Of a DNA stretch of 64,000 nt, positions 1 through 64,000 are shown one piece after another. The notes under the pieces are model-generated. The model did not search any database. It saw only the letters and a program-made list of their open reading frames with translations, and was not told the origin of the DNA. The stretch is from Parabacteroides sp. (lineage in GTDB: Bacteria; Bacteroidota; Bacteroidia; Bacteroidales; Tannerellaceae). A program made the position numbers and the translations under genes. The stretch is taken from assembly GCA_017481945.1 (NCBI GenBank), contig JAFUOJ010000011.1, positions 1-64,000 of the forward strand, given 5' to 3'. Within the stretch, counting starts at the first letter, position 1. Each line of letters begins with the position of its first letter.

Positions 1-2
1 AA

Positions 3-290
3 TTTTATCAAGAAGAAGATTTTAGAGTTGTCATTTGGCGATCAGACGACGAAGGAAGCGTTCCAAAGCGTTCCAATGATGATCCAAAGGTGTTCCAAAG
101 CGTTCCAACGGATGAAGAGAAACTATTGGAGGTCATAAAGGGAATTCCCTCAATTTCAAGAGCAGAACTTTCTAGACGATTAAAAATTAGTGAACGTCAA
201 GTTAGAAAGATAACAGACCTATTACGAGAAAAAGGCGTATTGATTCGTGAAGGCGGAAACTCTGGAAAATGGGTTATTAATAAGATATAA
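3..290 (+). CDS. AlbA_2/Schlafen-like ATP-binding regulator, C-terminal part (truncated by window edge)
   Basis: The frame is open from the window edge to the stop at 290, so the gene starts outside the window; the GTG at 90 is internal. The visible 95 residues begin with FYQEEDFRVVIWR, which resembles the end of the divergent AAA-4/AlbA_2 domain of putative transcriptional regulators. A short linker follows in which the DNA word TTCCAAAGCGTTCCAA occurs twice (about 61-76 and 93-108). The last ~55 residues look like a winged helix (LSRRLKISERQVRKITDLL, then a wing GGNSGKW). Repetitive linkers before a C-terminal winged helix are common in this family. DNA binding is inferred. The target and the missing N-terminus cannot be judged here. 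Confidence 0.6.
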   Translation, partial: FYQEEDFRVVIWRSDDEGSVPKRSNDDPKVFQSVPTDEEKLLEVIKGIPSISRAELSRRLKISERQVRKITDLLREKGVLIREGGNSGKWVINKI

Positions 291-294
291 TTTA

Positions 295-340
295 AAAAGT
301 AGCCAAACTCTTTGCTCAATCAAGGAATTTGGCTACTTTT
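295..340 (+). terminator. Intrinsic terminator after the ATP-binding regulator
   Basis: A perfect 13-bp stem pairs 295-307 (AAAAGTAGCCAAA) with 328-340. The loop carries a second small stem. It lies directly after the stop at 290 and ends in a T run, fitting rho-independent termination. The rest of the gap up to 509 shows no gene; a reverse-strand TATCTTTG-type box (478-485) has no obvious target. Confidence 0.75.
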
Positions 341-509
341 GTGTCAGAGTTGTTTGACAAAGTATAACGCAGAAAATTGGTGCAATCTCAAAGTCGCCAA
401 ATCGTTACCAACAACCATCTACCGTAGCATTCGCTATTTGTGTATCAGTTAGATACGGAATAATTGATTATCCGATGCAAAGATAAACATTCACTAAACA
501 CACACTTTT

Positions 510-3290
510 ATGAGAAAAAGATTCACCATTTTAGTAGGGCTTATTGTATGCTTCCTAAGTAATTATGTTTTTGCAGAAAACATACCTCTTCCAGAACATC
601 CACGTCCTGACTTCGAGAGAAGTAATTGGATAAATCTTAATGGAGAATGGGATTTCACTTTTGATAAACAGAAGGGAGAAAAAGCGATTCAAAGTAAGGG
701 AGCAACAGACTTCGAATATAAAATCAAAGTTCCTTTTAGCTGGGGAAGTCCACTTTCCGGAGTTCCCGATAAAGGAGATCAAGGTTGGTACACTCGTTCT
801 GTTACTATTCCCAAAGAATGGGAGGGGAAACGTATCTATCTTATTATTGGAGCTTCTGAATGGGATACGCAAGCTTGGTTAAATGGAACCCCTATAGGAA
901 ATCATAAAGGAGGCTATACCCCTTTTGAGTTTGAATTAACTGAACATATCACAGCTTACGGACAACCTCAAAATCTGGTAATCAGTGCAGATGATACCGC
1001 CAACGATAAACGTCTTGGAGGAAAACAGGGATATGGAAATGCACGTGGTATCTGGCAGACTATTTATCTGGAAGCCCGTGGAAAAAACTTCATTGACTAC
1101 GTACATTTTAGTCCAGACATAGATCGTTCTGTTGTCAAAGTTGAAGTTGGATTAAACCAATTACTCGAAAAGGCCAACGCACTTCGCCTCCACTTCCAAA
1201 ATGGAGAACAAGCTGATTTCATTTACACCCCCAAAGGAAAAGCCCGCAAATCATTGGTTCATACCTTTGAAGTCAAACTGGAGAACCAGCAGTTATGGGA
1301 TCTTGATAATCCTTATCTATACGAAATGGAGATGGCTTTAACAAACAACACACAAACTGTAGACGCAGTGAAAACCTATTTCGGACAACGTAAAATCAGT
1401 GTCACTAACCTACCGGGGACTACCTATCCTTACATCTCTTTAAACGACAAACCGGTCTACTTACAGCTATGTTTGGATCAAAGCTACCACCCCGAGGGAT
1501 ACTACACCTTCCTTTCAGACGCTTTTATGCGTGAAGAGATCATGTTATCTAAACGCTTAGGGTTAAACGGGAATCGTATCCATATCAAAGTGGAGTTACC
1601 ACGCAAACTTTATTGGGCAGACCGCTTAGGACTACTGATCATGGCAGACGTCCCGAACTGGTGGGGCGACATTGATGAGTTTGCTAAAAACGATTGGTTA
1701 CATTGTATGCGTCAGCAAATCAAACGTGATTACAATCATCCTTCTATCTTCTCTTGGGTGGACTTCAATGAGACTTGGGGACTTTTCACCAAGATTGATG
1801 GTCAAAAAATATACAAGCCGGAAACACAAGAATGGGTAAGAGAAATGTATCATCTGACAAAACAGCTGGACCCAACTCGCTTAGTTGATGAAAACTCTCC
1901 TGTTCACCACGACCATGTAGAAAGCGATCTTAACTCATGGCACATTTATTTACCGGGATACGCTTGGGAAGATACTCTCAAACATTTCTGTAACAATACC
2001 TTCCCCGGATCTAACTGGAACTACATCGGAAACAATAAGCAAGCCAATGTACCGATGTTTAACAGTGAATGTGGTAATGTCTGGGGATACAAGGGTAGCA
2101 CAGGAGACGTTGATTTAACATGGGATTATCATCAAATGATTAATGCATTCCGTGCATACCCACAATGCTCTGGTTGGCTTTACACCGAACATCACGATGT
2201 CATCAACGAATGGAATGGCTATGTTCGCTACGACCGTACGTCCAAAACATTTGGATTAGACGAATTCGTCCCCAATATGACCATCACAGACTTCCATAGT
2301 CCTTACTATATTGCTCCACGCTGCAAACTAATGCAAGAGGTACAGGCAGGAAGTCAAGTCGAAATTCCTTTATTCTTATCCGTTATGACCGATAAAACTC
2401 CTGGAACGATGAGTGTCGAGACCTCTATTGCCGGATGGAATGAGGTTGGACAAGAGATAAAGGAGATCTCAGTTGGTCGTTCTACTGTTGATTTCAAACC
2501 GTATATGAACGAACTTATCCAACCTGCTCATCTAACCTTACCTCAGCAGAACGGTTTATATGTTGTTCGCTTCGTCCTTCGTGGGAAAGCCGGCAACGTG
2601 TTGAATCGGAACTTCGTTCTCTATCGAGTGAGAGATGGTAAGAAACTATCAGACGTTCAACCGGTCCTTCAGCTTTCATTTGCCCCCAAAAGCTATAGCC
2701 AAGCCCAATGGAGCATGAAGCAATGGAACGTAATGGACGGTAAAAAAGTAAACGGAGCCGGCAATGGTTTCTTTGAATATCAGGTTCAACTTCCTACAGA
2801 TTTAGATCTTGACAAGATTGAAAACGTAGTCTTAGCTTTTGAAGCCTCTGCGAAGACACTTTTCGGGAAAGATAAAGAGGGGGCTAACATCGAGCACGCC
2901 GACTTAGACTTTATGGTCGGAAAAGGGACTTACGACCCTTGTAAGAATCCGAACTCTTACGCACAAACAGATGAGAGAAAATTCCCTTCTCAAATACAAG
3001 TCACTGTAAACGGAAAGACTTGCGGCATGATCTCTTTGGAAGATGATCCGGCTGACCATCGCGGTGCACTCTCTTGGTTCTCTCAGGAAAAGAACAGAAG
3101 ATTACAAGAAGCTGGTTCCTACGGGTATCTAATTGAAGTAAACGTTCCCAAAGAGGCTCTCCAAGCCGGAGGAACAGCGACTGTACGCTTTGAGGTTCCT
3201 CAAGGTTGTAACGGAGGTTTAGCTCTCTACGGAGAAGATTTTGGACGTTACCCGATGGATCCTACTTTCATTTTCAATCTAAAGAAGTAA
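510..3290 (+). CDS. Secreted GH2 family glycoside hydrolase (beta-galactosidase/glucuronidase-like)
   Basis: The 926-residue protein starts with a signal peptide (residues 1-22, ending YVFA). Then come a GH2 sugar-binding jelly roll (about 30-200, beginning RPDFERSNWINLNGEWDF), an Ig-like GH2 domain, the TIM barrel (about 315-600) and a long C-terminal region of unknown fold. The likely acid/base is E421 in FNETWG, after an HPSIFSW motif. The likely nucleophile is E520 in FNSECGNVWG. GH2 enzymes remove terminal beta-linked sugars with retention; the substrate (galactoside, glucuronide or other) cannot be read from sequence. It is probably periplasmic. The next gene begins 22 bp after its stop and may be co-transcribed. 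No SusC/SusD pair is adjacent, so this is not a classical polysaccharide utilization locus. Confidence 0.85.
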   Translation: MRKRFTILVGLIVCFLSNYVFAENIPLPEHPRPDFERSNWINLNGEWDFTFDKQKGEKAIQSKGATDFEYKIKVPFSWGSPLSGVPDKGDQGWYTRSVTIPKEWEGKRIYLIIGASEWDTQAWLNGTPIGNHKGGYTPFEFELTEHITAYGQPQNLVISADDTANDKRLGGKQGYGNARGIWQTIYLEARGKNFIDYVHFSPDIDRSVVKVEVGLNQLLEKANALRLHFQNGEQADFIYTPKGKARKSLVHTFEVKLENQQLWDLDNPYLYEMEMALTNNTQTVDAVKTYFGQRKISVTNLPGTTYPYISLNDKPVYLQLCLDQSYHPEGYYTFLSDAFMREEIMLSKRLGLNGNRIHIKVELPRKLYWADRLGLLIMADVPNWWGDIDEFAKNDWLHCMRQQIKRDYNHPSIFSWVDFNETWGLFTKIDGQKIYKPETQEWVREMYHLTKQLDPTRLVDENSPVHHDHVESDLNSWHIYLPGYAWEDTLKHFCNNTFPGSNWNYIGNNKQANVPMFNSECGNVWGYKGSTGDVDLTWDYHQMINAFRAYPQCSGWLYTEHHDVINEWNGYVRYDRTSKTFGLDEFVPNMTITDFHSPYYIAPRCKLMQEVQAGSQVEIPLFLSVMTDKTPGTMSVETSIAGWNEVGQEIKEISVGRSTVDFKPYMNELIQPAHLTLPQQNGLYVVRFVLRGKAGNVLNRNFVLYRVRDGKKLSDVQPVLQLSFAPKSYSQAQWSMKQWNVMDGKKVNGAGNGFFEYQVQLPTDLDLDKIENVVLAFEASAKTLFGKDKEGANIEHADLDFMVGKGTYDPCKNPNSYAQTDERKFPSQIQVTVNGKTCGMISLEDDPADHRGALSWFSQEKNRRLQEAGSYGYLIEVNVPKEALQAGGTATVRFEVPQGCNGGLALYGEDFGRYPMDPTFIFNLKK

Positions 3291-3312
3291 AATCCTTCAA
3301 ACGTTCGACAAT

Positions 3313-4239
3313 ATGAAGTCAATGTTATATACCATAATCCTGCTGTTCGCAATGTCTTCCGATTCATTGCTGGCACAGGAAGCAAAGGTCAAAGGGCTTA
3401 ACGAACAGCTGATGTCTATTAGTTCCTCCACTCGGTGGGAACTAATGGACATTGTTCCTCTTCACTTCAAGACCTATCACACGCAAGGGATGTTGAAAAT
3501 CGGAGATACCTTCTATGTTACTGCGGTACGAGTAACCCGCCCTGCGAAGTATAAAGGGAAGGGACCGGATCGGACAGTCACAGACGAAGGGGCCGGAATC
3601 GGTTATCTTTTCCATTTTGACAAAAACGGACAGTTGATTGACCAAATCGAATTGGGAGAAGGTTCCGCTTTCCATCCGGGCGGTATGGATTACGACGGTA
3701 AATACATCTGGATTCCTATCACGAAGTATTACCCCTATAGCGAGTCTATCATCGTGCGAGTAGATCCTACGACACGCAAGGTAGAGAAGATGGCAACCAT
3801 TGACGACTCGGTGGGAGCAATCATCCATGACACCGACAACCATACGTTAATCGGCATGAACTGGGACGCTCGCGAGTTTCTCTATTGGCCGTTAAACAAG
3901 CAGAGCGAGATTATCAATCCAGAGAAAAGGGCTGCCGAGATTCGTGTCCCCAATACCCAGTCCAAATTAGCGATACAGGACAGTAAATACATCGGACAGA
4001 ATCAGCTTTTAGGATTCGGGCTTACCAATCTGGGCAACGGCAAGCGTATCGGAGGGTTAGAAATCCGGGATACACGCAACCAAGCGTTACTTCATCAGGT
4101 TCCATTGGCTTTAAAGACTACCAAAGGGATATTCATGACTAACAATCCGGGAGCTGTCGAGGTAACAGAAAAGGGGCTTCGCTTCTATTTCATTCCGGAG
4201 GATAACCTATCTACAATGTATATCTATCTATTAAAATAA
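3313..4239 (+). CDS. DUF6454 family exported protein
   Basis: The 308-residue protein has a signal peptide (about 1-21, ending LLAQ). The rest has the beta-rich, repeat-like composition of a small propeller, with blade-like stretches such as YLFHFDKNGQLIDQIELG and GGMDYDGKYIWIPIT. It matches what I recall of DUF6454 (lactonase/propeller-like) proteins of Bacteroidetes. It follows the GH2 gene by 22 bp on the same strand, so the two are probably one operon and act in the same compartment. A sugar-lactone or glycan-related role is conceivable but not shown. Its 3' end runs into the 23-bp repeat array. Confidence 0.65.
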   Translation: MKSMLYTIILLFAMSSDSLLAQEAKVKGLNEQLMSISSSTRWELMDIVPLHFKTYHTQGMLKIGDTFYVTAVRVTRPAKYKGKGPDRTVTDEGAGIGYLFHFDKNGQLIDQIELGEGSAFHPGGMDYDGKYIWIPITKYYPYSESIIVRVDPTTRKVEKMATIDDSVGAIIHDTDNHTLIGMNWDAREFLYWPLNKQSEIINPEKRAAEIRVPNTQSKLAIQDSKYIGQNQLLGFGLTNLGNGKRIGGLEIRDTRNQALLHQVPLALKTTKGIFMTNNPGAVEVTEKGLRFYFIPEDNLSTMYIYLLK

Positions 4240-4250
4240 AAGCACCGATT

Positions 4251-4388
4251 AGGTATTAAAGTAATACCTTACCGGGTATTGGGTCAATACCTTATAAGGT
4301 ATTACACTAATACCCGGTAAGGTATTGACTCAATAACTGGTAAGGTATTACACCAATAACCGATAAGTTATTACACCAATAAATAAAA
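4251..4388. repeat. Six-unit 23-bp tandem palindromic repeat
   Basis: Units start at 4251, 4274, 4297, 4320, 4343 and 4366, a constant 23-bp period. Each unit is an imperfect palindrome with the plan GGTATT-N3/4-AATAACC/AATACC followed by a GGTA/GATA joint. The array fills the gap between two convergent genes (stops at 4239 and 4400). No unique spacers are present, so it is not CRISPR. Neither side has a strong T run, so a plain terminator does not explain it, although RNA from either strand could fold into serial hairpins. Confidence 0.9.
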
Positions 4389-4399
4389 TGTATCGCTAA

Positions 4400-5872
4400 T
4401 CATTCCTTTCTTAGCTCCGCGTCCATCGCTGCAGCCGCCTTGCGACCATCGCCCATTGCTAAGATCACAGTAGCACCTCCACGCACGATATCACCTCCGG
4501 CAAATACATCAGACAGAGAGGATCGCATATTCTTCTCACCGACTACGATAGTACCCTTCTTGCTGACTTCCAAGCCTTGGAACGCACGCGGTATCAATGG
4601 ATTAGGAGAAACACCTACGCTGACAATCACTTCATCTACGTCAATCGTTTCAATCGCTCCCTCTACCGGAACCGGACGACGACGACCGGAAGCATCGGCT
4701 TCGCCTAACTCCATCTTCTGCAAACGCATTTGTTTCACACGTCCACGTTCATCACCAATATATTCAATCGGATTGTGTAAAGTCATGAACTCTACCCCCT
4801 CCTCCTTAGCATGCTTAACCTCTTCCAAACGGGCCGGCATCTCTTCTTCACTCCGTCGGTAGACAATCATTGCGCGCTCCGCACCGAGTCGGCGAGCGGT
4901 GCGCACCGAATCCATCGCGGTATTACCACCACCAATCACTGCGACCTTTTTGCCTTGTAATACAGGCGTATCGCTCTCCGGATTGGCTGCGTCCATAAGA
5001 TTCACGCGAGTTAAGTATTCATTAGAAGACATGATACCTACCAAGTTCTCACCCGGTATCCCCATAAAATTCGGAAGTCCTGCGCCACTGGCAGCGAAGA
5101 TACCTTTGAAGCCCTCCGCATGCAAGTCGTCATAACTGATCGTCTTACCTACGATACAGTTCGTCAAGAACTTCACGCCCATCTTCCGCAGACCTTCAAT
5201 TTCTACATCCACAATTCGGTTCGGCAGACGAAATTCCGGAATACCATACTTCAATACACCGCCTATTTCATGCAAAGCTTCAAAGACGGTCACGTCATAA
5301 CCACGCTTTGCCATATCTCCTGCAAACGAAAGTCCGGCAGGGCCTGAACCTACGACAGCCACCTTAATACCATTCTTTTCTGCGATTTCAGGGATAGAAA
5401 TGTTTCCGCTCTCACGTTCATAGTCGGCAGCAAAACGTTCCAAATAACCGATAGCCACAGCGGGTTTACCCATCTTCAAGTGCATACATTTGCTTTCACA
5501 CTGCTTTTCCTGCGGACAAACACGACCGCATACAGCGGGTAACGCACTGGTTTCTTTCAATACCTTCGCAGCCTCCAAGAATTCACCACGTTCGATATTC
5601 TTAATGAAAGTCGGGATATTGATACTTACCGGGCAGCCTTGCATACAGGTAGGGTTCGGACAGTCCAAACAGCGTTGTGCCTCTTGCATAGCCTGCTCTT
5701 TCGTCAATCCTAAATTCACCTCTTCCAAACGGGTGTGACTACGGTATTCTGGATCCAACTCACTCATCTTGACACGGGGAATCTCCGTGCGTTCTTTATT
5801 TTTTTTGCTTTTGCGAAGTGCCTCTCTCCAGGGTTCGGCACGACGAGCAGCAATTAATTCTTCTGTTGTCAT
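4400..5872 (-). CDS. NADPH-dependent flavin/Fe-S oxidoreductase, GltD/NfnB-like large subunit
   Basis: The 490-residue protein has a Cys-rich N-terminal domain for two 4Fe-4S clusters (CLDCPNPTCMQGCP, then VCGRVCPQEKQCESKC). A pyridine nucleotide-disulfide oxidoreductase fold follows, with VAVVGSGPAGLSFAGDMAKR for FAD and VAVIGGGNTAMDSVR for NAD(P)H. It is commonly annotated as homotetrameric glutamate synthase small subunit, sulfide dehydrogenase SudA or NfnB. The start MTTEELIAARRAEPW at 5872 was chosen over 5920 because the longer frame overlaps the upstream gene and adds an unconserved basic tail. It lies 19 bp after the NfnA-like gene with no glutamate-synthase large subunit nearby. This favours an electron-transfer (ferredoxin/NADPH/NADH) role over glutamate synthesis, by inference. 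Confidence 0.8.
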   Translation of the reverse strand: MTTEELIAARRAEPWREALRKSKKNKERTEIPRVKMSELDPEYRSHTRLEEVNLGLTKEQAMQEAQRCLDCPNPTCMQGCPVSINIPTFIKNIERGEFLEAAKVLKETSALPAVCGRVCPQEKQCESKCMHLKMGKPAVAIGYLERFAADYERESGNISIPEIAEKNGIKVAVVGSGPAGLSFAGDMAKRGYDVTVFEALHEIGGVLKYGIPEFRLPNRIVDVEIEGLRKMGVKFLTNCIVGKTISYDDLHAEGFKGIFAASGAGLPNFMGIPGENLVGIMSSNEYLTRVNLMDAANPESDTPVLQGKKVAVIGGGNTAMDSVRTARRLGAERAMIVYRRSEEEMPARLEEVKHAKEEGVEFMTLHNPIEYIGDERGRVKQMRLQKMELGEADASGRRRPVPVEGAIETIDVDEVIVSVGVSPNPLIPRAFQGLEVSKKGTIVVGEKNMRSSLSDVFAGGDIVRGGATVILAMGDGRKAAAAMDAELRKE

Positions 5873-5891
5873 TTTCCTATACTGTGGTTTG

Positions 5892-6689
5892 TTATTTCTT
5901 TTCAATATCTTTATAAGCACCCAAACGCATTAACATCTCATCGAAATCTACCTGATGTGCGTCAAACTCCGGTCCATCTACGCAAACGAACTTTGTCTTA
6001 CCGCCAACCGTAATACGACAAGCACCGCACATACCGGTTCCATCCACCATAATGGTATTCAGAGAGGCAACGGTCGGGACCTCGTACTTCTTGGTCAATG
6101 CAGACACAAACTTCATCATGATAGCCGGACCGATGGTTACACATAGGTCTACCTTCTCCCGATTAATCACGTTTTCTACCCCATTCGTAACTAAGCCCTT
6201 CGTTCCGTAAGAACCATCGTCCGTCATGATAATTACCTCATCAGAATGAGCGCGCATTTGTTCTTCCAAGATAACTAAGTCTTTCGTACGAGCTGCCAAG
6301 ACAACAATGACACGGTTACCTGCTTTATGGAAAGCCTCAACGATTGGCAACAATGGGGCTACACCGACACCACCACCGGCACAAACAACCGTACCGACCT
6401 TCTCAATATGGGTAGCCTGTCCTAATGGGCCTACTAAATCGGTAATATAATCGCCTACATTTAGTTCGCATATTTTTTTAGATGTACCGCCTACTGCTTG
6501 GATCACAAGCGTAATGGTTCCCTTTGTAGTATCAGCACCTGCAATAGTCAAGGGTATGCGTTCCCCCTTTTCTCCTAACTTGACGATAACAAAGTGCCCA
6601 GCTTTACGAGAGCGGGCAATCAATGGAGCTTCCACTTCTAACTTAACCACGTTAGCCGAGAAATGCTCTTTGCTCACAATTTTATTCAT
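5892..6689 (-). CDS. Ferredoxin-NADP reductase-like small subunit (NfnA/SudB/PyrK family)
   Basis: The 265-residue protein has an FAD-binding barrel (GHFVIVKLGEKGERIPLTIA), an NAD-binding half (VVCAGGGVGVAPLLPIVEAF) and a C-terminal 2Fe-2S site (GTGMCGACRITVGGKTKFVC). This is the layout of NfnA, SudB and PyrK. It is first in a two-gene operon with the Fe-S flavoprotein downstream, the NfnAB pairing, which in known cases bifurcates electrons among NADPH, NAD and ferredoxin. The start MNKIVSKEHFS at 6689 is used because the longer frame begins inside a TATTTTTG promoter box (6732-6739, reverse strand). Whether it bifurcates cannot be decided from sequence alone. Confidence 0.8.
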   Translation of the reverse strand: MNKIVSKEHFSANVVKLEVEAPLIARSRKAGHFVIVKLGEKGERIPLTIAGADTTKGTITLVIQAVGGTSKKICELNVGDYITDLVGPLGQATHIEKVGTVVCAGGGVGVAPLLPIVEAFHKAGNRVIVVLAARTKDLVILEEQMRAHSDEVIIMTDDGSYGTKGLVTNGVENVINREKVDLCVTIGPAIMMKFVSALTKKYEVPTVASLNTIMVDGTGMCGACRITVGGKTKFVCVDGPEFDAHQVDFDEMLMRLGAYKDIEKK

Positions 6690-6731
6690 TATAATCGCAA
6701 CTTTTGATAGTTTATTTTGTTGATTTGTTTG

Positions 6732-6739
6732 CAAAAATA
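6732..6739 (-). promoter_or_regulatory. Promoter -7 box for the NfnAB-like operon
   Basis: Reverse-strand TATTTTTG fits the Bacteroidetes TAnnTTTG box, 43 bp upstream of the chosen start at 6689. No clear TTTG -33 element is seen, so this is a moderate call. Confidence 0.45.
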
Positions 6740-6786
6740 CACGAAAAAAGTTAATTTGTTACTATTTTGCCAACTAAATGAAGAAT

Positions 6787-7167
6787 TTATTCAAATAATC
6801 CTTCGTCACGAATCAACATAAGGATTGCAGAATGAGGAACTATCAAGTATTTTTCATCATTAAAGCTAATTTCATACGCCATGTTCTGAAGAAATACAGC
6901 CAAGTCCCCTTCGTGAGCTTGCAAAGGTAAGTATTGAATATTTCCATCCTTCTTTTCCCATACCTCATGTTCCTCACTCTGTGACGGAAGCGGAAAGCCG
7001 GGACCTACCTTTATAATATAACCGCTTTGTATCTTGTCTTGCTGAACTGTCGGGGGTAAATACAATCCTGATTTAGTTTGACTCTGAGGATTCTTTGGTT
7101 TAATCAGAACTTTATCTCCAACCATTAAGAATTTGTTTATGTCTTCCTGTTCTATACCTAACTGCAT
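6787..7167 (-). CDS. GroES-like (Cpn10 family) protein, divergent
   Basis: The 126 residues contain a Cpn10-type fold: a core opening (DKVLIKPKNPQSQTKSGLYL) resembling the GroES start and mobile loop, a mid-region (SGYIIKVGPGFPL) and an ending (YEISFNDEKYLIVPHSAILM) matching the closing strand of GroES. It is longer than canonical GroES (about 95 residues), with an extra N-terminal stretch and a charged insert near residues 65-80. No groEL lies next to it. It is therefore probably a secondary co-chaperonin-like protein and not the housekeeping GroES. Its promoter is probably the reverse-strand TATCTTTG at 7194-7201. Confidence 0.7.
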   Translation of the reverse strand: MQLGIEQEDINKFLMVGDKVLIKPKNPQSQTKSGLYLPPTVQQDKIQSGYIIKVGPGFPLPSQSEEHEVWEKKDGNIQYLPLQAHEGDLAVFLQNMAYEISFNDEKYLIVPHSAILMLIRDEGLFE

Positions 7168-7221
7168 ATTCTTTACATTTTTAATTGAGAGAGCAAAGAT
7201 ATAAAATCAGCGGTATAAAAA

Positions 7222-7249
7222 AAGCGACTCTCCAAACAGAAAGCCGCTT
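7222..7249 (-). terminator. Terminator after the DUF4251 gene
   Basis: Reading the reverse strand, AAGCGGCTTTCT pairs (with wobbles) with GGAGAGTCGCTT around a short loop and is followed by a T run. It lies just after the stop at 7273. Confidence 0.65.
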
Positions 7250-7272
7250 CTTTCGTATAATCATTAATACTG

Positions 7273-7875
7273 TTAAATAGAACGTCCTTTATATACATTT
7301 GACAACTTCGTCGGATACAAAATTCCGGAGAAAGAAACTCGTTCACTGTGGAAGTTTGGATTAACGGTCGCATTACATTGATTTGATCCTTTCGCCATTT
7401 TGATGGTTACAGAAGCAGAAATGGCTGTACCCTGTACCATGAATGTATAGGTCACATTACCTTTCTTATCCGTTTTCAACTCTTCTTTAGAAATACGGCC
7501 ATCCACTGTAATACCACCTATTCCGTTTGGTCCAGAAACCGGAGAATTAAAAGCCAACTGTACAGTTGCAGATTGATCTTTGACCGAAACGAAATTAGTG
7601 TTTGGTGTTACGTAAGCAAACTGACCACGTTTAAACTCAACACGATCAGCCTCTAAGACAAAATCATGTCCTTTTATTGCACGAACTGCCTGTTCAAACA
7701 AAGCCATTTGTTCCGCCTCTTCAGCAGCCTTTTTTGCTTTCTTCTCTGCTTTCTTTGCTTCTTTCTCAGCCTTTTTTGCCTCTTTTTCAATCTGCTTTGC
7801 AGATTTACCCTCTTGGGCCATTATAGTTCCTGTTCCCAAAAGAGAAACAATCAATAATAATAAAAACTTTTTCAT
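7273..7875 (-). CDS. DUF4251 domain exported protein
   Basis: The 200-residue protein has a signal peptide (residues 1-20, ending MAQ), then a highly charged Lys/Glu/Ala helix (about 24-58, probably coiled coil), then a beta-rich domain matching DUF4251 (FVLEADRVEFKRGQ, NFVSVKDQSATVQLAF, PNGIGGITVDG). DUF4251 proteins are abundant in Bacteroidales and have no known function. The start MKKFLLLL at 7875 is preferred over the codon three residues upstream. It is probably monocistronic, with a terminator at its 3' side. Confidence 0.8.
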   Translation of the reverse strand: MKKFLLLLIVSLLGTGTIMAQEGKSAKQIEKEAKKAEKEAKKAEKKAKKAAEEAEQMALFEQAVRAIKGHDFVLEADRVEFKRGQFAYVTPNTNFVSVKDQSATVQLAFNSPVSGPNGIGGITVDGRISKEELKTDKKGNVTYTFMVQGTAISASVTIKMAKGSNQCNATVNPNFHSERVSFSGILYPTKLSNVYKGRSI

Positions 7876-7993
7876 AAGAATCAAACTTTCAATTATATAA
7901 TAAAATCAAATTACACATTCCCAATAAATCTATCCCCAAAAGGGTTCGTAAATATAGGAGAAAAGCTATTACCTACGACTCAGCCCTATCTCT

Positions 7994-8998
7994 TTAACAG
8001 AATTTTAACAGGTTCACCAATTCTACAATAGAAGAACATTTCTTCTCTGTTCTATCTTTTAGAGTAACAACTAACTCCCCGACTCTTACACAACGAATAT
8101 TTATTTGTCCGGCTTTCACTGGTGCAGGACAAAAACCATTTCGTATTAATGCATTTCCGACCCAATAAGATACAAGATAATCCCCTTCTACTCCAACCGG
8201 AACTGTAGGTTTTTTGGTATTTAATTTTCCTGTTGTCGGATCAAAAGTAATCCCCTCTTTCCCAAAGAATGATTCAAAAGCACCACTCATAATCAAGTCT
8301 TCTGGAGCTCCACAAGCCATCGGACGTCCCTTTTCTTGTAACCAAAGACAATCTCCCATTTGAATAGCTAAATCCAAATCATGTGTAGAAAGTAAAATTG
8401 CCTTCTGTTGCTCCATAGCTAAACGATGTAATAACACCATAGTCTCTATACGACTCGTCACATCCAAAAAAGCAGTCGGCTCATCTAACAAAATAATCGG
8501 ACATTCTTGGGCCAACGCTTTTGCAATCATAACCTTTTGATGTTCTCCATCACTTAACTCCGAAACATAGTTAGAAGACTTATGACTGATACCAACGGCC
8601 TCAAGAGCCTGCTCTATAATTATATGGTCTCGTTTTTTCAACTGTCCGAAAAAACCTGTATAAGGATGGCGTCCCAAAGAAACTAATTCGTACACCGTAA
8701 TTCCTCCCGCATTGGTCTTTTCCGTTAATACTACCCCTACCGTCAAAGAAAAATTCATTTGAGAATAACTCGCAAGGGCTTTTCCCATCAAGCGAATCTC
8801 ACCGGCAAGAGGAGGTTGAAAGCCACACAAGGTACGAAGTAACGTCGATTTACCAGCACCATTCAACCCTAATAAGCAGGTTACTTCCCCCTGAACTAAC
8901 TGTAAATTCAGATTCTCATGCACAACCTTTTGCCTACCTCTTTTTAATGAATAGCCAATACTTAGTCTTTCCGTTTCTATTGCAAAAACCTTTTCCAT
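7994..8998 (-). CDS. FecE/BtuD-type ABC transporter ATPase with C-terminal extension
   Basis: The 334-residue ATPase for iron-chelate, heme or cobalamin import has Walker A GLNGAGKST, a signature written LSDGEHQK (canonical LSGGQ), Walker B PIILLDEPTAFLD and the switch His in STHDLD. About 80 residues follow the normal end of a ~255-residue FecE protein (from about residue 255), with no recognised domain; this tail is beta-rich and ends Leu/Cys. It begins 4 bp after the permease gene stop, so the two are translationally linked. The start MEKVFAIE at 8998 avoids overlap with the permease. Substrate is unknown because no binding protein is present in the window. Confidence 0.85.
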   Translation of the reverse strand: MEKVFAIETERLSIGYSLKRGRQKVVHENLNLQLVQGEVTCLLGLNGAGKSTLLRTLCGFQPPLAGEIRLMGKALASYSQMNFSLTVGVVLTEKTNAGGITVYELVSLGRHPYTGFFGQLKKRDHIIIEQALEAVGISHKSSNYVSELSDGEHQKVMIAKALAQECPIILLDEPTAFLDVTSRIETMVLLHRLAMEQQKAILLSTHDLDLAIQMGDCLWLQEKGRPMACGAPEDLIMSGAFESFFGKEGITFDPTTGKLNTKKPTVPVGVEGDYLVSYWVGNALIRNGFCPAPVKAGQINIRCVRVGELVVTLKDRTEKKCSSIVELVNLLKFC

Positions 8999-9002
8999 AC
9001 GA

Positions 9003-10037
9003 TCAATCAAAATATTGGATATTTTTTCTATTTACAATTACATAGATAATAACAGGAGCCCCTAATAAAGGGGTCACTGCGTTCAAAGGGAAAACATTAT
9101 TAGTTCCTGGTAACACCATCAATAAATTACAAAGTAATGCAACACAAGAACCAACTAATAAAGTAACGGGAACTAACATCTTATGATTAGAAGATCCTAA
9201 TAATAATCGAGCAATATGCGGAACCGCCAATCCTATGAATGAGATTGGACCACAAAAGGCCGTTGTCGTAGCAGTCAGTAACCCTGCACAAAAAAGGATA
9301 AGGATTCGAGTACGTTTAATTTTAATACCCAAATTGGCAGCATACATTTCCCCTAACAATAATGCATTTAATGGCTTTATTAATAAAATTGACAATAACA
9401 AACCAATCACAGTAAAGCCAACAAAATAGGGCAACTGCTGTAAGGAAACCCCTGAAAAGTTTCCAAGTCCCCACATAACAAAAGCATGAACCTTATCCGT
9501 CGAAGCATAATAATTCAATACAGAGATAAGAGAAGAGGCCAGATAACCAATCATAATCCCAATGATTAACAACATCACATTGTTTTTTACCTTTGCTGAA
9601 AAATAAATAATCAAGCCCAATACACAAACAGCCCCTCCAAATGCTGCTAAGATAACCGCCAAATAACCGCTGATAGGCAAATCAGCAACCAGACTTAAAG
9701 AGCCACCTAAATAGAGCATTACCGCTGCAACCCCTAAATTTGCTCCGTCACTTATACCTAAAATAGAAGGGCCTGCCAGTGGATTACGAAATAAAGTTTG
9801 CAATAACAATCCACTAACGGCTAAGGAAGCTCCGGCCAATAAAGCTGTCACGGCTTGCGGCAATCGACTTTGCCATACTATGTTTTGCCAAGCTAAATGC
9901 TCGGTTCCCTTTCCCATTAAAATATCTATTACACTTTCAATCGGAATGGAGACTGCACCGTATAATAACCCACCAGCCAATAAGATGGATAATAAAATCA
10001 ATAATAACGGATAAAAAATAAGAGCTTGCTTTTTCAT
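9003..10037 (-). CDS. FecCD family ABC transporter permease
   Basis: The 344-residue polytopic membrane protein has BtuC/FecCD landmarks: QSRLPQAVTALLAGASLAVSG, the LLQTLFRNPLAGPSILGISD coupling region and GPISFIGLAVPHIARLLLGS near the end. About ten transmembrane segments can be read from the hydrophobic runs. It works with the following ATPase to import an iron complex, heme or B12. The start MKKQALIFY at 10037 is chosen because a promoter (10043-10072) lies immediately upstream, so the longer frame starting at 10094 would not be transcribed. This leaves almost no leader. Confidence 0.88.
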   Translation of the reverse strand: MKKQALIFYPLLLILLSILLAGGLLYGAVSIPIESVIDILMGKGTEHLAWQNIVWQSRLPQAVTALLAGASLAVSGLLLQTLFRNPLAGPSILGISDGANLGVAAVMLYLGGSLSLVADLPISGYLAVILAAFGGAVCVLGLIIYFSAKVKNNVMLLIIGIMIGYLASSLISVLNYYASTDKVHAFVMWGLGNFSGVSLQQLPYFVGFTVIGLLLSILLIKPLNALLLGEMYAANLGIKIKRTRILILFCAGLLTATTTAFCGPISFIGLAVPHIARLLLGSSNHKMLVPVTLLVGSCVALLCNLLMVLPGTNNVFPLNAVTPLLGAPVIIYVIVNRKNIQYFD

Positions 10038-10042
10038 ATTCG

Positions 10043-10072
10043 CAAATATACATAGAAAAAACTGCTTCCAAA
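10043..10072 (-). promoter_or_regulatory. Promoter of the FecCD-type importer operon
   Basis: Reverse-strand TATATTTG (-7 box, 10043-10050) and TTTG (-33 box, 10069-10072) are separated by 18 bp. The box ends only 5 bp before the ATG at 10037, predicting a leaderless or near-leaderless mRNA. Confidence 0.6.
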
Positions 10073-10119
10073 AGTTCAACAATAAAACTTCCAAAAGCAG
10101 TTCAATCTTTTACTATCGC

Positions 10120-12657
10120 TTACATACTTTGTTGTTCTCCACCACCTGAGTTACTTTCTCCGCCACTCTTTGAATCATCATTACTAATACCGCGACGAAC
10201 TTTCTTAATCTGGCCTTTCATCGTACCGAAACGATAAGAGACACTCAAGCCAAACTCACGAGCACTACGCCAGTTCTTAGACATAGAAGAGAAACCATCT
10301 CCAACAATTGTAGACTCCATCTTCATGTGTTTCCAGAATGGGTTCTGCATTCTTAAAGAAACAGACAATTTCTTTTTCAAGAAGTCTTTACTAATATTCA
10401 TTCCTGCAAAATAGAAAGAAGAATATTCTCCCTGCAACTGAACTCGTGGACTAAAATATCCTCCGTTTAAATTAATACGGAAATCCTTTGGTAAAGTAAA
10501 CTGAGTACCAGCAAATATGCGTCCATCAAAGCCGTCATTACTCATACCCAAAGAAGAAGCTTTCAGATCCGTATAATTCATACCACCATTCATATAAATA
10601 CGGAACCATGTTGTCGGGGACCAGTTCCCATACAAGAACACACCTACTTGTTGTTTCTTTCCAATATTATCATACGTATTCCATAATGCGCCATTATATT
10701 GTGAACGAATATCAGTACTTGGGAAATCAGCCGTAAAGGTATAACGTTCGATAGAGTTATTAACAAACGTATAACTTAAGCTGGCATTCACACTAAACTT
10801 CTGCGTAAACTTACTGAAGTTTAAGTTCAAATTATTACTCTTCTCCGAATCCAAATTGGGATTACCCTGAGAAATATTCTGTGGATTCGCATCATTGATA
10901 TAAGGATTCAAATACCAAATACCCGGACGTTGAATACGCATATTATAACCAAGGCGTATTTGCGAAGACATATCTAATTGATAAGTGAACACTGCATTGG
11001 GAACAAGATCAAAATAATCCGTATCAAAATTCATATCCGGCTTTTTCTCAAATTCTGCACTCAAGCTTGTTCCTTCAGCACGTACTCCCGCTTTAATCCC
11101 GAATTTATTTAAACGGACTAAATAGCCTAAGTAAGCAGAATAAATATGCTGCGTATGATGGAACTGACTATTATCTCTCGAATGATCTTCCCAGACTTTA
11201 GTGGAATCATTATAGATTTGTTCCAACGTATTACTCTTATTCTGTCGATTGATATATTTCACACCAACCTCCAATGTCTGCTTCTTAAATAAAGGTGTTG
11301 TATAATCAACTTGTCCCGTATGTTCTACGGTAGAAGCGTCATTAATGTTCCATTTGGGATATTCATCAGCTAAATAATAACCTACTTCATCTGATAATTC
11401 TGTACGACTTTCATTATCATTGGGAGATTGGCTGAAGCGATAAGAGACGGTCAACAGTTCATCCTTTTTCTTCGTCGAATGCTGATAATCGACATTTACG
11501 TCAGTAGATCCGAAAGTTCCTTCCGAAACACTATTTCGATGATATTTATAGATAGGATCTATTGCTGTCCCACTAACTGGATTTAAAACAGCGTCCAATT
11601 CTGATAAATTCTTAGATTTACCTCTAAATAGGTTTACACCTACACTTAACAGGTTCAATGTATCAATCTCATAACTTGCCTCTAAATTTCCATATTGAAA
11701 CGGACCTTTATGTTTACTTCTTCCCTTTTCTATTAACTGTGTAGAGGCTCCATCTGCCAACATATCAACATCTGTCATACGTTCACTGTATGAATCATTC
11801 CACGGAGAATTCCGATAATTATACCCATAATTACCTGTAACACCGAACTTACCTGCCTTTACAGAAAGATAAGCACCACCACCAACACTACCTAACGTAC
11901 TGGCATTTGCACGAACAGTCCCTGTATACCCCTGTATCGCATTCTTTGTTGTGATGATATTAATAATACCTCCTACACCTTCTGCATCATATTTTGCCCC
12001 AGGATCCGTAATCACTTCTATATTTTTAATTGAACTAGCAGGCATACTTTTCAACACATCGGAGGCATTATCTCCACTCAACAAGTTAGAAGGTTTACCG
12101 TTCATATAAATTTTATAGTTAGAAGAACCTTTTAACTGAATCTTATCTTCTCCATCCACTGTAACCATCGGTACTTTACGGAACATATCCAGTGCATTAC
12201 TTGTCGTAGCTTCCGGATCATCTTCCAAACTATAGGTCAACTTATCCACTTCGACTTTCACTAAAGGCTTCTGGGCAGTCACTGTAACCCCTTTCAATTG
12301 CTGCGTATCATCTTGCATAAGCAATTTTCCAAAATCCATTACCTTTTTATTTGCAGAAAGCGTAAAAGTTTTTTGAGCAGGCACTTTCCCTAAAGATTCC
12401 AATAACATTACATATTTTCCCGGCTTATTCATCGTAGCAGTAAACTTACCATCTTCGTCACAAGCCAATAGCTTTACCAGATTTTTAGGTGCAGACGCTA
12501 ACGCAATACGTAAAGTCACATAAGGTACTGACTCATTAGTCAGAGAATCAATCACCTGCCCTTTTATTGTAAAAGTTGCAGATACATTTTCCTTTTGTGC
12601 AAATAAAGGAATTGCTACAAATAGGAACAACACGAAATAGAGTAATTTTTCTTTCAT
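10120..12657 (-). CDS. TonB-dependent-receptor-like outer membrane beta-barrel protein (OMP_b-brl_3 type)
   Basis: The 845 residues comprise a signal peptide (about 1-21, ending LFAQ), a carboxypeptidase-regulatory-like beta-sandwich (about 28-115), a plug region (about 125-225, with YKIYMNGKPSNLLSG and the conserved SIKNIEVITDPGAKYDAEG) and a 22-strand-type barrel to about 815. A hydrophilic Ser/Gly/Asp tail closes it. This is the outer membrane beta-barrel family 3 layout found in Bacteroidetes. The tail after the last barrel strand is unusual because classical barrels end on an aromatic residue. It sits next to the FecCD operon on the same strand but has its own probable promoter box (reverse TATATTTG, 12695-12702). 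A link in substrate is possible and unproven. Confidence 0.82.
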   Translation of the reverse strand: MKEKLLYFVLFLFVAIPLFAQKENVSATFTIKGQVIDSLTNESVPYVTLRIALASAPKNLVKLLACDEDGKFTATMNKPGKYVMLLESLGKVPAQKTFTLSANKKVMDFGKLLMQDDTQQLKGVTVTAQKPLVKVEVDKLTYSLEDDPEATTSNALDMFRKVPMVTVDGEDKIQLKGSSNYKIYMNGKPSNLLSGDNASDVLKSMPASSIKNIEVITDPGAKYDAEGVGGIINIITTKNAIQGYTGTVRANASTLGSVGGGAYLSVKAGKFGVTGNYGYNYRNSPWNDSYSERMTDVDMLADGASTQLIEKGRSKHKGPFQYGNLEASYEIDTLNLLSVGVNLFRGKSKNLSELDAVLNPVSGTAIDPIYKYHRNSVSEGTFGSTDVNVDYQHSTKKKDELLTVSYRFSQSPNDNESRTELSDEVGYYLADEYPKWNINDASTVEHTGQVDYTTPLFKKQTLEVGVKYINRQNKSNTLEQIYNDSTKVWEDHSRDNSQFHHTQHIYSAYLGYLVRLNKFGIKAGVRAEGTSLSAEFEKKPDMNFDTDYFDLVPNAVFTYQLDMSSQIRLGYNMRIQRPGIWYLNPYINDANPQNISQGNPNLDSEKSNNLNLNFSKFTQKFSVNASLSYTFVNNSIERYTFTADFPSTDIRSQYNGALWNTYDNIGKKQQVGVFLYGNWSPTTWFRIYMNGGMNYTDLKASSLGMSNDGFDGRIFAGTQFTLPKDFRINLNGGYFSPRVQLQGEYSSFYFAGMNISKDFLKKKLSVSLRMQNPFWKHMKMESTIVGDGFSSMSKNWRSAREFGLSVSYRFGTMKGQIKKVRRGISNDDSKSGGESNSGGGEQQSM

Positions 12658-12787
12658 TTCACTCAAAGATTTAGATTTAATAATTAAAACTACGCAAATA
12701 TAGTTATATCTACAACACCATCATATAGCATTGGCATAAAAAATTGCAAAAGTTGTGTTTGTATGTTCTTTTTCTGCAAAATTCCCC

Positions 12788-12795
12788 TATTTTTG
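12788..12795 (+). promoter_or_regulatory. Promoter -7 box for the exported nitroreductase gene
   Basis: TATTTTTG fits TAnnTTTG, 30 bp upstream of the ATG at 12826. A TTTG at 12758-12761 is further away than usual (26 bp). Confidence 0.4.
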
Positions 12796-12825
12796 TAGCT
12801 AACATACATTAAAATAGATAAGTTT

Positions 12826-13467
12826 ATGAGAAAGTTAGCATTTATTTTTACAACACTATTACTAATTACAACTATGCAAGCCCAAGATTTAAAAGTTATA
12901 AAGTTAAACGCACCAGATAAGAGTCGAGGTAGCTCTGTCATGAAAGCGTTGTCCGACCGTCATTCTGACCGAGAGTATGACTCTACAGACCTAAGCAAGC
13001 AGGATCTATCTGATTTATTATGGGCTGCCAATGGTATTAATCGCACCGACGGCAAAAGAACAGCTCCCTCCGCTCTAAACAAACAGGATGTGGATATTTA
13101 TGTGATTATGAAAGAAGGAGCTTACCTATACGATGCAAAATCAAACAGCCTACAACCAATCGCAAAAGGAGACCACCGCAAAGCAGTAGCAGGTAGACAA
13201 GATTTTGTAATGGCTGCTCCAGTCAGCCTGGTATTAGTCTCAGACCTTTCTCGTTTCGGTAATATATCCAATAAAGAACATGTTAAATTAATGGCAGCTG
13301 TAGACGCCGGATGTGTATGTCAAAATATCAATCTATTTTGCGCAGCAACGGGGTTAGAAACAGTGCCTCGTGCTTCTATGGATATAGACGCGCTAAAGCA
13401 AATTCTCAAATTGACAGATAGTCAATTACCTCTTATGAATAATCCAGTAGGATATCCAAAGAAGTAA
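12826..13467 (+). CDS. Exported nitroreductase-family (SagB/ThcOx-like) oxidoreductase
   Basis: The 213-residue protein has a signal peptide (about 1-20, TTMQAQ). The nitroreductase fold begins with ALSDRHSDREYDSTDLSKQDLSDLLWAANGINR, in which the RxSxR-like start and the LLWAANG helix are typical FMN-contacting elements. Further landmarks are RTAPSALNKQDVDIYV and AAVDAGCVCQNINLFCAATG. Enzymes of this family use FMN and NAD(P)H to reduce nitro or quinone groups or to oxidise thiazolines. Export of an FMN enzyme is unusual, though similar exported nitroreductases occur in Bacteroidetes. The nearby cysteines CVC and C might bind metal or form disulfides; this is speculative. The second GH2 gene follows 37 bp downstream and may be co-transcribed. 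Confidence 0.75.
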   Translation: MRKLAFIFTTLLLITTMQAQDLKVIKLNAPDKSRGSSVMKALSDRHSDREYDSTDLSKQDLSDLLWAANGINRTDGKRTAPSALNKQDVDIYVIMKEGAYLYDAKSNSLQPIAKGDHRKAVAGRQDFVMAAPVSLVLVSDLSRFGNISNKEHVKLMAAVDAGCVCQNINLFCAATGLETVPRASMDIDALKQILKLTDSQLPLMNNPVGYPKK

Positions 13468-13504
13468 CCCCAAAGATTAATAGTTTATTTTAAATTAATA
13501 AGTT

Positions 13505-16195
13505 ATGAAAAACATTTTTATCGGTATCTGTTTATTCCTTAATATCTGCTTTTTACAAGCACAAACACCAAACTATTATCGAAATCCCGATCGAATCTAT
13601 TTAGATTCTAAAGAGGGACATCAAGGGAATTTTGTTTGGAAAATGTACAAGGCCGGTGATGTAAAAGAGTCAGCCGAGAAGATTTCGCAACCCGGTTATT
13701 CAACCAGCCAATGGTTACCCGCTATCGTTCCGGGGACTGTTCTGAACTCATTGGTTCATAACAAAGTCTATCCTGAACCTTACTACGGGATGAATAATAA
13801 GTTAGATAAGAATATCATTCCTGACTTAGCGAAAGTAGGGCGTGATTTTTATACCTACTGGTTTCGTACTGAATTTGATGTACCTCAAAGTTATCAGGGC
13901 AAGGTTGTTTGGTTGCAGGTAGACGGTATCAACTATCGGGCAGAGATATGGGTAAATGGCCATCTATTAGGAAACATGTCCGGAATGTTTAAGCCGGACT
14001 ATATCGACATCACCGACTTCGCTCATATCGGTCAGAAAAACGCATTAGCTATTAAGGTATATCCAGTCGATATGCCGGGGACAATCAAACCCAAACAATG
14101 GGGTGCAGCCGGAGAGTTCCACAATGGGGGAGACGGAATCATCGGCTTAAATACAACTATGCTTATGAGTGTAGGTTGGGACTTCACCTTTAACGATGGT
14201 ATCCGCGATCGCAATACTGGAATCTGGAAAAATATTAGCTTATACGCCACAAACAAAGCGGTACTCCGTCATCCGTTTATCAAATCAGAACTCGCTAAGC
14301 CTAATTATGACTTGGCCAAGGAGACTGTTAGCGTAGAGGTTAGTAATCCAACATTGGAAAGTCTCAAATGTACAGTAAAAGGAGAAATCGTTGGTGAAAA
14401 CATCTCTTTTAGTAAAGAGGTCAATCTCTTTAGAGGAGAGACCCAAGAGGTTACTTTCACTCCTGAAGAATTTCCGCAGTTAACCATCAAGAATCCACGT
14501 CTTTGGTGGCCACTGTTCAAAGGGAATCCGGAACTATACGAATTAAAACTGACAGTAAGTGTAGACGGGAAAATTTCCGATGAAACAAAAACACGCTTTG
14601 GTATTCGAGAAATTACTTCCGATCAGAATACCCCTGACCATTCACGTCAGTTCTACGTAAATGGTAAAAAGATATTCATCCGCGGAACAAACTGGATCCC
14701 CGAAGCAATGTTACGTAATTCAGACAAACGTACCTACGCAGAGCTTCGATATACAAAGCAATCCGGTATTAACCTCATCCGTATGTGGGGTGGTGGTATT
14801 GCCGAATCTGATTACTTCTTCCAATTGTGTGACGAAATGGGATTAATGGTATGGCAAGAATTTTGGATGACTGGTGATACCAAACATCCTCATGATAAAA
14901 ATCTATATTTAAGCAATGTCGAAGCTACAGTTAAACGCCTTCGAAATCATCCTTCATTGGCATATTACGTTTCTTCTAATGAAAGTACCGAAATGCCAGA
15001 AGCCAAGGATTTAATCATGAAACTGGATGGAACTCGAGGATACCAAATGCAATCCGAATGTGACGGTATTCATGATGGCAGTCCCTACAAGCAGGTTAAC
15101 CCTATGCAGCATTACGAGAATACGGCTTCTCCTCGTGGTAGCCGTGTAGATGGTTTCAATCCGGAATATGGTTCACCGACCATTCCCACAGTTGAGACCC
15201 TACGTGAAGTCATGGACGAAAAAGATCTTTGGCCTATCAACAAAGAGGTTTGGGATTATCACGATGGTGGTGGTTTCCATTTGATGTCTACGATGTACAA
15301 GGATTTGACAAACAACTATGGGCCTTCTTCTTCCATCGAAGAGTTTGCCACCAAAGGACAATTTGTTGGAGCAATGAACTCTAAATCTATTTGGGAAGTA
15401 TGGAATTACAATAAACTACACTATGGCGATCGCTATGCGTCCGGCCTTTTATTCTGGTATCATAACTGTCCGGTCAGCCAAGTATGTGGTCGTATGTGGG
15501 ACTATACGCTGGAGCCAACCGCTTCACTTTATCATACACAAAATGCGTTAGAACCATTGCATGCCCAATTTGATTACTTGAAAAATACAGTTTCCGTTTA
15601 CAACGACTATTATCAAGCATTCAAAAACTACAAAGTGACAGCCGAAATATATGACTTGAATAGTAAGAAAGTATGGAGCAAGAGCCAACAGATTGATATT
15701 CCGGAAGACGGTGTAGTCAATGACATCTTCACAATTGATTTCCCGGCAAACATCACACAGGTTCACTTCATCAAGCTGCGCCTATATGATGATAAGAAGA
15801 AAGAAATTGCAAACACATTCTATTGGCGTTCAAACGACAAGTATGAAGGGAGTAAAACACTTACCGGTCCTACTTCATCCGGTTTTGAAGATCTATCTAA
15901 GTTGAAGCAAGTACAGTTGAAGACACAATACAAGGTATATCAAGAAAACGGCCGTCATTTTATTAAGGCAGAAATCAAGAATACCTCTTCCACTCTGGCA
16001 TTCTTCACTCAACTTCAATTATTGGATGAAAATCGGATGCCAGTCCGTCCAAGTTTCTATGCCGACAACTTTTTCTCTCTGTTACCAGGGGAAAGTAAAT
16101 CGATAGTCATCGAAACCGCGATGAGTGATATGCCAGCCAAACCTATCTTTGTAGTTAAAGGTTGGAACGTAAAACCCAAAGAATTTAAACTCTAA
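13505..16195 (+). CDS. Secreted GH2 glycoside hydrolase (beta-mannosidase/exo-glucosaminidase-like)
   Basis: The 896-residue protein has a signal peptide (about 1-20). It has the long GH2 plan of beta-mannosidases and CsxA-type exo-beta-D-glucosaminidases: sugar-binding domain (LQVDGINYRAEIWVNG), Ig-like domain, TIM barrel (FYVNGKKIFIRGTNWIPEA, INLIRMWGGGIAESDYFF) and C-terminal beta domains. The proposed acid/base is E493 in SSNESTEMP and the nucleophile E554 in GFNPEYGSP. The NWIPE and RMWGGG words favour the mannosidase/glucosaminidase branch over beta-galactosidase. The substrate remains open. The coding region is followed by a strong terminator (16221-16262). Confidence 0.82.
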   Translation: MKNIFIGICLFLNICFLQAQTPNYYRNPDRIYLDSKEGHQGNFVWKMYKAGDVKESAEKISQPGYSTSQWLPAIVPGTVLNSLVHNKVYPEPYYGMNNKLDKNIIPDLAKVGRDFYTYWFRTEFDVPQSYQGKVVWLQVDGINYRAEIWVNGHLLGNMSGMFKPDYIDITDFAHIGQKNALAIKVYPVDMPGTIKPKQWGAAGEFHNGGDGIIGLNTTMLMSVGWDFTFNDGIRDRNTGIWKNISLYATNKAVLRHPFIKSELAKPNYDLAKETVSVEVSNPTLESLKCTVKGEIVGENISFSKEVNLFRGETQEVTFTPEEFPQLTIKNPRLWWPLFKGNPELYELKLTVSVDGKISDETKTRFGIREITSDQNTPDHSRQFYVNGKKIFIRGTNWIPEAMLRNSDKRTYAELRYTKQSGINLIRMWGGGIAESDYFFQLCDEMGLMVWQEFWMTGDTKHPHDKNLYLSNVEATVKRLRNHPSLAYYVSSNESTEMPEAKDLIMKLDGTRGYQMQSECDGIHDGSPYKQVNPMQHYENTASPRGSRVDGFNPEYGSPTIPTVETLREVMDEKDLWPINKEVWDYHDGGGFHLMSTMYKDLTNNYGPSSSIEEFATKGQFVGAMNSKSIWEVWNYNKLHYGDRYASGLLFWYHNCPVSQVCGRMWDYTLEPTASLYHTQNALEPLHAQFDYLKNTVSVYNDYYQAFKNYKVTAEIYDLNSKKVWSKSQQIDIPEDGVVNDIFTIDFPANITQVHFIKLRLYDDKKKEIANTFYWRSNDKYEGSKTLTGPTSSGFEDLSKLKQVQLKTQYKVYQENGRHFIKAEIKNTSSTLAFFTQLQLLDENRMPVRPSFYADNFFSLLPGESKSIVIETAMSDMPAKPIFVVKGWNVKPKEFKL

Positions 16196-16220
16196 AGGGA
16201 ATCTTTAAATCATACTTTAT

Positions 16221-16262
16221 AAGGTGTTTTGAGAATGCTAAAAGAACTTCTCAAAACACCTT
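16221..16262 (+). terminator. Terminator after the second GH2 gene
   Basis: A perfect 15-bp stem pairs 16221-16235 (AAGGTGTTTTGAGAA) with 16248-16262, with a 12-nt loop and a T-rich 3' side. Confidence 0.8.
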
Positions 16263-16319
16263 ATTTCTGTAATAGACAATCCTTACACCTCTTTCCTTAC
16301 ATATTTTTAAAATCGAACA

Positions 16320-16352
16320 TTTGTCTCAACCTGAATTGTTTGCGTACTTTTG
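16320..16352 (+). promoter_or_regulatory. Promoter of the metallophosphoesterase-yjbQ operon
   Basis: TTTG (16320-16323) and TACTTTTG (16345-16352) are 21 bp apart, matching the Bacteroidetes -33/-7 consensus. Its position rules out the TTG codon at 16321 as a translation start and supports ATG 16369. Confidence 0.75.
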
Positions 16353-16368
16353 CCAAAAATTTATCTCT

Positions 16369-17460
16369 ATGCTAAAGATTTTCATTCTCCCTATAAGTCT
16401 CTATCTGGCAGGAAACATCTATATTTTCTACAGAGGGGCACAGGCTTTAAGTTCACAATCATTCGGTGTCAAAGTATTACTGAGCGTACTATTTTGGAGT
16501 GGGGCTCTTTCATTTTTCGTAAGTTTCTTAGGACGCAATGTGAAGTTTCCAATTGCATTAGCCCATACTTTCTATGAAGTAGGAAGTAGTTGGTTAGTGT
16601 TTACGCTATACATGGTGACCTGTTTACTTCTTTTCGACCTGTTTAAACTTTTCAACATCACGTTCAAATATAGCTTTTATCTCTCTTCATTACTGACTAT
16701 CTGCTTATTAAGTCACGGATATTATAACTATCGTCATCCACAAACAAAAGTTTTCAACATCGTTATCAACAAGCCAATTGTTCATAATCAACAACCTTTA
16801 AAGGTAGTGGCAGTCAGTGATGTTCATTTAGGTAACGGAACCGGGAAGGGACAACTGAAGCGATATGTTGAGATGATTAATGCCCAACACCCCGATCTTA
16901 TTTTAATCGGAGGTGACTTAATAGACAACAGTGTCATTCCTTTGTACGCAGAACGTATGCAAGAAGAGCTTTCACAACTTAAAGCCCCATTAGGGATTTA
17001 TATGGTTCCCGGGAATCATGAATCCTTTAGTGATATTCATAAATGTAAAACTTTTCTGCAAGAAACTCCAATCCAAATGTTACGCGATACAGTCGTCACT
17101 CTCCCCAACAATATTCAGTTAGTTGGACGGGATGATCGCACCAACAAATCACGACTCTCTTTGCAAGCACTCACTAAAAAGATTGATCCGTCAAAACCCG
17201 TTATACTATTAGATCATCAGCCTTATGACCTTTCAGAGACGGAAAAGAACGGGATAGACCTTCAATTCAGTGGACATACACATCGCGGACAGATATGGCC
17301 GATAAGCCTCATCACCGACTATCTGTTTGACCAGAGTTACGGGTATCGTCAATGGGGAAACAGTCATATTTATGTCTCATCTGGCTTATCTCTTTGGGGA
17401 CCTCCTTTCCGGATTGGCACAAATAGCGAAATGGTAATATTTAATATACAATGTAAATAA
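16369..17460 (+). CDS. Membrane-anchored metallophosphoesterase (calcineurin-like), copy 1
   Basis: Of the 363 residues, the first ~125 hold about four hydrophobic transmembrane helices. A cytosolic or periplasmic calcineurin-like domain follows (about 140-360). Metal-binding motifs are complete: SDVHLGNG, GGDLID, VPGNHES and the paired-His GHTHRGQIWP. This is the YkuE/YaeI-like arrangement, and related enzymes act on lipid or nucleotide phosphoesters, but the substrate is not known. It is first in a three-gene run with a paralogue 4 bp downstream and yjbQ after that. Confidence 0.82.
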   Translation: MLKIFILPISLYLAGNIYIFYRGAQALSSQSFGVKVLLSVLFWSGALSFFVSFLGRNVKFPIALAHTFYEVGSSWLVFTLYMVTCLLLFDLFKLFNITFKYSFYLSSLLTICLLSHGYYNYRHPQTKVFNIVINKPIVHNQQPLKVVAVSDVHLGNGTGKGQLKRYVEMINAQHPDLILIGGDLIDNSVIPLYAERMQEELSQLKAPLGIYMVPGNHESFSDIHKCKTFLQETPIQMLRDTVVTLPNNIQLVGRDDRTNKSRLSLQALTKKIDPSKPVILLDHQPYDLSETEKNGIDLQFSGHTHRGQIWPISLITDYLFDQSYGYRQWGNSHIYVSSGLSLWGPPFRIGTNSEMVIFNIQCK

Positions 17461-17464
17461 TGTA

Positions 17465-18592
17465 ATGAAAGTATTCCTACAGTCCATCGTTGCCCAACTC
17501 TTACTCAATCCCTACATTTTTTGGAGAGGTTATCAAGCGATTCCTCCCAAAAAGAGTTGGCGAATCCCTTATATCCTATTCTTTATCATCGAACTTGCGA
17601 TTTTCTTCATTGGATTTTTCTTCCATAAGATATTGCCAGACGATAGTATGGTCACGATTCTATACATCTGTAATACATGGTATATTGCTTCCATTTACAT
17701 TACACTTTCACTCCTATTCATCGAATTTTTAAAACTGAGTGATCGTTTCTTCCACTGGTTTCCTCATTGGGTTACCCACCATCAAAAACAGACGAAACTG
17801 ACTCTCTTTTTCCTAATCATTGCTTTTATCACAGGATTAATGTACCATGCGTATCGTGCAGTGGCTTACCCAACCGTTAAACACGTCAGTCTTACATTAC
17901 CGAAAGGGAGTAGTGATCGGGATAGTTTAACCATTGTCATGATGAGTGATCTCCATATCGGAGAAATTATCGGGAAACCGCTGGTTCAACGTTATGTGCA
18001 AATGAGTAATGAACAACATCCCGACATGGTCGTCTTAGTTGGCGATATCATGGATTACGAATCCCGCTTTGCAGAGAAAGCCCGTATAGAAGAGGACCTG
18101 CAACAATTAAAAGCGCCATTAGGAGTATACATCGTAAATGGGAATCACGAGTATCGTGCGAATCGCATAGCAAAGTATCGTTGGTTAAAAAAGACAGGCG
18201 CTACACTACTAATTGATTCCGTAGCTATGCCTGATTCCTCCTTCTATTTAATTGGGCGAGATGACTATATCAACAAGAAAAGAGCGACTCTCCATCGATT
18301 GATGACAAGCATTGATACAACCAAACCTATCATTGTTTTGGATCACCAACCTTGGTCACTGGCAGAAATGCGGATGAATCACGTTGATTTGGGTTTGCAT
18401 GGACATACACACAATGGGCAATTATGGCCCTACCCCATTCTAATGAAACTAATCTACGAATGTCCTTACGGATATCACCAAAAAGGGCCGACTCAATTTT
18501 ACGTATCTTCCGGTATTGGAGTTGCCGGAGCTCCCTATCGAGTCGGAACCCGGTCAGAAATGGTAGTATTGCACATTCGGTTTATTAATTAA
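17465..18592 (+). CDS. Membrane-anchored metallophosphoesterase (calcineurin-like), copy 2
   Basis: The 375-residue paralogue of the preceding gene has the same plan: four N-terminal hydrophobic segments (to about residue 130), then SDLHIGE, VGDIMD, NGNHEY and GHTHNGQLWP. The two proteins share motifs and spacing but are clearly diverged, so the tandem pair is old. It starts 4 bp after the previous stop and is followed 14 bp later by yjbQ, implying co-transcription. All metal ligands appear intact, so both copies are probably active, perhaps on different substrates. Confidence 0.82.
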   Translation: MKVFLQSIVAQLLLNPYIFWRGYQAIPPKKSWRIPYILFFIIELAIFFIGFFFHKILPDDSMVTILYICNTWYIASIYITLSLLFIEFLKLSDRFFHWFPHWVTHHQKQTKLTLFFLIIAFITGLMYHAYRAVAYPTVKHVSLTLPKGSSDRDSLTIVMMSDLHIGEIIGKPLVQRYVQMSNEQHPDMVVLVGDIMDYESRFAEKARIEEDLQQLKAPLGVYIVNGNHEYRANRIAKYRWLKKTGATLLIDSVAMPDSSFYLIGRDDYINKKRATLHRLMTSIDTTKPIIVLDHQPWSLAEMRMNHVDLGLHGHTHNGQLWPYPILMKLIYECPYGYHQKGPTQFYVSSGIGVAGAPYRVGTRSEMVVLHIRFIN

Positions 18593-18606
18593 CTTATAGC
18601 ATTTAT

Positions 18607-19014
18607 ATGGCAACAACTTTTGATATTCGTTTACCTCACTACAATCGAGGGTTCCATCTGATTACTGCCGACATCACTCGTCAGTTACCTGAGTTACCGG
18701 AAAGCGGTCTTTTAGTGCTTTTTATCAAACACACTTCGGCTGCTCTCACCATCAATGAGAATGCAGACCCTACAGTGCGTACCGATTTTTCGACCTTCTT
18801 TAATAAATTAGTTCCGGATGGAGCCTCCTATTTCCTGCATACCGATGAAGGAGATGACGACATGTCAGCACATATCAAAGCCTCTCTACTAGGGAGTTCC
18901 ATAACTATTCCTATCAAAAATCATCGACTGAACTTAGGAATTTGGCAAGGGATTTACCTGTGTGAGTTTAGGAACGGAAGAAATCAACGTACGGTAAGCG
19001 TAACCATTTTATAA
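18607..19014 (+). CDS. yjbQ: YjbQ/UPF0047 family protein
   Basis: The 135 residues cover the whole YjbQ family. Hallmarks are the conserved H-T-S-A-A-L-T-I-N-E core (IKHTSAALTINENADP), the FLHTDEGDDDMSAH segment and the closing GIWQGIYLCEFRNGRNQR. Members have weak thiamine-phosphate synthase activity in enteric bacteria, but the physiological role is unsettled. It is the last gene of the metallophosphoesterase operon and ends in a bidirectional terminator shared with araB. Confidence 0.88.
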   Translation: MATTFDIRLPHYNRGFHLITADITRQLPELPESGLLVLFIKHTSAALTINENADPTVRTDFSTFFNKLVPDGASYFLHTDEGDDDMSAHIKASLLGSSITIPIKNHRLNLGIWQGIYLCEFRNGRNQRTVSVTIL

Positions 19015-19017
19015 GGG

Positions 19018-19054
19018 AAAAGCCGATAAGACAAGTAGATGTCCTATCGGCTTT
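19018..19054. terminator. Bidirectional terminator between yjbQ and araB
   Basis: AAAGCCGATA (19019-19028) pairs with TATCGGCTTT (19045-19054), extended inside by GACA/TGTC. T runs follow on the plus side and A/T-rich sequence on the other, serving both convergent genes. Confidence 0.8.
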
Positions 19055-19058
19055 CTTT

Positions 19059-20723
19059 TTATACTTTTGCTTCAATATTCTCACCCCAAGCTTGATAATC
19101 GCGATAGAGTTTCATATAAAGTGTATGTTTTTCTGCGTCTGGCTCATACTGAGTAATAAATCCTTTACCCAAAGCCTGTTGTGCGTCTTCCAATTTAGGA
19201 TAAATACCAGCTACTACCGAAGCAAACATAGCTGCTCCTAACGCACAGGTCTGTTCCGAACGGGCTACCTTAATCGGCATATTCAAAACATTGGCCAATG
19301 TCTGCATAACAAAAGGAGACTTCAATGAAATTCCCCCTGTTGCCGTAATTGAGTCAATCGTCACATGCTGTTTCAAATAACAATCCGTAATCGCCTTTGA
19401 CCCAAAAGCAGTAGCCTCAACCAACGCTTTAAAAATCATCGGAGCTGTAGTTCCTAATGTTAAACCGGAGATTAAACCGGTTACATTCTGATTACCGAAA
19501 GGCGTCCGACGACCATTCAACCAGTCTACAGCCACCGGTACACTCTCTGTCAGCGGAATCTTTTCTGCTTCCTCATTTAATTTAGGAAGAATCTGTTTGT
19601 CCAAAAGCGCAGTTATCTTTTCAGCCTCCTCTGCGTCACAAACCGTAGGAAGTATCGCTTTCAAAGGCCATTCTAACAGTCGTTTATACCAAGCGTAAAT
19701 ATCGCCAAAAGCAGATTGTCCCGCTTCCATTCCAATCATTCCCGGAACAACAGATCCATCCACTTGACCGCTAATACCCAAAATTTGGGCGTCTTTGATT
19801 TCGCTATACGGTGCAACCGTCACGTCACAAGTAGAGGTGCCCATCACCTTCACCACTGTACCAGCTGATACCTGTGCTCCAACAGCCCCCATGTGACAAT
19901 CCAATGCGCCGACACCAACAGCCACCTGAGTAGACAACCCCAAACGGTTCGCCCACTCCTCGGTTAGATAACCGGCCCGCGTATCACTGGTATAAGAATC
20001 TCGATACAAATGTCCGGTGAATACACCTAATACGGGATCCAACGCCATGAAGAACTCATCCGCAGGCAATCCACCCCACTTTTCATGCCACATAGATTTA
20101 TGTCCTGCCGCACAGCGACTCCGATACATTGTTTCCGGTTGTACATTGCCGGTCAATAAAGCAGGAATCCAATCACAATGTTCCGCCCAACTATAAGCCT
20201 GTTCCCGAACTGCCGGGTCTACTCGAAGTAAATGCAACATCTTTGCCCAAACCGATTCTACAGAATATAACCCTCCGGTATAAGCTGTATAATCTATTTC
20301 CCACCGTTTCGCTAAATCATTAATCTCATCAGCTTCTTTTGCGGCCGTATGATCCTTCCACAAAACAAACATGGCATTCGGATTTTCCGCTAAATCCGGT
20401 AAAAGAGCCAATGGCGTCCCATTCTTATCTAAAAGAACCGGAGTTGAACCAGTTGTATCAACAGAGATACCAACCACCTTTTCACCTGTTCCTTCCGGAC
20501 ATTGACTCAATGCCCGTTTAATAGCCGCCTCCATCCCTTCCAAATAATCTAACGGATGTTGTCGATATTGATTCTTTCCGGCGTCACAATACAATCCTTG
20601 TTTCCACCGTGTATAAAACTCCACAGCAGAGCCTAACTCCTCTCCCGTTAAAGCATTTACTAACAGTGCACGACAAGAATCCGTACCAAAATCAATTCCT
20701 ATTACATACTTTTGAGTTTGCAT
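19059..20723 (-). CDS. araB: Ribulokinase (FGGY kinase)
   Basis: The 554-residue FGGY-family kinase phosphorylates L-ribulose at O5 in L-arabinose use. The ATPase phosphate-1 loop is VIGIDFGTDSCRALLV. Further araB-like landmarks are GISVDTTGSTPVLLD, LDCHMGAVGAQVSAGTVVKVMGTS-like sequence, MIGMEAGQSAFGDIYAWYK and DWLNGRRTPFGNQNVTG; the last two are typical of ribulokinase and not of xylulokinase. Length agrees with the family (about 560). No araA, araD or araR lies beside it here, so it stands alone at least on this side. The start at 20723 gives the normal N-terminus. Confidence 0.9.
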   Translation of the reverse strand: MQTQKYVIGIDFGTDSCRALLVNALTGEELGSAVEFYTRWKQGLYCDAGKNQYRQHPLDYLEGMEAAIKRALSQCPEGTGEKVVGISVDTTGSTPVLLDKNGTPLALLPDLAENPNAMFVLWKDHTAAKEADEINDLAKRWEIDYTAYTGGLYSVESVWAKMLHLLRVDPAVREQAYSWAEHCDWIPALLTGNVQPETMYRSRCAAGHKSMWHEKWGGLPADEFFMALDPVLGVFTGHLYRDSYTSDTRAGYLTEEWANRLGLSTQVAVGVGALDCHMGAVGAQVSAGTVVKVMGTSTCDVTVAPYSEIKDAQILGISGQVDGSVVPGMIGMEAGQSAFGDIYAWYKRLLEWPLKAILPTVCDAEEAEKITALLDKQILPKLNEEAEKIPLTESVPVAVDWLNGRRTPFGNQNVTGLISGLTLGTTAPMIFKALVEATAFGSKAITDCYLKQHVTIDSITATGGISLKSPFVMQTLANVLNMPIKVARSEQTCALGAAMFASVVAGIYPKLEDAQQALGKGFITQYEPDAEKHTLYMKLYRDYQAWGENIEAKV

Positions 20724-21039
20724 ATCTATCTTTTCTTTTTATTCAACGAAGCACCCCACGCCTCTTTGTTGTAAAGATGGCAATTGTTAAACAATTTCTT
20801 ATGAAAGAACTGCATGTTCTTAAACACAAGATCCTAATAAAGATAACTATTTCATAAAATAATTACCCAATAACCTTCTCCACCTTTCTTCTTCTACCCT
20901 ATCGGTAAAGATTACAAAGGTCATTTACTGATTCTGCAACTATAAAGAAATAGCTGCCGAGCCATAAAAATTGGCTGCCGAGAGAAATTTAATTTAGTCG
21001 GTAAGTAATTTTCATTGCCGATTAATTTTTCAAAAAATA
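20724..21039. other. Intergenic region upstream of araB with short phased repeats
   Basis: No gene is seen. TGCCGA words occur at 20955-20960, 20976-20981 and 21016-21021, with an inverted TCGG at 20998-21001, giving a pitch of about 21 bp. 20991-21001 and 21018-21028 also form an 11-bp inverted repeat with one mismatch. They lie far upstream of the araB start and could be operator half-sites or a decayed palindrome array. Confidence 0.45.
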
Positions 21040-21077
21040 AAGCCTCACGTCTCCATAAAAAAGAAGACGTGAGGCTT
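21040..21077 (-). terminator. Terminator after the 206-residue outer membrane protein gene
   Basis: A perfect 13-bp stem AAGCCTCACGTCT (21040-21052) pairs with 21065-21077. On the reverse strand it is followed by a T-rich run, 46 bp after the stop at 21123. Confidence 0.8.
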
Positions 21078-21122
21078 ATAAAAGGGATAAACGTGGCTTT
21101 TCTAATTAGAGATAGAAAAAAT

Positions 21123-21743
21123 TTATTTTAGTCTAAAAGGAACATATACCGAGAACATTAAATCAGAAAGATGACCTTTACGACCTAAAGAGGCACCATC
21201 ATTAAAATGCTTCAAAGTATTTAAACAACCATATTGATAAGACAGGGACAATTCACAATGGTTGCTTACCCGATAACCCACTTTCGCCAAAACACCCAAA
21301 TCAAATACAGCTTTCGGTTGTACATAAAGCGTTGGAGCAATACCCAAACCAACATGGAATTTATCTGTCAAACGGTAATTCCAACTACCAGCAATCGAAA
21401 TAGGCATAATAAACTCACTGAATTTATTATCCTCACCGTTTACATAACCAGCTCCTTTCTCATTTGAATAAAATGGAGAACCTTTACGAGTACTCATTCC
21501 TTGAAAACCGACTGTCAAATCTAAATCATAAAAAGATTTTTGTGCCGGAAGAAAACGAAAACGATAACCAACCGAACCATTTCCCTTCAGATTATGATCA
21601 AACTGTAGTTCTTCCGAAGGTGGAACAATGTTCTGTTTATCCTGCATCGGAAAACCGATACCACCACCTATTAACACACCCTGTTCAACTTGGCCAAATA
21701 CTGAAGTTGAAACCAACATTAAAAGAAATACTAACCTTTTCAT
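21123..21743 (-). CDS. Small outer membrane beta-barrel protein
   Basis: The 206-residue protein has a signal peptide (about 1-18, TSVFGQ) and alternating amphipathic strands such as GSVGYRFRFLP, FYDLDLTVGFQG, IAGSWNYRLTDKFHVGLGIAP and CELSLSYQYGC, ending on a hydrophobic strand VYVPFRLK. It fits an 8-strand porin-like outer membrane barrel of the type frequent in Bacteroidetes. It lies downstream of a TPR-HTH regulator on the same strand. A decayed copy lies at 25392-25504 downstream of the second regulator, which suggests that regulator and barrel form a module. Function unknown. Confidence 0.7.
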   Translation of the reverse strand: MKRLVFLLMLVSTSVFGQVEQGVLIGGGIGFPMQDKQNIVPPSEELQFDHNLKGNGSVGYRFRFLPAQKSFYDLDLTVGFQGMSTRKGSPFYSNEKGAGYVNGEDNKFSEFIMPISIAGSWNYRLTDKFHVGLGIAPTLYVQPKAVFDLGVLAKVGYRVSNHCELSLSYQYGCLNTLKHFNDGASLGRKGHLSDLMFSVYVPFRLK

Positions 21744-21843
21744 ATTCATATCTATTTTATATTAAGAATATAGCCAAAAGACAAACCAAACACTATTTAC
21801 TTTTCATATTTTCTAAAAAAAATCAATTGAATACTCTTCAAAA

Positions 21844-21882
21844 AGAGCTCCATGTCTCCACTAACAGAAATCATGGAGCTCT
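21844..21882 (-). terminator. Terminator-like hairpin between the micro-ORF and the outer membrane protein gene
   Basis: AGAGCTCCATG (21844-21854) pairs perfectly with 21872-21882. On the reverse strand CTTTTTG follows. Similar hairpins with a GCTCCAT/ATGGAGC core recur at 23957-23989, 24656-24688 and 25332-25364. Confidence 0.75.
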
Positions 21883-21905
21883 GAACAAATAGGCATAGTT
21901 TTATC

Positions 21906-21977
21906 TTACCCTATTATAATTGGAAATTGACAGTATATACATCTACAGTCACAAGAGTATAAAACAATCTTTCTCAT
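21906..21977 (-). CDS. Candidate 23-residue Cys-containing micro-ORF
   Basis: The predicted peptide starts MRKIVLYSCDCRCIYC and ends FPIIIG, with four cysteines in eight residues. It is worth listing only because of its frame: a well-formed promoter (22005-22036, reverse strand) sits 28 bp upstream and an intrinsic terminator (21844-21882) 24 bp downstream, so a short independent transcript of about 150 nt is predicted. The transcript could equally be a non-coding RNA or a leader with an attenuator for the barrel gene. No homologue is recognised. Confidence 0.25.
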   Translation of the reverse strand: MRKIVLYSCDCRCIYCQFPIIIG

Positions 21978-22004
21978 ATACGCATTTATTAAAAACCTCG
22001 ATTG

Positions 22005-22036
22005 CAAAAGTAGAGGAGATAATTGACATCCACAAA
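22005..22036 (-). promoter_or_regulatory. Promoter downstream of regulator 1
   Basis: Reverse-strand TACTTTTG (22005-22012) and TTTG (22033-22036) are 20 bp apart. It points towards the micro-ORF and the outer membrane protein gene and lies just after the regulator stop at 22144. Confidence 0.65.
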
Positions 22037-22143
22037 AACGGGTAAAAAACATATGGACAAAGCCCCTTTTCTATATGGACAGTTCCATAAAACAGCACTG
22101 ATTATCAGCACTATTCATTTCCTCTCTAAAGGGCAATTATTAA

Positions 22144-23862
22144 TTATACAGACAAACGATTTTTAACAAAATCCAAGGAGCAATCAACAAGAAAATTCCG
22201 AATAGTCACACCACTTTTTACCAAATCTAATTTCTGACGTACTCTCAATCGACGTTTATTTACAGAATCAGAGCTAATATTCAACAAGATAGCCTCTTCT
22301 TTCAACGAAAGCTCTAAGAAACTTAAATAGCAAGTCTCCACCTCGGAATGTGTCAAATTTACCGAACGTTCTTGTAGAAAAGTTAACCAATCCGGACAAG
22401 CAGAGTCTATTAATCCTTTTAAATTCTCCCAATCGCTCTCAGACAAAGCCTGCATTTCATCCTTTCCCCGTTTTTTACTCTGTTCTTTCAAGCGAGAAAA
22501 CAAAGTTGAATATTGTAATTTATCACATTTCAATCTAATAATAGATTGCTGTATCTCTTTCATCTGACAATAAAGATCTTGTTTCTTTTCTTTCTCCGTT
22601 GTCATAAAAGCCTCCTTACTTTCCATCTCTTTTCTTAATTGGAACAATTGGCTTTCTTTCTCATCTAATAATTTCTGTTGATAATTAATTGCTCGAAGTC
22701 TTTTTTGTTCTATAGTCAGATAAACTAAAACACACGTAAAACAAGTAAAAACGAGAATTGCAATCAATCGATATCGACTATTTTGTAACCTTCTATTTTC
22801 TTTATGTAGAGTCACCAAATTATGCCGTTTCTCGGCATCTATTATATCCACCTGCTTCTGAACATCATATAAAGAATCTTTTGCTTCATGATACTGTTCT
22901 AAATATTTCAAGGCTAAAGCTGTATTTCCAGCCTCCTCTTCAACTAAATAGCCAACATATAATCGGTCTGTAGGAACATACAGATTATCAACCTTTGTCA
23001 AATGGTCTATTTTATCTAAATAATATCGTGCGGAATCCAACAAATCTATCTGATAATATAAAACACTTAATGCCAAATAATTAGAAGCATTATTCCAACC
23101 TATCTTTTCACCATAACTCAAACTTAATTCATAACAGAATTTAGCCTTTTCATATTCTTTTTTCTTTTCATAAATATTTCCCAAACAATTCTTTATAGAA
23201 AGCATTCCCTCCAAATCATTCATTTCTGTTATTAAAGAATCTGCTTTTAACGCAATGTCAAGAGCTAAAGGCAAAGAATCCTGATATGTATATGTTTTAG
23301 CCACATCTCGTAAAGCAAATGCATAGCTTTTTATATTTCCAGCTTTTAAGAAATACTCTGCAGCTTCTTTAAATTTTCGTTGTTCTTCTGAATTCTGTCC
23401 CGTATAAAGATATAGATCAGCCATATAACTACATATAAAGCCAGCCACATTATATAGCCGTTCCTCCTTCGCAAGATCTAATGCATCCAAATAGGTATTC
23501 ACAGCCGGAATAAAAAGTTTATCTTCTGCATAAGAACGTCCTAAGTACAAACCGATCCAAGCTTCTTGTTCAGCAGTTCCATATTTTCGATACCAAGCCA
23601 ATGCACGATTTAATTGCTCTACATACAGCATATCTTTATACAGTTTATCTGCCGTTCGACAATACAGCATACAATAACGAGCAAATAACCTATTATTCAA
23701 TAAGTCAGGAGATTCTATCTTATTTAATAAGACATAAGCACTGTCCGGATTCACACCCAAGACTTTTTCAACTTCATTTAATTGTTCATAAGCCACTCGA
23801 TTCTCTTTGCAAGAGAAGAACGGCCACAAAGACAATAGGATAAATAACACAGTGTGCTTCAT
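22144..23862 (-). CDS. Trans-envelope TPR regulator with C-terminal HTH, copy 1
   Basis: The 572 residues begin with a lipoprotein-type signal (lipobox FFSC, C18). About 320 residues of TPR-like helical repeats follow (for example EAWIGLYLGRSYAEDK, YNVAGFICSYMADLYLYTG, IKSYAFALRDVAKTY), then one transmembrane segment (about 360-382), a long coiled coil (about 385-450) and a C-terminal LuxR-like HTH (EEAILLNISSDSVNKRRLR, about 520-545). This puts TPRs outside the cytoplasm and a DNA-binding domain inside, a one-protein signalling chain. Such regulators are known in Bacteroidetes; their ligands are not. A close paralogue is encoded at 25729-27396. Confidence 0.78.
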   Translation of the reverse strand: MKHTVLFILLSLWPFFSCKENRVAYEQLNEVEKVLGVNPDSAYVLLNKIESPDLLNNRLFARYCMLYCRTADKLYKDMLYVEQLNRALAWYRKYGTAEQEAWIGLYLGRSYAEDKLFIPAVNTYLDALDLAKEERLYNVAGFICSYMADLYLYTGQNSEEQRKFKEAAEYFLKAGNIKSYAFALRDVAKTYTYQDSLPLALDIALKADSLITEMNDLEGMLSIKNCLGNIYEKKKEYEKAKFCYELSLSYGEKIGWNNASNYLALSVLYYQIDLLDSARYYLDKIDHLTKVDNLYVPTDRLYVGYLVEEEAGNTALALKYLEQYHEAKDSLYDVQKQVDIIDAEKRHNLVTLHKENRRLQNSRYRLIAILVFTCFTCVLVYLTIEQKRLRAINYQQKLLDEKESQLFQLRKEMESKEAFMTTEKEKKQDLYCQMKEIQQSIIRLKCDKLQYSTLFSRLKEQSKKRGKDEMQALSESDWENLKGLIDSACPDWLTFLQERSVNLTHSEVETCYLSFLELSLKEEAILLNISSDSVNKRRLRVRQKLDLVKSGVTIRNFLVDCSLDFVKNRLSV

Positions 23863-23956
23863 TGATAGATTTTTGTTAGATTGTTTTATTTCGGGACCAA
23901 GATAACAATTATTCTTATTCTTTTTAAAGAAATCGTAGAGAAAATTATTTAGAATA

Positions 23957-23989
23957 GCTCCATACCTCTACCCAAAGAGAACATGGAGC
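23957..23989 (-). terminator. Repeated GCTCCAT hairpin after secreted protein 1
   Basis: GCTCCAT (23957-23963) pairs with ATGGAGC (23983-23989), with inner pairing CTCT/AGAG. It is followed by a weak T run on the reverse strand. The same element is found after the paralogous gene and after the decayed barrel gene. Confidence 0.5.
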
Positions 23990-24010
23990 CAAACAAATAG
24001 GAATAAAAGT

Positions 24011-24580
24011 TTACCACCATAAACGAACATTCAGGTCCTCCTCGGGTATATTATCGTTCAAAATATCTTTCAAAGAATAACACAAAATATACCGATGATA
24101 ATTTGCCCCTTCAAATATAACTTTAGATCCATTTATTGCTATATAACAATGCTCTTTTATTCCACGATCCAAATTTTCTATCGCAACTACAGGTATTATT
24201 AGATCTTGTTGATAAGTAAAATACAACTCTAAAATCTTCCCCTGTTCATCAAAATAAAGATCAAACCTAAAAAACTTTTTACTATCAGCATATTCAGGTT
24301 TTAGATAAGGTTTTATATTTTCCTTTAACAACCGACTCAAAACATCCATATTCTTTAAAAACATTGTAGGATATGGATACATTACAAAATCTCCTTGAGG
24401 CGTATCTTCCAACTTCGAACCTTCTTCATATACAATAAATGAATTAAATTGTACTCCATATTTTGAATTATGTTTCAAATAAACATAACTCGAATGAATT
24501 GCCTTCAATGTATCACATTCAGATTGAGCATAAAGACCCTGACTTAAAAATAAAAACAATAAAAACAACACACCCTTCAT
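24011..24580 (-). CDS. Small exported protein of unknown function, paralogue 1
   Basis: The 189-residue protein has a signal peptide (residues 1-18, GLYAQ). The mature part holds a single early Cys (SECDTLK), a basic/aromatic middle and a C-terminal part (FDLYFDEQGKILELYFTY then IENLDRGIKEHCYIAI) that vaguely recalls the TonB C-terminal fold, ending in an aromatic RLWW. I do not recognise the family. It is a tandem duplicate of the gene at 24712-25263, including the promoter and 3' hairpin. It lies directly upstream of regulator 1 on the same strand, so the protein is a candidate ligand or effector of the TPR regulators (inference). Confidence 0.65.
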   Translation of the reverse strand: MKGVLFLLFLFLSQGLYAQSECDTLKAIHSSYVYLKHNSKYGVQFNSFIVYEEGSKLEDTPQGDFVMYPYPTMFLKNMDVLSRLLKENIKPYLKPEYADSKKFFRFDLYFDEQGKILELYFTYQQDLIIPVVAIENLDRGIKEHCYIAINGSKVIFEGANYHRYILCYSLKDILNDNIPEEDLNVRLWW

Positions 24581-24655
24581 AATATCTCTGATTTGTTACG
24601 AATACTTTCCGAAGATACATATTTTACTTCATATACTAACTTTAATTATTAAGAA

Positions 24656-24688
24656 GCTCCATACCTCTATTCAAAGAGAACATGGAGC
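24656..24688 (-). terminator. Repeated GCTCCAT hairpin after secreted protein 2
   Basis: GCTCCAT (24656-24662) pairs with ATGGAGC (24682-24688), 24 bp beyond the stop at 24712. The surrounding 53 bp at 24610-24662 are identical to 25286-25338. Confidence 0.5.
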
Positions 24689-24711
24689 CAAAAACAAATA
24701 GAAATAAAAGC

Positions 24712-25263
24712 TTACCACCATAAACGAACTTTCAGATCTTCTTCGGATATATTTTCATTAAAAATATCTTTCAAAGAATAAGTAAATATATACCGATGAT
24801 AAGCAGCACCTTCAAATATATTTTTAGGACCACTAATTGCTATATAACAATTCTCTTTTATTCCACGATCCAAGTTTTCTATTGCAGATACAGATATTAT
24901 TAGATCTTGTCGATAAGCAAAATACAACTCTAAAATCTTCCCCTGTTCGTTAAAATAAAGATTAAACCTAAAATTGTTTCCAAAACCGATATGTTCTGGT
25001 TTAATATAAGGCTTAATATTTTCTTTCATCAACCGACTCAATATATTCATGTTTTTCAAATACATAGTAGGATATGGAGGAGACATTGAAAAATCTCTTT
25101 GATCCTCTCTATCCCATTTTGAGTTCTCTTCATAGACATGAAACTCATCGCTATATTTTCTATAAATATAATTAGAATGAACACCTTTTAAGGTGTCACA
25201 TTCAGATTGCGCATAAAGGCTCTGACCTAAAAATAAAAACAATAAAAATAACACACCCTTCAT
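24712..25263 (-). CDS. Small exported protein of unknown function, paralogue 2
   Basis: The 183-residue protein is collinear with the 24011-24580 product: same signal peptide (MKGVLFLLFLFLGQSLYAQ), same SECDTLK start of the mature chain, same YFNEQGKILELYFAYRQDL core and the same RLWW end. Differences cluster in the region about residues 30-70, where copy 2 is shorter. The start at 25263 matches copy 1; the in-frame codon at 25296 lies upstream of the conserved N-terminus, within the duplicated promoter region. Clustered divergence in one segment may mark a surface that faces a partner. Function unknown. Confidence 0.65.
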   Translation of the reverse strand: MKGVLFLLFLFLGQSLYAQSECDTLKGVHSNYIYRKYSDEFHVYEENSKWDREDQRDFSMSPPYPTMYLKNMNILSRLMKENIKPYIKPEHIGFGNNFRFNLYFNEQGKILELYFAYRQDLIISVSAIENLDRGIKENCYIAISGPKNIFEGAAYHRYIFTYSLKDIFNENISEEDLKVRLWW

Positions 25264-25331
25264 TATATTTGATTTGCTACTAATACGAAGATACATATTT
25301 TACTTCATATACTAACTTTAATTATTAAGAA

Positions 25332-25364
25332 GCTCCATGCATCTATTGAAAGATAACATGGAGC
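25332..25364 (-). terminator. Repeated GCTCCAT hairpin after the decayed barrel gene
   Basis: GCTCCAT (25332-25338) pairs with ATGGAGC (25358-25364). It belongs to the same family as the hairpins at 23957 and 24656 and lies 3' of the relic at 25392-25504. Confidence 0.5.
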
Positions 25365-25391
25365 TAAAGACAAATAGGAATAAAAGTTTAC

Positions 25392-25504
25392 TTTTCTAAT
25401 TAGCAATAGAAAAAATTATTTTAGTCTAAATAGAACATATACAGAGAACATCAAATCCAAAAAAATGACCTTTACGAGTTTTCATCCCTTGAAAACAGAC
25501 TGTC
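25392..25504 (-). pseudogene. Relic of the 206-residue outer membrane protein gene
   Basis: The segment matches two separate parts of the intact gene (21123-21743) joined together. One is the 3' end, with stop at 25416-25418 and FRLK preserved; the other is an internal stretch around 21480-21510. The junction falls exactly on ACCTTTACGA (25468-25477), a word present twice in the intact gene (21174-21183 and 21480-21489). So 306 bp were lost between short direct repeats. One extra base near 25460 also shifts the frame, and the 5' half is missing. It lies downstream of regulator 2, as the intact gene lies downstream of regulator 1. Confidence 0.85.
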
Positions 25505-25728
25505 GATACAACAACTTGTTTTTTCTCATAATTTTAATTATTTAAATTCGAAGGCAAAAGTAGAAAAAAGGGAATACCACCCCCTGAAAACCCCTAATTC
25601 CGACATGGACAGTCCTTATTTACAGCAAGGGCGTGAACAACTGATATTCAATCAGTTATCCACACCCCTACAATCAGTATATAGACCAAATAGGGTTTAT
25701 CTATATGGACAAACAGACTGTTATCTAT
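25505..25728. other. Intergenic remainder downstream of regulator 2
   Basis: No supported gene is present. It contains a reverse-strand TACTTTTG box (within 25552-25562) at the place that corresponds to the 22005-22012 promoter, but without the -33 TTTG. The 76-residue forward frame at 25605 overlaps the regulator 3' end and looks accidental. Confidence 0.5.
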
Positions 25729-27396
25729 CTAATTTCCAACAGTTAACAGATAGTCATGTAAACTCACAGCGGTATTGGTCAAATTTAGCTTCTGGCGTGC
25801 TCGAAGACGGCGTTTATTGGCAGAATCCGGATTAATATTTAGAAGAATTGCCTCCTCGTTTAAACTCAGCTGTAGGAAGCTTAAATAACAAATTTGTTTC
25901 TCTGCTTCCGTTAAATTCAACGGATTTTTCTCCATAAAAGTAGCAACCTGCGGGTAAATAGATTGAATCAAAACAATCAAGTTTCGCTCATCATTTATTT
26001 TCAATACATTCTTTTTCTCTGTATCTACCTTTTGACATTGACGTTTCAATTTCCGAACCAAAGCCGATGTTTGCAGTTTATCATTCCGTAAATTAGCAAT
26101 ATCCGATAAAACTTGATCTCTTTCTTTTCGAACCCGCTCTAAAGTTCCTAACTCCATATCTTTTTCTTGGATTCTTTGATTTAATAGGATTAACAGTCTC
26201 TCTTTTTCCTCTAACAATAACTGTTTTTCATTTATTTTCTGTAATCGTTTCCGTTCTTGAATCTGATAAACCAATACACATACAAGAGAAAGTATTAGAA
26301 TGAGTCCACACAATACATATTTAACATATTGTAATTGTCTATTTTCCTCCAATAACGCAACAACATTATGCCGTTTTTCTGCGTCTACAATATCCACTTG
26401 TTTTTGAACATCATACAAAGAATCTTTCGCCTCTTGATATTCTTCTAAATACTTCAAAGCTAAAGCTGTATTTCCAGCCTCCTCTTCGATTAGATAACCA
26501 ACATAGAACCGATCTGTAGAAGTATAAGGATTAGCTAAAGGAGTATTTACTTTCTCTAAATAATAACGAGCTGAATCTAACTGATCCATCTGATAAAATA
26601 AATTACTCAAAGCTAAATAGGTTGGGTAAACATCTATCGTATCATCATAATTTAAACTAACTAAATAATAACTCTTTGCTTTTACAAATTCATTCATTTT
26701 TCTATAAATATTCCCCAAACCGTTTTTTACAGAAGATATTCCTACTGAATCTTTTGTACTCATCATAATAGAATCAGCTTTTAACATGGTATTAAGAGCT
26801 AAAGACAAAGAATCTTGAAAAACAAAAGTTTTAGCTACATCTCGTAAAGCCAAAGCATAACTATTTATATTTCCGGCTTTGTTAAAATACTCAGCTGCTT
26901 CTTTATATTTTCGTTGTTCTTCAGATTCCTGTCCTGTATAAAAATACAAATCTCCCATATAACTACAAATATATCCTGCGACATTATACAGTCGCTCCTT
27001 TTTGGCAAGATCCAAAGCTTCCGAATACGTATTTATTGCCGGAACAAAAAGTTTATCTTCTGCATAAGAACGTCCTAAATAGAGTCCCATCCAAGCTTGT
27101 TGCTCGACAGTTCCATTTTTTTGATACCAATGTAATGCACGTGCTAACTGTTCTGTATAAAGTATCTTTTTAAACAATTTATCTGCGACCTGACAATAAA
27201 GCATACTATAACGAGCAAATAATTGATCATTCCAACGATCCGGAGACTCAATCTCATTTAATCTGGTATAAGCACTATCCGGATTAGTTAAAAAAATCTT
27301 CTCAACTTCATTCAGTTGTTCATAAGCCATTCGCTCTTCTTGGCAAGAGAGGAGTGGCAACAAAGACAATAAAATAAATAATACAGTGTGTTTCAT
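25729..27396 (-). CDS. Trans-envelope TPR regulator with C-terminal HTH, copy 2
   Basis: The 555-residue paralogue of 22144-23862 has the same lipobox-type start (LLSC, C18), the same TPR array (AWMGLYLGRSYAEDK, YNVAGYICSYMGDLYFYTG, INSYALALRDVAKTF), a transmembrane segment (about 352-379), a coiled coil and an HTH (EEAILLNINPDSANKRRLR, about 512-534). N-terminal half and HTH are strongly conserved between copies. The coiled coil and the TPRs around residues 230-300 differ most, which would allow different inputs with a similar DNA target. Its downstream barrel gene is decayed. It is divergent from the TonB receptor gene at 27548. Confidence 0.78.
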   Translation of the reverse strand: MKHTVLFILLSLLPLLSCQEERMAYEQLNEVEKIFLTNPDSAYTRLNEIESPDRWNDQLFARYSMLYCQVADKLFKKILYTEQLARALHWYQKNGTVEQQAWMGLYLGRSYAEDKLFVPAINTYSEALDLAKKERLYNVAGYICSYMGDLYFYTGQESEEQRKYKEAAEYFNKAGNINSYALALRDVAKTFVFQDSLSLALNTMLKADSIMMSTKDSVGISSVKNGLGNIYRKMNEFVKAKSYYLVSLNYDDTIDVYPTYLALSNLFYQMDQLDSARYYLEKVNTPLANPYTSTDRFYVGYLIEEEAGNTALALKYLEEYQEAKDSLYDVQKQVDIVDAEKRHNVVALLEENRQLQYVKYVLCGLILILSLVCVLVYQIQERKRLQKINEKQLLLEEKERLLILLNQRIQEKDMELGTLERVRKERDQVLSDIANLRNDKLQTSALVRKLKRQCQKVDTEKKNVLKINDERNLIVLIQSIYPQVATFMEKNPLNLTEAEKQICYLSFLQLSLNEEAILLNINPDSANKRRLRARQKLNLTNTAVSLHDYLLTVGN

Positions 27397-27471
27397 CGTT
27401 TCTTTTTAGATTCACATAAGGGAATACGAAGTTACAAATTATTTTCTTTCACAGAAGAATATTCATCAGAG

Positions 27472-27504
27472 ATAGGCCTATATAGGTATAAATGTATATC
27501 TTTG
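27472..27504 (+). promoter_or_regulatory. Promoter and palindromic operator candidate for the TonB receptor-HMA operon
   Basis: TATCTTTG (27497-27504) is a good -7 box. The -33 region carries a perfect 10-bp palindrome ATAGGCCTAT (27472-27481) followed by ATAGGTAT. This is a plausible binding site for a repressor or metal sensor overlapping the promoter. The regulator is unknown. Confidence 0.5.
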
Positions 27505-27547
27505 TCATTATACTCTCGGTACATTAACATCAAAAATCAGAACTTAT

Positions 27548-29797
27548 ATGTTAATAAAAATGATATTGGCTGGTATCATACTGATGATATCAACGACGAT
27601 ATACAGTCAAACCCAGCAGACAAATAACACAAACGTAATAAATAAAGAGAGAATCATTTCAGGAGTTGTCAAAAATACAGAAGGTGAGCCTCTTGTAGGA
27701 GCCAGTGTATTTTGGGAAGGGACTTCGGAGGGAACAACAACTGATACTTGCGGAGTCTTCTCGCTCAGACATCATGCTGATTGTGTCTCTCTAATAGCTT
27801 CCTATATAGGATTCAACTCTGATACTATCGACATATCAGGATATACTGGGAATCAATCCATCGAATTCAGGCTTAAAGATTATCAGCAAAGCCTCAATGA
27901 AGTAACTGTTACCTCACGCCGTGTAGGGACAAGTCGCATATCTGGAGCAATAAACGGCGTACGCATTAATCGCGAAGAGCTTTTCAAAGCAGCCTGTTGT
28001 AACTTGGGTGAAAGTTTTATGACTAACCCCTCTGTCGATGTAAACTACTCTGACGCAGCAACAGGAGCCAAGCAGATAAAGCTCTTGGGCCTAAGTGGAA
28101 CTTATGTCCAAATGCTTACAGAAAATCTGCCTAACTTTCGAGGTGCTGCTGCTCCATACGCTTTGGATTATGTACCTGGGCCTTGGATGAATAGCATATT
28201 GGTCTCCAAAGGATCATCATCCGTGCGAAACGGCTACGAAAGTATCACTGGACAAATAGATGTAGAATATTTGAAACCCGACAATGATCAGGGTATAATT
28301 GTCAATTTTTACGGGAACACGCTAAGCCGTTTCGAGGCCAACGCTGACGCAAATATTCATCTTAATAAACAACTAAGTACCGAGCTATTGTTGCACTACC
28401 AAGACGACTACGGACACCATGATGAGAACGAAGATGGATTTCTCGATCAACCCAACGTACAACAGTGGAATTTACAAAACCGCTGGAAATGGAGAGGAGA
28501 TCGCTATATTTTTCATGGAGGTATTGGTATGGTTAAAGAGAAACGTAATGGCGGACAAACCCACCACACCATTTCTGACAGTCTTCCGCTTTATACCATT
28601 GGCATAGAGACTGATCGTTATGAAGGCTATATGAAACACGCTTTTATTCTAAATCCTGACCAGGGTACAAATATTGCATTAATGGGGAATATGTCTATAC
28701 ATCAAACCGAAGCTCAATATGGTCATAAGCAATATAATGTAGACCAGAAAAGTGCTTATGCTCAGTTAATGTTCGAAACCAATTTCACAGAGCAGCATAA
28801 TCTTTCAACCGGAGTTTCACTCAATCATGATTACTTAAAACAACGACTTATAAATGCAGGATTCGAATCTGAAAACGAACGTGAGACAACCGCCGGGATC
28901 TATGCTCAGTACACCTACACTCTTGGGACAAAACTCACAGCAATGGCTGGTTTTCGTGCTGACCACAGTAGTCTTTTCGGTACTTTTCTAACTCCTCGTT
29001 TTCATCTGAAGTTTACTCCAAATGAAACGGTTAGCCTACGACTTTCCGCAGGTAAAGGATACCGTACCGTTCATGCTTTAGCCGAAAACAATAATTTACT
29101 GGCCAGTGGTCGAAAACTTATCGTAGATGATTTAAAACAGGAAAGTGCCTGGAACTACGGTATCAGCAGTTCATTTAATCTTCCTCTATTTGGCAAGACT
29201 TTAAAACTGAATACTGAATATTACCACACACGTTTTATCCATCAAGCAATTATTGATTACGACAGTTCTCATGAACAAATCCATATTGCCAATCTCGATG
29301 GTAAATCTTACTCCAATACAGTACAAGTAGATGTAACTTATCCCGTTGTTAGCGGTCTGGAAATCACTATGGCTTACCGATGGAACGACGTAAAAACGAC
29401 CTATGATGGAACATTGATGGAGAAGCCTTTCACCAGCCGTTACAAAGGATTACTAACAGCCAGTTACAAGACACCGCTCGGCAAATGGCAATTTGACGCT
29501 ACTTTACAATTAAATGGTGGTGGACGAATGCCTACTCCCTATATCTTACCAGATGGTACATCTTCATGGTCCAATCGCTTTCAGGCTTATGAACAACTAT
29601 CAGCACAACTGACTCGTTGGTTCCGTCATTTCTCCATTTACATTGGAGGTGAGAACCTAACAGGATACCGTCAGCAACAGACTATCATCAATGCAAGTGA
29701 TCCCTGGAGCAGCACTTTTGATCCTACAATGATCTGGGGGCCCGTTCATGGCCGAATGATTTACGCAGGAATCCGTATTAACATCGGAAGATTATAA
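27548..29797 (+). CDS. TonB-dependent receptor, probably for a metal or metal complex
   Basis: The 749-residue protein has a signal peptide (about 1-20), a carboxypeptidase D regulatory-like domain (about 35-115, ISGVVKNTEGEPLVGASVFW), a plug (about 120-230, with VQMLTENLPNFRGAAAPYALDYVPGP-type sequence split by SSVRNGYESITGQIDVEY) and a barrel that ends near GMIYAGIRINIGRL-like sequence. It is smaller than SusC proteins and has no SusD neighbour, so it is more like siderophore or metal receptors. The following gene, 19 bp later, encodes a periplasmic HMA protein, hence copper, zinc or another soft metal is the favoured cargo (inference). Confidence 0.82.
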   Translation: MLIKMILAGIILMISTTIYSQTQQTNNTNVINKERIISGVVKNTEGEPLVGASVFWEGTSEGTTTDTCGVFSLRHHADCVSLIASYIGFNSDTIDISGYTGNQSIEFRLKDYQQSLNEVTVTSRRVGTSRISGAINGVRINREELFKAACCNLGESFMTNPSVDVNYSDAATGAKQIKLLGLSGTYVQMLTENLPNFRGAAAPYALDYVPGPWMNSILVSKGSSSVRNGYESITGQIDVEYLKPDNDQGIIVNFYGNTLSRFEANADANIHLNKQLSTELLLHYQDDYGHHDENEDGFLDQPNVQQWNLQNRWKWRGDRYIFHGGIGMVKEKRNGGQTHHTISDSLPLYTIGIETDRYEGYMKHAFILNPDQGTNIALMGNMSIHQTEAQYGHKQYNVDQKSAYAQLMFETNFTEQHNLSTGVSLNHDYLKQRLINAGFESENERETTAGIYAQYTYTLGTKLTAMAGFRADHSSLFGTFLTPRFHLKFTPNETVSLRLSAGKGYRTVHALAENNNLLASGRKLIVDDLKQESAWNYGISSSFNLPLFGKTLKLNTEYYHTRFIHQAIIDYDSSHEQIHIANLDGKSYSNTVQVDVTYPVVSGLEITMAYRWNDVKTTYDGTLMEKPFTSRYKGLLTASYKTPLGKWQFDATLQLNGGGRMPTPYILPDGTSSWSNRFQAYEQLSAQLTRWFRHFSIYIGGENLTGYRQQQTIINASDPWSSTFDPTMIWGPVHGRMIYAGIRINIGRL

Positions 29798-29816
29798 ATC
29801 CATAAAAATAAATAAA

Positions 29817-30158
29817 ATGAAAAAATTAATTTTATTATGCGCAATGTTGTTGACTACATCAGTTAGTCTCGTTCACTCAACAACAGAACGTTTACAAAGC
29901 AAAAAAGACATTAGAACTGTCGTTCTCACGACTACACCTCAAATGCACTGTGAGAATTGTGAGAACAAAATCAAAGGAAATATCCGCTTTGAGCGAGGAG
30001 TAAAAACTATCAAGACAAGTGTCTCCGACCAGACAGTCACCATCCAGTATGACGCAAATAAGACAACTGTAGATCGCCTACTAAAAGCTTTCCCTAAATT
30101 CGGCTATGAGGCTCGACAACTCAAGGAAGAAGAGAAGAGCAAAAAGAATGAGAATTGA
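29817..30158 (+). CDS. Exported heavy-metal-associated (HMA) domain protein
   Basis: The 113-residue protein has a signal peptide (about 1-22), then an HMA/CopZ-like ferredoxin fold with the metal site MHCENCENKI (C45, C48) and the closing FGYEA element. It ends in a Lys/Glu-rich tail. HMA domains bind Cu(I), Zn or similar ions and pass them by ligand exchange. Export makes this a periplasmic metal carrier, acting after the TonB receptor encoded upstream. In the canonical site the pattern is MxCxxC, which is fully met (MHCENC). A terminator follows (30185-30223). Confidence 0.85.
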   Translation: MKKLILLCAMLLTTSVSLVHSTTERLQSKKDIRTVVLTTTPQMHCENCENKIKGNIRFERGVKTIKTSVSDQTVTIQYDANKTTVDRLLKAFPKFGYEARQLKEEEKSKKNEN

Positions 30159-30184
30159 GAAACATAAAGCTATGTTTTAACACA

Positions 30185-30223
30185 AAGAGAGCGGCTTTTT
30201 AGGGTAATAAAAGCCGCTCTCTT
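30185..30223. terminator. Bidirectional terminator between the HMA gene and the S41 protease
   Basis: A 15-bp stem AAGAGAGCGGCTTTT (30185-30199) pairs with 30209-30223 around a 9-nt loop, between convergent genes. Confidence 0.85.
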
Positions 30224-30246
30224 CTTCTCTAAAAAGAATTCCAAAC

Positions 30247-31929
30247 TCATTCCTTATTTTCTTTATCAGGAGTACTCAATGTCTTTTCATAAAGAGCAGA
30301 ATCACTTAATACCTCTAAAGCTTTCTCCAAAACTTCATCATTACGTAAACTTTGCACTAAGTCTCCTTTCTGATAATAATACCGTTTCATAATTTCAGAA
30401 GCCAACAAATCTTTGATTTGTTCTTTATTACGGTCAAAATCACGTTCTAAATTAGGAGTCAGCTTAACTTCTAAAGCACTAAAAAGAGTTGAATCTTGAT
30501 CCATGAAACCTTCAAACTTAGCAACCTCCTTCAAGTTCTTCAACAGTTTCTCGCTCTGACGATCATACGTAAAGTTTTTCTCTTTTGCATATTGTTTAAA
30601 AGATTCAAAATCTTCATCAGTCACTTCAAATTCTTCCGGTGGAGCAATCTTCTTATGTTTCTGTGACCAATCTGCAACAAAATCAGTCAAAATAAAATCA
30701 GTCATCAGATAAAACATCATGGTTGGAGTCTCCGGTTTCTCAATCTTAAAGTCCGGAGTAATACCCCCTCCATCCCGCACAGGACGTCCCTTTGACGTAT
30801 AAAAAACAGAAGTTAAACTATCAGGAATAGCCCCAACACTACCGTCAGCTCTTCGGTGAGAATAGTCCATCTGTTGAATACAACGTCCACTCGGAATATA
30901 ATATTTACTCATTGTCACCTTTAAACTACCATTATAAGGTAATTCACGAGTCGACTGAACCAAACCTTTACCAAAAGAACGCTGCCCAATCAATACAGCC
31001 CGATCCATATCCTGTAAAGCTCCAGATACAATCTCAGCAGCAGAAGCCGACCCTCCATCAATCAATACCGCCATCGGCATTACCGTGTCTAAAGGTTCAT
31101 TCGGTGTACGATAAGTACGGTCCCATTGACTAATTTTACCTTTTGTGGACACAACTTCTTTTCCCTTCGGAACGAACATTCCTACTATCTGTGTAGCACT
31201 CTCTAAAAGTCCCCCACCATTATTCCGCAAATCTAAGATTAAAGACTTTATTTGATGATTCTTTTTTAAATCCTCAAAAGCATTCTTAACTTCTTGAGCA
31301 CTCTTATCTGTAAAACCTTTCAAGTAGATATATCCTACATGATCTCCACGAACTCCGTAATAAGTCACTTGATTTTCTAAAATCTGCTTACGGACAAGTT
31401 CTACTTTCCGAGGTTTCTTATCATAAGGGCTTTGAACTTTCAATACCAATTTTGTATTAGGAACACCTTTCAATAAGGAACTTACCTTATCTGAAGAGGC
31501 CTTAGTTACATCCACCGTATCCACTGCCAAAATACGATCTCCTGCCTTCAAACCAGCCAAAGCAGCCGGCATTCCTTCAAATGGTTCAATAATATAGACA
31601 CCACCCTCTTTCCGTTCTCGAATATACGAACCAATACCTCCATACTCTCCGGTCGTCATAAACTTCAATTTATCCATCTCCTGTTCCGGATAATATTCGG
31701 TATAAGGATCCAAACCGCCTAACATAGCGTCAATTCCTCTGCGAACAGTCTTTTCAACATCCACAGAATCCACATAAAACATTTCCACCTCTTTTACTAA
31801 GGTGTTAAATATTTCCAGGTTCTTACTTACTTCAAAACGATTATCTTTCTGAGCTTGTCCCGGTAGGACCTGTCCCCAAAAGAATAACAAACCTAAAAGG
31901 GTTATAATCTTCTTTCGCTGTTTACACAT
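30247..31929 (-). CDS. S41 family C-terminal processing protease (CtpA/Prc-like)
   Basis: The 560-residue protein has an N-terminal signal or anchor (about 1-26), a helical region, a PDZ domain (about 90-165, GGIGSYIRERKEGGVYIIEP and PAALAGLKAGDRILAVD) and the S41 catalytic domain. The catalytic Ser is S296 in GGSASAAEIVSG and the general-base Lys is K321 in SFGKGLVQ, with the 25-residue spacing known from Tsp/Prc. A long C-terminal helical region follows (about 400-560). It probably cleaves C-terminal tails of periplasmic or lipid-anchored proteins. It is downstream of the PfkB gene with a 47-bp gap. Confidence 0.88.
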   Translation of the reverse strand: MCKQRKKIITLLGLLFFWGQVLPGQAQKDNRFEVSKNLEIFNTLVKEVEMFYVDSVDVEKTVRRGIDAMLGGLDPYTEYYPEQEMDKLKFMTTGEYGGIGSYIRERKEGGVYIIEPFEGMPAALAGLKAGDRILAVDTVDVTKASSDKVSSLLKGVPNTKLVLKVQSPYDKKPRKVELVRKQILENQVTYYGVRGDHVGYIYLKGFTDKSAQEVKNAFEDLKKNHQIKSLILDLRNNGGGLLESATQIVGMFVPKGKEVVSTKGKISQWDRTYRTPNEPLDTVMPMAVLIDGGSASAAEIVSGALQDMDRAVLIGQRSFGKGLVQSTRELPYNGSLKVTMSKYYIPSGRCIQQMDYSHRRADGSVGAIPDSLTSVFYTSKGRPVRDGGGITPDFKIEKPETPTMMFYLMTDFILTDFVADWSQKHKKIAPPEEFEVTDEDFESFKQYAKEKNFTYDRQSEKLLKNLKEVAKFEGFMDQDSTLFSALEVKLTPNLERDFDRNKEQIKDLLASEIMKRYYYQKGDLVQSLRNDEVLEKALEVLSDSALYEKTLSTPDKENKE

Positions 31930-31976
31930 AGAATATTTACTTAATTTACGGTGTAAAAATAGAGAATAAACACTTG

Positions 31977-32954
31977 TTAGTCCAGTATGCTATTTACTTT
32001 TAACTTTATTTGTTCCCATTTATCATCTGGAATCTGTGCTCCTACAACTTCTATAATATGCCCAGCCAGCAAAGAACCGATACGGGCAGACTGTTCCAAA
32101 GTGGCTCCTACCGATTGCCCATATAAGAATCCAGCAGCAAAATGATCACCAGCTCCAGTCGTATCAATAGCTTTACCCCCGTCTGCAGGTATTGCAAAAA
32201 CTTGTCCTCTACTACCAACCAAAGCACCTTCTTTTCCGATTGTAACTAAAGAAACTTCAACTTGTTCAGATAATAATCGAACAGCTTCTTGAGCATTCTT
32301 TCCTGTAAAAGCCTCCGCTTCACTCTCATTCGAGAATAATATATCAACATAATTCGGTATAATGTCTTCCAACAAACCTCGGAAAGCATTTACAATATTA
32401 AAGTTAGAAAGATCTAATGCAACTTTCAATCCCAACTGTTTTGCTTTTCGCATAGTTGTACGCACCAGTTCTTCATTCACTAACAAATATCCCTCAATAT
32501 ATATACATTGATAAGCAGATAACATCTCTTCCGTAATCTCATCAGGAGTTATTGTCGGAGCCGGACCTAAAAAAGTAGCCATTGTTCGTTCCCCATCAGG
32601 TGAAATCAAAACAGTACAGCTCCCTGATATTCCTTCCGTTTGAATGAAATGAGAGGTAACACCCGCTTTTTGTAAAGCCTCTTTATAATATGTACCAACT
32701 GAATCAGTACCAATCTTACCGATAAATCCTGTATTTGCTCCTAAAAGAGCCATCGCTCGCATGGTATTACAAACTGATCCACCCGGAGCCTGACTACACT
32801 CCAAGCTCTCTTGAGACTGACGAATCTTAACCATCTGGTCTTGCTGAATCATATCCATAGCTCCTTTTTGCATGCCTATTTCAGTCAGTACATCATCGCT
32901 TTTCAACCTCAATAAAACATCCACTAAAGCATTCCCTAATCCAATTGTATTCAT
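31977..32954 (-). CDS. PfkB family sugar/adenosine kinase
   Basis: The 325-residue ribokinase-fold protein has the N-terminal signature region GGSVCNTMRAMALLG and the C-terminal PfkB motif DTTGAGDHFAAGFLYG with catalytic base D270. The early motif GLGNALVDVLLRL resembles the adenosine kinase branch, which is the usual annotation in Bacteroidales, but substrate is not settled by sequence. The start MNTIGLGNALVD at 32954 is chosen because the longer frame at 32993 begins upstream of a reverse TATCTTTG box (32973-32980). Confidence 0.82.
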   Translation of the reverse strand: MNTIGLGNALVDVLLRLKSDDVLTEIGMQKGAMDMIQQDQMVKIRQSQESLECSQAPGGSVCNTMRAMALLGANTGFIGKIGTDSVGTYYKEALQKAGVTSHFIQTEGISGSCTVLISPDGERTMATFLGPAPTITPDEITEEMLSAYQCIYIEGYLLVNEELVRTTMRKAKQLGLKVALDLSNFNIVNAFRGLLEDIIPNYVDILFSNESEAEAFTGKNAQEAVRLLSEQVEVSLVTIGKEGALVGSRGQVFAIPADGGKAIDTTGAGDHFAAGFLYGQSVGATLEQSARIGSLLAGHIIEVVGAQIPDDKWEQIKLKVNSILD

Positions 32955-33003
32955 TTTTTCTAATTTTTTTCGCAAAGATATTGCATATTTCAAAAAGAAC
33001 CTC

Positions 33004-33011
33004 TACTTTTG
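33004..33011 (+). promoter_or_regulatory. Promoter -7 box for the tRNA-Asn cluster
   Basis: TACTTTTG is 54 bp upstream of the first tRNA-Asn and divergent from the PfkB promoter. No perfect TTTG -33 box is seen. Confidence 0.5.
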
Positions 33012-33064
33012 CAAAGCAATTTCAGAAAGGGATTAAGATAAGTCTTAAAACTGAAAAAGTAAAT

Positions 33065-33138
33065 TCTTCCTTAGCTCAGTCGGTTAGAGCATCTGACTGT
33101 TAATCAGAGGGTCCTTGGTTCAAGTCCAAGAGGAAGAG
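33065..33138 (+). tRNA. tRNA-Asn(GTT), copy 1
   Basis: The 74-nt cloverleaf has acceptor TCTTCCT/AGGAAGA, anticodon loop CTGTTAA giving anticodon GTT, T arm CTTGG-TTCAAGT-CCAAG and discriminator G. CCA is not encoded. First of three identical genes. Confidence 0.97.
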
Positions 33139-33172
33139 CTAAAAAGACATCGGGAAAGACTGAAAAACATAT

Positions 33173-33246
33173 TCTTCCTTAGCTCAGTCGGTTAGAGCAT
33201 CTGACTGTTAATCAGAGGGTCCTTGGTTCAAGTCCAAGAGGAAGAG
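33173..33246 (+). tRNA. tRNA-Asn(GTT), copy 2
   Basis: Identical in sequence to copy 1, 34 bp further on. The spacer is almost identical to the following one, showing tandem duplication of a unit of about 108 bp. Confidence 0.97.
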
Positions 33247-33281
33247 CTAAAAGAGACATCGGGAAAGACTGAAAAACATAT

Positions 33282-33355
33282 TCTTCCTTAGCTCAGTCGG
33301 TTAGAGCATCTGACTGTTAATCAGAGGGTCCTTGGTTCAAGTCCAAGAGGAAGAG
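33282..33355 (+). tRNA. tRNA-Asn(GTT), copy 3
   Basis: Third identical copy, followed by a terminator. All three are presumably cut from one precursor. Confidence 0.97.
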
Positions 33356-33365
33356 CTAATTTTTT

Positions 33366-33397
33366 AGAGAAATACTAAAAGTATTTCTCTTTTTTAT
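33366..33397 (+). terminator. Terminator of the tRNA-Asn cluster
   Basis: AGAGAAATACT (33366-33376) pairs with AGTATTTCTCT (33380-33390) around a 3-nt loop and is followed by six or more T. Confidence 0.9.
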
Positions 33398-33427
33398 TTT
33401 TCTATTTAAGATAATTTCCTCAAAAAC

Positions 33428-33770
33428 AAAAAGTCTCAAAAGTCTCTTAGGTATTCTGAAAAAAGACTTTTTTGAAAGCAGCTATATATTTCTGATTATC
33501 AGCTTAAAAAGTAAAAGAAGAAAGGTGCTTTTATACTTTTCTGATAAAGTTCCACGGACATTTTTCAGCAAAGAAGTAAACAAAACGATATATATTTCTA
33601 ATAGAGAAATTCAACGTCCGTGGTTTTAAACAAATAAAGAAACTATCTATCAGTTTTAAATATGCGATAATTTCATAATTCAATCTATATAATCACATTA
33701 ACAAGACTCGGGTTACCATATAAATATTTTCATTTTATACGAAATTCCCATGAGACTATTGAGACTTTTT
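33428..33770. mobile_element. MITE-like element with 24-bp terminal inverted repeats
   Basis: 33428-33451 and 33747-33770 are inverted copies of a 24-bp sequence with three mismatches (core AAAAAGTCTCAAnAGTCTC). The 343-bp interior has no open frame of note. It holds a second inverted pair, CCACGGAC (33552-33559) and GTCCGTGG (33616-33623). Size, TIRs, lack of coding and a position in a gap beside tRNA genes fit a non-autonomous element. No clear target-site duplication could be seen. An extended regulatory RNA structure is an alternative. Confidence 0.5.
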
Positions 33771-33916
33771 TAGAGAGAAAGTATTCCTTCCTTTATAAAA
33801 ATAAATTGTATTTGTATTATAAAGGAATAAGGAAGAAAAGTTAAACGAATAGGCACTACATAAAAAAACAATAAGCATTGATTTCTTCTTAAGCCATATC
33901 TTCTTTCAAATTATCT
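33771..33916. other. AT-rich gap between the MITE-like element and trmB
   Basis: No gene is seen. CCTTTATAA (33790-33798) and TTATAAAGG (33817-33825) form a weak AT-rich hairpin. The rest is the upstream region of trmB. Confidence 0.5.
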
Positions 33917-33924
33917 TATCTTTG
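33917..33924 (+). promoter_or_regulatory. Promoter -7 box directly before trmB
   Basis: TATCTTTG ends 4 bp before the ATG at 33929, so the transcript is expected to begin at or next to the start codon (leaderless). Confidence 0.5.
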
Positions 33925-33928
33925 CATT

Positions 33929-34687
33929 ATGGGAAAGAATAAATTAGCAAAGTTTGACGATATGGCGGGATACCCCCATGTCTTTCAATATCCATTCTCT
34001 GTACTTCAAGAAAAAGGGTTCGAACTAAAAGGGCATTGGCATGAACAGTTCTTCAAAAATGACAACCCCATTGTCTTGGAATTAGGATGTGGAAAAGGTG
34101 AATACACAGTCGGTTTGGGTAAACTATTCCCAAACAAGAATTTTATTGGTGTCGATATCAAAGGAGCACGTATGTGGACAGGGGCCAAAGAATCATTCGA
34201 AGCCGGCATGAACAACGTAGCATTTTTACGAACCAGTATTGAATTGATTACTCATTTTTTTGCAGCTGGAGAAGTTTCTGAAATATGGCTAACTTTTCCA
34301 GATCCACAGATGAAGAAAGTGAACAAACGACTGACTTCTACTCGTTTTATGAAAATGTACCGAGAGATTCTGACAGATAATGGGATCATTCATTTAAAAA
34401 CGGATAGTAATTTCATGTATACTTATACCTGTGAAATGGTCAAAGTGAACCAATATCCAGTTCTTTTCAGTAATGAAGATTTATACCATTCCGGATTAAT
34501 AGATGAAATTCTTTCTATAAAAACTTATTACGAACAACAATGGTTGGATCGTGGACTAAACATCAAATATATTAAGTTTGTTTGCGAAGAACGAGAACAA
34601 CTGATTGAACCAGATATAGAGATTGAATACGATCCATATCGAAGTTTTAATCGTAGTAAAAGAAGTGCATTAGCTTCTGGGAAGTAG
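33929..34687 (+). CDS. trmB: tRNA (guanine-N7-)-methyltransferase
   Basis: The 252-residue class I SAM methyltransferase makes m7G46 in the variable loop of tRNAs. The SAM loop is [15 protein letters not shown], and the family hallmark is [19 protein letters not shown] further conserved site is the C-terminal T.YE.xWL region ([11 protein letters not shown]). Compared with E. coli TrmB, it has the longer C-terminus seen in Bacteroidetes (KYIKFVCEE through [10 protein letters not shown]). It is 40 bp upstream of mrp on the same strand. Confidence 0.92.
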
Positions 34688-34727
34688 TAATTATAAACAA
34701 TGTAAATATAAATCATAAATCAAACTC

Positions 34728-35837
34728 ATGGCCATATATCCAAAACTAATCATGGAAGCACTGGAAAAGGTGCGTTATCCGGGGACAGGGAAAGACCTTG
34801 TTTCCATGGGAATGGTAGAAGACAACATTCGAATTGAAGGGAATAAAGTAAGCTTTTCACTTTTATTTGAAAAGCCCAATGATCCTTTTATTAAATCTGT
34901 AGTAAAAGCAGCAGAGACCGCAATCCTTACGTATGTAGGAGAAGAGGTAGACATCAAGGGAAACATAAAAGTTGAAGCAAAACAAGCTCCTCGTCCTGAA
35001 CCTGATAAATTATTACCAGAAGTTAAAAACATAATTGCAGTTTCTTCAGGTAAAGGTGGAGTTGGTAAAAGTACAGTCGCAGCTAATTTAGCTGTCGCTT
35101 TAGCACTACAAGGTTATAAAGTAGGTCTTTTAGACGCTGATATTTTTGGTCCCTCCCAACCTAAGATGTTTAACGTAGAAGAGGCTCGTCCTTACATGGT
35201 CGAAGTTGGTAATCGTGAATTAATCGAACCTGCCTCGAACTATGGAGTAAAATTATTATCTATCGGTTTTTTTGTAAACAAAGAAGACGCAATCTTATGG
35301 CGTGGGGCCATGGCTAGCAATGCTCTTAAACAATTAATCGGAGATGCGAACTGGGGAGATTTAGACTACTTTTTAATAGACTTACCACCGGGTACAAGCG
35401 ATATTCATTTGACAATGGTACAGACTTTAGCCATTACTGGAGCAATTGTAGTCAGTACACCACAAGAGGTCGCATTAGCAGACGCTCGTAAAGGGATCAG
35501 TATGTTTACAGGTGAGAAAGTGAATGTCCCGGTACTAGGATTAGTCGAAAATATGGCTTGGTTCACACCTGCCGAACTACCTGAAAACAAATATTACCTG
35601 TTCGGAAAAGAGGGAGGAAAACGTTTAGCAGAAGAGTTAAATATTCCATTATTAGGACAAATTCCTATTGTACAAAGTATCTGTGAAGGAGGAGACAATG
35701 GTACTCCTGTAGCATTAGACCCAACAACTATTACAGGGAAAGCTTTTCAAGAATTAGCAGAGAATGTTGTCAAACAGATTGATTATCGTAACGAACATTT
35801 AGATCCAACCAAACGGGTAATTGTTACTAAAAAATAA
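34728..35837 (+). CDS. mrp: Mrp/ApbC family Fe-S cluster carrier ATPase
   Basis: The 369-residue protein has an N-terminal MIP18/DUF59-type domain (about 1-85) followed by a deviant Walker A P-loop (AVSSGKGGVGKSTVAANLAV) and MRP motifs (DADIFGPSQPKMF, DYFLIDLPPGTSDIHLT). Members bind and transfer 4Fe-4S clusters in assembly. The usual CxxC near the C-terminal half of the P-loop domain is not evident: the matching segment reads VENMAWFTPAELPENKYYLFG, with no Cys pair. This is worth noting because the CxxC is the usual cluster ligand in Mrp/Nbp35. Confidence 0.88.
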   Translation: MAIYPKLIMEALEKVRYPGTGKDLVSMGMVEDNIRIEGNKVSFSLLFEKPNDPFIKSVVKAAETAILTYVGEEVDIKGNIKVEAKQAPRPEPDKLLPEVKNIIAVSSGKGGVGKSTVAANLAVALALQGYKVGLLDADIFGPSQPKMFNVEEARPYMVEVGNRELIEPASNYGVKLLSIGFFVNKEDAILWRGAMASNALKQLIGDANWGDLDYFLIDLPPGTSDIHLTMVQTLAITGAIVVSTPQEVALADARKGISMFTGEKVNVPVLGLVENMAWFTPAELPENKYYLFGKEGGKRLAEELNIPLLGQIPIVQSICEGGDNGTPVALDPTTITGKAFQELAENVVKQIDYRNEHLDPTKRVIVTKK

Positions 35838-35844
35838 ATTAAAT

Positions 35845-35877
35845 AAAGAGAGTAAGTCCTTCAACTTACTCTCTTTT
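35845..35877 (+). terminator. Terminator after mrp
   Basis: AAAGAGAGTAAG (35845-35856) pairs with CTTACTCTCTTT (35865-35876) and is followed by T. Confidence 0.8.
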
Positions 35878-35886
35878 AGACTAAAC

Positions 35887-35920
35887 AAAAAGCCATTCTC
35901 TTTTCAGAGAACGGCTTTTT
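35887..35920. terminator. Second (bidirectional) terminator between mrp and secDF
   Basis: AAAAAGCC-N-TTCTC (35887-35900) pairs with GAGAA-N-GGCTTTTT (35907-35920). It sits 22 bp after the secDF stop. Confidence 0.8.
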
Positions 35921-35941
35921 AATTATCCCATAAACCTTTAA

Positions 35942-38938
35942 TTATTTACCTTCAGCAGCTGCTTTCTTATTAATCTTTTTCTTCTGTAATTCATAAGCAA
36001 TCGGAGTTGCTACGAACAAAGTAGAATATGTACCAATAATGATACCTAATAAGATTGCAAATGTAAAGCTACGAATTGTTGCACCACCTAAAATAAAGAT
36101 ACACAATACAACGATCAACGTAGTTAAAGAAGTATTCATTGTACGACACAAAGTAGAGTTCAATGCGTCATTGATTACCTGATAACGATCACGTTTAGGA
36201 TATAAACCAATAGTTTCACGGATACGGTCAAATACAACCACTGTATCGTTAATAGAATAACCAATGATAGTCAAGATCGCAGCAATGAATGTTTGATCAA
36301 CCTCCATAGAGAACGGTAAAATCTTCCATAATAAAGTGTAGAAAGAAATAATACACAATGTTGTTACTGTTACAGAAGCAAACGCACCAATAGAGAATGA
36401 AACATCACGGAAGCGAAGCAAGATATAAGCAGCCATACAGATCAAAGAAAAAACAACAGCTAAGAATGCTGCATTTTTAATATCATCCGCCATACTTGGT
36501 CCTACTTTCTGTGAACTCTGGATATACTTATCAACAAACTGATCTAAAGTTGTACCTTGAGGCAATAATGACTTAACGCCTTCATACAATTTATTTTCAA
36601 TTTCTTGATCAACAGCAGAATCATTACTTTCAATCTTATAGTTAGTTGAAACACGAACTTGGTCAGGAGTACCAATCTGAATAACACTTACAGAACCTTC
36701 CAACTGGCTGTCTAACATATTACGTACCTCTTCTGTGTTAACATCCTGATCAAAACGAACTACATAGTTACGTCCACCTGTAAAGTCAATACCGTTATTT
36801 AAACCAACTGTTGCCATTGAGATTGCACCTAAAACAATAATTACAACAGGAATTAAATAACCGACCTTACGAGCTCCCAAGAAATTGATCTTCGGATTTA
36901 CTAATAAGTCTTTAGTAAAAGAAGTAGTAAATGTCGTATTCTTCAACTTATCTTTAGCCAATAATGCTTCATAAACAATACGAGTCAAGAATACTGCAGT
37001 CAAGAAAGAAGCGACCAAACCAATAATCAATGTAGTAGCAAAACCACGAATAGGACCTGTACCAAAATAGAACAATACTACGCCTGTGATAACTGAAGTC
37101 AAGTTTGAGTCAAAGATTGCAGAGAATGCATTACTATAACCATCAGCAATAGCTTTACCTAATGACTTTCCTGCACGAAGTTCCTCTTTTGTACGTTCAT
37201 AGATCAATACGTTTGCATCGACAGCCATACCCAAAGTCAATACCATACCGGCAATACCAGGTAAAGTCAATACACCTTGGAAAGAAGCCAAGATACCCAT
37301 TGTAAAGAAAATATTCAATACCAAAGCACCGTCTGCAATTAATCCAGGAATTAGACCATAGAATGCACACATATAAAGCATCAAAAGAACCAATGCCAAA
37401 ACAAAAGAAATCATACCTGCATTGATAGCTTCCTGACCTAGAGAAGGACCAACAACATCTTCCTGTACAATATGTACAGAAGCTGCCATTTTACCAGATT
37501 TCAACACGTTTGCCAAGTCTTTTGCTTCTTCCGGAGTAAACTGACCTGTAATCTGAGAACGTCCACCCGTAATTTCTACCTGTACGTTTGGAGCTGAATA
37601 TACCATATCATCCAACACAATTGCAACCGCACGACCAATATTTTCTTTTGTCAGGCGAGCCCAAGCTTTAGCACCTTCAGCATTCATTGCCATATCAACA
37701 ACCTGTTCAGAACGACCTGGCTGTTGAGCAAAGTCTGCATTTGCATCAGTCACAACATCTCCACCTAAAGCAGGAGAACCGTCACGATTAGTTACCTTAA
37801 TTGCATACAAATAATAATATTGTTCTTTTTCATCAATGGCTTTTACACCCCATTTCAAAGCTAAGTTACGCGGAAGAACTTCCTTCACTTGCTTCATATT
37901 CAAATATTCATTGATTTTTGCAATATCATTTTTATTAGCAATACCAACAACTGGACCAGAAGCTAACTGACCATTGTATTGATTTATCTGCAACACTGCG
38001 AATAAAGGATGTTGTTTCGCAAACTCTTCCATATTTTGTGCAGCTTGTGCTTCAGGTTTGTCTTCACCGATTTTTGCTAACAAAGAATCTGCATCATTCA
38101 CAGCCTCTTTTGCTACTTTTTCTACTGTTTCTGTCGCTGTGGCAGTTTCTGTAGCAGTAGTTCCATTATCGGATTTTAATACAGTAGCTAACACATTATC
38201 AGCAGCGATCAACTGTTGATAGATTTCTGGCAAATTATAAGTTTCCCAAAATTCCAAATTAGCACTACCCTGTAACAGCTTACGTACACGTTCCGGTTCT
38301 TTAACACCTGGAAGTTCAACCAATATACGACCAGCTGTTTCCAAGCGTTGAATATTTGGAGATACTACACCAAAACGGTCAATACGAGTACGCAATACAT
38401 TAAATGAATTATCAATAGCGCTCTGTAGTTCATCTTTCAATACAGAAACAACTTCTGCGTCTGAACTCTGCGGAGTAATTTTATCCTTCAATTCAAATGT
38501 GCTGAAAATAGAAGCTAAACGAGCATTACTATCCAAGTTCTTAAACTCTTCTGCAAACAAATCAATAAAACCCTTTTGACTTGTAGCTTGTTTTGCATAA
38601 GCTAAATCCAAAGCTTTGTTGAAATTTTCATCTTGATTATTGTTTGAAAGCGAACGGATTACGTCAGCTACATTCAACTCAAGAACGACATTCATACCGC
38701 CCTCTAAGTCAAGACCTAAACTAATTTCCATTTCACGGCATTCCTTGAGTGTATAACCCAACCATACCTTTTGAGTAGATAACGAGTCCAAATACGAACT
38801 CTCTTTCACAGGATCTCCACCTGCATACTCAGCGGCTTTGCTATTGTAATGTCTTGTCACAAATGAAAATGACAGATAAAACAAACAGACAAGCATAAGT
38901 AACACCGCAAAGATCTTTACAAATCCTTTGTTTTGCAT
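35942..38938 (-). CDS. secDF: Protein translocase subunit SecDF (SecD-SecF fusion)
   Basis: The 998-residue single-chain SecDF has a SecD half (about 1-640) with EISLGLDLEGGMNVVLEL and the membrane motif GMAVDANVLIYERTKEE. The SecF half (about 680-998) has NNGIDFTGGRNYVVRF and SINDTVVVFDRIRETIG. The D1/P1 loop is enlarged with an Ala/Thr/Glu-rich insert around residues 255-300. SecDF uses the proton or sodium gradient to pull exported chains after SecA. Fusion is usual in Bacteroidetes. Promoter box TATATTTG on the reverse strand at 38981-38988. Confidence 0.95.
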   Translation of the reverse strand: MQNKGFVKIFAVLLMLVCLFYLSFSFVTRHYNSKAAEYAGGDPVKESSYLDSLSTQKVWLGYTLKECREMEISLGLDLEGGMNVVLELNVADVIRSLSNNNQDENFNKALDLAYAKQATSQKGFIDLFAEEFKNLDSNARLASIFSTFELKDKITPQSSDAEVVSVLKDELQSAIDNSFNVLRTRIDRFGVVSPNIQRLETAGRILVELPGVKEPERVRKLLQGSANLEFWETYNLPEIYQQLIAADNVLATVLKSDNGTTATETATATETVEKVAKEAVNDADSLLAKIGEDKPEAQAAQNMEEFAKQHPLFAVLQINQYNGQLASGPVVGIANKNDIAKINEYLNMKQVKEVLPRNLALKWGVKAIDEKEQYYYLYAIKVTNRDGSPALGGDVVTDANADFAQQPGRSEQVVDMAMNAEGAKAWARLTKENIGRAVAIVLDDMVYSAPNVQVEITGGRSQITGQFTPEEAKDLANVLKSGKMAASVHIVQEDVVGPSLGQEAINAGMISFVLALVLLMLYMCAFYGLIPGLIADGALVLNIFFTMGILASFQGVLTLPGIAGMVLTLGMAVDANVLIYERTKEELRAGKSLGKAIADGYSNAFSAIFDSNLTSVITGVVLFYFGTGPIRGFATTLIIGLVASFLTAVFLTRIVYEALLAKDKLKNTTFTTSFTKDLLVNPKINFLGARKVGYLIPVVIIVLGAISMATVGLNNGIDFTGGRNYVVRFDQDVNTEEVRNMLDSQLEGSVSVIQIGTPDQVRVSTNYKIESNDSAVDQEIENKLYEGVKSLLPQGTTLDQFVDKYIQSSQKVGPSMADDIKNAAFLAVVFSLICMAAYILLRFRDVSFSIGAFASVTVTTLCIISFYTLLWKILPFSMEVDQTFIAAILTIIGYSINDTVVVFDRIRETIGLYPKRDRYQVINDALNSTLCRTMNTSLTTLIVVLCIFILGGATIRSFTFAILLGIIIGTYSTLFVATPIAYELQKKKINKKAAAEGK

Positions 38939-38980
38939 CTGATTTTTATGTTTATGTTATTATTCGTTTTTTCCAGGGTG

Positions 38981-38988
38981 CAAATATA
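38981..38988 (-). promoter_or_regulatory. Promoter -7 box for secDF
   Basis: Reverse-strand TATATTTG lies 42 bp upstream of the start at 38938, back to back with the promoter of the DUF4468 pair. Confidence 0.55.
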
Positions 38989-39064
38989 GGCTTTTTTTCT
39001 TTGTACAACAGTAATTAGATTAATTTATTTGCCACTCTCTTAGTTTATTTCAACCACATTTATA

Positions 39065-39072
39065 TATCTTTG
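39065..39072 (+). promoter_or_regulatory. Promoter -7 box for the DUF4468 pair
   Basis: TATCTTTG lies 29 bp upstream of the ATG at 39102. No perfect -33 box is seen. Confidence 0.5.
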
Positions 39073-39101
39073 CCTCATAAATTTCATAAGTAAAGAAGAC
39101 C

Positions 39102-40151
39102 ATGAAACAAATTTTATTATTTACACTATTTATTCCTGCCCTACTTTGGGCAAATGATGATTCCAAGTATTTAGCTGGAGCTGTGCCTGTTGAAAATGGG
39201 AAAGTTGTGTTTAAGAAAGAGATAAACGCTCCTTCTTTTTCAAAAGATGAAGTTTACAACAAAATGCTAAGTTGGGCAAATGAGTTTTTTACAGAAAAAG
39301 ACAGTCGAGTAGTTTATACCGAGCAAGCTACCGGAGAAATAGCAGTAATCGGAGAAACGGACTTAATTTTTCAAAAAAATGCTCTTTCATTAGATCGTTG
39401 CGAAATGGATTACCGTGTAACTATAAAATGTGAAGATAAAAAATCAACCATAAGTATCACAGGTATACGTTATACTTATGACGTTTCATACCAAAAAGAG
39501 CCAGAGAAATACACTGCAGAAGAATGGATTACTGACAAATACTCCCTCAATAAAGCAAAAACAAAATTGAATCGAGGGAACGGTAAATTCCGCAGAAAGA
39601 CAGTCGATTTTGTCGACGATTTAGCAAATTCGGCATCAATGACATTTGGAGTTCAAACTATTTCACAAGCTTCTGTTCAATCAGTAAATCAAACTCAACC
39701 ACAAACAGTAGAACAACCTACTACTAATGTTGAGATGACACAAACGCAGAAGCCTGTAACTATACCTGCAACAACACCAGTAGTTTCTACTCCTGTGAGA
39801 GAAGGATATATTGCTTTTGCGGCTGATAAAGTTCCATCCACAATCATAGATATGTTGCCCAACAGTGATCTACAAATTGTAAAAACGGACCAACCTGAAA
39901 CAAAAGAGACTTCTGTTACATGGAAAGGGATAGGGAATATATTAGGCAAAACTATTACCTCTACAACTATTCAAGCAAATAGCCCTGTATATCAAAAGAT
40001 AGGTAATAATGAAACTTATAGTTTATTATTCTTCAAAAAAGGAGAAACACAAAACGCTTGGTTGATCATTGATTGTATCAAACAGGGAGAAACAGCAGAA
40101 GGAGAACAAAAAACACTTATGGGAGAAATATTAAAAGTCTGGATGAAATAA
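39102..40151 (+). CDS. DUF4468 domain exported protein with C-terminal extension
   Basis: The 349 residues begin with a signal peptide (about 1-17, LLWA). The first domain (about 25-150) fits DUF4468: VVFKKEINAPSFSKDEVYNKM, then ATGEIAVIGETDLIFQ and ITGIRYTYD. A Gln/Thr/Pro/Val-rich spacer (about 190-235) leads to a second globular part with no clear family (about 236-349, FAADKVPSTIIDMLPNSDLQI). DUF4468 proteins are common in Bacteroidales and unstudied. The next gene, 15 bp later, is a single-domain paralogue, so the pair is probably one operon. Confidence 0.75.
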   Translation: MKQILLFTLFIPALLWANDDSKYLAGAVPVENGKVVFKKEINAPSFSKDEVYNKMLSWANEFFTEKDSRVVYTEQATGEIAVIGETDLIFQKNALSLDRCEMDYRVTIKCEDKKSTISITGIRYTYDVSYQKEPEKYTAEEWITDKYSLNKAKTKLNRGNGKFRRKTVDFVDDLANSASMTFGVQTISQASVQSVNQTQPQTVEQPTTNVEMTQTQKPVTIPATTPVVSTPVREGYIAFAADKVPSTIIDMLPNSDLQIVKTDQPETKETSVTWKGIGNILGKTITSTTIQANSPVYQKIGNNETYSLLFFKKGETQNAWLIIDCIKQGETAEGEQKTLMGEILKVWMK

Positions 40152-40166
40152 TACAGGATTTAAATC

Positions 40167-40715
40167 ATGAAACAAATACTTATTTTTATACTAATAACAT
40201 TCCCTCTATTGGTAACAGCGCAGGGACATAAAGGAGATGTCAAAGAATGTGCACCAATGAAAGAGGGTAAAATATGCTACCGCGACACTGTTCATGTCAA
40301 AGATTTGGATCAAAAACAAATATTCAATATCATTAATGAATGGGCCAAAAAGAATTACGGTAAAGATATTTTTCTATCAAATGTCAGCACTAAAAAATCC
40401 AAAGGATTGATAAATATATCTTCAAAGATAGAGTTATTACTAAATGAAACAGACAAAACAACTGTCAAATACAAAATGAGAATCTTCTGCCATGACAATA
40501 GTTATTCCGTAGAAGTTAGCAACATTGTTTATCTGTACGATCCTAAAGAAGAGAAAAAGTACAAAACTTATCCTGCAGAAAGTGTCATTGCAAATAATGG
40601 AGAGAGTAACACGATTGCAATCATTAAAGATCCCAAATTGTTTTGTAATGCAACTTTCTTTTTTGTAGAAAATCTATTTGCTGATATTTTAGAGGCTATA
40701 AACGAAGCCGAGTAA
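40167..40715 (+). CDS. DUF4468 domain exported protein, short paralogue
   Basis: The 182-residue protein has a signal peptide (about 1-18, VTAQ). It has the DUF4468-like core seen in the upstream gene: ICYRDTVHVKDLDQKQIFNIINEW aligned with the KDEVYNKMLSW region, then GLINISSKIELLL and VSNIVYLYD. It lacks the Gln/Thr-rich spacer and second domain of its neighbour. No catalytic motif is visible. A terminator shared with the convergent EEP gene follows. Confidence 0.7.
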   Translation: MKQILIFILITFPLLVTAQGHKGDVKECAPMKEGKICYRDTVHVKDLDQKQIFNIINEWAKKNYGKDIFLSNVSTKKSKGLINISSKIELLLNETDKTTVKYKMRIFCHDNSYSVEVSNIVYLYDPKEEKKYKTYPAESVIANNGESNTIAIIKDPKLFCNATFFFVENLFADILEAINEAE

Positions 40716-40734
40716 GATTTCTTTTAAATAAAAA

Positions 40735-40774
40735 AAAATGCCATCTCTATCCAATTCTCATGAGATGGCATTTT
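40735..40774. terminator. Bidirectional terminator between the DUF4468 pair and the EEP gene
   Basis: AAAATGCCATCTC (40735-40747) pairs with GAGATGGCATTTT (40762-40774), with A and T runs outside on each side. Confidence 0.85.
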
Positions 40775-41882
40775 ATTTTTTATCCTCCACCATCTCTAAA
40801 TAGCACCATAGTGGATAATGATCCGAATAACGAACTTTATCTACCGTACAATTTATAGGACGTAAATTGGCTGAATGAAAAATATTATCAATTCGAAACC
40901 AAAAGAAATTTTCATTATAAGTAATACCAACTCCTTTTCCTGAAGAGACATAGGCATCTTCTAATGACCCTCGAATCTTACGATAAGCATAAGAAATCGG
41001 AGTATCATTAAAATCTCCACATACTAATATATATTCTGTATCAATCTTCTTAATTTCTTGAGCAATAACTTCTGCTTGACGAGCTCGTATTTGAAAGGTT
41101 GGTCCCAATTTCTGATCAATAGAATTCTTCAGTCCGTCTAAAGTTTCCGAATTCATATTTTTAATAAAAGCAGAATAGTGGCTTTTATCCTCAGTCGTTA
41201 GCTTAAAAGATTCCAAATGATTATTGATCAAAGTCAATTTTTTCCCTTGTATATCCAATACATGAATAGAAGAGCCATTTGATGTCGTATCATATTTAAT
41301 CTTACGAGATTTAGAAATCGGATATTTAGAAAACACTGCAATATAAGAAGAACCTATATGAATCAATGAATGATAACGATACATCTTCAACGCATTGAAT
41401 ATCTTCTTATTCGTAAGATAATCATTAGAATTACCAACTATGTATTCTTGTAAACAAACAATATCTGCACCGGAATTAGCGATGTACTGTATAGTAGGAT
41501 TGGGTTCCTCTTTCGTATGATTTTTATACCCAAACCCCATGACATTATAAGTCAATATTTTTAATACTTTCTCCTTTGGAATATTTTCTTCTCTACTATG
41601 GTAAGGAAGATAACGCGTAAGCGGCTCTTTACAAATCAAAAGAACACACACGCCAACTAAAGCAAATCGCCATTCCCACACAAACAGCCAATAAATAATA
41701 AAGCAAATAGTTAAAACACATAAGATAGGGAAACACAATCCTAAATAGGGAAAAAGAACGCTAACTTCTGGAGATATTCGATCAGAAAAAGCTGAAATAA
41801 GAAATAAAATAAGAACAACTCCATTAATCGTTCCGATAACAGATTTAAATAAAACCCTAATTGTGTCAAACCATGATTTCAT
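40773..41882 (-). CDS. Membrane-anchored endonuclease/exonuclease/phosphatase (EEP) family protein
   Basis: The 369-residue protein has two to three N-terminal transmembrane helices (about 10-95). The EEP (DNase I-like) fold follows, with LTYNVMGFG, DIVCLQEYIVG, LINNHLES, VCGDFNDTPISYAY and the closing SDHYPLWCYLE. The metal and catalytic residues N, E, D/N and H of EEP enzymes can all be placed. Substrate may be DNA, a lipid phosphoester or a sphingomyelin-like head group; unknown. It overlaps the rhomboid gene upstream by 4 bp, so it is translationally coupled in a rhomboid-rhomboid-EEP operon. Confidence 0.85.
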   Translation of the reverse strand: MKSWFDTIRVLFKSVIGTINGVVLILFLISAFSDRISPEVSVLFPYLGLCFPILCVLTICFIIYWLFVWEWRFALVGVCVLLICKEPLTRYLPYHSREENIPKEKVLKILTYNVMGFGYKNHTKEEPNPTIQYIANSGADIVCLQEYIVGNSNDYLTNKKIFNALKMYRYHSLIHIGSSYIAVFSKYPISKSRKIKYDTTSNGSSIHVLDIQGKKLTLINNHLESFKLTTEDKSHYSAFIKNMNSETLDGLKNSIDQKLGPTFQIRARQAEVIAQEIKKIDTEYILVCGDFNDTPISYAYRKIRGSLEDAYVSSGKGVGITYNENFFWFRIDNIFHSANLRPINCTVDKVRYSDHYPLWCYLEMVEDKK

Positions 41883-42757
41883 TTTTTACTGGCTTCAAAT
41901 AACTTCTTTTTCTCTTCTGCAGAAAGGCTTTCGTAACCAGAACGCTTCAATTTATCCAATATTGCGTCTAAATCTACCTTTTCTTGATATTTCCGTGCGT
42001 TATATTCATAATCAGTTTCTGAACGTTTATAAGTCACACGCATCGTTGGTTTTCTTTTTCCCAAATTCACAAACCAATCTACCAAACGATTGATCGGCCT
42101 AGTCAAATCTATACCTTTATCAATCAGTTCTGCAAAGCAAATACCCACTAAAGCACCTCCGAGATGCGCAAGATGCCCTCCTGAATTAGTAGAAGTAATT
42201 GCTAATAAATCTATTAAAAGAGAGAAAGAAGCCAAATATATCAATTTTATTCTCCCGATAAACAGCAGATTTATCTCCCATTCTTTTTTATAAAACGATA
42301 TAGCAAAAACAATAGCCATCACAGAAGCCGAAGCTCCCATCAAAAAACTATATCCTACCATATTACGGAAATAAGGGAACACGTTATAGGTTAATAAAAA
42401 CATAGCGGCTCCTGCGATTCCTCCCAATAAATATAAACCACCCAACTGACGTTCATTAAACCAAGAAAGGAATAGGTTCCCAAACCAATAGAGCCAAAGC
42501 ATATTAAAAAGAATATGTAGGACATCAAAATGGGTGAACATATAAGAAAAGATAGTCCACGGACGATGTAACAATAACTCTAAAGAAGAAGGTAACTGTA
42601 AATATTGCAAGAAAGGGAAACTACCCAAGTTAAATAAAAGCAAGATAACGCCAATTAAACGTATGACGATAAAAAGCCCTACATTAATATAAATCAATTT
42701 CATCAGGATATTTCCTGATTCAAAATTCCGCCTAAGATCAGAAAACACATCTCCCAT
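41879..42757 (-). CDS. Rhomboid family intramembrane protease, copy 2 (GxSA variant)
   Basis: The 292-residue six-helix rhomboid has the L1 loop region WTIFSYMFTHFDVLHILFNM and the catalytic Ser S143 in GASAS. The canonical GxSG reads GASA here, an Ala in place of the second Gly. The catalytic His is H198 in AHLGG. A ~70-residue charged C-terminal tail (YKRSETDYEYNARKYQEK onward) is predicted to be cytosolic. The start overlaps the end of the first rhomboid by 20 bp. The Ser/His pair is present, so activity is likely but the Gly to Ala change may affect it. Confidence 0.87.
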   Translation of the reverse strand: MGDVFSDLRRNFESGNILMKLIYINVGLFIVIRLIGVILLLFNLGSFPFLQYLQLPSSLELLLHRPWTIFSYMFTHFDVLHILFNMLWLYWFGNLFLSWFNERQLGGLYLLGGIAGAAMFLLTYNVFPYFRNMVGYSFLMGASASVMAIVFAISFYKKEWEINLLFIGRIKLIYLASFSLLIDLLAITSTNSGGHLAHLGGALVGICFAELIDKGIDLTRPINRLVDWFVNLGKRKPTMRVTYKRSETDYEYNARKYQEKVDLDAILDKLKRSGYESLSAEEKKKLFEASKK

Positions 42758-43448
42758 TATTCAATCCCTTCTTTTTCCAATATCGAACTAAAAAATAGCC
42801 AAAAATCATACCTCCTAAATGCGCAAAGTGTGCAACCGAATCACCATTATAATTAGCGACGCCCATAAACAACTCTGCAAGACCATAGAATACCACAATA
42901 TATTTAGCTTTAATCGGAATCGGTATAAACATAAAGAAAAGAGGTACATTCGGGAATAACATGGCAAATGCCAACAAAATACCAAATACAGAACCTGAAG
43001 CCCCTACCGTAATCAAATAGTTCAATGATTGGTCTGCAGCAACCAACTGCCCCAAAGAAACACCGTTTGCAGTTGCGAATGACTGAACAGAATACAGCCA
43101 AACTAATTCCTGAATAATTCCAGCTCCTATCCCCGTCACCATGTAGAAAATCAGAAAACGTTTGGATCCCCATACATTCTCTAAAATCCGTCCAAACATA
43201 TACACTCCAAACATATTGAAAAACACATGAGAGAAAGAGTGCGTATCATGCATGAACATATAAGTTACCAACTGAAAAGGATAAAAATCCCTCACTCCCG
43301 GAAAATGTAGTCCAAACAATTGAACTAAGTCTATACCTATTTTGGGTAAAACAAGGCTTGCTACCCAAAACAACAGGTTAATAATGATAAGGTTTTTCGT
43401 AACCATCGGAATACTATCCAAAAATCCCGAATTATTTTGATTCATCAT
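42738..43448 (-). CDS. Rhomboid family intramembrane protease, copy 1
   Basis: The 236-residue rhomboid has the full core: FQLVTYMFMHDTHSFSHVFFNM, ENVWGSKRF, catalytic S151 in GASGS (GxSG met) and H210 in AHLGG. It is first in the operon. A promoter is suggested by reverse-strand TACCTTTG at 43468-43475. The enzyme cuts membrane proteins within their transmembrane helices; substrates are unknown. Tandem rhomboids of this kind occur across Bacteroidetes. Confidence 0.9.
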   Translation of the reverse strand: MMNQNNSGFLDSIPMVTKNLIIINLLFWVASLVLPKIGIDLVQLFGLHFPGVRDFYPFQLVTYMFMHDTHSFSHVFFNMFGVYMFGRILENVWGSKRFLIFYMVTGIGAGIIQELVWLYSVQSFATANGVSLGQLVAADQSLNYLITVGASGSVFGILLAFAMLFPNVPLFFMFIPIPIKAKYIVVFYGLAELFMGVANYNGDSVAHFAHLGGMIFGYFLVRYWKKKGLNNGRCVF

Positions 43449-43547
43449 ATTTTTCTTCTTTTAAGGGCAAAGGTAAATATATTTTGGTACTTTTCCGGAA
43501 AAAGTACACTAAAACATAGTAAATCAATAAAAAAAACACTTTTTTTC

Positions 43548-43578
43548 TTTGCGGAATATTAAAATACCGTTACTTTTG
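43548..43578 (+). promoter_or_regulatory. Promoter of the HU gene
   Basis: TTTG (43548-43551) and TACTTTTG (43571-43578) are 19 bp apart, one of the best promoter matches in the window. It lies 54 bp upstream of the ATG. Confidence 0.8.
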
Positions 43579-43632
43579 ACGCTTGCATACAAACTCGCAA
43601 CAATTGTTTAACATATTAAATATCAAACCATC

Positions 43633-43905
43633 ATGAACAAAACAGAATTTATCAATGCTGTAGCGGAAAAATCCGGCTTAAGTAAAGTTGATGCAAAAAA
43701 AGCAGTAGAAGCTTTTGTAGAAACAGTTTCTAACGAATTAAAAGAAGGCGGTAAGGTAGCTCTTTTAGGCTTCGGTTCTTTTTCTGTAGCTGAAAAGTCT
43801 GCTCGTAAAGGTGTTAACCCTAAAACTAAACAGCCGATTGAAATCCCTGCTCGTAAGTCCGTTAAATTTAAAGCAGGCGCAGAATTAGCAGATCTTATTA
43901 AGTAA
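43633..43905 (+). CDS. HU family nucleoid DNA-binding protein
   Basis: The 90-residue protein has the standard HU length and sequence: MNKTEFINAVAEKSGLSK, GGKVALLGFGSFSVAEKSAR and the DNA-gripping arm KGVNPKTKQPIEIPARKS, ending VKFKAGAELADLIK. It bends and compacts DNA. A strong promoter lies upstream and a hairpin (43933-43960) with a T run downstream, so it is transcribed alone. Confidence 0.95.
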   Translation: MNKTEFINAVAEKSGLSKVDAKKAVEAFVETVSNELKEGGKVALLGFGSFSVAEKSARKGVNPKTKQPIEIPARKSVKFKAGAELADLIK

Positions 43906-43932
43906 GTTTTGTTTTATATTCTTATACTCAAG

Positions 43933-43965
43933 AAGGTGTTCTTATACAAAAGAGCACCTTTTTTA
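43933..43965 (+). terminator. Terminator after HU
   Basis: AAGGTGTTCTT (43933-43943) pairs with AAGAGCACCTT (43950-43960), with one G-T wobble, followed by T run. Confidence 0.8.
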
Positions 43966-44032
43966 ATGACCACAACTCCTTAACTCTTCACAACGAAGCG
44001 CTTAATCCTATGGTTTTTACAAATAAAACCTG

Positions 44033-44040
44033 TACCTTTG
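44033..44040 (+). promoter_or_regulatory. Promoter -7 box for argS
   Basis: TACCTTTG lies 35 bp upstream of ATG 44076. It lies inside the longest open frame that begins at 44010, so that longer start is excluded. Confidence 0.55.
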
Positions 44041-44075
44041 TAAGCAAAATAAATCCGAACATATACAAAACGAAT

Positions 44076-45869
44076 ATGGTTATCGAACAACAGATTACCG
44101 AGGCTATTATTGCCGGCATTAAAGAACTGTACGGTGCAGATGTAACTGCCAACCAGATACAGCTACAAAAAACAAAAAAAGAGTTCAAAGGACATCTAAC
44201 TCTAGTCGTTTTCCCATTTCTTCGCATGTCGAAGAAATATCCAGAACAGACAGCTCAAGAAATTGGAGAATATTTACTTCAACACGAATCTGCTGTTGCA
44301 GAGTTCAATGTAATTAAAGGTTTCCTAAACCTTACTATTGCTTGTGCTCAATGGATAAATCTTCTAAACGACATTCATAATCAACCTACTTACGGAATTG
44401 TTCCTGTAACTGAACAATCTCCTCTGGTTATGATTGAATATTCCTCTCCCAATACAAATAAGCCACTTCATTTAGGCCATGTCCGCAACAACCTATTAGG
44501 CTACAGTTTATCTGAAATCTTAAAGGCTAACGGAAACAAAGTAGTAAAGACTAACATTGTAAACGACAGAGGTATCCACATCTGTAAGTCTATGTTAGCT
44601 TGGCAAAAGTGGGGAAATGGTGTAACCCCTGAAAGCGCAGGAAAGAAAGGCGACCATTTAATCGGTGACTTTTACGTGCTTTTCAGTAATAAGTTAAAAG
44701 AAGAAACTGCCGCTCTCGAAGCACAAGGCATGACTAAAGAGGAAGCAGAAGCTGCTTCACCACTAATGGCCGAAGCTCGCGAAATGCTTCGTAAGTGGGA
44801 AGCCGGAGACAAAGACATCCGTGCCCTTTGGGAAATGATGAACAATTGGGTATACGCAGGTTTCGACGAGACCTACAAAATGATGGGCGTTGACTTCGAT
44901 AAAATTTATTATGAATCTCAAACCTATTTAGAAGGTAAGAGTAAAGTTTTGGAAGGTCTTGATAAAGGTATCTTCTACCGTCGTGAAGATGGTTCTGTAT
45001 GGGCAGACTTAACTAAAGACGGTTTAGACGAAAAGTTATTACTCCGTACAGACGGTACCTCTGTTTATATGACTCAAGATATTGGTACTGCTAAGTTACG
45101 CTTCGATGACTACCCTATCAATAAAATGATTTATGTCGTAGGAAACGAACAGAACTACCACTTCCAAGTTTTATCCATTCTATTAGACAAATTAGGATTT
45201 GAATTTGGTAAAGGTTTGGTTCATTTCTCCTATGGTATGGTTGAACTACCGGAAGGAAAAATGAAGAGCCGCGAAGGAACAGTCGTCGACGCTGATGATT
45301 TGATGGAAGAGATGGTTAATACAGCTCGCGAAATCTCTCAAGAATTAGGTAAATTAGACGGAATGACTGTAGAAGAGTCTGAAAACATCGCTCGCATGGT
45401 CGGTTTAGGTTCTCTAAAATACTTCATCTTGAAAGTTGACCCACGTAAGAATATGACCTTCAATCCGAAGGAATCTATCGACTTTAACGGAAACACAGGT
45501 CCTTTCATTCAATATACTTATGCTCGTATCTGCTCTGTTCTTCGCAAAGCTGCCGAACAAGGAATCGTTTTACCGGAACAATTACCGACAACCACTACAA
45601 TCTCTGAAAAAGAGGAAAACTTGATTCAGATGATTGCAGACTATGCGTCTATTGTTCGTGAAGCAGGTAAAGAATATAGCCCTGCACTGATTGCGAACTA
45701 TACATACGACTTGGTAAAAGAATATAATCAGTTCTATCATGATTTCTCTATCCTTCGCGAAGAAAACGAAGAGGTAAAGAAATTCCGTTTGGTTCTTTCT
45801 GCCAACGTTGCGAAAATCGTCAAGTCAGGTATGGCTTTATTAGGTATCGAAGTTCCAGAAAGAATGTAA
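44076..45869 (+). CDS. argS: Arginyl-tRNA synthetase
   Basis: The 597-residue class I synthetase has an N-terminal ArgRS-specific domain (about 1-115), the HIGH-type motif in IEYSSPNTNKPLHLGHVRNNLLG, a KMSK-like site written MKSREGTVVDADDLMEE and the C-terminal anticodon-binding DALR domain (about 475-597). The start MVIEQQITEAIIAGIKELYG at 44076 was chosen on the promoter position and the conserved N-terminus. It charges tRNA-Arg; a tRNA-Arg(CCT) lies elsewhere in the window. Strong terminator after. Confidence 0.95.
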   Translation: MVIEQQITEAIIAGIKELYGADVTANQIQLQKTKKEFKGHLTLVVFPFLRMSKKYPEQTAQEIGEYLLQHESAVAEFNVIKGFLNLTIACAQWINLLNDIHNQPTYGIVPVTEQSPLVMIEYSSPNTNKPLHLGHVRNNLLGYSLSEILKANGNKVVKTNIVNDRGIHICKSMLAWQKWGNGVTPESAGKKGDHLIGDFYVLFSNKLKEETAALEAQGMTKEEAEAASPLMAEAREMLRKWEAGDKDIRALWEMMNNWVYAGFDETYKMMGVDFDKIYYESQTYLEGKSKVLEGLDKGIFYRREDGSVWADLTKDGLDEKLLLRTDGTSVYMTQDIGTAKLRFDDYPINKMIYVVGNEQNYHFQVLSILLDKLGFEFGKGLVHFSYGMVELPEGKMKSREGTVVDADDLMEEMVNTAREISQELGKLDGMTVEESENIARMVGLGSLKYFILKVDPRKNMTFNPKESIDFNGNTGPFIQYTYARICSVLRKAAEQGIVLPEQLPTTTTISEKEENLIQMIADYASIVREAGKEYSPALIANYTYDLVKEYNQFYHDFSILREENEEVKKFRLVLSANVAKIVKSGMALLGIEVPERM

Positions 45870-45890
45870 CGACAAACAGAATACTATCAC

Positions 45891-45933
45891 AAAAAAGGCG
45901 TCACACTATCTGTTTTAGTGTGACGCCTTTTTT
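45891..45933 (+). terminator. Terminator after argS
   Basis: A perfect 18-bp stem pairs 45891-45908 with 45916-45933 around a 7-nt loop, ending in six T. Confidence 0.9.
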
Positions 45934-45945
45934 ATTAGAAAACCG

Positions 45946-45975
45946 ATAGGCATCGCTCTGGGAACGAATGCCTAT
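45946..45975 (-). terminator. Terminator after topA
   Basis: ATAGGCAT (45946-45953) pairs with ATGCCTAT (45968-45975). On the reverse strand a TTTTCT run follows, just after the topA stop. Confidence 0.65.
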
Positions 45976-45980
45976 TGATT

Positions 45981-48329
45981 TTATGCTTTCTTCTTACGCG
46001 TTGTCTTCTTCGTGCCTGTCGATTTCTCAGCTGCTTCTACAACAATTTTCTTACAGTCCTCTACTGAAAGTTCCACCGGATTTGTCACCGTTTTAGGAAT
46101 ACGATAATTTGTTCCTTTATAAACGATGTAAGGTCCAAAACGTCCATTCAAGATCTCCATTTCCGGTTCTTCATCGAATCTCTTAATAAAACGCTGTTCA
46201 TCTTTCTTCCGTTTTTCTTCAATCAAACCAATTGCCTCTTCCGGAGTAATTGTCAACGGATTCAAATCTTTAGGAATGGAAATAAATTTACCATCGTGAC
46301 GGACAAAAGGTCCGAAACGACCTACAGCTGCCACCATCACTTTACCTTCATACTCTCCGATTGTACGAGGCAAATCAAACAATTTCAAAGCTTCTTCCAA
46401 TGTAATTGTATCGATAGACTGGCCTTTCATCAAAGAGGCAAACTGTGGTTTAGGCGCATTCTTATCCTCTGCATGTGCCGCTCCAATCTGAACAACAGGA
46501 CCATAACGACCAATTTTCACGAAGACCGGTTTACCACTTTTTGGGTCTATACCTAACTCCCGTTCTCCAACTTTATGTTCTGTCTTCACAGCCGAGGTAG
46601 CTTCCACAATCGGATGGAACATTTTGTAGAACTTATCGATGGCTTTTGTCCAAACCAACTCTCCTTCTGCCACCTGGTCAAATTCTTTTTCTACGCTGGC
46701 AGTAAAATTATAATCCATAACAGACGGGAAGTATTCCATCAAGAAGTCATTCACAACTGTACCAATATCAGTCGGCATTAACTTGCTACGATCTGCCCCT
46801 ACCACTTCCTTCTTTTCAGTTTCTTTAATCTTACCTTTAGATAAAGTAATGACTGAATAAGTTCGTTCTGTTCCCTCTTTATCTCCCTTCACTACATATT
46901 CGCGGTTCTGGATTGTTTGGATAGTCGGGGCATACGTTGACGGACGTCCAATTCCCAATTCCTCTAAGCGACGAACTAAACTGGCTTCCGTATAACGTGG
47001 CGGACGTTGTGTAAAACGTTCTGTTGCCACAATGTCTTTCAAAGACAAGACATCATTCAACTTTACCGGTGGCAACAAACCATTCTCCTGCTCTTTTTCA
47101 ACCTCTTCATCGTTACTTTCCATGTAAACCTGCAAGAAGCCTTCAAAACTAATCACTTCACCGACAGCCACAAATCGTTCAGTCTGTCCACCGATTCCTA
47201 CTGATATAGTTGTACGTTCCAACTCTGCGTCAGCCATCTGACAAGCAATCGTACGCTTACGGATCAACTCATACAACCGTTTTTCCTGTGAAGTAGCTCC
47301 CGCCTCTACATTACTAATGTAGGTTGGACGAATCGCTTCGTGTGCCTCCTGCGCTCCCTTGCTTTTCGTGTGATACTGACGGAATTTATAATACCGTTCG
47401 CCATACGTTTCAAGAATAGCCTCTTTGGCTGTTCCTAACGCCAAGTCACTCAAGTTTACGGAGTCAGTACGCATATATGTAATCAAACCGGATTCATACA
47501 AACGTTGTGCTATCATCATTGTTTGTGAAACAGAATAACCCAACTTACGCGCAGCCTCCTGTTGTAAAGTAGACGTTGTAAAAGGAGGAGCCGGAGTCTT
47601 TTTCACCGGTTTCGTTGTTATATCATCAATTGTAAAAGAGGCATTCTTACAAGACTCTAAAAAGGCTTCTACCTCTTTTTTATCTTTTAAACGACGATTC
47701 AGTTCTGCTTTTAGGACAGTAGTTCCATCTGGTAAGATAAAATTAGCAACTACCCGATAAGCCGCCTCGCTCACAAAATCGTTTATCTCTCGTTCACGTT
47801 CTACGATAAGACGAACAGCGACAGATTGTACACGACCTGCTGACAGGGCCGGTTTCACCTTGCGCCACAAAATGGGAGAGAGTTCGAACCCAACGATACG
47901 ATCCAGTACACGACGTGCCTGCTGCGCATTTACCAAATCTATATTAATATCGCGAGGTGTTTCAATCGCATGCAAAATCGCATTCTTGGTAATTTCATGA
48001 AAAACGATACGTTTTGTATTCTCCGGCTTCAACCCAAGCACTTCGTATAAATGCCAGGATATAGCTTCCCCCTCACGGTCCTCATCGGAAGCCAACCAAA
48101 CCAGCTCGGCCGCTTTAGCTTCAGATTTCAGTTCGTTTACCAATTTTTTCTTTTCGGTGGGTATCACATATTGCGGAGTATAGTCATGTTGGATATCAAT
48201 GCCAAACTCCTTCGCCTTCAGATCGCGGATGTGCCCATAGCTTGACATGACCTTGTAGTCCTTTCCCAAGAACTTTTCAATGGTCTTTGCCTTAGCAGGA
48301 GACTCCACTATTACCAGATTCTTTTGCAT
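45981..48329 (-). CDS. topA: DNA topoisomerase I (type IA)
   Basis: The 782-residue enzyme relaxes negative supercoils. The Toprim domain is at about 3-115 (VIVESPAKAKTIEKFLG, SDEDREGEAISWHL). The active-site tyrosine is Y285 in SGLITYMRTDSVNLS. Instead of the E. coli zinc ribbons, the C-terminus has three short topoisomerase C-terminal repeats (RYGPVVQIG, RFGPFVRHDG, RFGPYIVYKG) and a lysine-rich end. This is usual in Bacteroidetes. The possible promoter is a reverse TAAGTTTG box at 48359-48366. Confidence 0.95.
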   Translation of the reverse strand: MQKNLVIVESPAKAKTIEKFLGKDYKVMSSYGHIRDLKAKEFGIDIQHDYTPQYVIPTEKKKLVNELKSEAKAAELVWLASDEDREGEAISWHLYEVLGLKPENTKRIVFHEITKNAILHAIETPRDINIDLVNAQQARRVLDRIVGFELSPILWRKVKPALSAGRVQSVAVRLIVEREREINDFVSEAAYRVVANFILPDGTTVLKAELNRRLKDKKEVEAFLESCKNASFTIDDITTKPVKKTPAPPFTTSTLQQEAARKLGYSVSQTMMIAQRLYESGLITYMRTDSVNLSDLALGTAKEAILETYGERYYKFRQYHTKSKGAQEAHEAIRPTYISNVEAGATSQEKRLYELIRKRTIACQMADAELERTTISVGIGGQTERFVAVGEVISFEGFLQVYMESNDEEVEKEQENGLLPPVKLNDVLSLKDIVATERFTQRPPRYTEASLVRRLEELGIGRPSTYAPTIQTIQNREYVVKGDKEGTERTYSVITLSKGKIKETEKKEVVGADRSKLMPTDIGTVVNDFLMEYFPSVMDYNFTASVEKEFDQVAEGELVWTKAIDKFYKMFHPIVEATSAVKTEHKVGERELGIDPKSGKPVFVKIGRYGPVVQIGAAHAEDKNAPKPQFASLMKGQSIDTITLEEALKLFDLPRTIGEYEGKVMVAAVGRFGPFVRHDGKFISIPKDLNPLTITPEEAIGLIEEKRKKDEQRFIKRFDEEPEMEILNGRFGPYIVYKGTNYRIPKTVTNPVELSVEDCKKIVVEAAEKSTGTKKTTRKKKA

Positions 48330-48390
48330 AATAACGTCTTATCTATTCAAATTGGGTGCAAACTTACACAAATTCTAAGAATTATGGCAA

Positions 48391-48471
48391 GATTTCTGAA
48401 TTGTGAATGATAAATTATCTATTAAATTTGCGATTTACAATTGAAAAGTAATCTATCATAATTCAGAAATC
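48391..48471. repeat. 12-bp perfect inverted repeat flanking the TPR gene promoter
   Basis: GATTTCTGAATT (48391-48402) and AATTCAGAAATC (48460-48471) are perfect inverted copies, 57 bp apart. They enclose the TAAATTTG box (48423-48430). The right arm ends 5 bp before the ATG at 48477. The arrangement could be a leader stem, a pair of operators or an invertible promoter. Confidence 0.7.
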
Positions 48472-48476
48472 CGCTT

Positions 48477-48740
48477 ATGGAAACAATTAAACAACTCATT
48501 TCCGAGGGTAAAACAGACGAAGCAATTCATTTGTTGGATGAATACATCGAAAAAAACAATACTGATGATAATGCCTATTACTTACGAGGCAATGCCTACC
48601 GTAAGACAGGAAATATCCGTTTGGCACTCAATAATTACTTATCAGCTATGGAGCTTAATCCGGATAGTCCCGCTGTTATCGCCCATAATCAACTTATCGC
48701 TATTCTAAACTTCTATAACAAGAATATGTACAACCAATAA
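48477..48740 (+). CDS. Small TPR protein
   Basis: Of the 87 residues, about 70 form two tetratricopeptide repeats (ISEGKTDEAIHLLDEYIEKN and AYYLRGNAYRKTGNIRLALNNYLSAMELNPDSP). There is no signal peptide, so it is cytosolic. It ends with a short helix (NQLIAILNFYNKNMYNQ). TPRs serve protein binding; the partner is unknown. It is divergent from topA, and a hairpin terminator shared with nagB follows its stop. Confidence 0.8.
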   Translation: METIKQLISEGKTDEAIHLLDEYIEKNNTDDNAYYLRGNAYRKTGNIRLALNNYLSAMELNPDSPAVIAHNQLIAILNFYNKNMYNQ

Positions 48741-48742
48741 AA

Positions 48743-48771
48743 AAAGCAGTGTTTGTACTAAACACTGCTTT
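48743..48771. terminator. Bidirectional terminator between the TPR gene and nagB
   Basis: AAAGCAGTGTTT (48743-48754) pairs with AAACACTGCTTT (48760-48771) around a 5-nt loop. Confidence 0.85.
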
Positions 48772-48795
48772 CTCCTATACCTTATTATATATAGG

Positions 48796-49608
48796 TTACT
48801 TCAACAATGAGCAAGGACAAAGGTGATCCTTTTCAATATCCTTGAAATAGTTGTATGTTCCTACCTTCATTTCAGCGCAAGCAGCTTCGTCTGCAACAAT
48901 GATTCCTTTCGGATGTAATTGCAACGCTGTAATGGTCCACATCTGGTTGACAGCACCTTCAACAGCTTGCTGCAAAGCACGAGCCTTGTTATGACCATTC
49001 ACCATAATCAAGACCTCTTTTGCGTCCAGCACAGTTCCCACACCTACTGTTACCGCTGTCTTAGGAACTTTATTCACATCGTTATCAAAGAAACGAGAGT
49101 TTGCGATAATCGTATCCGTAGTCAATGTTTTAATACGTGTACGAGAAGCCAATGAAGAACCCGGTTCGTTAAATGCAATATGTCCGTCAGGACCAATACC
49201 GCCTAAGAACAAATCAACACCTCCTACTGCTTTCATCTTTGCTTCGTAAGCAGCACATTCGGCTTCCAAATCCTCAGCGTTACCATTTAGGATGTTTACA
49301 TTCTCCGGATTAATATCAATATGGTTGAAGAAGTTATTCCACATGAATGAATGATAGCTTTCCGGATGTTCCTTCGGCAATCCTACATACTCATCCATGT
49401 TGAAAGTAATCACATGTTGAAAAGAGATAACTCCCTGCTTGTTCAGTTCAATCAAGTTCTTGTACATACCCAGCGGAGAAGAACCGGTCGGTAAGCCCAG
49501 AACAAATGGTTTTTCTGCTGTCGGATTTGCTTTCTTAATCTTCGCAGCCACATAATTAGCAGCCCACTTTGAAAGCTGCTCGTAATTAGGTTCAATAATT
49601 AGTCTCAT
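48796..49608 (-). CDS. nagB: Glucosamine-6-phosphate deaminase
   Basis: The 270-residue NagB-family enzyme converts glucosamine-6-phosphate to fructose-6-phosphate and ammonia. Landmarks are [61 protein letters not shown] and [23 protein letters not shown]. The catalytic Asp (FNMDEY), the DGHIAFNEP His/Glu and length match the E. coli enzyme (266). The start MRLIIEPNY at 49608 is the family N-terminus; 12 residues of the longer frame are discarded. It stands alone on this strand, before the flavodiiron gene. Confidence 0.93.
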
Positions 49609-49681
49609 AATATTCAAGTTTATTAATAATATCTTTTTTAACAACAGTTTTACACTTTACATCTCAACCAGCGCTTCTCTC

Positions 49682-50872
49682 TCAACCTTTCAACTGTTCA
49701 GCCATAGCCTGTCCCAAAGCCCAACAAGCTTCATACTTATCAGCCTTCAAAGCCTGTTTCTGTTCTACCGGTTCCCCTACGACTGTCCATTTCATCTTTT
49801 CACCAAAAGCAGCCAAATGTTTAACCGCTACTCCTGACCACGAGAAGGAACCAAAGTAACCGAACAAACGATCCTTTACTTCACGAGTCTCGATCCGTTC
49901 CAAAAGCGATGCTATCTCAGGGAACAACCGATTACTATAGGTTGGACAACCGATAAGCACTCCTTTGTACTTAAATATATCTTTCAATATATAAGAAGAG
50001 GCACTCTTACTTACATTGTGTAGTACTATATTCTTAACCCCGTTTGCAGCCAAAGAAGAGGCTATCGTCTCTGCCATCTGTTCCGTATTACCATACATAC
50101 TTCCATAGACAACAGTAACACCCTCTTCTCCTTCATAGCGACTCAGGCGATCATAAATATCTATTGCCTTTGCGATATGCTCACGCCATATAGGACCATG
50201 CGTAGAACAAATCGTCTGAATATCCAATGCTGACAACTTTTGTAGAGCACGCTGCACAGCATTTCCATATTTCCCTACAATATTGGCGTAATAGCGAACC
50301 ATCTCCTCCCAATATCGTTCTACGTTCATCTCCGTATCAATCACTCCACCATCCAGTGTTCCATAAGTTCCGAAAGCGTCTGCCGAGAATAAAATCTTAT
50401 CAGCAGCGTCATACGTCACCATTACTTCCGGCCAGTGTACCATTGGAGCCATATAGAAAGAGAGCTGACGACTACCAATATTCAAGGTATCTCCCTCTTT
50501 CACTTCATGTAGTCCGGTCGTAATACCATGATAACCTTCCAACATTCCGAACGTCAGTTTATTTCCTACAATCTGTACATTCGGATACTGTTGACGCAAT
50601 AAACGGATACTACCTGCATGATCCGGCTCCATGTGATTCACAATCAAATAATCTAAAGGACGACCATTCAGTGCGTCAGTAATCTTCTTCAAGAAAATAT
50701 CGGAATAACAAATATCCACCGTATCTACCAAGACCGTCTTCTCATCCACTATCAAATATGAATTATAGGACACACCTTGCGGTAAAGGCCAAAGGTTCTC
50801 GAACAGAGCTTTTTGGCGGTCATTCACTCCTACATAATAAATATCTTTCGCAATTGTTTTTAGTCTATACAT
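49682..50872 (-). CDS. Flavodiiron protein (FprA-type)
   Basis: The 396-residue protein has a beta-lactamase-like diiron domain (about 1-250) with the ligand set HMEPDHAGS, later APMVHWPEVM and STHGPIW. A flavodoxin domain follows (about 255-396, VVYGSMYGNTEQMAETIASSLA). There is no C-terminal rubredoxin. Such proteins reduce O2 to water or NO to N2O and protect anaerobes. The start MYRLKTIAKDIYYVGVND at 50872 is the family start; the longer frame adds 17 unconserved residues. lgt lies 58 bp upstream on the same strand. Confidence 0.9.
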   Translation of the reverse strand: MYRLKTIAKDIYYVGVNDRQKALFENLWPLPQGVSYNSYLIVDEKTVLVDTVDICYSDIFLKKITDALNGRPLDYLIVNHMEPDHAGSIRLLRQQYPNVQIVGNKLTFGMLEGYHGITTGLHEVKEGDTLNIGSRQLSFYMAPMVHWPEVMVTYDAADKILFSADAFGTYGTLDGGVIDTEMNVERYWEEMVRYYANIVGKYGNAVQRALQKLSALDIQTICSTHGPIWREHIAKAIDIYDRLSRYEGEEGVTVVYGSMYGNTEQMAETIASSLAANGVKNIVLHNVSKSASSYILKDIFKYKGVLIGCPTYSNRLFPEIASLLERIETREVKDRLFGYFGSFSWSGVAVKHLAAFGEKMKWTVVGEPVEQKQALKADKYEACWALGQAMAEQLKG

Positions 50873-50930
50873 ATTTTTCCAGTTTAACTTTTCTATTCCA
50901 TTGAGTACCTCATCAGTCCTCAAACAATTA

Positions 50931-51746
50931 TTATTTCTTTTTCAATGCTCTCCAGACACAATATATACCGGCTAAAACAAACGGAATACTTAACCACTGT
51001 CCCATATTCAATATCATATCCGATTCAAAGGCTTCTTGATCATTCTTTACTAACTCGATAAAGAAACGAGAACCAAATATACAGATCATAAATATTCCGA
51101 AGATAAGCCCTTCTTTCTTCCATGCGTCTTTCTTAAAATATAACCACATACAAAGAAAAAAGGTTGCCAAATAGCAAGCCGCTTCGTAAAGTTGTGTCGG
51201 ATGACTCGGTGCAGAGAAAATAGGTTCTGCCCCACTACGCCACGCATGTAAGTTCTCTATAAAACGGAATCCCCACGGTAAATCGGTTGGATGTCCATAG
51301 ATTTCGTGATTCATCAAATTACCCAAACGAATCATCGCTGCTACTAATCCGGTAGGAACAACCAGCATATCGAACGTCCAAAGCATACTGCGATGACTGA
51401 CTCGCTTTGAATAAAAATAGACTGCAATAACGATACCCAATGTTCCGCCATGACTCGCCAATCCGCCTTCCCATACTTTTAGGATTTCAATCGGATTTGC
51501 TAAATAATAGTCTGGAGAATAGAACAGGCAATGACCCAAACGAGCACCAATCACAGTTCCCATAATAGTATAAATCAGCAGAGAATCAATCCAAGCCGGA
51601 TTGAGCTTTTCTCTTTTCCACATCTTCTCTACGATCATGTAACCAATCCAAAAACCTACAGCAAACGCCAAACCATACCAACGTATTTCGCGTGAGCCGA
51701 TCGAGAAAATAGCGGGATCTGCTGTCCAGGTAATAAAATCAAGCAT
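50931..51746 (-). CDS. lgt: Phosphatidylglycerol-prolipoprotein diacylglyceryl transferase
   Basis: The 271-residue inner membrane enzyme has about seven transmembrane helices. It transfers diacylglycerol to the lipobox Cys of prolipoproteins. Signatures are GARLGHCLFYSPDYY, WEGGLASHGG, LVAAMIRLGNLMNHEIYG and SHPTQLYEA. It serves the several lipoproteins encoded here (fimbrial-like, M28, glycine-zipper). It appears to lead the flavodiiron gene on the same strand. Confidence 0.94.
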   Translation of the reverse strand: MLDFITWTADPAIFSIGSREIRWYGLAFAVGFWIGYMIVEKMWKREKLNPAWIDSLLIYTIMGTVIGARLGHCLFYSPDYYLANPIEILKVWEGGLASHGGTLGIVIAVYFYSKRVSHRSMLWTFDMLVVPTGLVAAMIRLGNLMNHEIYGHPTDLPWGFRFIENLHAWRSGAEPIFSAPSHPTQLYEAACYLATFFLCMWLYFKKDAWKKEGLIFGIFMICIFGSRFFIELVKNDQEAFESDMILNMGQWLSIPFVLAGIYCVWRALKKK

Positions 51747-51767
51747 AACTTTTCTTGTTAAAACTAA

Positions 51768-51819
51768 AAGTTGAGAACTCTAAGCGTACGAAACTACGTC
51801 CGCTTAAAACTCCCAACTT
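51768..51819 (-). terminator. Imperfect hairpin after ddh
   Basis: 51768-51786 (AAGTTGAGAACTCTAAGCG) pairs imperfectly with 51801-51819, 14 of 19 positions. On the reverse strand TTTTAGTTTT follows. It lies 11 bp beyond the ddh stop. Confidence 0.6.
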
Positions 51820-51829
51820 ATAAAACTAA

Positions 51830-52726
51830 TTAAACGAGTTTACGAATTAAGCCTTCTCTTTCCCCGTACAACATATCTATTACAGGGATTTCAATCATTG
51901 TATAAGCACCCGGTTGCTGTTTGAAACTTGCACGTGCTACTGATACTAAAATCTGAGCAGTCAATGCCGGATTATTTATCTTCATATCAAATTCAATCAG
52001 CTGGTTCTGTGTTTTACCGGAAACACCTTTGCGAACCAAATTCACTCCATGTCCCATGTCCTTCAAATCATCTACACAATCAACCTGAATCACATGTGTT
52101 TCATCATGAGCAAAGTAATCATCCGCTTTAATAGCTGCTGCTACCTGATTGAAATCGTATCCTTCTTTTACTTCAATATACACCATACGACGATGAACGC
52201 CTGTTCCTAAAGGAATAGTCATAGACAAAGCTGCCTTTACACCTTCAATCGCTTTCACAGCAACTGTATGTCCCATACTCATACCCGGACCAAAGTTTGT
52301 ATAAGTAATACCCTTCGGAACGATTGCTTGCAACAAAGCACGAATTACAGAGTCGCTACCCGGATCCCAACCGGAAGAAATAACAGAAACCGTATTATGC
52401 GCCTTTGCAACTGCGTCTAACGAACGACGCAGGTCAACGATACTACCATGAATATCAAAACTATCAACCGTATTGATACCTAAAGCCAAGATCTCTTTCG
52501 CATAAGACTCTACGCTACGTGTCGGAGTCGCAAGAATAGCAACATCTACACTATCCAACTTCGTAATATGATCGGTAACTGTATATTCTTTTAACTCATT
52601 TGGAATGTCATTTGGGTTACGACGTACTACACCAGCCACCTCAAAATCAGGAGCAGCCTCTAATGCTTCTAACACATACTTTCCAATATTGCCATATCCA
52701 ACAATGGCAGCTCTAATCTTTTTCAT
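51830..52726 (-). CDS. ddh: meso-Diaminopimelate dehydrogenase
   Basis: The 298-residue enzyme makes meso-DAP from tetrahydrodipicolinate, NADPH and ammonia in one step. The Rossmann start is RAAIVGYGNIGKYVLEALE, and the DAP site contains SSGWDPGSDSVIRALLQ and NFGPGMSMGHTVAVKAIEG. Use of the dehydrogenase pathway for lysine and peptidoglycan is frequent in Bacteroidales. A clear promoter (52761-52791) lies directly upstream. Confidence 0.93.
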   Translation of the reverse strand: MKKIRAAIVGYGNIGKYVLEALEAAPDFEVAGVVRRNPNDIPNELKEYTVTDHITKLDSVDVAILATPTRSVESYAKEILALGINTVDSFDIHGSIVDLRRSLDAVAKAHNTVSVISSGWDPGSDSVIRALLQAIVPKGITYTNFGPGMSMGHTVAVKAIEGVKAALSMTIPLGTGVHRRMVYIEVKEGYDFNQVAAAIKADDYFAHDETHVIQVDCVDDLKDMGHGVNLVRKGVSGKTQNQLIEFDMKINNPALTAQILVSVARASFKQQPGAYTMIEIPVIDMLYGEREGLIRKLV

Positions 52727-52760
52727 ACTTTAGTTTAGTTTTTTACTATTTCTTCAGCCA

Positions 52761-52791
52761 CAAAAGTAGTTATAAATAGAAAAAAGACAAA
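52761..52791 (-). promoter_or_regulatory. Promoter of ddh
   Basis: Reverse-strand TACTTTTG (52761-52768) and TTTG (52788-52791) are 19 bp apart, 35 bp upstream of the start. Confidence 0.8.
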
Positions 52792-52851
52792 TGAGAGACC
52801 GTTGTTTTTGTTTAAAATACTTATCAAAATTACTCCTCGAGTAAGCTAAAA

Positions 52852-52911
52852 GTTTCAAGTAAGAAACTCCGAGTTTCATGCCTTGAAACTTTTAGTTTCA
52901 TCGTAAGAAAC
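52852..52911. repeat. Three tandem GTTTC/GAAAC palindromes with 22-bp pitch
   Basis: GTTTC occurs at 52852, 52873 and 52895, and GAAAC at 52863, 52885 and 52907. They alternate so that each pair forms a short stem of about 16 bp, repeated every 21-22 bp. It lies in the gap between the divergent ddh promoter and the fimbrial-like gene. The geometry resembles the array at 4251-4388, with different sequence. The remainder of the gap to 53075 shows no gene. Confidence 0.8.
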
Positions 52912-53075
52912 TTTCAGCTTTTTCAGGACTTTTATTTTAAGAGGTAAGCAACAACTCATCCCTTTGTAGGCAAGAACTTTTTATCAAATCAATAAATCTT
53001 TTCTAAAATCCTTTTTCTTTTCAAATATTTATTATTCCTTTGCAATATTCTATTAACAATTAAAACAGCTTAGCT

Positions 53076-54041
53076 ATGGAAAAGAAAGTGTTTTATGCAC
53101 TTGCCTGTGTGCTTTGTTTAACAGGCTGTAGTTCTCAATCTGCTATCGAAGAAGTTATTCTTCCTGAGGTAAAACAATCCCCCATTCAATTCAGTGTTCA
53201 AATGGAAAAGGAGACTCTCTCTTTCCCCGTTACCCGCAGTATGCCGGAAAATACAATAGGAGAACCTTCCGCCTTTTCAAAAGCGACCGAGGGAGACGCC
53301 GAACTGAACGAACTATGTTCTACACTTGAATATGTCGTTTTTAAAGAAGAAGAGAGTGAGGTAACGCTTGTCAAACACCGACAATATGTTTATAACGCCG
53401 CCAGTTTAGATGTAGATTTCGGAATTGTTTACGATACTTTACCGGCCGGAAACTATACTTTCTACTTCTTTGCACACAATTCAAAAAGTGCAACCTTATC
53501 AGGAACAACCTTCTCTTTTGACAGTATCACCGATTCTTTCTTCGAGGTTCTTCCTTTAGAAATCCAAGTAGCAGAGACCATAAACGAGAACATCACGCTG
53601 AACCGTATCGTCAGTCGTATCGAATTTATGGCAACCGATCCGGTTACAGAGGAGTTAAAACAGTTCGATATGGAGATAGAAAACCTATCCAATCAATTCG
53701 ACTTGGCTAACGGTTGCGGACTTCTTGCGACAGAGAAGCAAACTTTCTCCCATAAATTTCAAGAAAGTGAAATAGGAGAGACTGAACATATACATGCTTT
53801 TTACACCTTCGTCTCGGATACAGACACCCCTATGACTGCCCGTCTTGCCGCTATTTCTCAAAATGATGAGGAGATACGGGTCAGACAGATCAAAGAGATT
53901 GTTCCAGAAGCAAACAAAATCATACGTTATAAAGGACGACTCTATAGCCGTTCAGAGGCAGACAACACCTTTCAAATAAGTATCTATAACAATGGAGAAT
54001 GGGAAGAAACAGCAGAGGTAGTCTTGCCGGAATATGAATAA
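53076..54041 (+). CDS. FimB/Mfa2-family fimbrial-like lipoprotein
   Basis: The 321-residue lipoprotein has lipobox LTGC with C18 and an acidic, Ser/Thr-rich mature start. Its pattern of beta strands, with PAGNYTFYFFAHNS and LNRIVSRIEFMA, resembles the FimB/Mfa2 family, whose members anchor or cap type V fimbriae or act as surface proteins. The RxxxRIE-type element (NRIVSRIEF) is characteristic of the first domain of these proteins. No major fimbrillin or other fim/mfa gene lies next to it, so it is an orphan. Cargo and role are unknown. Confidence 0.6.
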   Translation: MEKKVFYALACVLCLTGCSSQSAIEEVILPEVKQSPIQFSVQMEKETLSFPVTRSMPENTIGEPSAFSKATEGDAELNELCSTLEYVVFKEEESEVTLVKHRQYVYNAASLDVDFGIVYDTLPAGNYTFYFFAHNSKSATLSGTTFSFDSITDSFFEVLPLEIQVAETINENITLNRIVSRIEFMATDPVTEELKQFDMEIENLSNQFDLANGCGLLATEKQTFSHKFQESEIGETEHIHAFYTFVSDTDTPMTARLAAISQNDEEIRVRQIKEIVPEANKIIRYKGRLYSRSEADNTFQISIYNNGEWEETAEVVLPEYE

Positions 54042-54044
54042 AAA

Positions 54045-54082
54045 AAGAACGAGGTTACCATAGTGAAGGTAACCTCGTTCTT
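54045..54082 (+). terminator. Terminator after the fimbrial-like gene
   Basis: A perfect 15-bp stem AAGAACGAGGTTACC (54045-54059) pairs with 54068-54082 around an 8-nt loop. Confidence 0.85.
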
Positions 54083-54104
54083 ATATTTCTATCTATTAAA
54101 TAAC

Positions 54105-54143
54105 TATATTTGTAACCGTTTTATTCAAGCGGTTACAAATATA
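54105..54143 (+). promoter_or_regulatory. Perfect 14-bp palindrome over the S41 peptidase promoter
   Basis: TATATTTGTAACCG (54105-54118) and its exact complement (54130-54143) enclose an 11-nt loop. The left arm contains TATATTTG, a good -7 box. Binding of a dimeric repressor, or a 5' leader hairpin, would both act on the gene starting at 54174. Confidence 0.6.
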
Positions 54144-54173
54144 AAAAGAGCATATTAATAAAGATAAGTTATT

Positions 54174-55271
54174 ATGAAAAGATGGAGCTATTTATTATTG
54201 TTAGTTGTGTTCGCCTTTTCAATATCAATGAACGCACAAGAAACAAAGGATGAAAAAGTATTAGCAAGAAATATAAAAGATTTTGAAGGAGCTGTATATG
54301 AATTAGAGAACAACTATGCAGGATTTACCACAAAAACAGGCACTCCTACTAAACTTAAAAAATATTTAAAACTCAAAGATAGACTTCATAAAGAAGTTTT
54401 AAAAGGCAGAGAAGGGGCTGAAGTTGTCGGTGAACTCTATGGCTGGTTTGGCGACAATCATTTAAGAACTGCATTATCTGAACATCACAAATATAGAAAA
54501 ACGAGAAAGAAAAATGTAAGTTCATCAGAAGGAATGGATGATTATAGTCCAGAAGCTATAGCAAAAAAAGTTGATAAAGAAACCTTTTTAATACGTTTCC
54601 CATCTTGTGAAGGCGATCCTTCGCTTGAATGGGTAAATGAATCTATTAAAGCTTATCAAGCCTCTCAATGCAAACATTTGATTATCGACATCAGAGGAAA
54701 TGGAGGCGGGCAAGACACATACTATGAACCTTTTTTAAAACTTCTATATGATAGGGAATACATGTCTAAGGGTGTTGAAATACGTAACTCGGAAGATAAC
54801 GTCAACTATCTGAGAGCACAAGTTGAACGTTTACCTTGGTTACAGGAAGTCATTAAAAAGGCTGAAAAGTCTGATGAAACATTTGTACCTCTCGTTGAAG
54901 ATTACATTATCAAATATGACACGATTTATTCATATCCTATTAGAGCGTCTATAATCATTGATAGTAATGTTGCAAGCTCAGGAGAACAAATGATTCTTGA
55001 TATAAAAGGATGTAGTTCACGTACAAAAATATATGGAAAAGGGAACACAATGGGATGTCTTGACTATTCCAATACCCGAAGATCAGATATGAAAGGATGT
55101 AAAATAACAACATGGATTCCTATGACACGTTCCATGCGACTTCCCCATAATGGTATTGATGAGACAGGAATAGCACCAGACGTACGTATATTACTTCCAT
55201 TACCTAAAACATTAACAGATAATATAGATAAATGGGTACTATGGGTTGCAGAAGATATGAAAAAGAATTAG
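54174..55271 (+). CDS. S41-family peptidase without PDZ domain
   Basis: The 365-residue protein has a signal peptide (about 1-21, MNAQ). The central part has the S41/interphotoreceptor-retinoid-binding-like fold: LIIDIRGNGGGQDTYY, then IRASIIIDSNVASSGEQMIL, in which S268 is the likely nucleophile (Ser three residues before Glu). The end has DETGIAPDVRI, typical of the family. No PDZ domain is seen, unlike the S41 protease at 30247-31929. The usual general-base Lys in FGKG reads YGKGNTMG (TKIYGKG), so a Lys is present. It is probably periplasmic; substrate unknown. Confidence 0.8.
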   Translation: MKRWSYLLLLVVFAFSISMNAQETKDEKVLARNIKDFEGAVYELENNYAGFTTKTGTPTKLKKYLKLKDRLHKEVLKGREGAEVVGELYGWFGDNHLRTALSEHHKYRKTRKKNVSSSEGMDDYSPEAIAKKVDKETFLIRFPSCEGDPSLEWVNESIKAYQASQCKHLIIDIRGNGGGQDTYYEPFLKLLYDREYMSKGVEIRNSEDNVNYLRAQVERLPWLQEVIKKAEKSDETFVPLVEDYIIKYDTIYSYPIRASIIIDSNVASSGEQMILDIKGCSSRTKIYGKGNTMGCLDYSNTRRSDMKGCKITTWIPMTRSMRLPHNGIDETGIAPDVRILLPLPKTLTDNIDKWVLWVAEDMKKN

Positions 55272-55365
55272 TATCTATAAGGAAATATCTTGTCTATAAT
55301 AAACATTAGGAACTATATTCTATATAATATGTAGAGAACAGCTATAAGTAAATAACTAATTGTTG

Positions 55366-55437
55366 TACCTCGGAGGGGAATCGAACCCCTATTTAACGTT
55401 TAGGAAACGCTTGTTCTATCCGTTGAACTACCAAGGC
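55366..55437 (-). tRNA. tRNA-Arg(CCT)
   Basis: On the reverse strand the acceptor GCCTTGG/CCGAGGT (two G-U pairs), anticodon stem AGCGT/ACGTT and loop TTCCTAA give anticodon CCT. T arm AGGGG-TTCGATT-CCCCT. 72 nt, no encoded CCA. Confidence 0.93.
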
Positions 55438-55492
55438 AGATATGAAAGAATATCTATTCGTCAAACTATAATATCTTTTATTATAGGTGCGG

Positions 55493-55524
55493 CAAAAGTA
55501 TAACCTTTTCCGCAAACTGACAAG
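55493..55524 (-). promoter_or_regulatory. Promoter of tRNA-Arg
   Basis: Reverse-strand TACTTTTG (55493-55500) with CTTG at 55521-55524 (20 bp), a near match to the -33 TTTG. Confidence 0.55.
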
Positions 55525-55542
55525 TATTAGAAAAGTTATCTA

Positions 55543-56268
55543 TTAATCGAACAGACTTTGCATAACAGACAAAGACTTGATTTCGGGAAAATCCGGTAGA
55601 TGTAAACGGTAATACTCAAGAATCCGATTAATTATATGTACGCGATCTTGCCGAGAAAAGGAGTAAAGAGACATATTCTCAAAACTGATTCGTAGCAAAC
55701 GGGCAAAAACAACACTTTCTTCTTGATTCAGATAATGACGATGTAAAGGAGTTGAATCAATGAACTCTCCATTCAACATATCAAAACAAGAGTTGACGGT
55801 ATAAGAATCCACATTCGGATAAATACCCATATAATGCAGTAAATGGAGTAAAAAGACCAGATGGAAATTTGCGACACCTTTATCCGATACTTCCAACAAC
55901 TGAATCGAAGAAGACAAATAATCGAAAAGGCGAGTATCCGGTTCAGTCTCTTTTACTACTCGAAAAAGAATCTCTGCTAAAAACAAAGCCAATACATTTT
56001 TAATAGGATTACAAAAGATTTCAGACAAAGGATATGAGAGTTTCGATTCCCGAATCCGATGTAAATCTCGTTTATTCAAATGCTCAACCTCCATATCTAC
56101 CACCGACAAAGGCATAAACAGCGCTTTCGAAACCGGAGACTTCTTACCTCGACTGCGAGAAACTAAATAAGAAGCTCGTCCAAATGCTTCTGTATACATA
56201 TATATAATAGAATACTTATCATTATAGGGGATAGAATGAAGAACAATCCCACGCGTCTTGCACAACAT
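55543..56268 (-). CDS. recO: DNA repair protein RecO
   Basis: The 241-residue RecO helps load RecA with RecR/RecF. The OB-fold N-terminus has MLCKTRGIVLHSIPYNDKYSIIYMYTE and RGKKSPVSKALFMPLSVVDME. The C-terminal helical part has FNP..-like ILFRVVKETEPDTRLFDYL. No Cys4 zinc site is visible. The start at 56268 is taken because the longer frame runs into a reverse TACCTTTG promoter box (56288-56295). Confidence 0.88.
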   Translation of the reverse strand: MLCKTRGIVLHSIPYNDKYSIIYMYTEAFGRASYLVSRSRGKKSPVSKALFMPLSVVDMEVEHLNKRDLHRIRESKLSYPLSEIFCNPIKNVLALFLAEILFRVVKETEPDTRLFDYLSSSIQLLEVSDKGVANFHLVFLLHLLHYMGIYPNVDSYTVNSCFDMLNGEFIDSTPLHRHYLNQEESVVFARLLRISFENMSLYSFSRQDRVHIINRILEYYRLHLPDFPEIKSLSVMQSLFD

Positions 56269-56287
56269 AGATTCCTGTATTTTGAAA

Positions 56288-56295
56288 CAAAGGTA
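56288..56295 (-). promoter_or_regulatory. Promoter -7 box for recO
   Basis: Reverse-strand TACCTTTG lies 20 bp upstream of the start at 56268. Confidence 0.5.
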
Positions 56296-56407
56296 CAATA
56301 TTTTCTTTCCTCACATAGGATAAATCAGTTTTCAAAAGAGTTCTTATTCCGTAAGTTCAAAACAGATGTTAAATTCAAAAGAATCTAAATATTTTTCCTT
56401 GAAATGT

Positions 56408-56438
56408 TTTGCCAGTTTAAATATAAGGTCTATCTTTG
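56408..56438 (+). promoter_or_regulatory. Promoter of the tRNA-Glu/rpsT transcript
   Basis: TTTG (56408-56411) and TATCTTTG (56431-56438) are 19 bp apart, 58 bp before the first tRNA-Glu. Confidence 0.8.
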
Positions 56439-56495
56439 CACTCGCAATCGGGAAAACAACAATACCGAGCAATAAAAGTAGTACTTTTACAGGAT

Positions 56496-56567
56496 GGCCC
56501 GTTCGTCTATCGGTTAGGACGCAAGATTTTCATTCTTGAAAGGGGGGTTCGATTCCCCCACGGGCTA
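56496..56567 (+). tRNA. tRNA-Glu(TTC), copy 1
   Basis: Acceptor GGCCCGT/ACGGGCT, anticodon loop TTTTCAT giving anticodon TTC, T arm GGGGG-TTCGATT-CCCCC, discriminator A. 72 nt, no encoded CCA. Confidence 0.96.
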
Positions 56568-56611
56568 CAATAAACAAGATTAAAGAATAAATAAAGAGGA
56601 TACTAACAGAA

Positions 56612-56866
56612 ATGGCAAATCACAAGTCATCAATTAAGAGAATCAGACAGACTAACGCAAGACGTCTTCATAACAGATATTATGCAAAGACAGCTAGAAA
56701 TGCAATGAGAGTTTTGCGTGCGACTGAAGACAAGAATGAAGCAGAAGCTTTATTCCCTAAAGTGTGCTCTATGTTGGATAAGCTTGCAAAAAAACATGTT
56801 ATTCACAAGAATAAAGCAGGCAACTTGAAATCCAAATTAGCAAAGCACGTTAATAAACTTGCTTAA
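56612..56866 (+). CDS. rpsT: 30S ribosomal protein S20
   Basis: The 84-residue basic protein matches S20 in length and sequence ([33 protein letters not shown] split over the start; ending [12 protein letters not shown]). It binds 16S rRNA early in 30S assembly. The gene lies between two identical tRNA-Glu genes, 44 bp after the first and 51 bp before the second. Probably all three come from one transcript, in which tRNA processing cuts free the rpsT mRNA. Confidence 0.95.
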
Positions 56867-56917
56867 TAGGTAATACTTTATTTAGTATAAGGTCGGGAAA
56901 AACCGACTAAGCCTGAT

Positions 56918-56989
56918 GGCCCGTTCGTCTATCGGTTAGGACGCAAGATTTTCATTCTTGAAAGGGGGGTTCGATTCCCCCACGGGCTA
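56918..56989 (+). tRNA. tRNA-Glu(TTC), copy 2
   Basis: Identical to copy 1. A terminator follows immediately (56994-57026). Confidence 0.96.
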
Positions 56990-56993
56990 CAAG

Positions 56994-57026
56994 GAGACAA
57001 AGTTTTATACTTTGTCTCTTTTTTTT
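56994..57026 (+). terminator. Terminator after tRNA-Glu copy 2
   Basis: GAGACAAAG (56994-57002) pairs with CTTTGTCTC (57010-57018), followed by eight T. Confidence 0.9.
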
Positions 57027-57089
57027 ATTATACTCCAAACATTTGACTATTTTCACATTATACATACTACCTAAATAAATTATTTTCAT

Positions 57090-57097
57090 TATATTTG
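57090..57097 (+). promoter_or_regulatory. Promoter -7 box for gyrB
   Basis: TATATTTG lies 52 bp upstream of the ATG at 57150. No perfect -33 box. Confidence 0.5.
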
Positions 57098-57143
57098 TTA
57101 GCTTTTTAAGATAGACTTGATAATAATAGATTTTAAACGATAA

Positions 57144-59105
<1,962 letters not shown>

Positions 59106-59123
59106 TATAGAATTATAACTTTC

Positions 59124-59182
59124 AAATTATGAATTATGGAATACCTGAAATTTAATTCATCCGTATCCATAATTCATAATTT
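59124..59182. terminator. AT-rich 16-bp perfect inverted repeat after gyrB
   Basis: AAATTATGAATTATGG (59124-59139) pairs exactly with 59167-59182 over a 27-nt loop, with further GAATTAT/ATAATTC pairing outside. It lies between gyrB and the fusion gene and may end gyrB transcription. Such AATTATGAATT hairpins are also dispersed repeats in related genomes (recalled, not checked). Confidence 0.6.
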
Positions 59183-59197
59183 ATAATTCAATATCCT

Positions 59198-60979
59198 ATG
59201 AAACTTCGTTCTCCTAATTTAGAGACTCTTTTCCAAGAAGTTGATCAATACATACCAGCTAAAAAGAATCATCAACCGCCCTATATTGGTATATCTGCCA
59301 ATTGGAAAGATGGTTTATCTTGTATTGCAAATACTTACGTACAGGCAGTATTGAAAGCTGGAGGTGCTCCTATTCTAATTCCTGTCATTACTGATATTGA
59401 GGCATTAACAGCTATCGTAAATAGTTTGGATGGATTAGTAATGAGTGGTGGCGGGGATATCAATCCCCTTTATCTACAAGAAGAACCCATTCCTACTTTA
59501 CAAGATGTTAATACATACCGAGATGAATATGATTTAATTTTATTGCGTTTAGCCAGTAATCGACAATTACCAATCATGGGAATCTGCCGGGGACATCAAC
59601 TTTTAAATATTGCTTTTGGAGGTAATATTTATCAGGATATTCATACACAACATGAACAAAAGACTCTAAAACATAGTCAGACACTTCCACGAGAACAGGT
59701 TTCACATTCTATATCTTTACAGAATACGCCCTCAAAGCTCTATGAAATAGTAGACAAGACAGAGCAACTTCTTGTAAATTCATTTCATCATCAAGCAATA
59801 AAAGATATAGCACCCGAATTCAAAGAGACTGCTATAGCTTCCGATGGAATAAACGAAGCAATAGAGCACACGGAGAAAAATATATTCGGTGTACAATGGC
59901 ACCCGGAAGCTTTGGCTGCAGACGGGGACGAACAGATGTTACGTCTATTCAAATATCATATAGAAGCAGCCCGTCTATTCAAAGAAGCCAAACGTATTCA
60001 TCAACAACATATTACTCTTGATTCTCATACGGATACCCCCATGATTTTTCCTGACAAATTCAATTTAGGATTAAAGGAAGGAGGAAAAGTCAATCTTCCA
60101 TTTATGGAAGAAGGATTAATAGATACAGCTATTATGGTAGCCTATATTCCTCAAGAGGCAAGGGATTCCATTTCTTTACAAAAAGCGACAGATTTTGCTT
60201 TTAATCGATTACAAGAAATACATCGACAATTAGAGTTAAATAGTTCTCGTATGGGAATTGCTTATACTCCTCAACAGATTTACGATTTAAAAGCAGCTGG
60301 AAAAAAAGCAATCATGTTAGGGGTTGAAAATGGATATGCAATTGGCAAAGATTTAGAAAACATAACTCGTTTCAAAAAGATGGGTGTTTCCTATATTACT
60401 CTTTGCCACAATGGGAATAATGATATCTGTGATTCAGCAAGAGGCGAGGTCGAATGGAATGGATTAAGTCCTTTCGGGGAAGAAGTTATCAAAAAGATGA
60501 ATGAATTAGGTATATTAGTTGATATTTCACATGCTGCAGAAAGTTCATTCTACGCTGCATTAGAGACAAGTAAACACCCAATCATCGCTTCTCATTCTTC
60601 AGCTCGTGCTTTATGCGACCATCCCCGTAACCTAACAGATGAGCAACTTAAAGCATTAGCTGCCAAAGGAGGAGTCGTACAAATCTGTTTATACAAAGGA
60701 TTCATTAATAAAGAAGCAGAAAAAGCGTCATTAAGTGACGCCATTCGACATATCAATCACATTGTAAGCCTAATCGGCATAGATCACGTAGGTATCGGTT
60801 CCGATTTCGATGGGGACGGAGAATTAATCGGCTGCCGAGCGAGTAATGAATTGATAAACATCACTGTCCAACTCTTAAAAGAGGGATATACAGAAAACGA
60901 TATTGCAAAAATATGGGGAGGGAACTTCTTGCGTGTTATGACAAACGTACAAAAAGCCTCTTCAATAAACATTTTATAA
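59198..60979 (+). CDS. Fusion of C26-type gamma-glutamyl hydrolase and M19 membrane dipeptidase
   Basis: Residues 1-255 form a class I glutamine-amidotransferase-like peptidase C26 (PuuD-like) domain: SLDGLVMSGGGDINP, nucleophile C130 in GICRGHQLLNIAFGG and the H235/E237 pair in VQWHPEA. Residues 270-593 form an M19 renal-dipeptidase domain with the metal motif H277/D279 (DSHTDTP), bridging E377 (GVENGYAIG), H445 (DISHAAE), H466 (ASHSSARAL) and the substrate Asp region GIGSDFDG. No signal peptide, so cytosolic. C26 enzymes cut gamma-glutamyl bonds and M19 enzymes cut dipeptides, hence a two-step hydrolase for gamma-Glu peptides is inferred. An M28 lipoprotein gene follows 7 bp later. Confidence 0.85.
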   Translation: MKLRSPNLETLFQEVDQYIPAKKNHQPPYIGISANWKDGLSCIANTYVQAVLKAGGAPILIPVITDIEALTAIVNSLDGLVMSGGGDINPLYLQEEPIPTLQDVNTYRDEYDLILLRLASNRQLPIMGICRGHQLLNIAFGGNIYQDIHTQHEQKTLKHSQTLPREQVSHSISLQNTPSKLYEIVDKTEQLLVNSFHHQAIKDIAPEFKETAIASDGINEAIEHTEKNIFGVQWHPEALAADGDEQMLRLFKYHIEAARLFKEAKRIHQQHITLDSHTDTPMIFPDKFNLGLKEGGKVNLPFMEEGLIDTAIMVAYIPQEARDSISLQKATDFAFNRLQEIHRQLELNSSRMGIAYTPQQIYDLKAAGKKAIMLGVENGYAIGKDLENITRFKKMGVSYITLCHNGNNDICDSARGEVEWNGLSPFGEEVIKKMNELGILVDISHAAESSFYAALETSKHPIIASHSSARALCDHPRNLTDEQLKALAAKGGVVQICLYKGFINKEAEKASLSDAIRHINHIVSLIGIDHVGIGSDFDGDGELIGCRASNELINITVQLLKEGYTENDIAKIWGGNFLRVMTNVQKASSINIL

Positions 60980-60986
60980 ATAACTT

Positions 60987-61985
60987 ATGACTAAACTTAT
61001 CTTACTTTTATGTTCTTTGGCTCTACTTTCTTGTGGTCAAAAAGGTTCCAGTGAAACGGTTACCTCCACTCCGGAGACAAAAAAAGAGCCTACTAGTACT
61101 GCTCCATCTTTTAACGCAGACAGTGCCTATACATATATAGACAAACAAGTGGCTTTCGGATATCGCGTACCAAATACTCCAGCTCATAAATCTTGTGGCG
61201 ATTATCTATCTTCGGAACTGAAACGTTTTGGTGCGCAAGTCTTTGAGCAAGAGGCTATACTTACAGCATACGATGGAACTCCATTGGAATCACGTAACAT
61301 CATAGGGACTTTTAACCCCGAAAATAATAAACGTATTTTACTTTTCGCCCATTGGGATACTCGTCCTTATTCAGACCATGACCCAAATCCGGCTAATCAT
61401 AAAAAACCTTTAGATGGAGCTGACGACGGAGGTAGTGGTGTCGGTGTTCTATTAGAAATTGCTCGTCAAATAGGAATGAAAGCACCCAATATTGGAGTTG
61501 ATATAATCTTTTTTGACGCAGAAGATTATGGAACACCTGAATTTGCCAAAGAGAAATATGGATCTTCCAGTGAAGCATGGTGTTTAGGAAGTCGTTTTTG
61601 GGGAAAGAATCCTCATAAACCTAATTACAAAGCTGAATTTGGTATCTTATTAGATATGGTAGGAGCAAAAGAGGCAGTATTCTATAAAGAATATATCTCT
61701 ATGCGTTATGCAGCTCGTTTTGTCGATGAAGTATGGCGTACAGCTCGTAACTTAGGATATGGGAAATACTTCATCAATGCCAACGGAGGTGGAGTTACAG
61801 ACGATCATGAAGCTGTAATCACTGAAACAGGAATTCCTTGTTTAGACATCATCAATTATGATCCTTATACCGAAAAAGGATTCCAAGCACATTGGCATAC
61901 TCAAAATGACAACATGAGTAACATTGATAAAGAGGTACTGAAAGCTGTTGGGCAAACCGTATTAGAAGTAGTATATAACAGATAA
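60987..61985 (+). CDS. M28 family zinc metallopeptidase/glutaminyl cyclase-like lipoprotein
   Basis: The 332-residue lipoprotein (lipobox LLSC, C16) has a Ser/Thr/Pro-rich linker and an M28 catalytic domain. The zinc and catalytic residues are in FAHWDTRPYSDHD, GADDGGSGVGVLLE, IFFDAEDYG, LDMVGAKEA and AHWHTQNDN. The FDAEDYG and W-rich C-terminal element resemble glutaminyl-peptide cyclotransferase more than aminopeptidases. Both activities are possible. It lies 7 bp after the fusion gene and 16 bp before sufE, so all three may be one operon. Confidence 0.82.
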   Translation: MTKLILLLCSLALLSCGQKGSSETVTSTPETKKEPTSTAPSFNADSAYTYIDKQVAFGYRVPNTPAHKSCGDYLSSELKRFGAQVFEQEAILTAYDGTPLESRNIIGTFNPENNKRILLFAHWDTRPYSDHDPNPANHKKPLDGADDGGSGVGVLLEIARQIGMKAPNIGVDIIFFDAEDYGTPEFAKEKYGSSSEAWCLGSRFWGKNPHKPNYKAEFGILLDMVGAKEAVFYKEYISMRYAARFVDEVWRTARNLGYGKYFINANGGGVTDDHEAVITETGIPCLDIINYDPYTEKGFQAHWHTQNDNMSNIDKEVLKAVGQTVLEVVYNR

Positions 61986-62001
61986 ATAAAATAAGAAGAA
62001 A

Positions 62002-62427
62002 ATGACAATTAACGAACTTCAAGATCAAACAATCGAAGAATTTGCAGACTTCGAAGATTGGATGGATAAATATGCTTTATTAATTGATTTAGGAAATTCA
62101 CTTCCCCCATTAGAGGAAAAATATAAGACTGAAAGTAACTTAATAGAAGGTTGCCAAAGCCGTGTGTGGTTACAAGCAGATTACACAAATGGAAAGATCA
62201 GTTTTAAAGGAGAAAGCGACGCTGTAATTGTGAAAGGAATTGTTTCTCTATTAATCAACATTCTTTCAGATCATACACCGCAGGAAATATTGGACGCAGA
62301 TCTCTATTTCATTGAAAAGATTGGATTAAAAGAACATCTTAGTCCGACTCGTTCCAATGGGTTAGTTGCAATGGTCAAACAAATGCGCATGTATGCTCTT
62401 GCATTCAAGACCAAAGAATTAGCTTAA
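62002..62427 (+). CDS. sufE: SufE-family Fe-S cluster assembly protein
   Basis: The 141-residue SufE/CsdE-like protein accepts persulfide sulfur from SufS through its Cys. Landmarks are FADFEDWMDKYALLIDLGNSLPP (start region split) and C51 in EGCQSRVWL. Length agrees with SufE (about 138). The cognate desulfurase is encoded at the window end (63770-64000) on the other strand, not in the same operon. Confidence 0.9.
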   Translation: MTINELQDQTIEEFADFEDWMDKYALLIDLGNSLPPLEEKYKTESNLIEGCQSRVWLQADYTNGKISFKGESDAVIVKGIVSLLINILSDHTPQEILDADLYFIEKIGLKEHLSPTRSNGLVAMVKQMRMYALAFKTKELA

Positions 62428-62492
62428 TATCCTAATCAAATCAGACCTTATATTCATATCTTTGATCATTCTTAATCAAAAGAAGAATCAAA

Positions 62493-63128
62493 ATGAATAC
62501 ATATAACATATTTAAAGCAGTTTCTATAGGATGTACTTTTGCTATTTTATGTAGTGGATGTGCAACGATGAGTCCTTATACACGAACTTCTGTAGCAACT
62601 CAAAGCGGTGCTATCATTGGGGGATCAGTAGGTGCAGCCTTAGGAGATCGAATAGATGGACACAGAGGTTCTTTTTGGGGATCTATGTTAGGTAGCGTAG
62701 CAGGACTTGCAGCTGGAGCTGCAGCTTCTTCTGCGTACAACAATAATAAGCAGATATCACGAATAGAAAGACAACCAAGTTCTTCTTTAGCTATTCGTGA
62801 TATTATATTAAAAGATCAAAACGGGAATCAATGCTTAGATGCAGGAGAACATTGTCAAATTACCTTTATCATTGAAAATGATGGAGATATTCCTGCACAA
62901 ACCGTAACCCCACGTATAAAAGGGACAGGGAATGCAAAGAAAATTCGTTTGTCTACTCCTACTTCTATTCAACGCATTACCAATAAAGATAAGATCAGTT
63001 ATACAGTACAAGCCTACGGAACAGAAAAGTTAAAAGCTGGTTTTGCAGACTTCGAAATTAAGTTAGAAGACGGAAACGGATATGAGCTTTGTTCTGAACA
63101 ATTCTCTATTCGTACACAAGGACGTTAA
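62493..63128 (+). CDS. Glycine-zipper lipoprotein with C-terminal beta domain
   Basis: The 211-residue lipoprotein has lipobox CSGC (C23). A glycine-zipper segment (about 35-80, [19 protein letters not shown] and [17 protein letters not shown]) is typical of the 17-kDa surface antigen/SlyB-like proteins. Then comes an Ig-like beta domain (about 95-211, [19 protein letters not shown] and [20 protein letters not shown]). The combination with that domain is not known to me. The gene converges with rnhB and the two overlap by 4 bp (63125-63128). Confidence 0.7.
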
Positions 63129-63724
63129 AACTCAATCGTAAGCTGCTTTGGTAAAAGAGTAAATGATTTTCGGTGATACGGGGTAATTCCAAACTTCCGT
63201 ATCGCCTCCCGATGAGCCTTCGTTGGATATCCCTTATTCTCAACCCAATGATAATCGGGACATTCCTCCGCCAACTGATTCATATAATCATCTCGATAAG
63301 TTTTAGCTAAGATAGAAGCTGCAGCAATACTTAAATACTTTCCATCCCCTTTTACAACTGTCGTATGTGGAATATTAGGATAAGGAGTAAAACGATTTCC
63401 ATCAATTAAAAGATGTTCCGGTTTTATCTTCAACTGCTCTATAGCTCGATGCATAGCCAGAAAAGAGGCTTTCAATATATTTATTTTATCAATTTCCTCC
63501 GGAGTCACTACCCCAACAGCCCAAGCAATGGCTTCTCGCTCTATAATAGGACGAAGAGCATAACGTTTTTTCTCACTGAGCTGTTTGCTATCATTTAAAT
63601 CCTCATTCTGAAAATCAGGAGGTAAAATCACAGCTGCCGCATATACCGAACCAGCTAAACATCCACGGCCTGCCTCATCACAACCAGCTTCTAAACGATT
63701 TGCTTCCAAATAAGGTAATAACAT
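63125..63724 (-). CDS. rnhB: Ribonuclease HII
   Basis: The 199-residue enzyme removes ribonucleotides from DNA and RNA:DNA hybrids. The catalytic start is [12 protein letters not shown] (D16, E17). Further motifs are LLIDGNRF (third Asp), [23 protein letters not shown] and [10 protein letters not shown]. The normal length is about 200. It is followed on the same strand by nothing in the window; the sufS end lies 45 bp upstream. Confidence 0.93.
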
Positions 63725-63769
63725 AATTACAATTTCAAATTAAACCTTAGATTTTACGCAGTTATAATA

Positions 63770-64000
63770 TCAAAACATCTTTCGTACTCGTTCTACCCCT
63801 GCTAAAAAGGTATCAATTTCCTCTTTTGTATTATAAAAAGAGAAAGAGGCGCGAACCGTACCTTCTATACCTAAATTTTGCATTAAAGGTTGCGCACAAT
63901 GATGTCCTGTCCGCACAGCTATTCCCAATCGATCTAATAACATTCCCATATCATAATGGTGAATATTACCAACCAAAAAGGAAAGAACAGCTCCTTTATG
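63770..64000 (-). CDS. sufS: Cysteine desulfurase SufS, C-terminal 76 residues (cut by window end)
   Basis: The frame is open to the window end (reads in as HKGAVLSFLVG). The catalytic loop RTGHHCAQPLM contains the Cys that forms the persulfide in group II desulfurases. The final part (GTVRASFSFYNTKEEIDTF) is typical. It partners SufE (62002-62427). The start lies outside the window. Confidence 0.9.
   Translation of the reverse strand, partial: HKGAVLSFLVGNIHHYDMGMLLDRLGIAVRTGHHCAQPLMQNLGIEGTVRASFSFYNTKEEIDTFLAGVERVRKMF

Follow-up and report, generated by a model that had tools for sequence, protein, structure and literature searches.

Two paralogous regulator genes (REG1 and REG2), placed around two tandem copies of a small exported protein gene (SEC1 and SEC2) on a Parabacteroides contig, raise the question of what such regulators sense and which genes they control. 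A preliminary description, made from the sequence alone, had proposed a self-sensing system in which the secreted proteins, or peptides processed from them, are the ligands, a reading that our comparative analysis partly supports.

Two maintained regulators flank a duplicated exported protein

In the window (the whole stretch of DNA analysed, 64,000 nucleotides), the open reading frames for an OMP-like protein, REG1, SEC1, SEC2 and REG2 all lie on the minus strand, at the positions that the preliminary description had given (Table 1). The ORFs, lipoboxes, TM helices and TPR matches bear out its picture of two intact paralogous regulators flanking two small exported-protein copies. REG1 and REG2 are 61% identical over residues 1-561 and SEC1 and SEC2 73%, and the dN/dS values (0.294/1.305 for REG1/REG2 and 0.171/0.555 for SEC1/SEC2) are well below 1, so that both regulators and both exported proteins look maintained. 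An outer membrane barrel gene, intact in one case and a relic in the other, had also been claimed behind each regulator; an OMP-like gene and a relic were indeed both found, but the barrel match of the former is weak (PF13505, E 0.0014, under the family cut-off). The relic is split into two fragments of ∼61 and ∼37 bp, which align at 89% identity with portions of the OMP gene, and its zone has neither a DUF3244 nor a lipoprotein gene, both common in relatives (compared with loci L041 and L043). The short ORF behind REG1 is probably a remnant.

Table 1. Features of the two regulator modules in the window
Feature	Coordinates	Strand	Description
OMP-like gene	21123..21749	-	small beta-barrel gene, homologous to OMP cargo in related modules
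Short ORF	21906..21977	-	23 codons (MRKIVLYSCDCRCIYCQFPIIIG); site of DUF3244 in many relatives
REG1-side -7 element	22005..22012	-	TACTTTTG, Bacteroidetes-type
REG1-side candidate operator	22051..22081	-	direct repeat, TGTCCATAT at 22081-22073 and TGTCCATAT at 22059-22051, 22 bp apart
REG1	22144..23862	-	572 aa, TPR-TM-HTH-like regulator paralogous to REG2
SEC1	24011..24580	-	189 aa exported protein, orphan family; signal peptide MKGVLFLLFLFLSQGLYAQ (called by eye)
SEC2	24712..25263	-	183 aa, tandem copy of SEC1; ORF open from 25296, likely start MKGVLF at 25263
Hairpin	25331..25365	-	AGCTCCATG...CATGGAGCT, read from sequence
Relic zone	25416..25529	-	behind REG2-side promoter; ATG MRKNKLLYRQSVFKG stop, into two decayed OMP gene pieces
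REG2-side -7 element	25555..25562	-	TACTTTTG
REG2-side proximal candidate operator	25603..25611	-	TGTCCATGT, starting 49 bp before the -7 element
REG2	25729..27396	-	555 aa, TPR-TM-HTH-like regulator; TPRs ~39-307, TM ~361-379, HTH-like ~482-536

Hairpins like the tabulated one follow each of the two SEC genes and precede the OMP gene. Judged by sequence, such hairpins may be module boundaries or terminator-like. A distance of 395 bp and a hairpin, read from the sequence, separate the start of the OMP gene from REG1, so a transcript shared with the REG1-side promoter is not required.

REG1 and REG2 are predicted to span the envelope

The lipobox of both regulators ends at Cys18 (FFSC in REG1, LLSC in REG2), which is invariant in all 20 aligned REG rows. 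TPR profiles matched both proteins, and each has, besides a coiled coil, a single hydrophobic helix with its best start at residue 366 in REG1 and 361 in REG2; flanks of 15 residues contain, before and after this helix, 5 and 4 K/R in REG1, and 2 and 5 in REG2. An AlphaFold2 model of REG2 (mean pLDDT 85.1, pTM 0.56) has helix pairs over residues 39-307, one long helix (310-412) with the TM inside, and four C-terminal helices (482-490, 497-508, 512-519 and 523-536). From the lipobox, the TM helix and this model, TPRs outside the cytoplasm, a single TM and a cytoplasmic C-terminus are predicted, as had been proposed, and both regulators would fit a trans-envelope one-component layout with the sensor outside and a single TM leading to a cytoplasmic domain. 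The LuxR-like HTH of the preliminary description survives as a resemblance only: the four-helix C-terminus and weak Sigma70_r4_2 matches (four of nine C-terminal pieces, E 0.0041 at best) are in its favour, but the GerE (LuxR) profile matched just one of the nine pieces at E 0.098. Among full-length REG proteins, 3/20 matched an HTH profile (best E 0.038), and the search of the C-terminal region against solved structures gave none better than E 0.24. The REG C-terminus may bind DNA.

SusR, CadC and ToxR are one-component membrane regulators with an external sensor, a single TM and a cytoplasmic DNA-binding domain; REG differs from them in its TPR sensor, C-terminal HTH-like region, lipobox and, as proposed here, an adjoining target operon. 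RRNPP regulators (Rap, NprR, PlcR) are cytoplasmic, respond to imported peptides, and have an N-terminal HTH or none. A TPR superhelix fold is common to REG and to Rap and NprR, and the latter (4gyo, rank 27; 5dbk, rank 34) are among the TPR fold matches, with LGN and kinesin light chain ranking above them. However, REG has by prediction a lipobox, one TM helix, TPRs outside the cytoplasm and a C-terminal HTH-like region, which on this prediction places it outside the RRNPP regulators; and where RRNPP systems have a small peptide gene beside the regulator, the window has SEC1 and SEC2 with 189 and 183 residues, plus the 23-codon ORF. FimS of Porphyromonas gingivalis resembles REG in that its TPR sensor is periplasmic, and its sequence matches REG2 weakly (E 4.4e-6), but it is a histidine kinase with two TM segments that acts together with FimR, whereas REG ends in the HTH-like region. 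The available part of one FimS paper likewise places its TPRs in the periplasm and states its ligand as an open question (PMC11053733).

The closest defined family is that of BT3442 (NF053779), of which positions 1-560 of 563 were matched by REG1 and REG2 each, giving the full-length architecture. Scores of 338.5 and 344.6 bits, respectively, are far under the cut-off of 940, so the two are relatives rather than members of this family; in a second, Bacteroides-like genus, 5/41 genomes have a member above the cut-off. In a REG tree, REG2 groups with the regulators of genomes G023 and G030 (support 100/99), while REG1 forms its own branch inside the same 12-row clade.

SEC is rare and DUF3244 is the usual neighbour of REG

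SEC was found in only 3 of 38 Parabacteroides genomes, in all three within a module with a close REG relative, versus REG matches (E ≤ 0.001, some C-terminal only) in 38/38 and REG TPR-region matches in at least 34 of them. A search of 393 Bacteroidales genomes added just two marginal SEC matches within frames >900 aa, and no wider distribution emerged from 59 relatives, the 38 congeners, these 393 genomes and plasmids. Species genomes and viral contigs, scanned by sequence pattern, returned no SEC, but such scans are insensitive, and one of them missed the SEC copy of locus L087. SEC1 matched no Pfam or NCBIfam family up to E 1, SEC matched no solved structure at better than E 0.17, and an AlphaFold2 prediction with four sequences (mean pLDDT 48.7) gave no usable SEC fold. 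The idea of SEC as a widespread ligand was not supported by these searches, SEC being absent from 35 of the 38 Parabacteroides genomes. SEC1 and SEC2 look like rare passengers rather than the general signal of the widespread REG family.

By contrast with SEC, matches to DUF3244, an exported Ig-like protein of small size for which structures have been solved (4g5a, 3d33 and 3sd2), numbered 50 in the 38 Parabacteroides genomes (E ≤ 1e-6), 46 of these directly downstream of a REG match on the same strand; the other four comprise one divergent copy beside REG, two at contig edges, and one without a listed REG. In the Bacteroides-like genus, 16/22 DUF3244 matches directly followed REG. An order-wide PF11589 search was left out of these linkage counts, because many of its matches lay inside long frames. 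The same order, a third regulator followed by DUF3244, occurs on contig 45 of the window's own genome. Behind REG1 and REG2 no DUF3244 was found, so this linkage could not have been noticed from the window sequence. When REG places were tabulated (105), 46 had a listed DUF3244 behind and 59, including both window regulators, had none, at thresholds that miss some copies such as that on contig 45. The cargo behind DUF3244 comprises lipoproteins, OMPs, C10/C25 proteases, MACPF proteins and peptide clusters. As the best reading of these neighbourhoods, DUF3244 rather than SEC would be the usual partner of REG.

A role already proposed for one DUF3244 protein is protease inhibition: BT2221, annotated as DUF3244 (PF11589) in the available tables of PMC10434189, is btiZ, which in the accessible portion of PMC3462683 stops 14 bp short of a C10 protease gene and is proposed to be a staphostatin-like inhibitor of BtpZ. 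Similarly, DUF3244 precedes C10 genes in loci L060, L205 and L206; its position ahead of many non-protease cargos as well argues for a regulator partner.

Candidate operators precede a -7 element at similar spacing

Downstream of each regulator gene, short boxes precede TACTTTTG, called with TAnnTTTG, which we take to be the Bacteroidetes -7 consensus. The proximal TGTCCATAT copy on the REG1 side starts 47 bp before its -7 element, and on the REG2 side a second copy, TGTCCATAT at 25711-25703, lies 100 bp upstream of TGTCCATGT. TGT(CC/CT/AC) at 47-50 bp before TAnnTTTG was identified in 17/35 downstream regions, both window regions included, versus a shuffle mean of 0.084 and maximum of 2 (500 rounds) and 0/34 upstream regions, a comparison in which the TGTCC pattern and spacing were picked on the regions tested and related regions are not independent; the other 18/35 had no box at this spacing. 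A motif-free test was also performed, counting any repeated 6-mer whose proximal copy fell 46-50 bp ahead of the -7 element. This yielded 21/34 regions in the first set (shuffle mean 6.4, reached in 0/200) and 8/18 in the second genus, which had not been used to find the motif (shuffle mean 2.5, reached in 1/200). Counts at offsets 26-30 and 56-60 were reached in at least 25/200 shuffles, and counts were raised too at 36-40 in both sets and at 66-70 in the first, so that 46-50 is not the sole peak. The REG2-side boxes, being 100 bp apart, fail this test. The box sequence varies by clade (TGTCCAT, TGTCCTAT, TGTACAT, TTGTCA) at similar positions.

The middle TPRs are locally replaced in some regulator pairs

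Differences between the REG1 and REG2 ectodomains were densest in the 80-residue window at residues 210-290 (reached in 0/2000 permutations), which agrees with the variable zone proposed in the mid-TPRs; the counterpart proposed at residues ∼30-70 of the exported proteins was likewise recovered, with SEC1/SEC2 differences peaking at 41-80. In 21 pairs of orthologous regulators that exclude the window regulators, the mid-TPRs (∼190-320) were a locally replaced segment in nine, from 6/8 clades (ectodomain difference window starting at 188-242, p ≤ 0.0005), and no such cluster was detected at this level in the other 12, including all six of clade h and the single pair of clade a. Between the G023 and G030 regulators, nucleotides 681-880 are 64-67% identical, versus 91-99% in windows outside 581-880; the exported genes of these two genomes have two diverged windows of 75% and 58% DNA identity, versus 81-98% in the remaining ones. 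Thus, as far as these alignments tell, the sensor part facing outside appears to be often exchanged between strains.

DUF3244 divergence correlated with the N-terminal TPRs and the mid-TPRs alike (partial correlations 0.37 and 0.40), so co-variation specific to the mid-TPRs was rejected and a pairing of DUF3244 with the variable segment is not supported. DUF3244 identities in the three pairs compared were 82, 83 and 27%.

Discussion

Gene content, linkage, box spacing and mosaic mid-TPRs as observed, together with the predicted topology, lead us to propose, with somewhat more belief than doubt, a local trans-envelope regulator with a swappable sensor and DUF3244 as partner, which controls the operon directly behind its own gene. 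REG1 and REG2 would be inner-membrane one-component transcription regulators related to the BT3442 family, probably activators, each acting on the operon behind it. The periplasmic TPR superhelix would sense, the single TM helix and coiled coil would relay the signal, and the C-terminal HTH-like domain would bind the short direct repeat, with the proximal copy ∼49 bp upstream of the -7 element. In its common form, the operon would run from REG through DUF3244, under its own promoter, to exchangeable secreted cargo. Since DUF3244 stays while cargo changes, its most likely role is that of a periplasmic partner dedicated to the TPR domain, as feedback ligand, co-sensor or cargo monitor, and we infer that the two are in contact. 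The middle TPRs may serve as a replaceable specificity segment reading a variable cue. The window modules keep REG, boxes and -7 element but have neither DUF3244 nor lipoprotein; SEC1, SEC2 and the OMP-like gene would be their leftover cargo.

Four other explanations were weighed. That the mid-TPRs read a cue from outside (host, diet or rival peptide), or that they evade a phage or bacteriocin binder, with DUF3244 as one more exported product, is unlikely in our judgement. An exposed segment replaced between conserved flanks is the outcome expected of diversifying selection, and proteases, MACPF proteins and peptide clusters among the cargo would suit such a role; but the 46/50 DUF3244 matches adjoining REG would be left unexplained. 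BT3221-23 (DUF3244, DUF4848 and a hypothetical protein) were lowered together in an iron experiment, although the figures beside the fold changes in the available tables (0.437 for BT2221, 0.002 to 0.084 for BT3221-23) make the response uncertain (PMC10434189). We think it quite unlikely that REG senses its own lipoprotein or other cargo in the periplasm, sensor and cargo being swapped jointly. An unrelated lipoprotein is substituted between the syntenic loci G014b, G059b and G021b. REG sequence, too, changes in blocks, and mid-TPR similarity is a little higher than expected among loci with a common lipoprotein family (label permutation, 11 same-family pairs, p 0.029), a weak signal that includes one close pair. 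Against joint swapping, the regulators of G024h and G022h share 93% identity (95% in the mid-TPRs) with lipoproteins that lack a mutual match at E 0.01, and those of G014b and G059b, with 81% identical mid-TPRs, have likewise unmatched lipoproteins.

Very unlikely, too, are SEC1 and SEC2, or peptides cut from them, as self-signals for the REG1 and REG2 TPRs in pairs matched at their variable zones. SEC was found only in REG modules (3/3 genomes), with flanking genes that differ between the window and G023; both mid-TPRs and SEC diverge locally in G023/G030; and DUF3244 is absent where SEC is doubled. Yet each of the 35 Parabacteroides genomes lacking SEC has at least one REG match, G030 carries DUF3244 as well as SEC, REG2 and the G030 regulator show no mid-TPR cluster (p 0.99), and prediction gave no usable SEC fold. 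One-to-one pairing is not visible, since REG2 has both SEC genes downstream of it, and mid-TPR replacement also in clades and loci where SEC was not found runs counter to the paired specificity proposed earlier. Ordinary decay, namely two duplicated regulators with leftover cargo and no particular present role, would fit the lack of DUF3244 and lipoprotein genes behind either REG and the one OMP relic, but seems highly improbable with both regulators and both SEC genes intact at dN/dS well below 1 and the boxes and -7 elements kept.

The partnership of REG and DUF3244 that we prefer has a parallel in Bacteroides thetaiotaomicron, where BT_3442, a multi-domain TPR protein at one end of the BT_3442-BT_3433 cluster, clusters with MACPF/lipoprotein genes and with BT_3441, which is homologous to the Ig-fold protein of structure 3d33; the available part of that report names neither a transcription factor nor an operator for the cluster (PMC2954219). 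The window modules differ from it in carrying other cargo without DUF3244. No description of the REG-DUF3244 pair, the operator or the mid-TPR replacement was found in the literature covered, subscription journals being mostly outside that coverage.

In a wider sense, it is possible, though doubtful, that these loci represent a large and so far undescribed class of trans-envelope regulators among gut Bacteroidales, with DUF3244 as a dedicated periplasmic Ig-like partner, one adjoining arsenal of secreted proteins or peptides each, and hypervariable, recombining mid-TPRs for strain-specific recognition of self or rivals. If true, this would give a function to DUF3244, a family with solved structures, and would explain how gut Bacteroidales may switch C10 proteases, MACPF proteins and peptide clusters locus by locus. 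The replaced mid-TPR segment would then offer a concrete handle on the cue of periplasmic TPR sensors, the same question that is posed for FimS in the part of the literature available to us (PMC11053733).

The regulator block in the window and its relatives

The five features placed in the window by the preliminary description (two regulators, two exported copies and an OMP-like gene) were all confirmed at their positions, and they exceed what chance would give. The regulators REG1 and REG2 are full-length paralogues of 61% identity, and SEC1 and SEC2, the tandem small exported proteins between them, are 73% identical, with dN/dS well below 1 for both pairs; the OMP-like gene is present, and the OMP relic is split in two pieces. 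Behind each small gene unit stands a similar copy of a hairpin, GCTCCATG...CATGGAGC, a relative of which is carried by genomes G023 and G030, and which may be read as a repeated module-boundary element.

REG matches (E ≤ 0.001) were found in 38/38 Parabacteroides genomes, with up to 13 in one genome; matches to the TPR region covered at least 34 of the 38 among the matches listed, several others being C-terminal matches to longer proteins. The named loci of relatives belong to Parabacteroides (19/21) and Tannerellaceae (2/21), which places the window in a Parabacteroides genome. REG1 and REG2 matched the NCBIfam BT3442 family (NF053779) along the entire profile, with scores far under the cut-off. 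In a structure model of REG2 (pLDDT 85), the TPRs form a superhelix, the TM segment lies in a long helix, and the C-terminus is a helical, HTH-like region; the structure matches of the regulator were TPR proteins in general, with LGN and kinesin light chain ranked above Rap and NprR. Cys18 showed no variation among 20 aligned rows. The putative DNA-binding end is the weakest point of the regulator reading: of nine C-terminal pieces, four matched the sigma-70 region 4 profile (best E 0.0041) and one the GerE profile (E 0.098), and the search of solved structures with this end gave none below E 0.24, the matches including a response regulator at E 0.37.

DUF3244 genes usually lie directly behind a regulator

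DUF3244 (PF11589), a small exported Ig-like protein identified by Pfam, was the next gene for 24 of the 37 regulator rows above 400 bits; in one of the 37 a regulator fragment intervenes before DUF3244, and two stop at a contig edge. When the DUF3244 alignment was searched against the 38 Parabacteroides genomes, 46 of 50 matches lay on the same strand directly downstream of a REG match, the other four being divergent beside REG (one), at contig edges (two) or without a listed REG (one); a DUF3244 match was found behind 46 of the 105 tabulated REG places. In a second genus, whose regulators score above the BT3442 cut-off like the one of Bacteroides ihuae and which is for that reason termed Bacteroides-like, 16/22 matches lay directly downstream of REG on the same strand. 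At two loci the pair is divergent, not tandem, so the link outlasts a change of orientation. An order-wide PF11589 search also matched numerous long ORFs, from several hundred aa up to more than 3000 aa, which may reflect a likeness of DUF3244 to type IX secretion sorting tails.

The pair also occurs in the window's own genome (contig 45; assembly completeness 83%). DUF3244 is missing behind both REG1 and REG2, and short ORFs beginning MRK take its position. Directly behind the REG1-side promoter lies a 23-codon Cys-rich ORF, which is probably what remains of DUF3244 and less probably a peptide gene.

Operator candidates at a preferred spacing

Boxes resembling TGTCCATAT, short operator-like repeats, recurred downstream of REG stop codons, and in 17 of 35 such regions, including the window's two, a box lay 47-50 bp before TAnnTTTG, the Bacteroidetes-type -7 element. 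The average in 500 shuffles was 0.084 and the maximum 2 (3 for the best window anywhere), and the same spacing was found upstream of REG in 0/34 regions. Because box pattern and spacing had been chosen on the same regions as tested, a motif-free control was added, counting any repeated 6-mer with its proximal copy 46-50 bp before a -7. Its first set (mostly Parabacteroides, some other families, window left out) yielded 21/34 regions versus a shuffle mean of 6.4 (reached in 0/200), and the second set, unused in motif finding, 8/18 versus 2.5 (reached in 1/200). Offsets 36-40 were raised as well (11/34, reached in 7/200 shuffles, and 8/18, in 1/200), as were offsets 66-70 in the first set (10/34, 3/200); offsets 26-30 and 56-60 were not raised in this test.

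Box sequence varies among regulator clades at a similar position, as would follow from each regulator recognising a site of its own; the distant clade z has TTGTCA repeats, with TGTCA copies beginning 49 and 38 bp before the -7 (counted on its member G059z). The REG1 boxes, which stand 22 bp apart and 47 bp before the -7, are a good fit to the pattern, and those of REG2 fit less well (proximal at 49 bp, partner 100 bp away); the REG2-side region failed the motif-free repeat test. A TGATWATCA palindrome between REG stop and boxes at several loci (e.g. L061, L068, L075 and the window) is a possible site of a second factor.

Replacement of the mid-TPR segment

DNA comparison revealed block replacement within otherwise similar regulator genes: G030/G023 (nucleotides 681-880), G059z/G014z (601-1000), G022d/G024d (from about 601 onward) and G017f/G016f (from about 401-501 onward). 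All 21 regulator pairs at least 62% identical, the window's REGs left out, were scored by the 80-residue window in which ectodomain differences are densest, with a permutation p. Differences clustered in the mid-TPRs (residues about 190-320) in 9/21 pairs (window start 188-242, p ≤ 0.0005), representing 6/8 clades; 12/21, six of them in clade h, did not pass. The pairs have members in common and are not independent. The REG1/REG2 pair has the cluster, and REG2 versus G030 (p 0.99) and versus G023 (p 0.10) has none. The lipoprotein does not co-vary with the segment in G024h/G022h or G014b/G059b, and DUF3244 does not do so specifically. In one genome, the regulators G011a and G011b (L068/L071) are 92% identical in the N-terminal TPRs, 50% in the mid-TPR and 46% in the HTH-like region, which we read as block replacement between paralogues.

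The SEC family and other cargo

SEC had no Pfam, NCBIfam or plasmid match and was present in 3/38 Parabacteroides genomes. Across 393 Bacteroidales genomes there were two more matches, at E 2.8e-4 in a frame of 963 aa and at 9.8e-4 in one of 902 aa; both are confined to the N-terminal part and probably due to chance. Species and viral contigs scanned by pattern yielded no SEC, but the scans missed a known copy. In G023 and G030, SEC lies behind a REG module, close to the genes of a pair of similar lipoprotein-like proteins, and these neighbours differ from the window's, so the SEC-REG link is real though rare. The sole sign of a pairing between SEC and the variable segment is two diverged SEC windows in G023/G030.

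SEC1, SEC2 and the OMP-like gene are the window's cargo, i.e. genes that follow DUF3244 or, where no DUF3244 intervenes, the regulator itself. Elsewhere, several unrelated families of lipoproteins were seen as cargo, DUF4848 and a C10 protease among them, together with OMPs, S74-type proteins and a C25 protease. Cargo of the second genus included C10 proteases, MACPF proteins and radical-SAM or C39 peptide clusters. HU-like DNA-binding/DUF4469 genes lie within or beside the cargo of three modules. Behind DUF3244, L159 encodes an NTP-transferase, LicD, a glycosyltransferase (weak LanC-like part) and VKOR/thioredoxin domains, with an ORF start resembling C39, judged by eye, coming last; it is a possible exported-peptide cluster. 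L162, L199 and L188 are RiPP-like loci; short ORFs with Gly-Gly and cysteines were seen in L162 and L199.

Coordinates of modules and accompanying features
Feature	Locus	Coordinates	Remark
Third own-genome regulator + DUF3244	L159 (G000 contig 45)	28000-39714	heads gene cluster
Distant regulator + similar-sized exported protein	L162	6726-14001	radical-SAM/SPASM cluster
Distant regulator + DUF3244	L199	2290-6301	radical-SAM/SPASM cluster
Distant regulator + DUF3244	L188	6519-13892	C39-transporter cluster
REG-DUF3244 directly before C10 protease gene	L205	8429-13745	
REG-DUF3244 directly before C10 protease gene	L206	2436-5988	
REG-DUF3244 directly before two MACPF genes	L196	780-6204	
Divergent DUF3244/regulator	G023, C9	37046-38592	
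Divergent DUF3244/regulator	L160	6720-9162	
HU-like/DUF4469 gene	L068	8426-9175	
HU-like/DUF4469 gene	L073	4693-5472	
HU-like/DUF4469 gene	L061	8421-9206	
Hairpin copies	window	about 25331-25365, 24656-24688, 23957-23989, 21842-21881	
TGATWATCA palindrome	window	22107-22099	
23-codon ORF	window	21906-21977	MRKIVLYSCDCRCIYCQFPIIIG

A proposed local trans-envelope regulator

Two published clusters fit the order of the modules described here, namely BT_3442-BT_3433 (PMC2954219) and the pair of BT2221 and btpZ, a C10 protease gene (PMC3462683); BT2221 is annotated as DUF3244 in PMC10434189. Membrane regulators of the one-component kind are known, as are TPR sensors in the periplasm; literature searches turned up no account of the close DUF3244 link, of the box at its preferred spacing or of the replaced sensor segment. 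Judging by position, by spacing and by a DNA-binding end with weak profile support, we take REG to be a putative local trans-envelope regulator, of which DUF3244, from its linkage, may serve as the periplasmic partner, and in which the mid-TPRs, from their replacement pattern, would set specificity.
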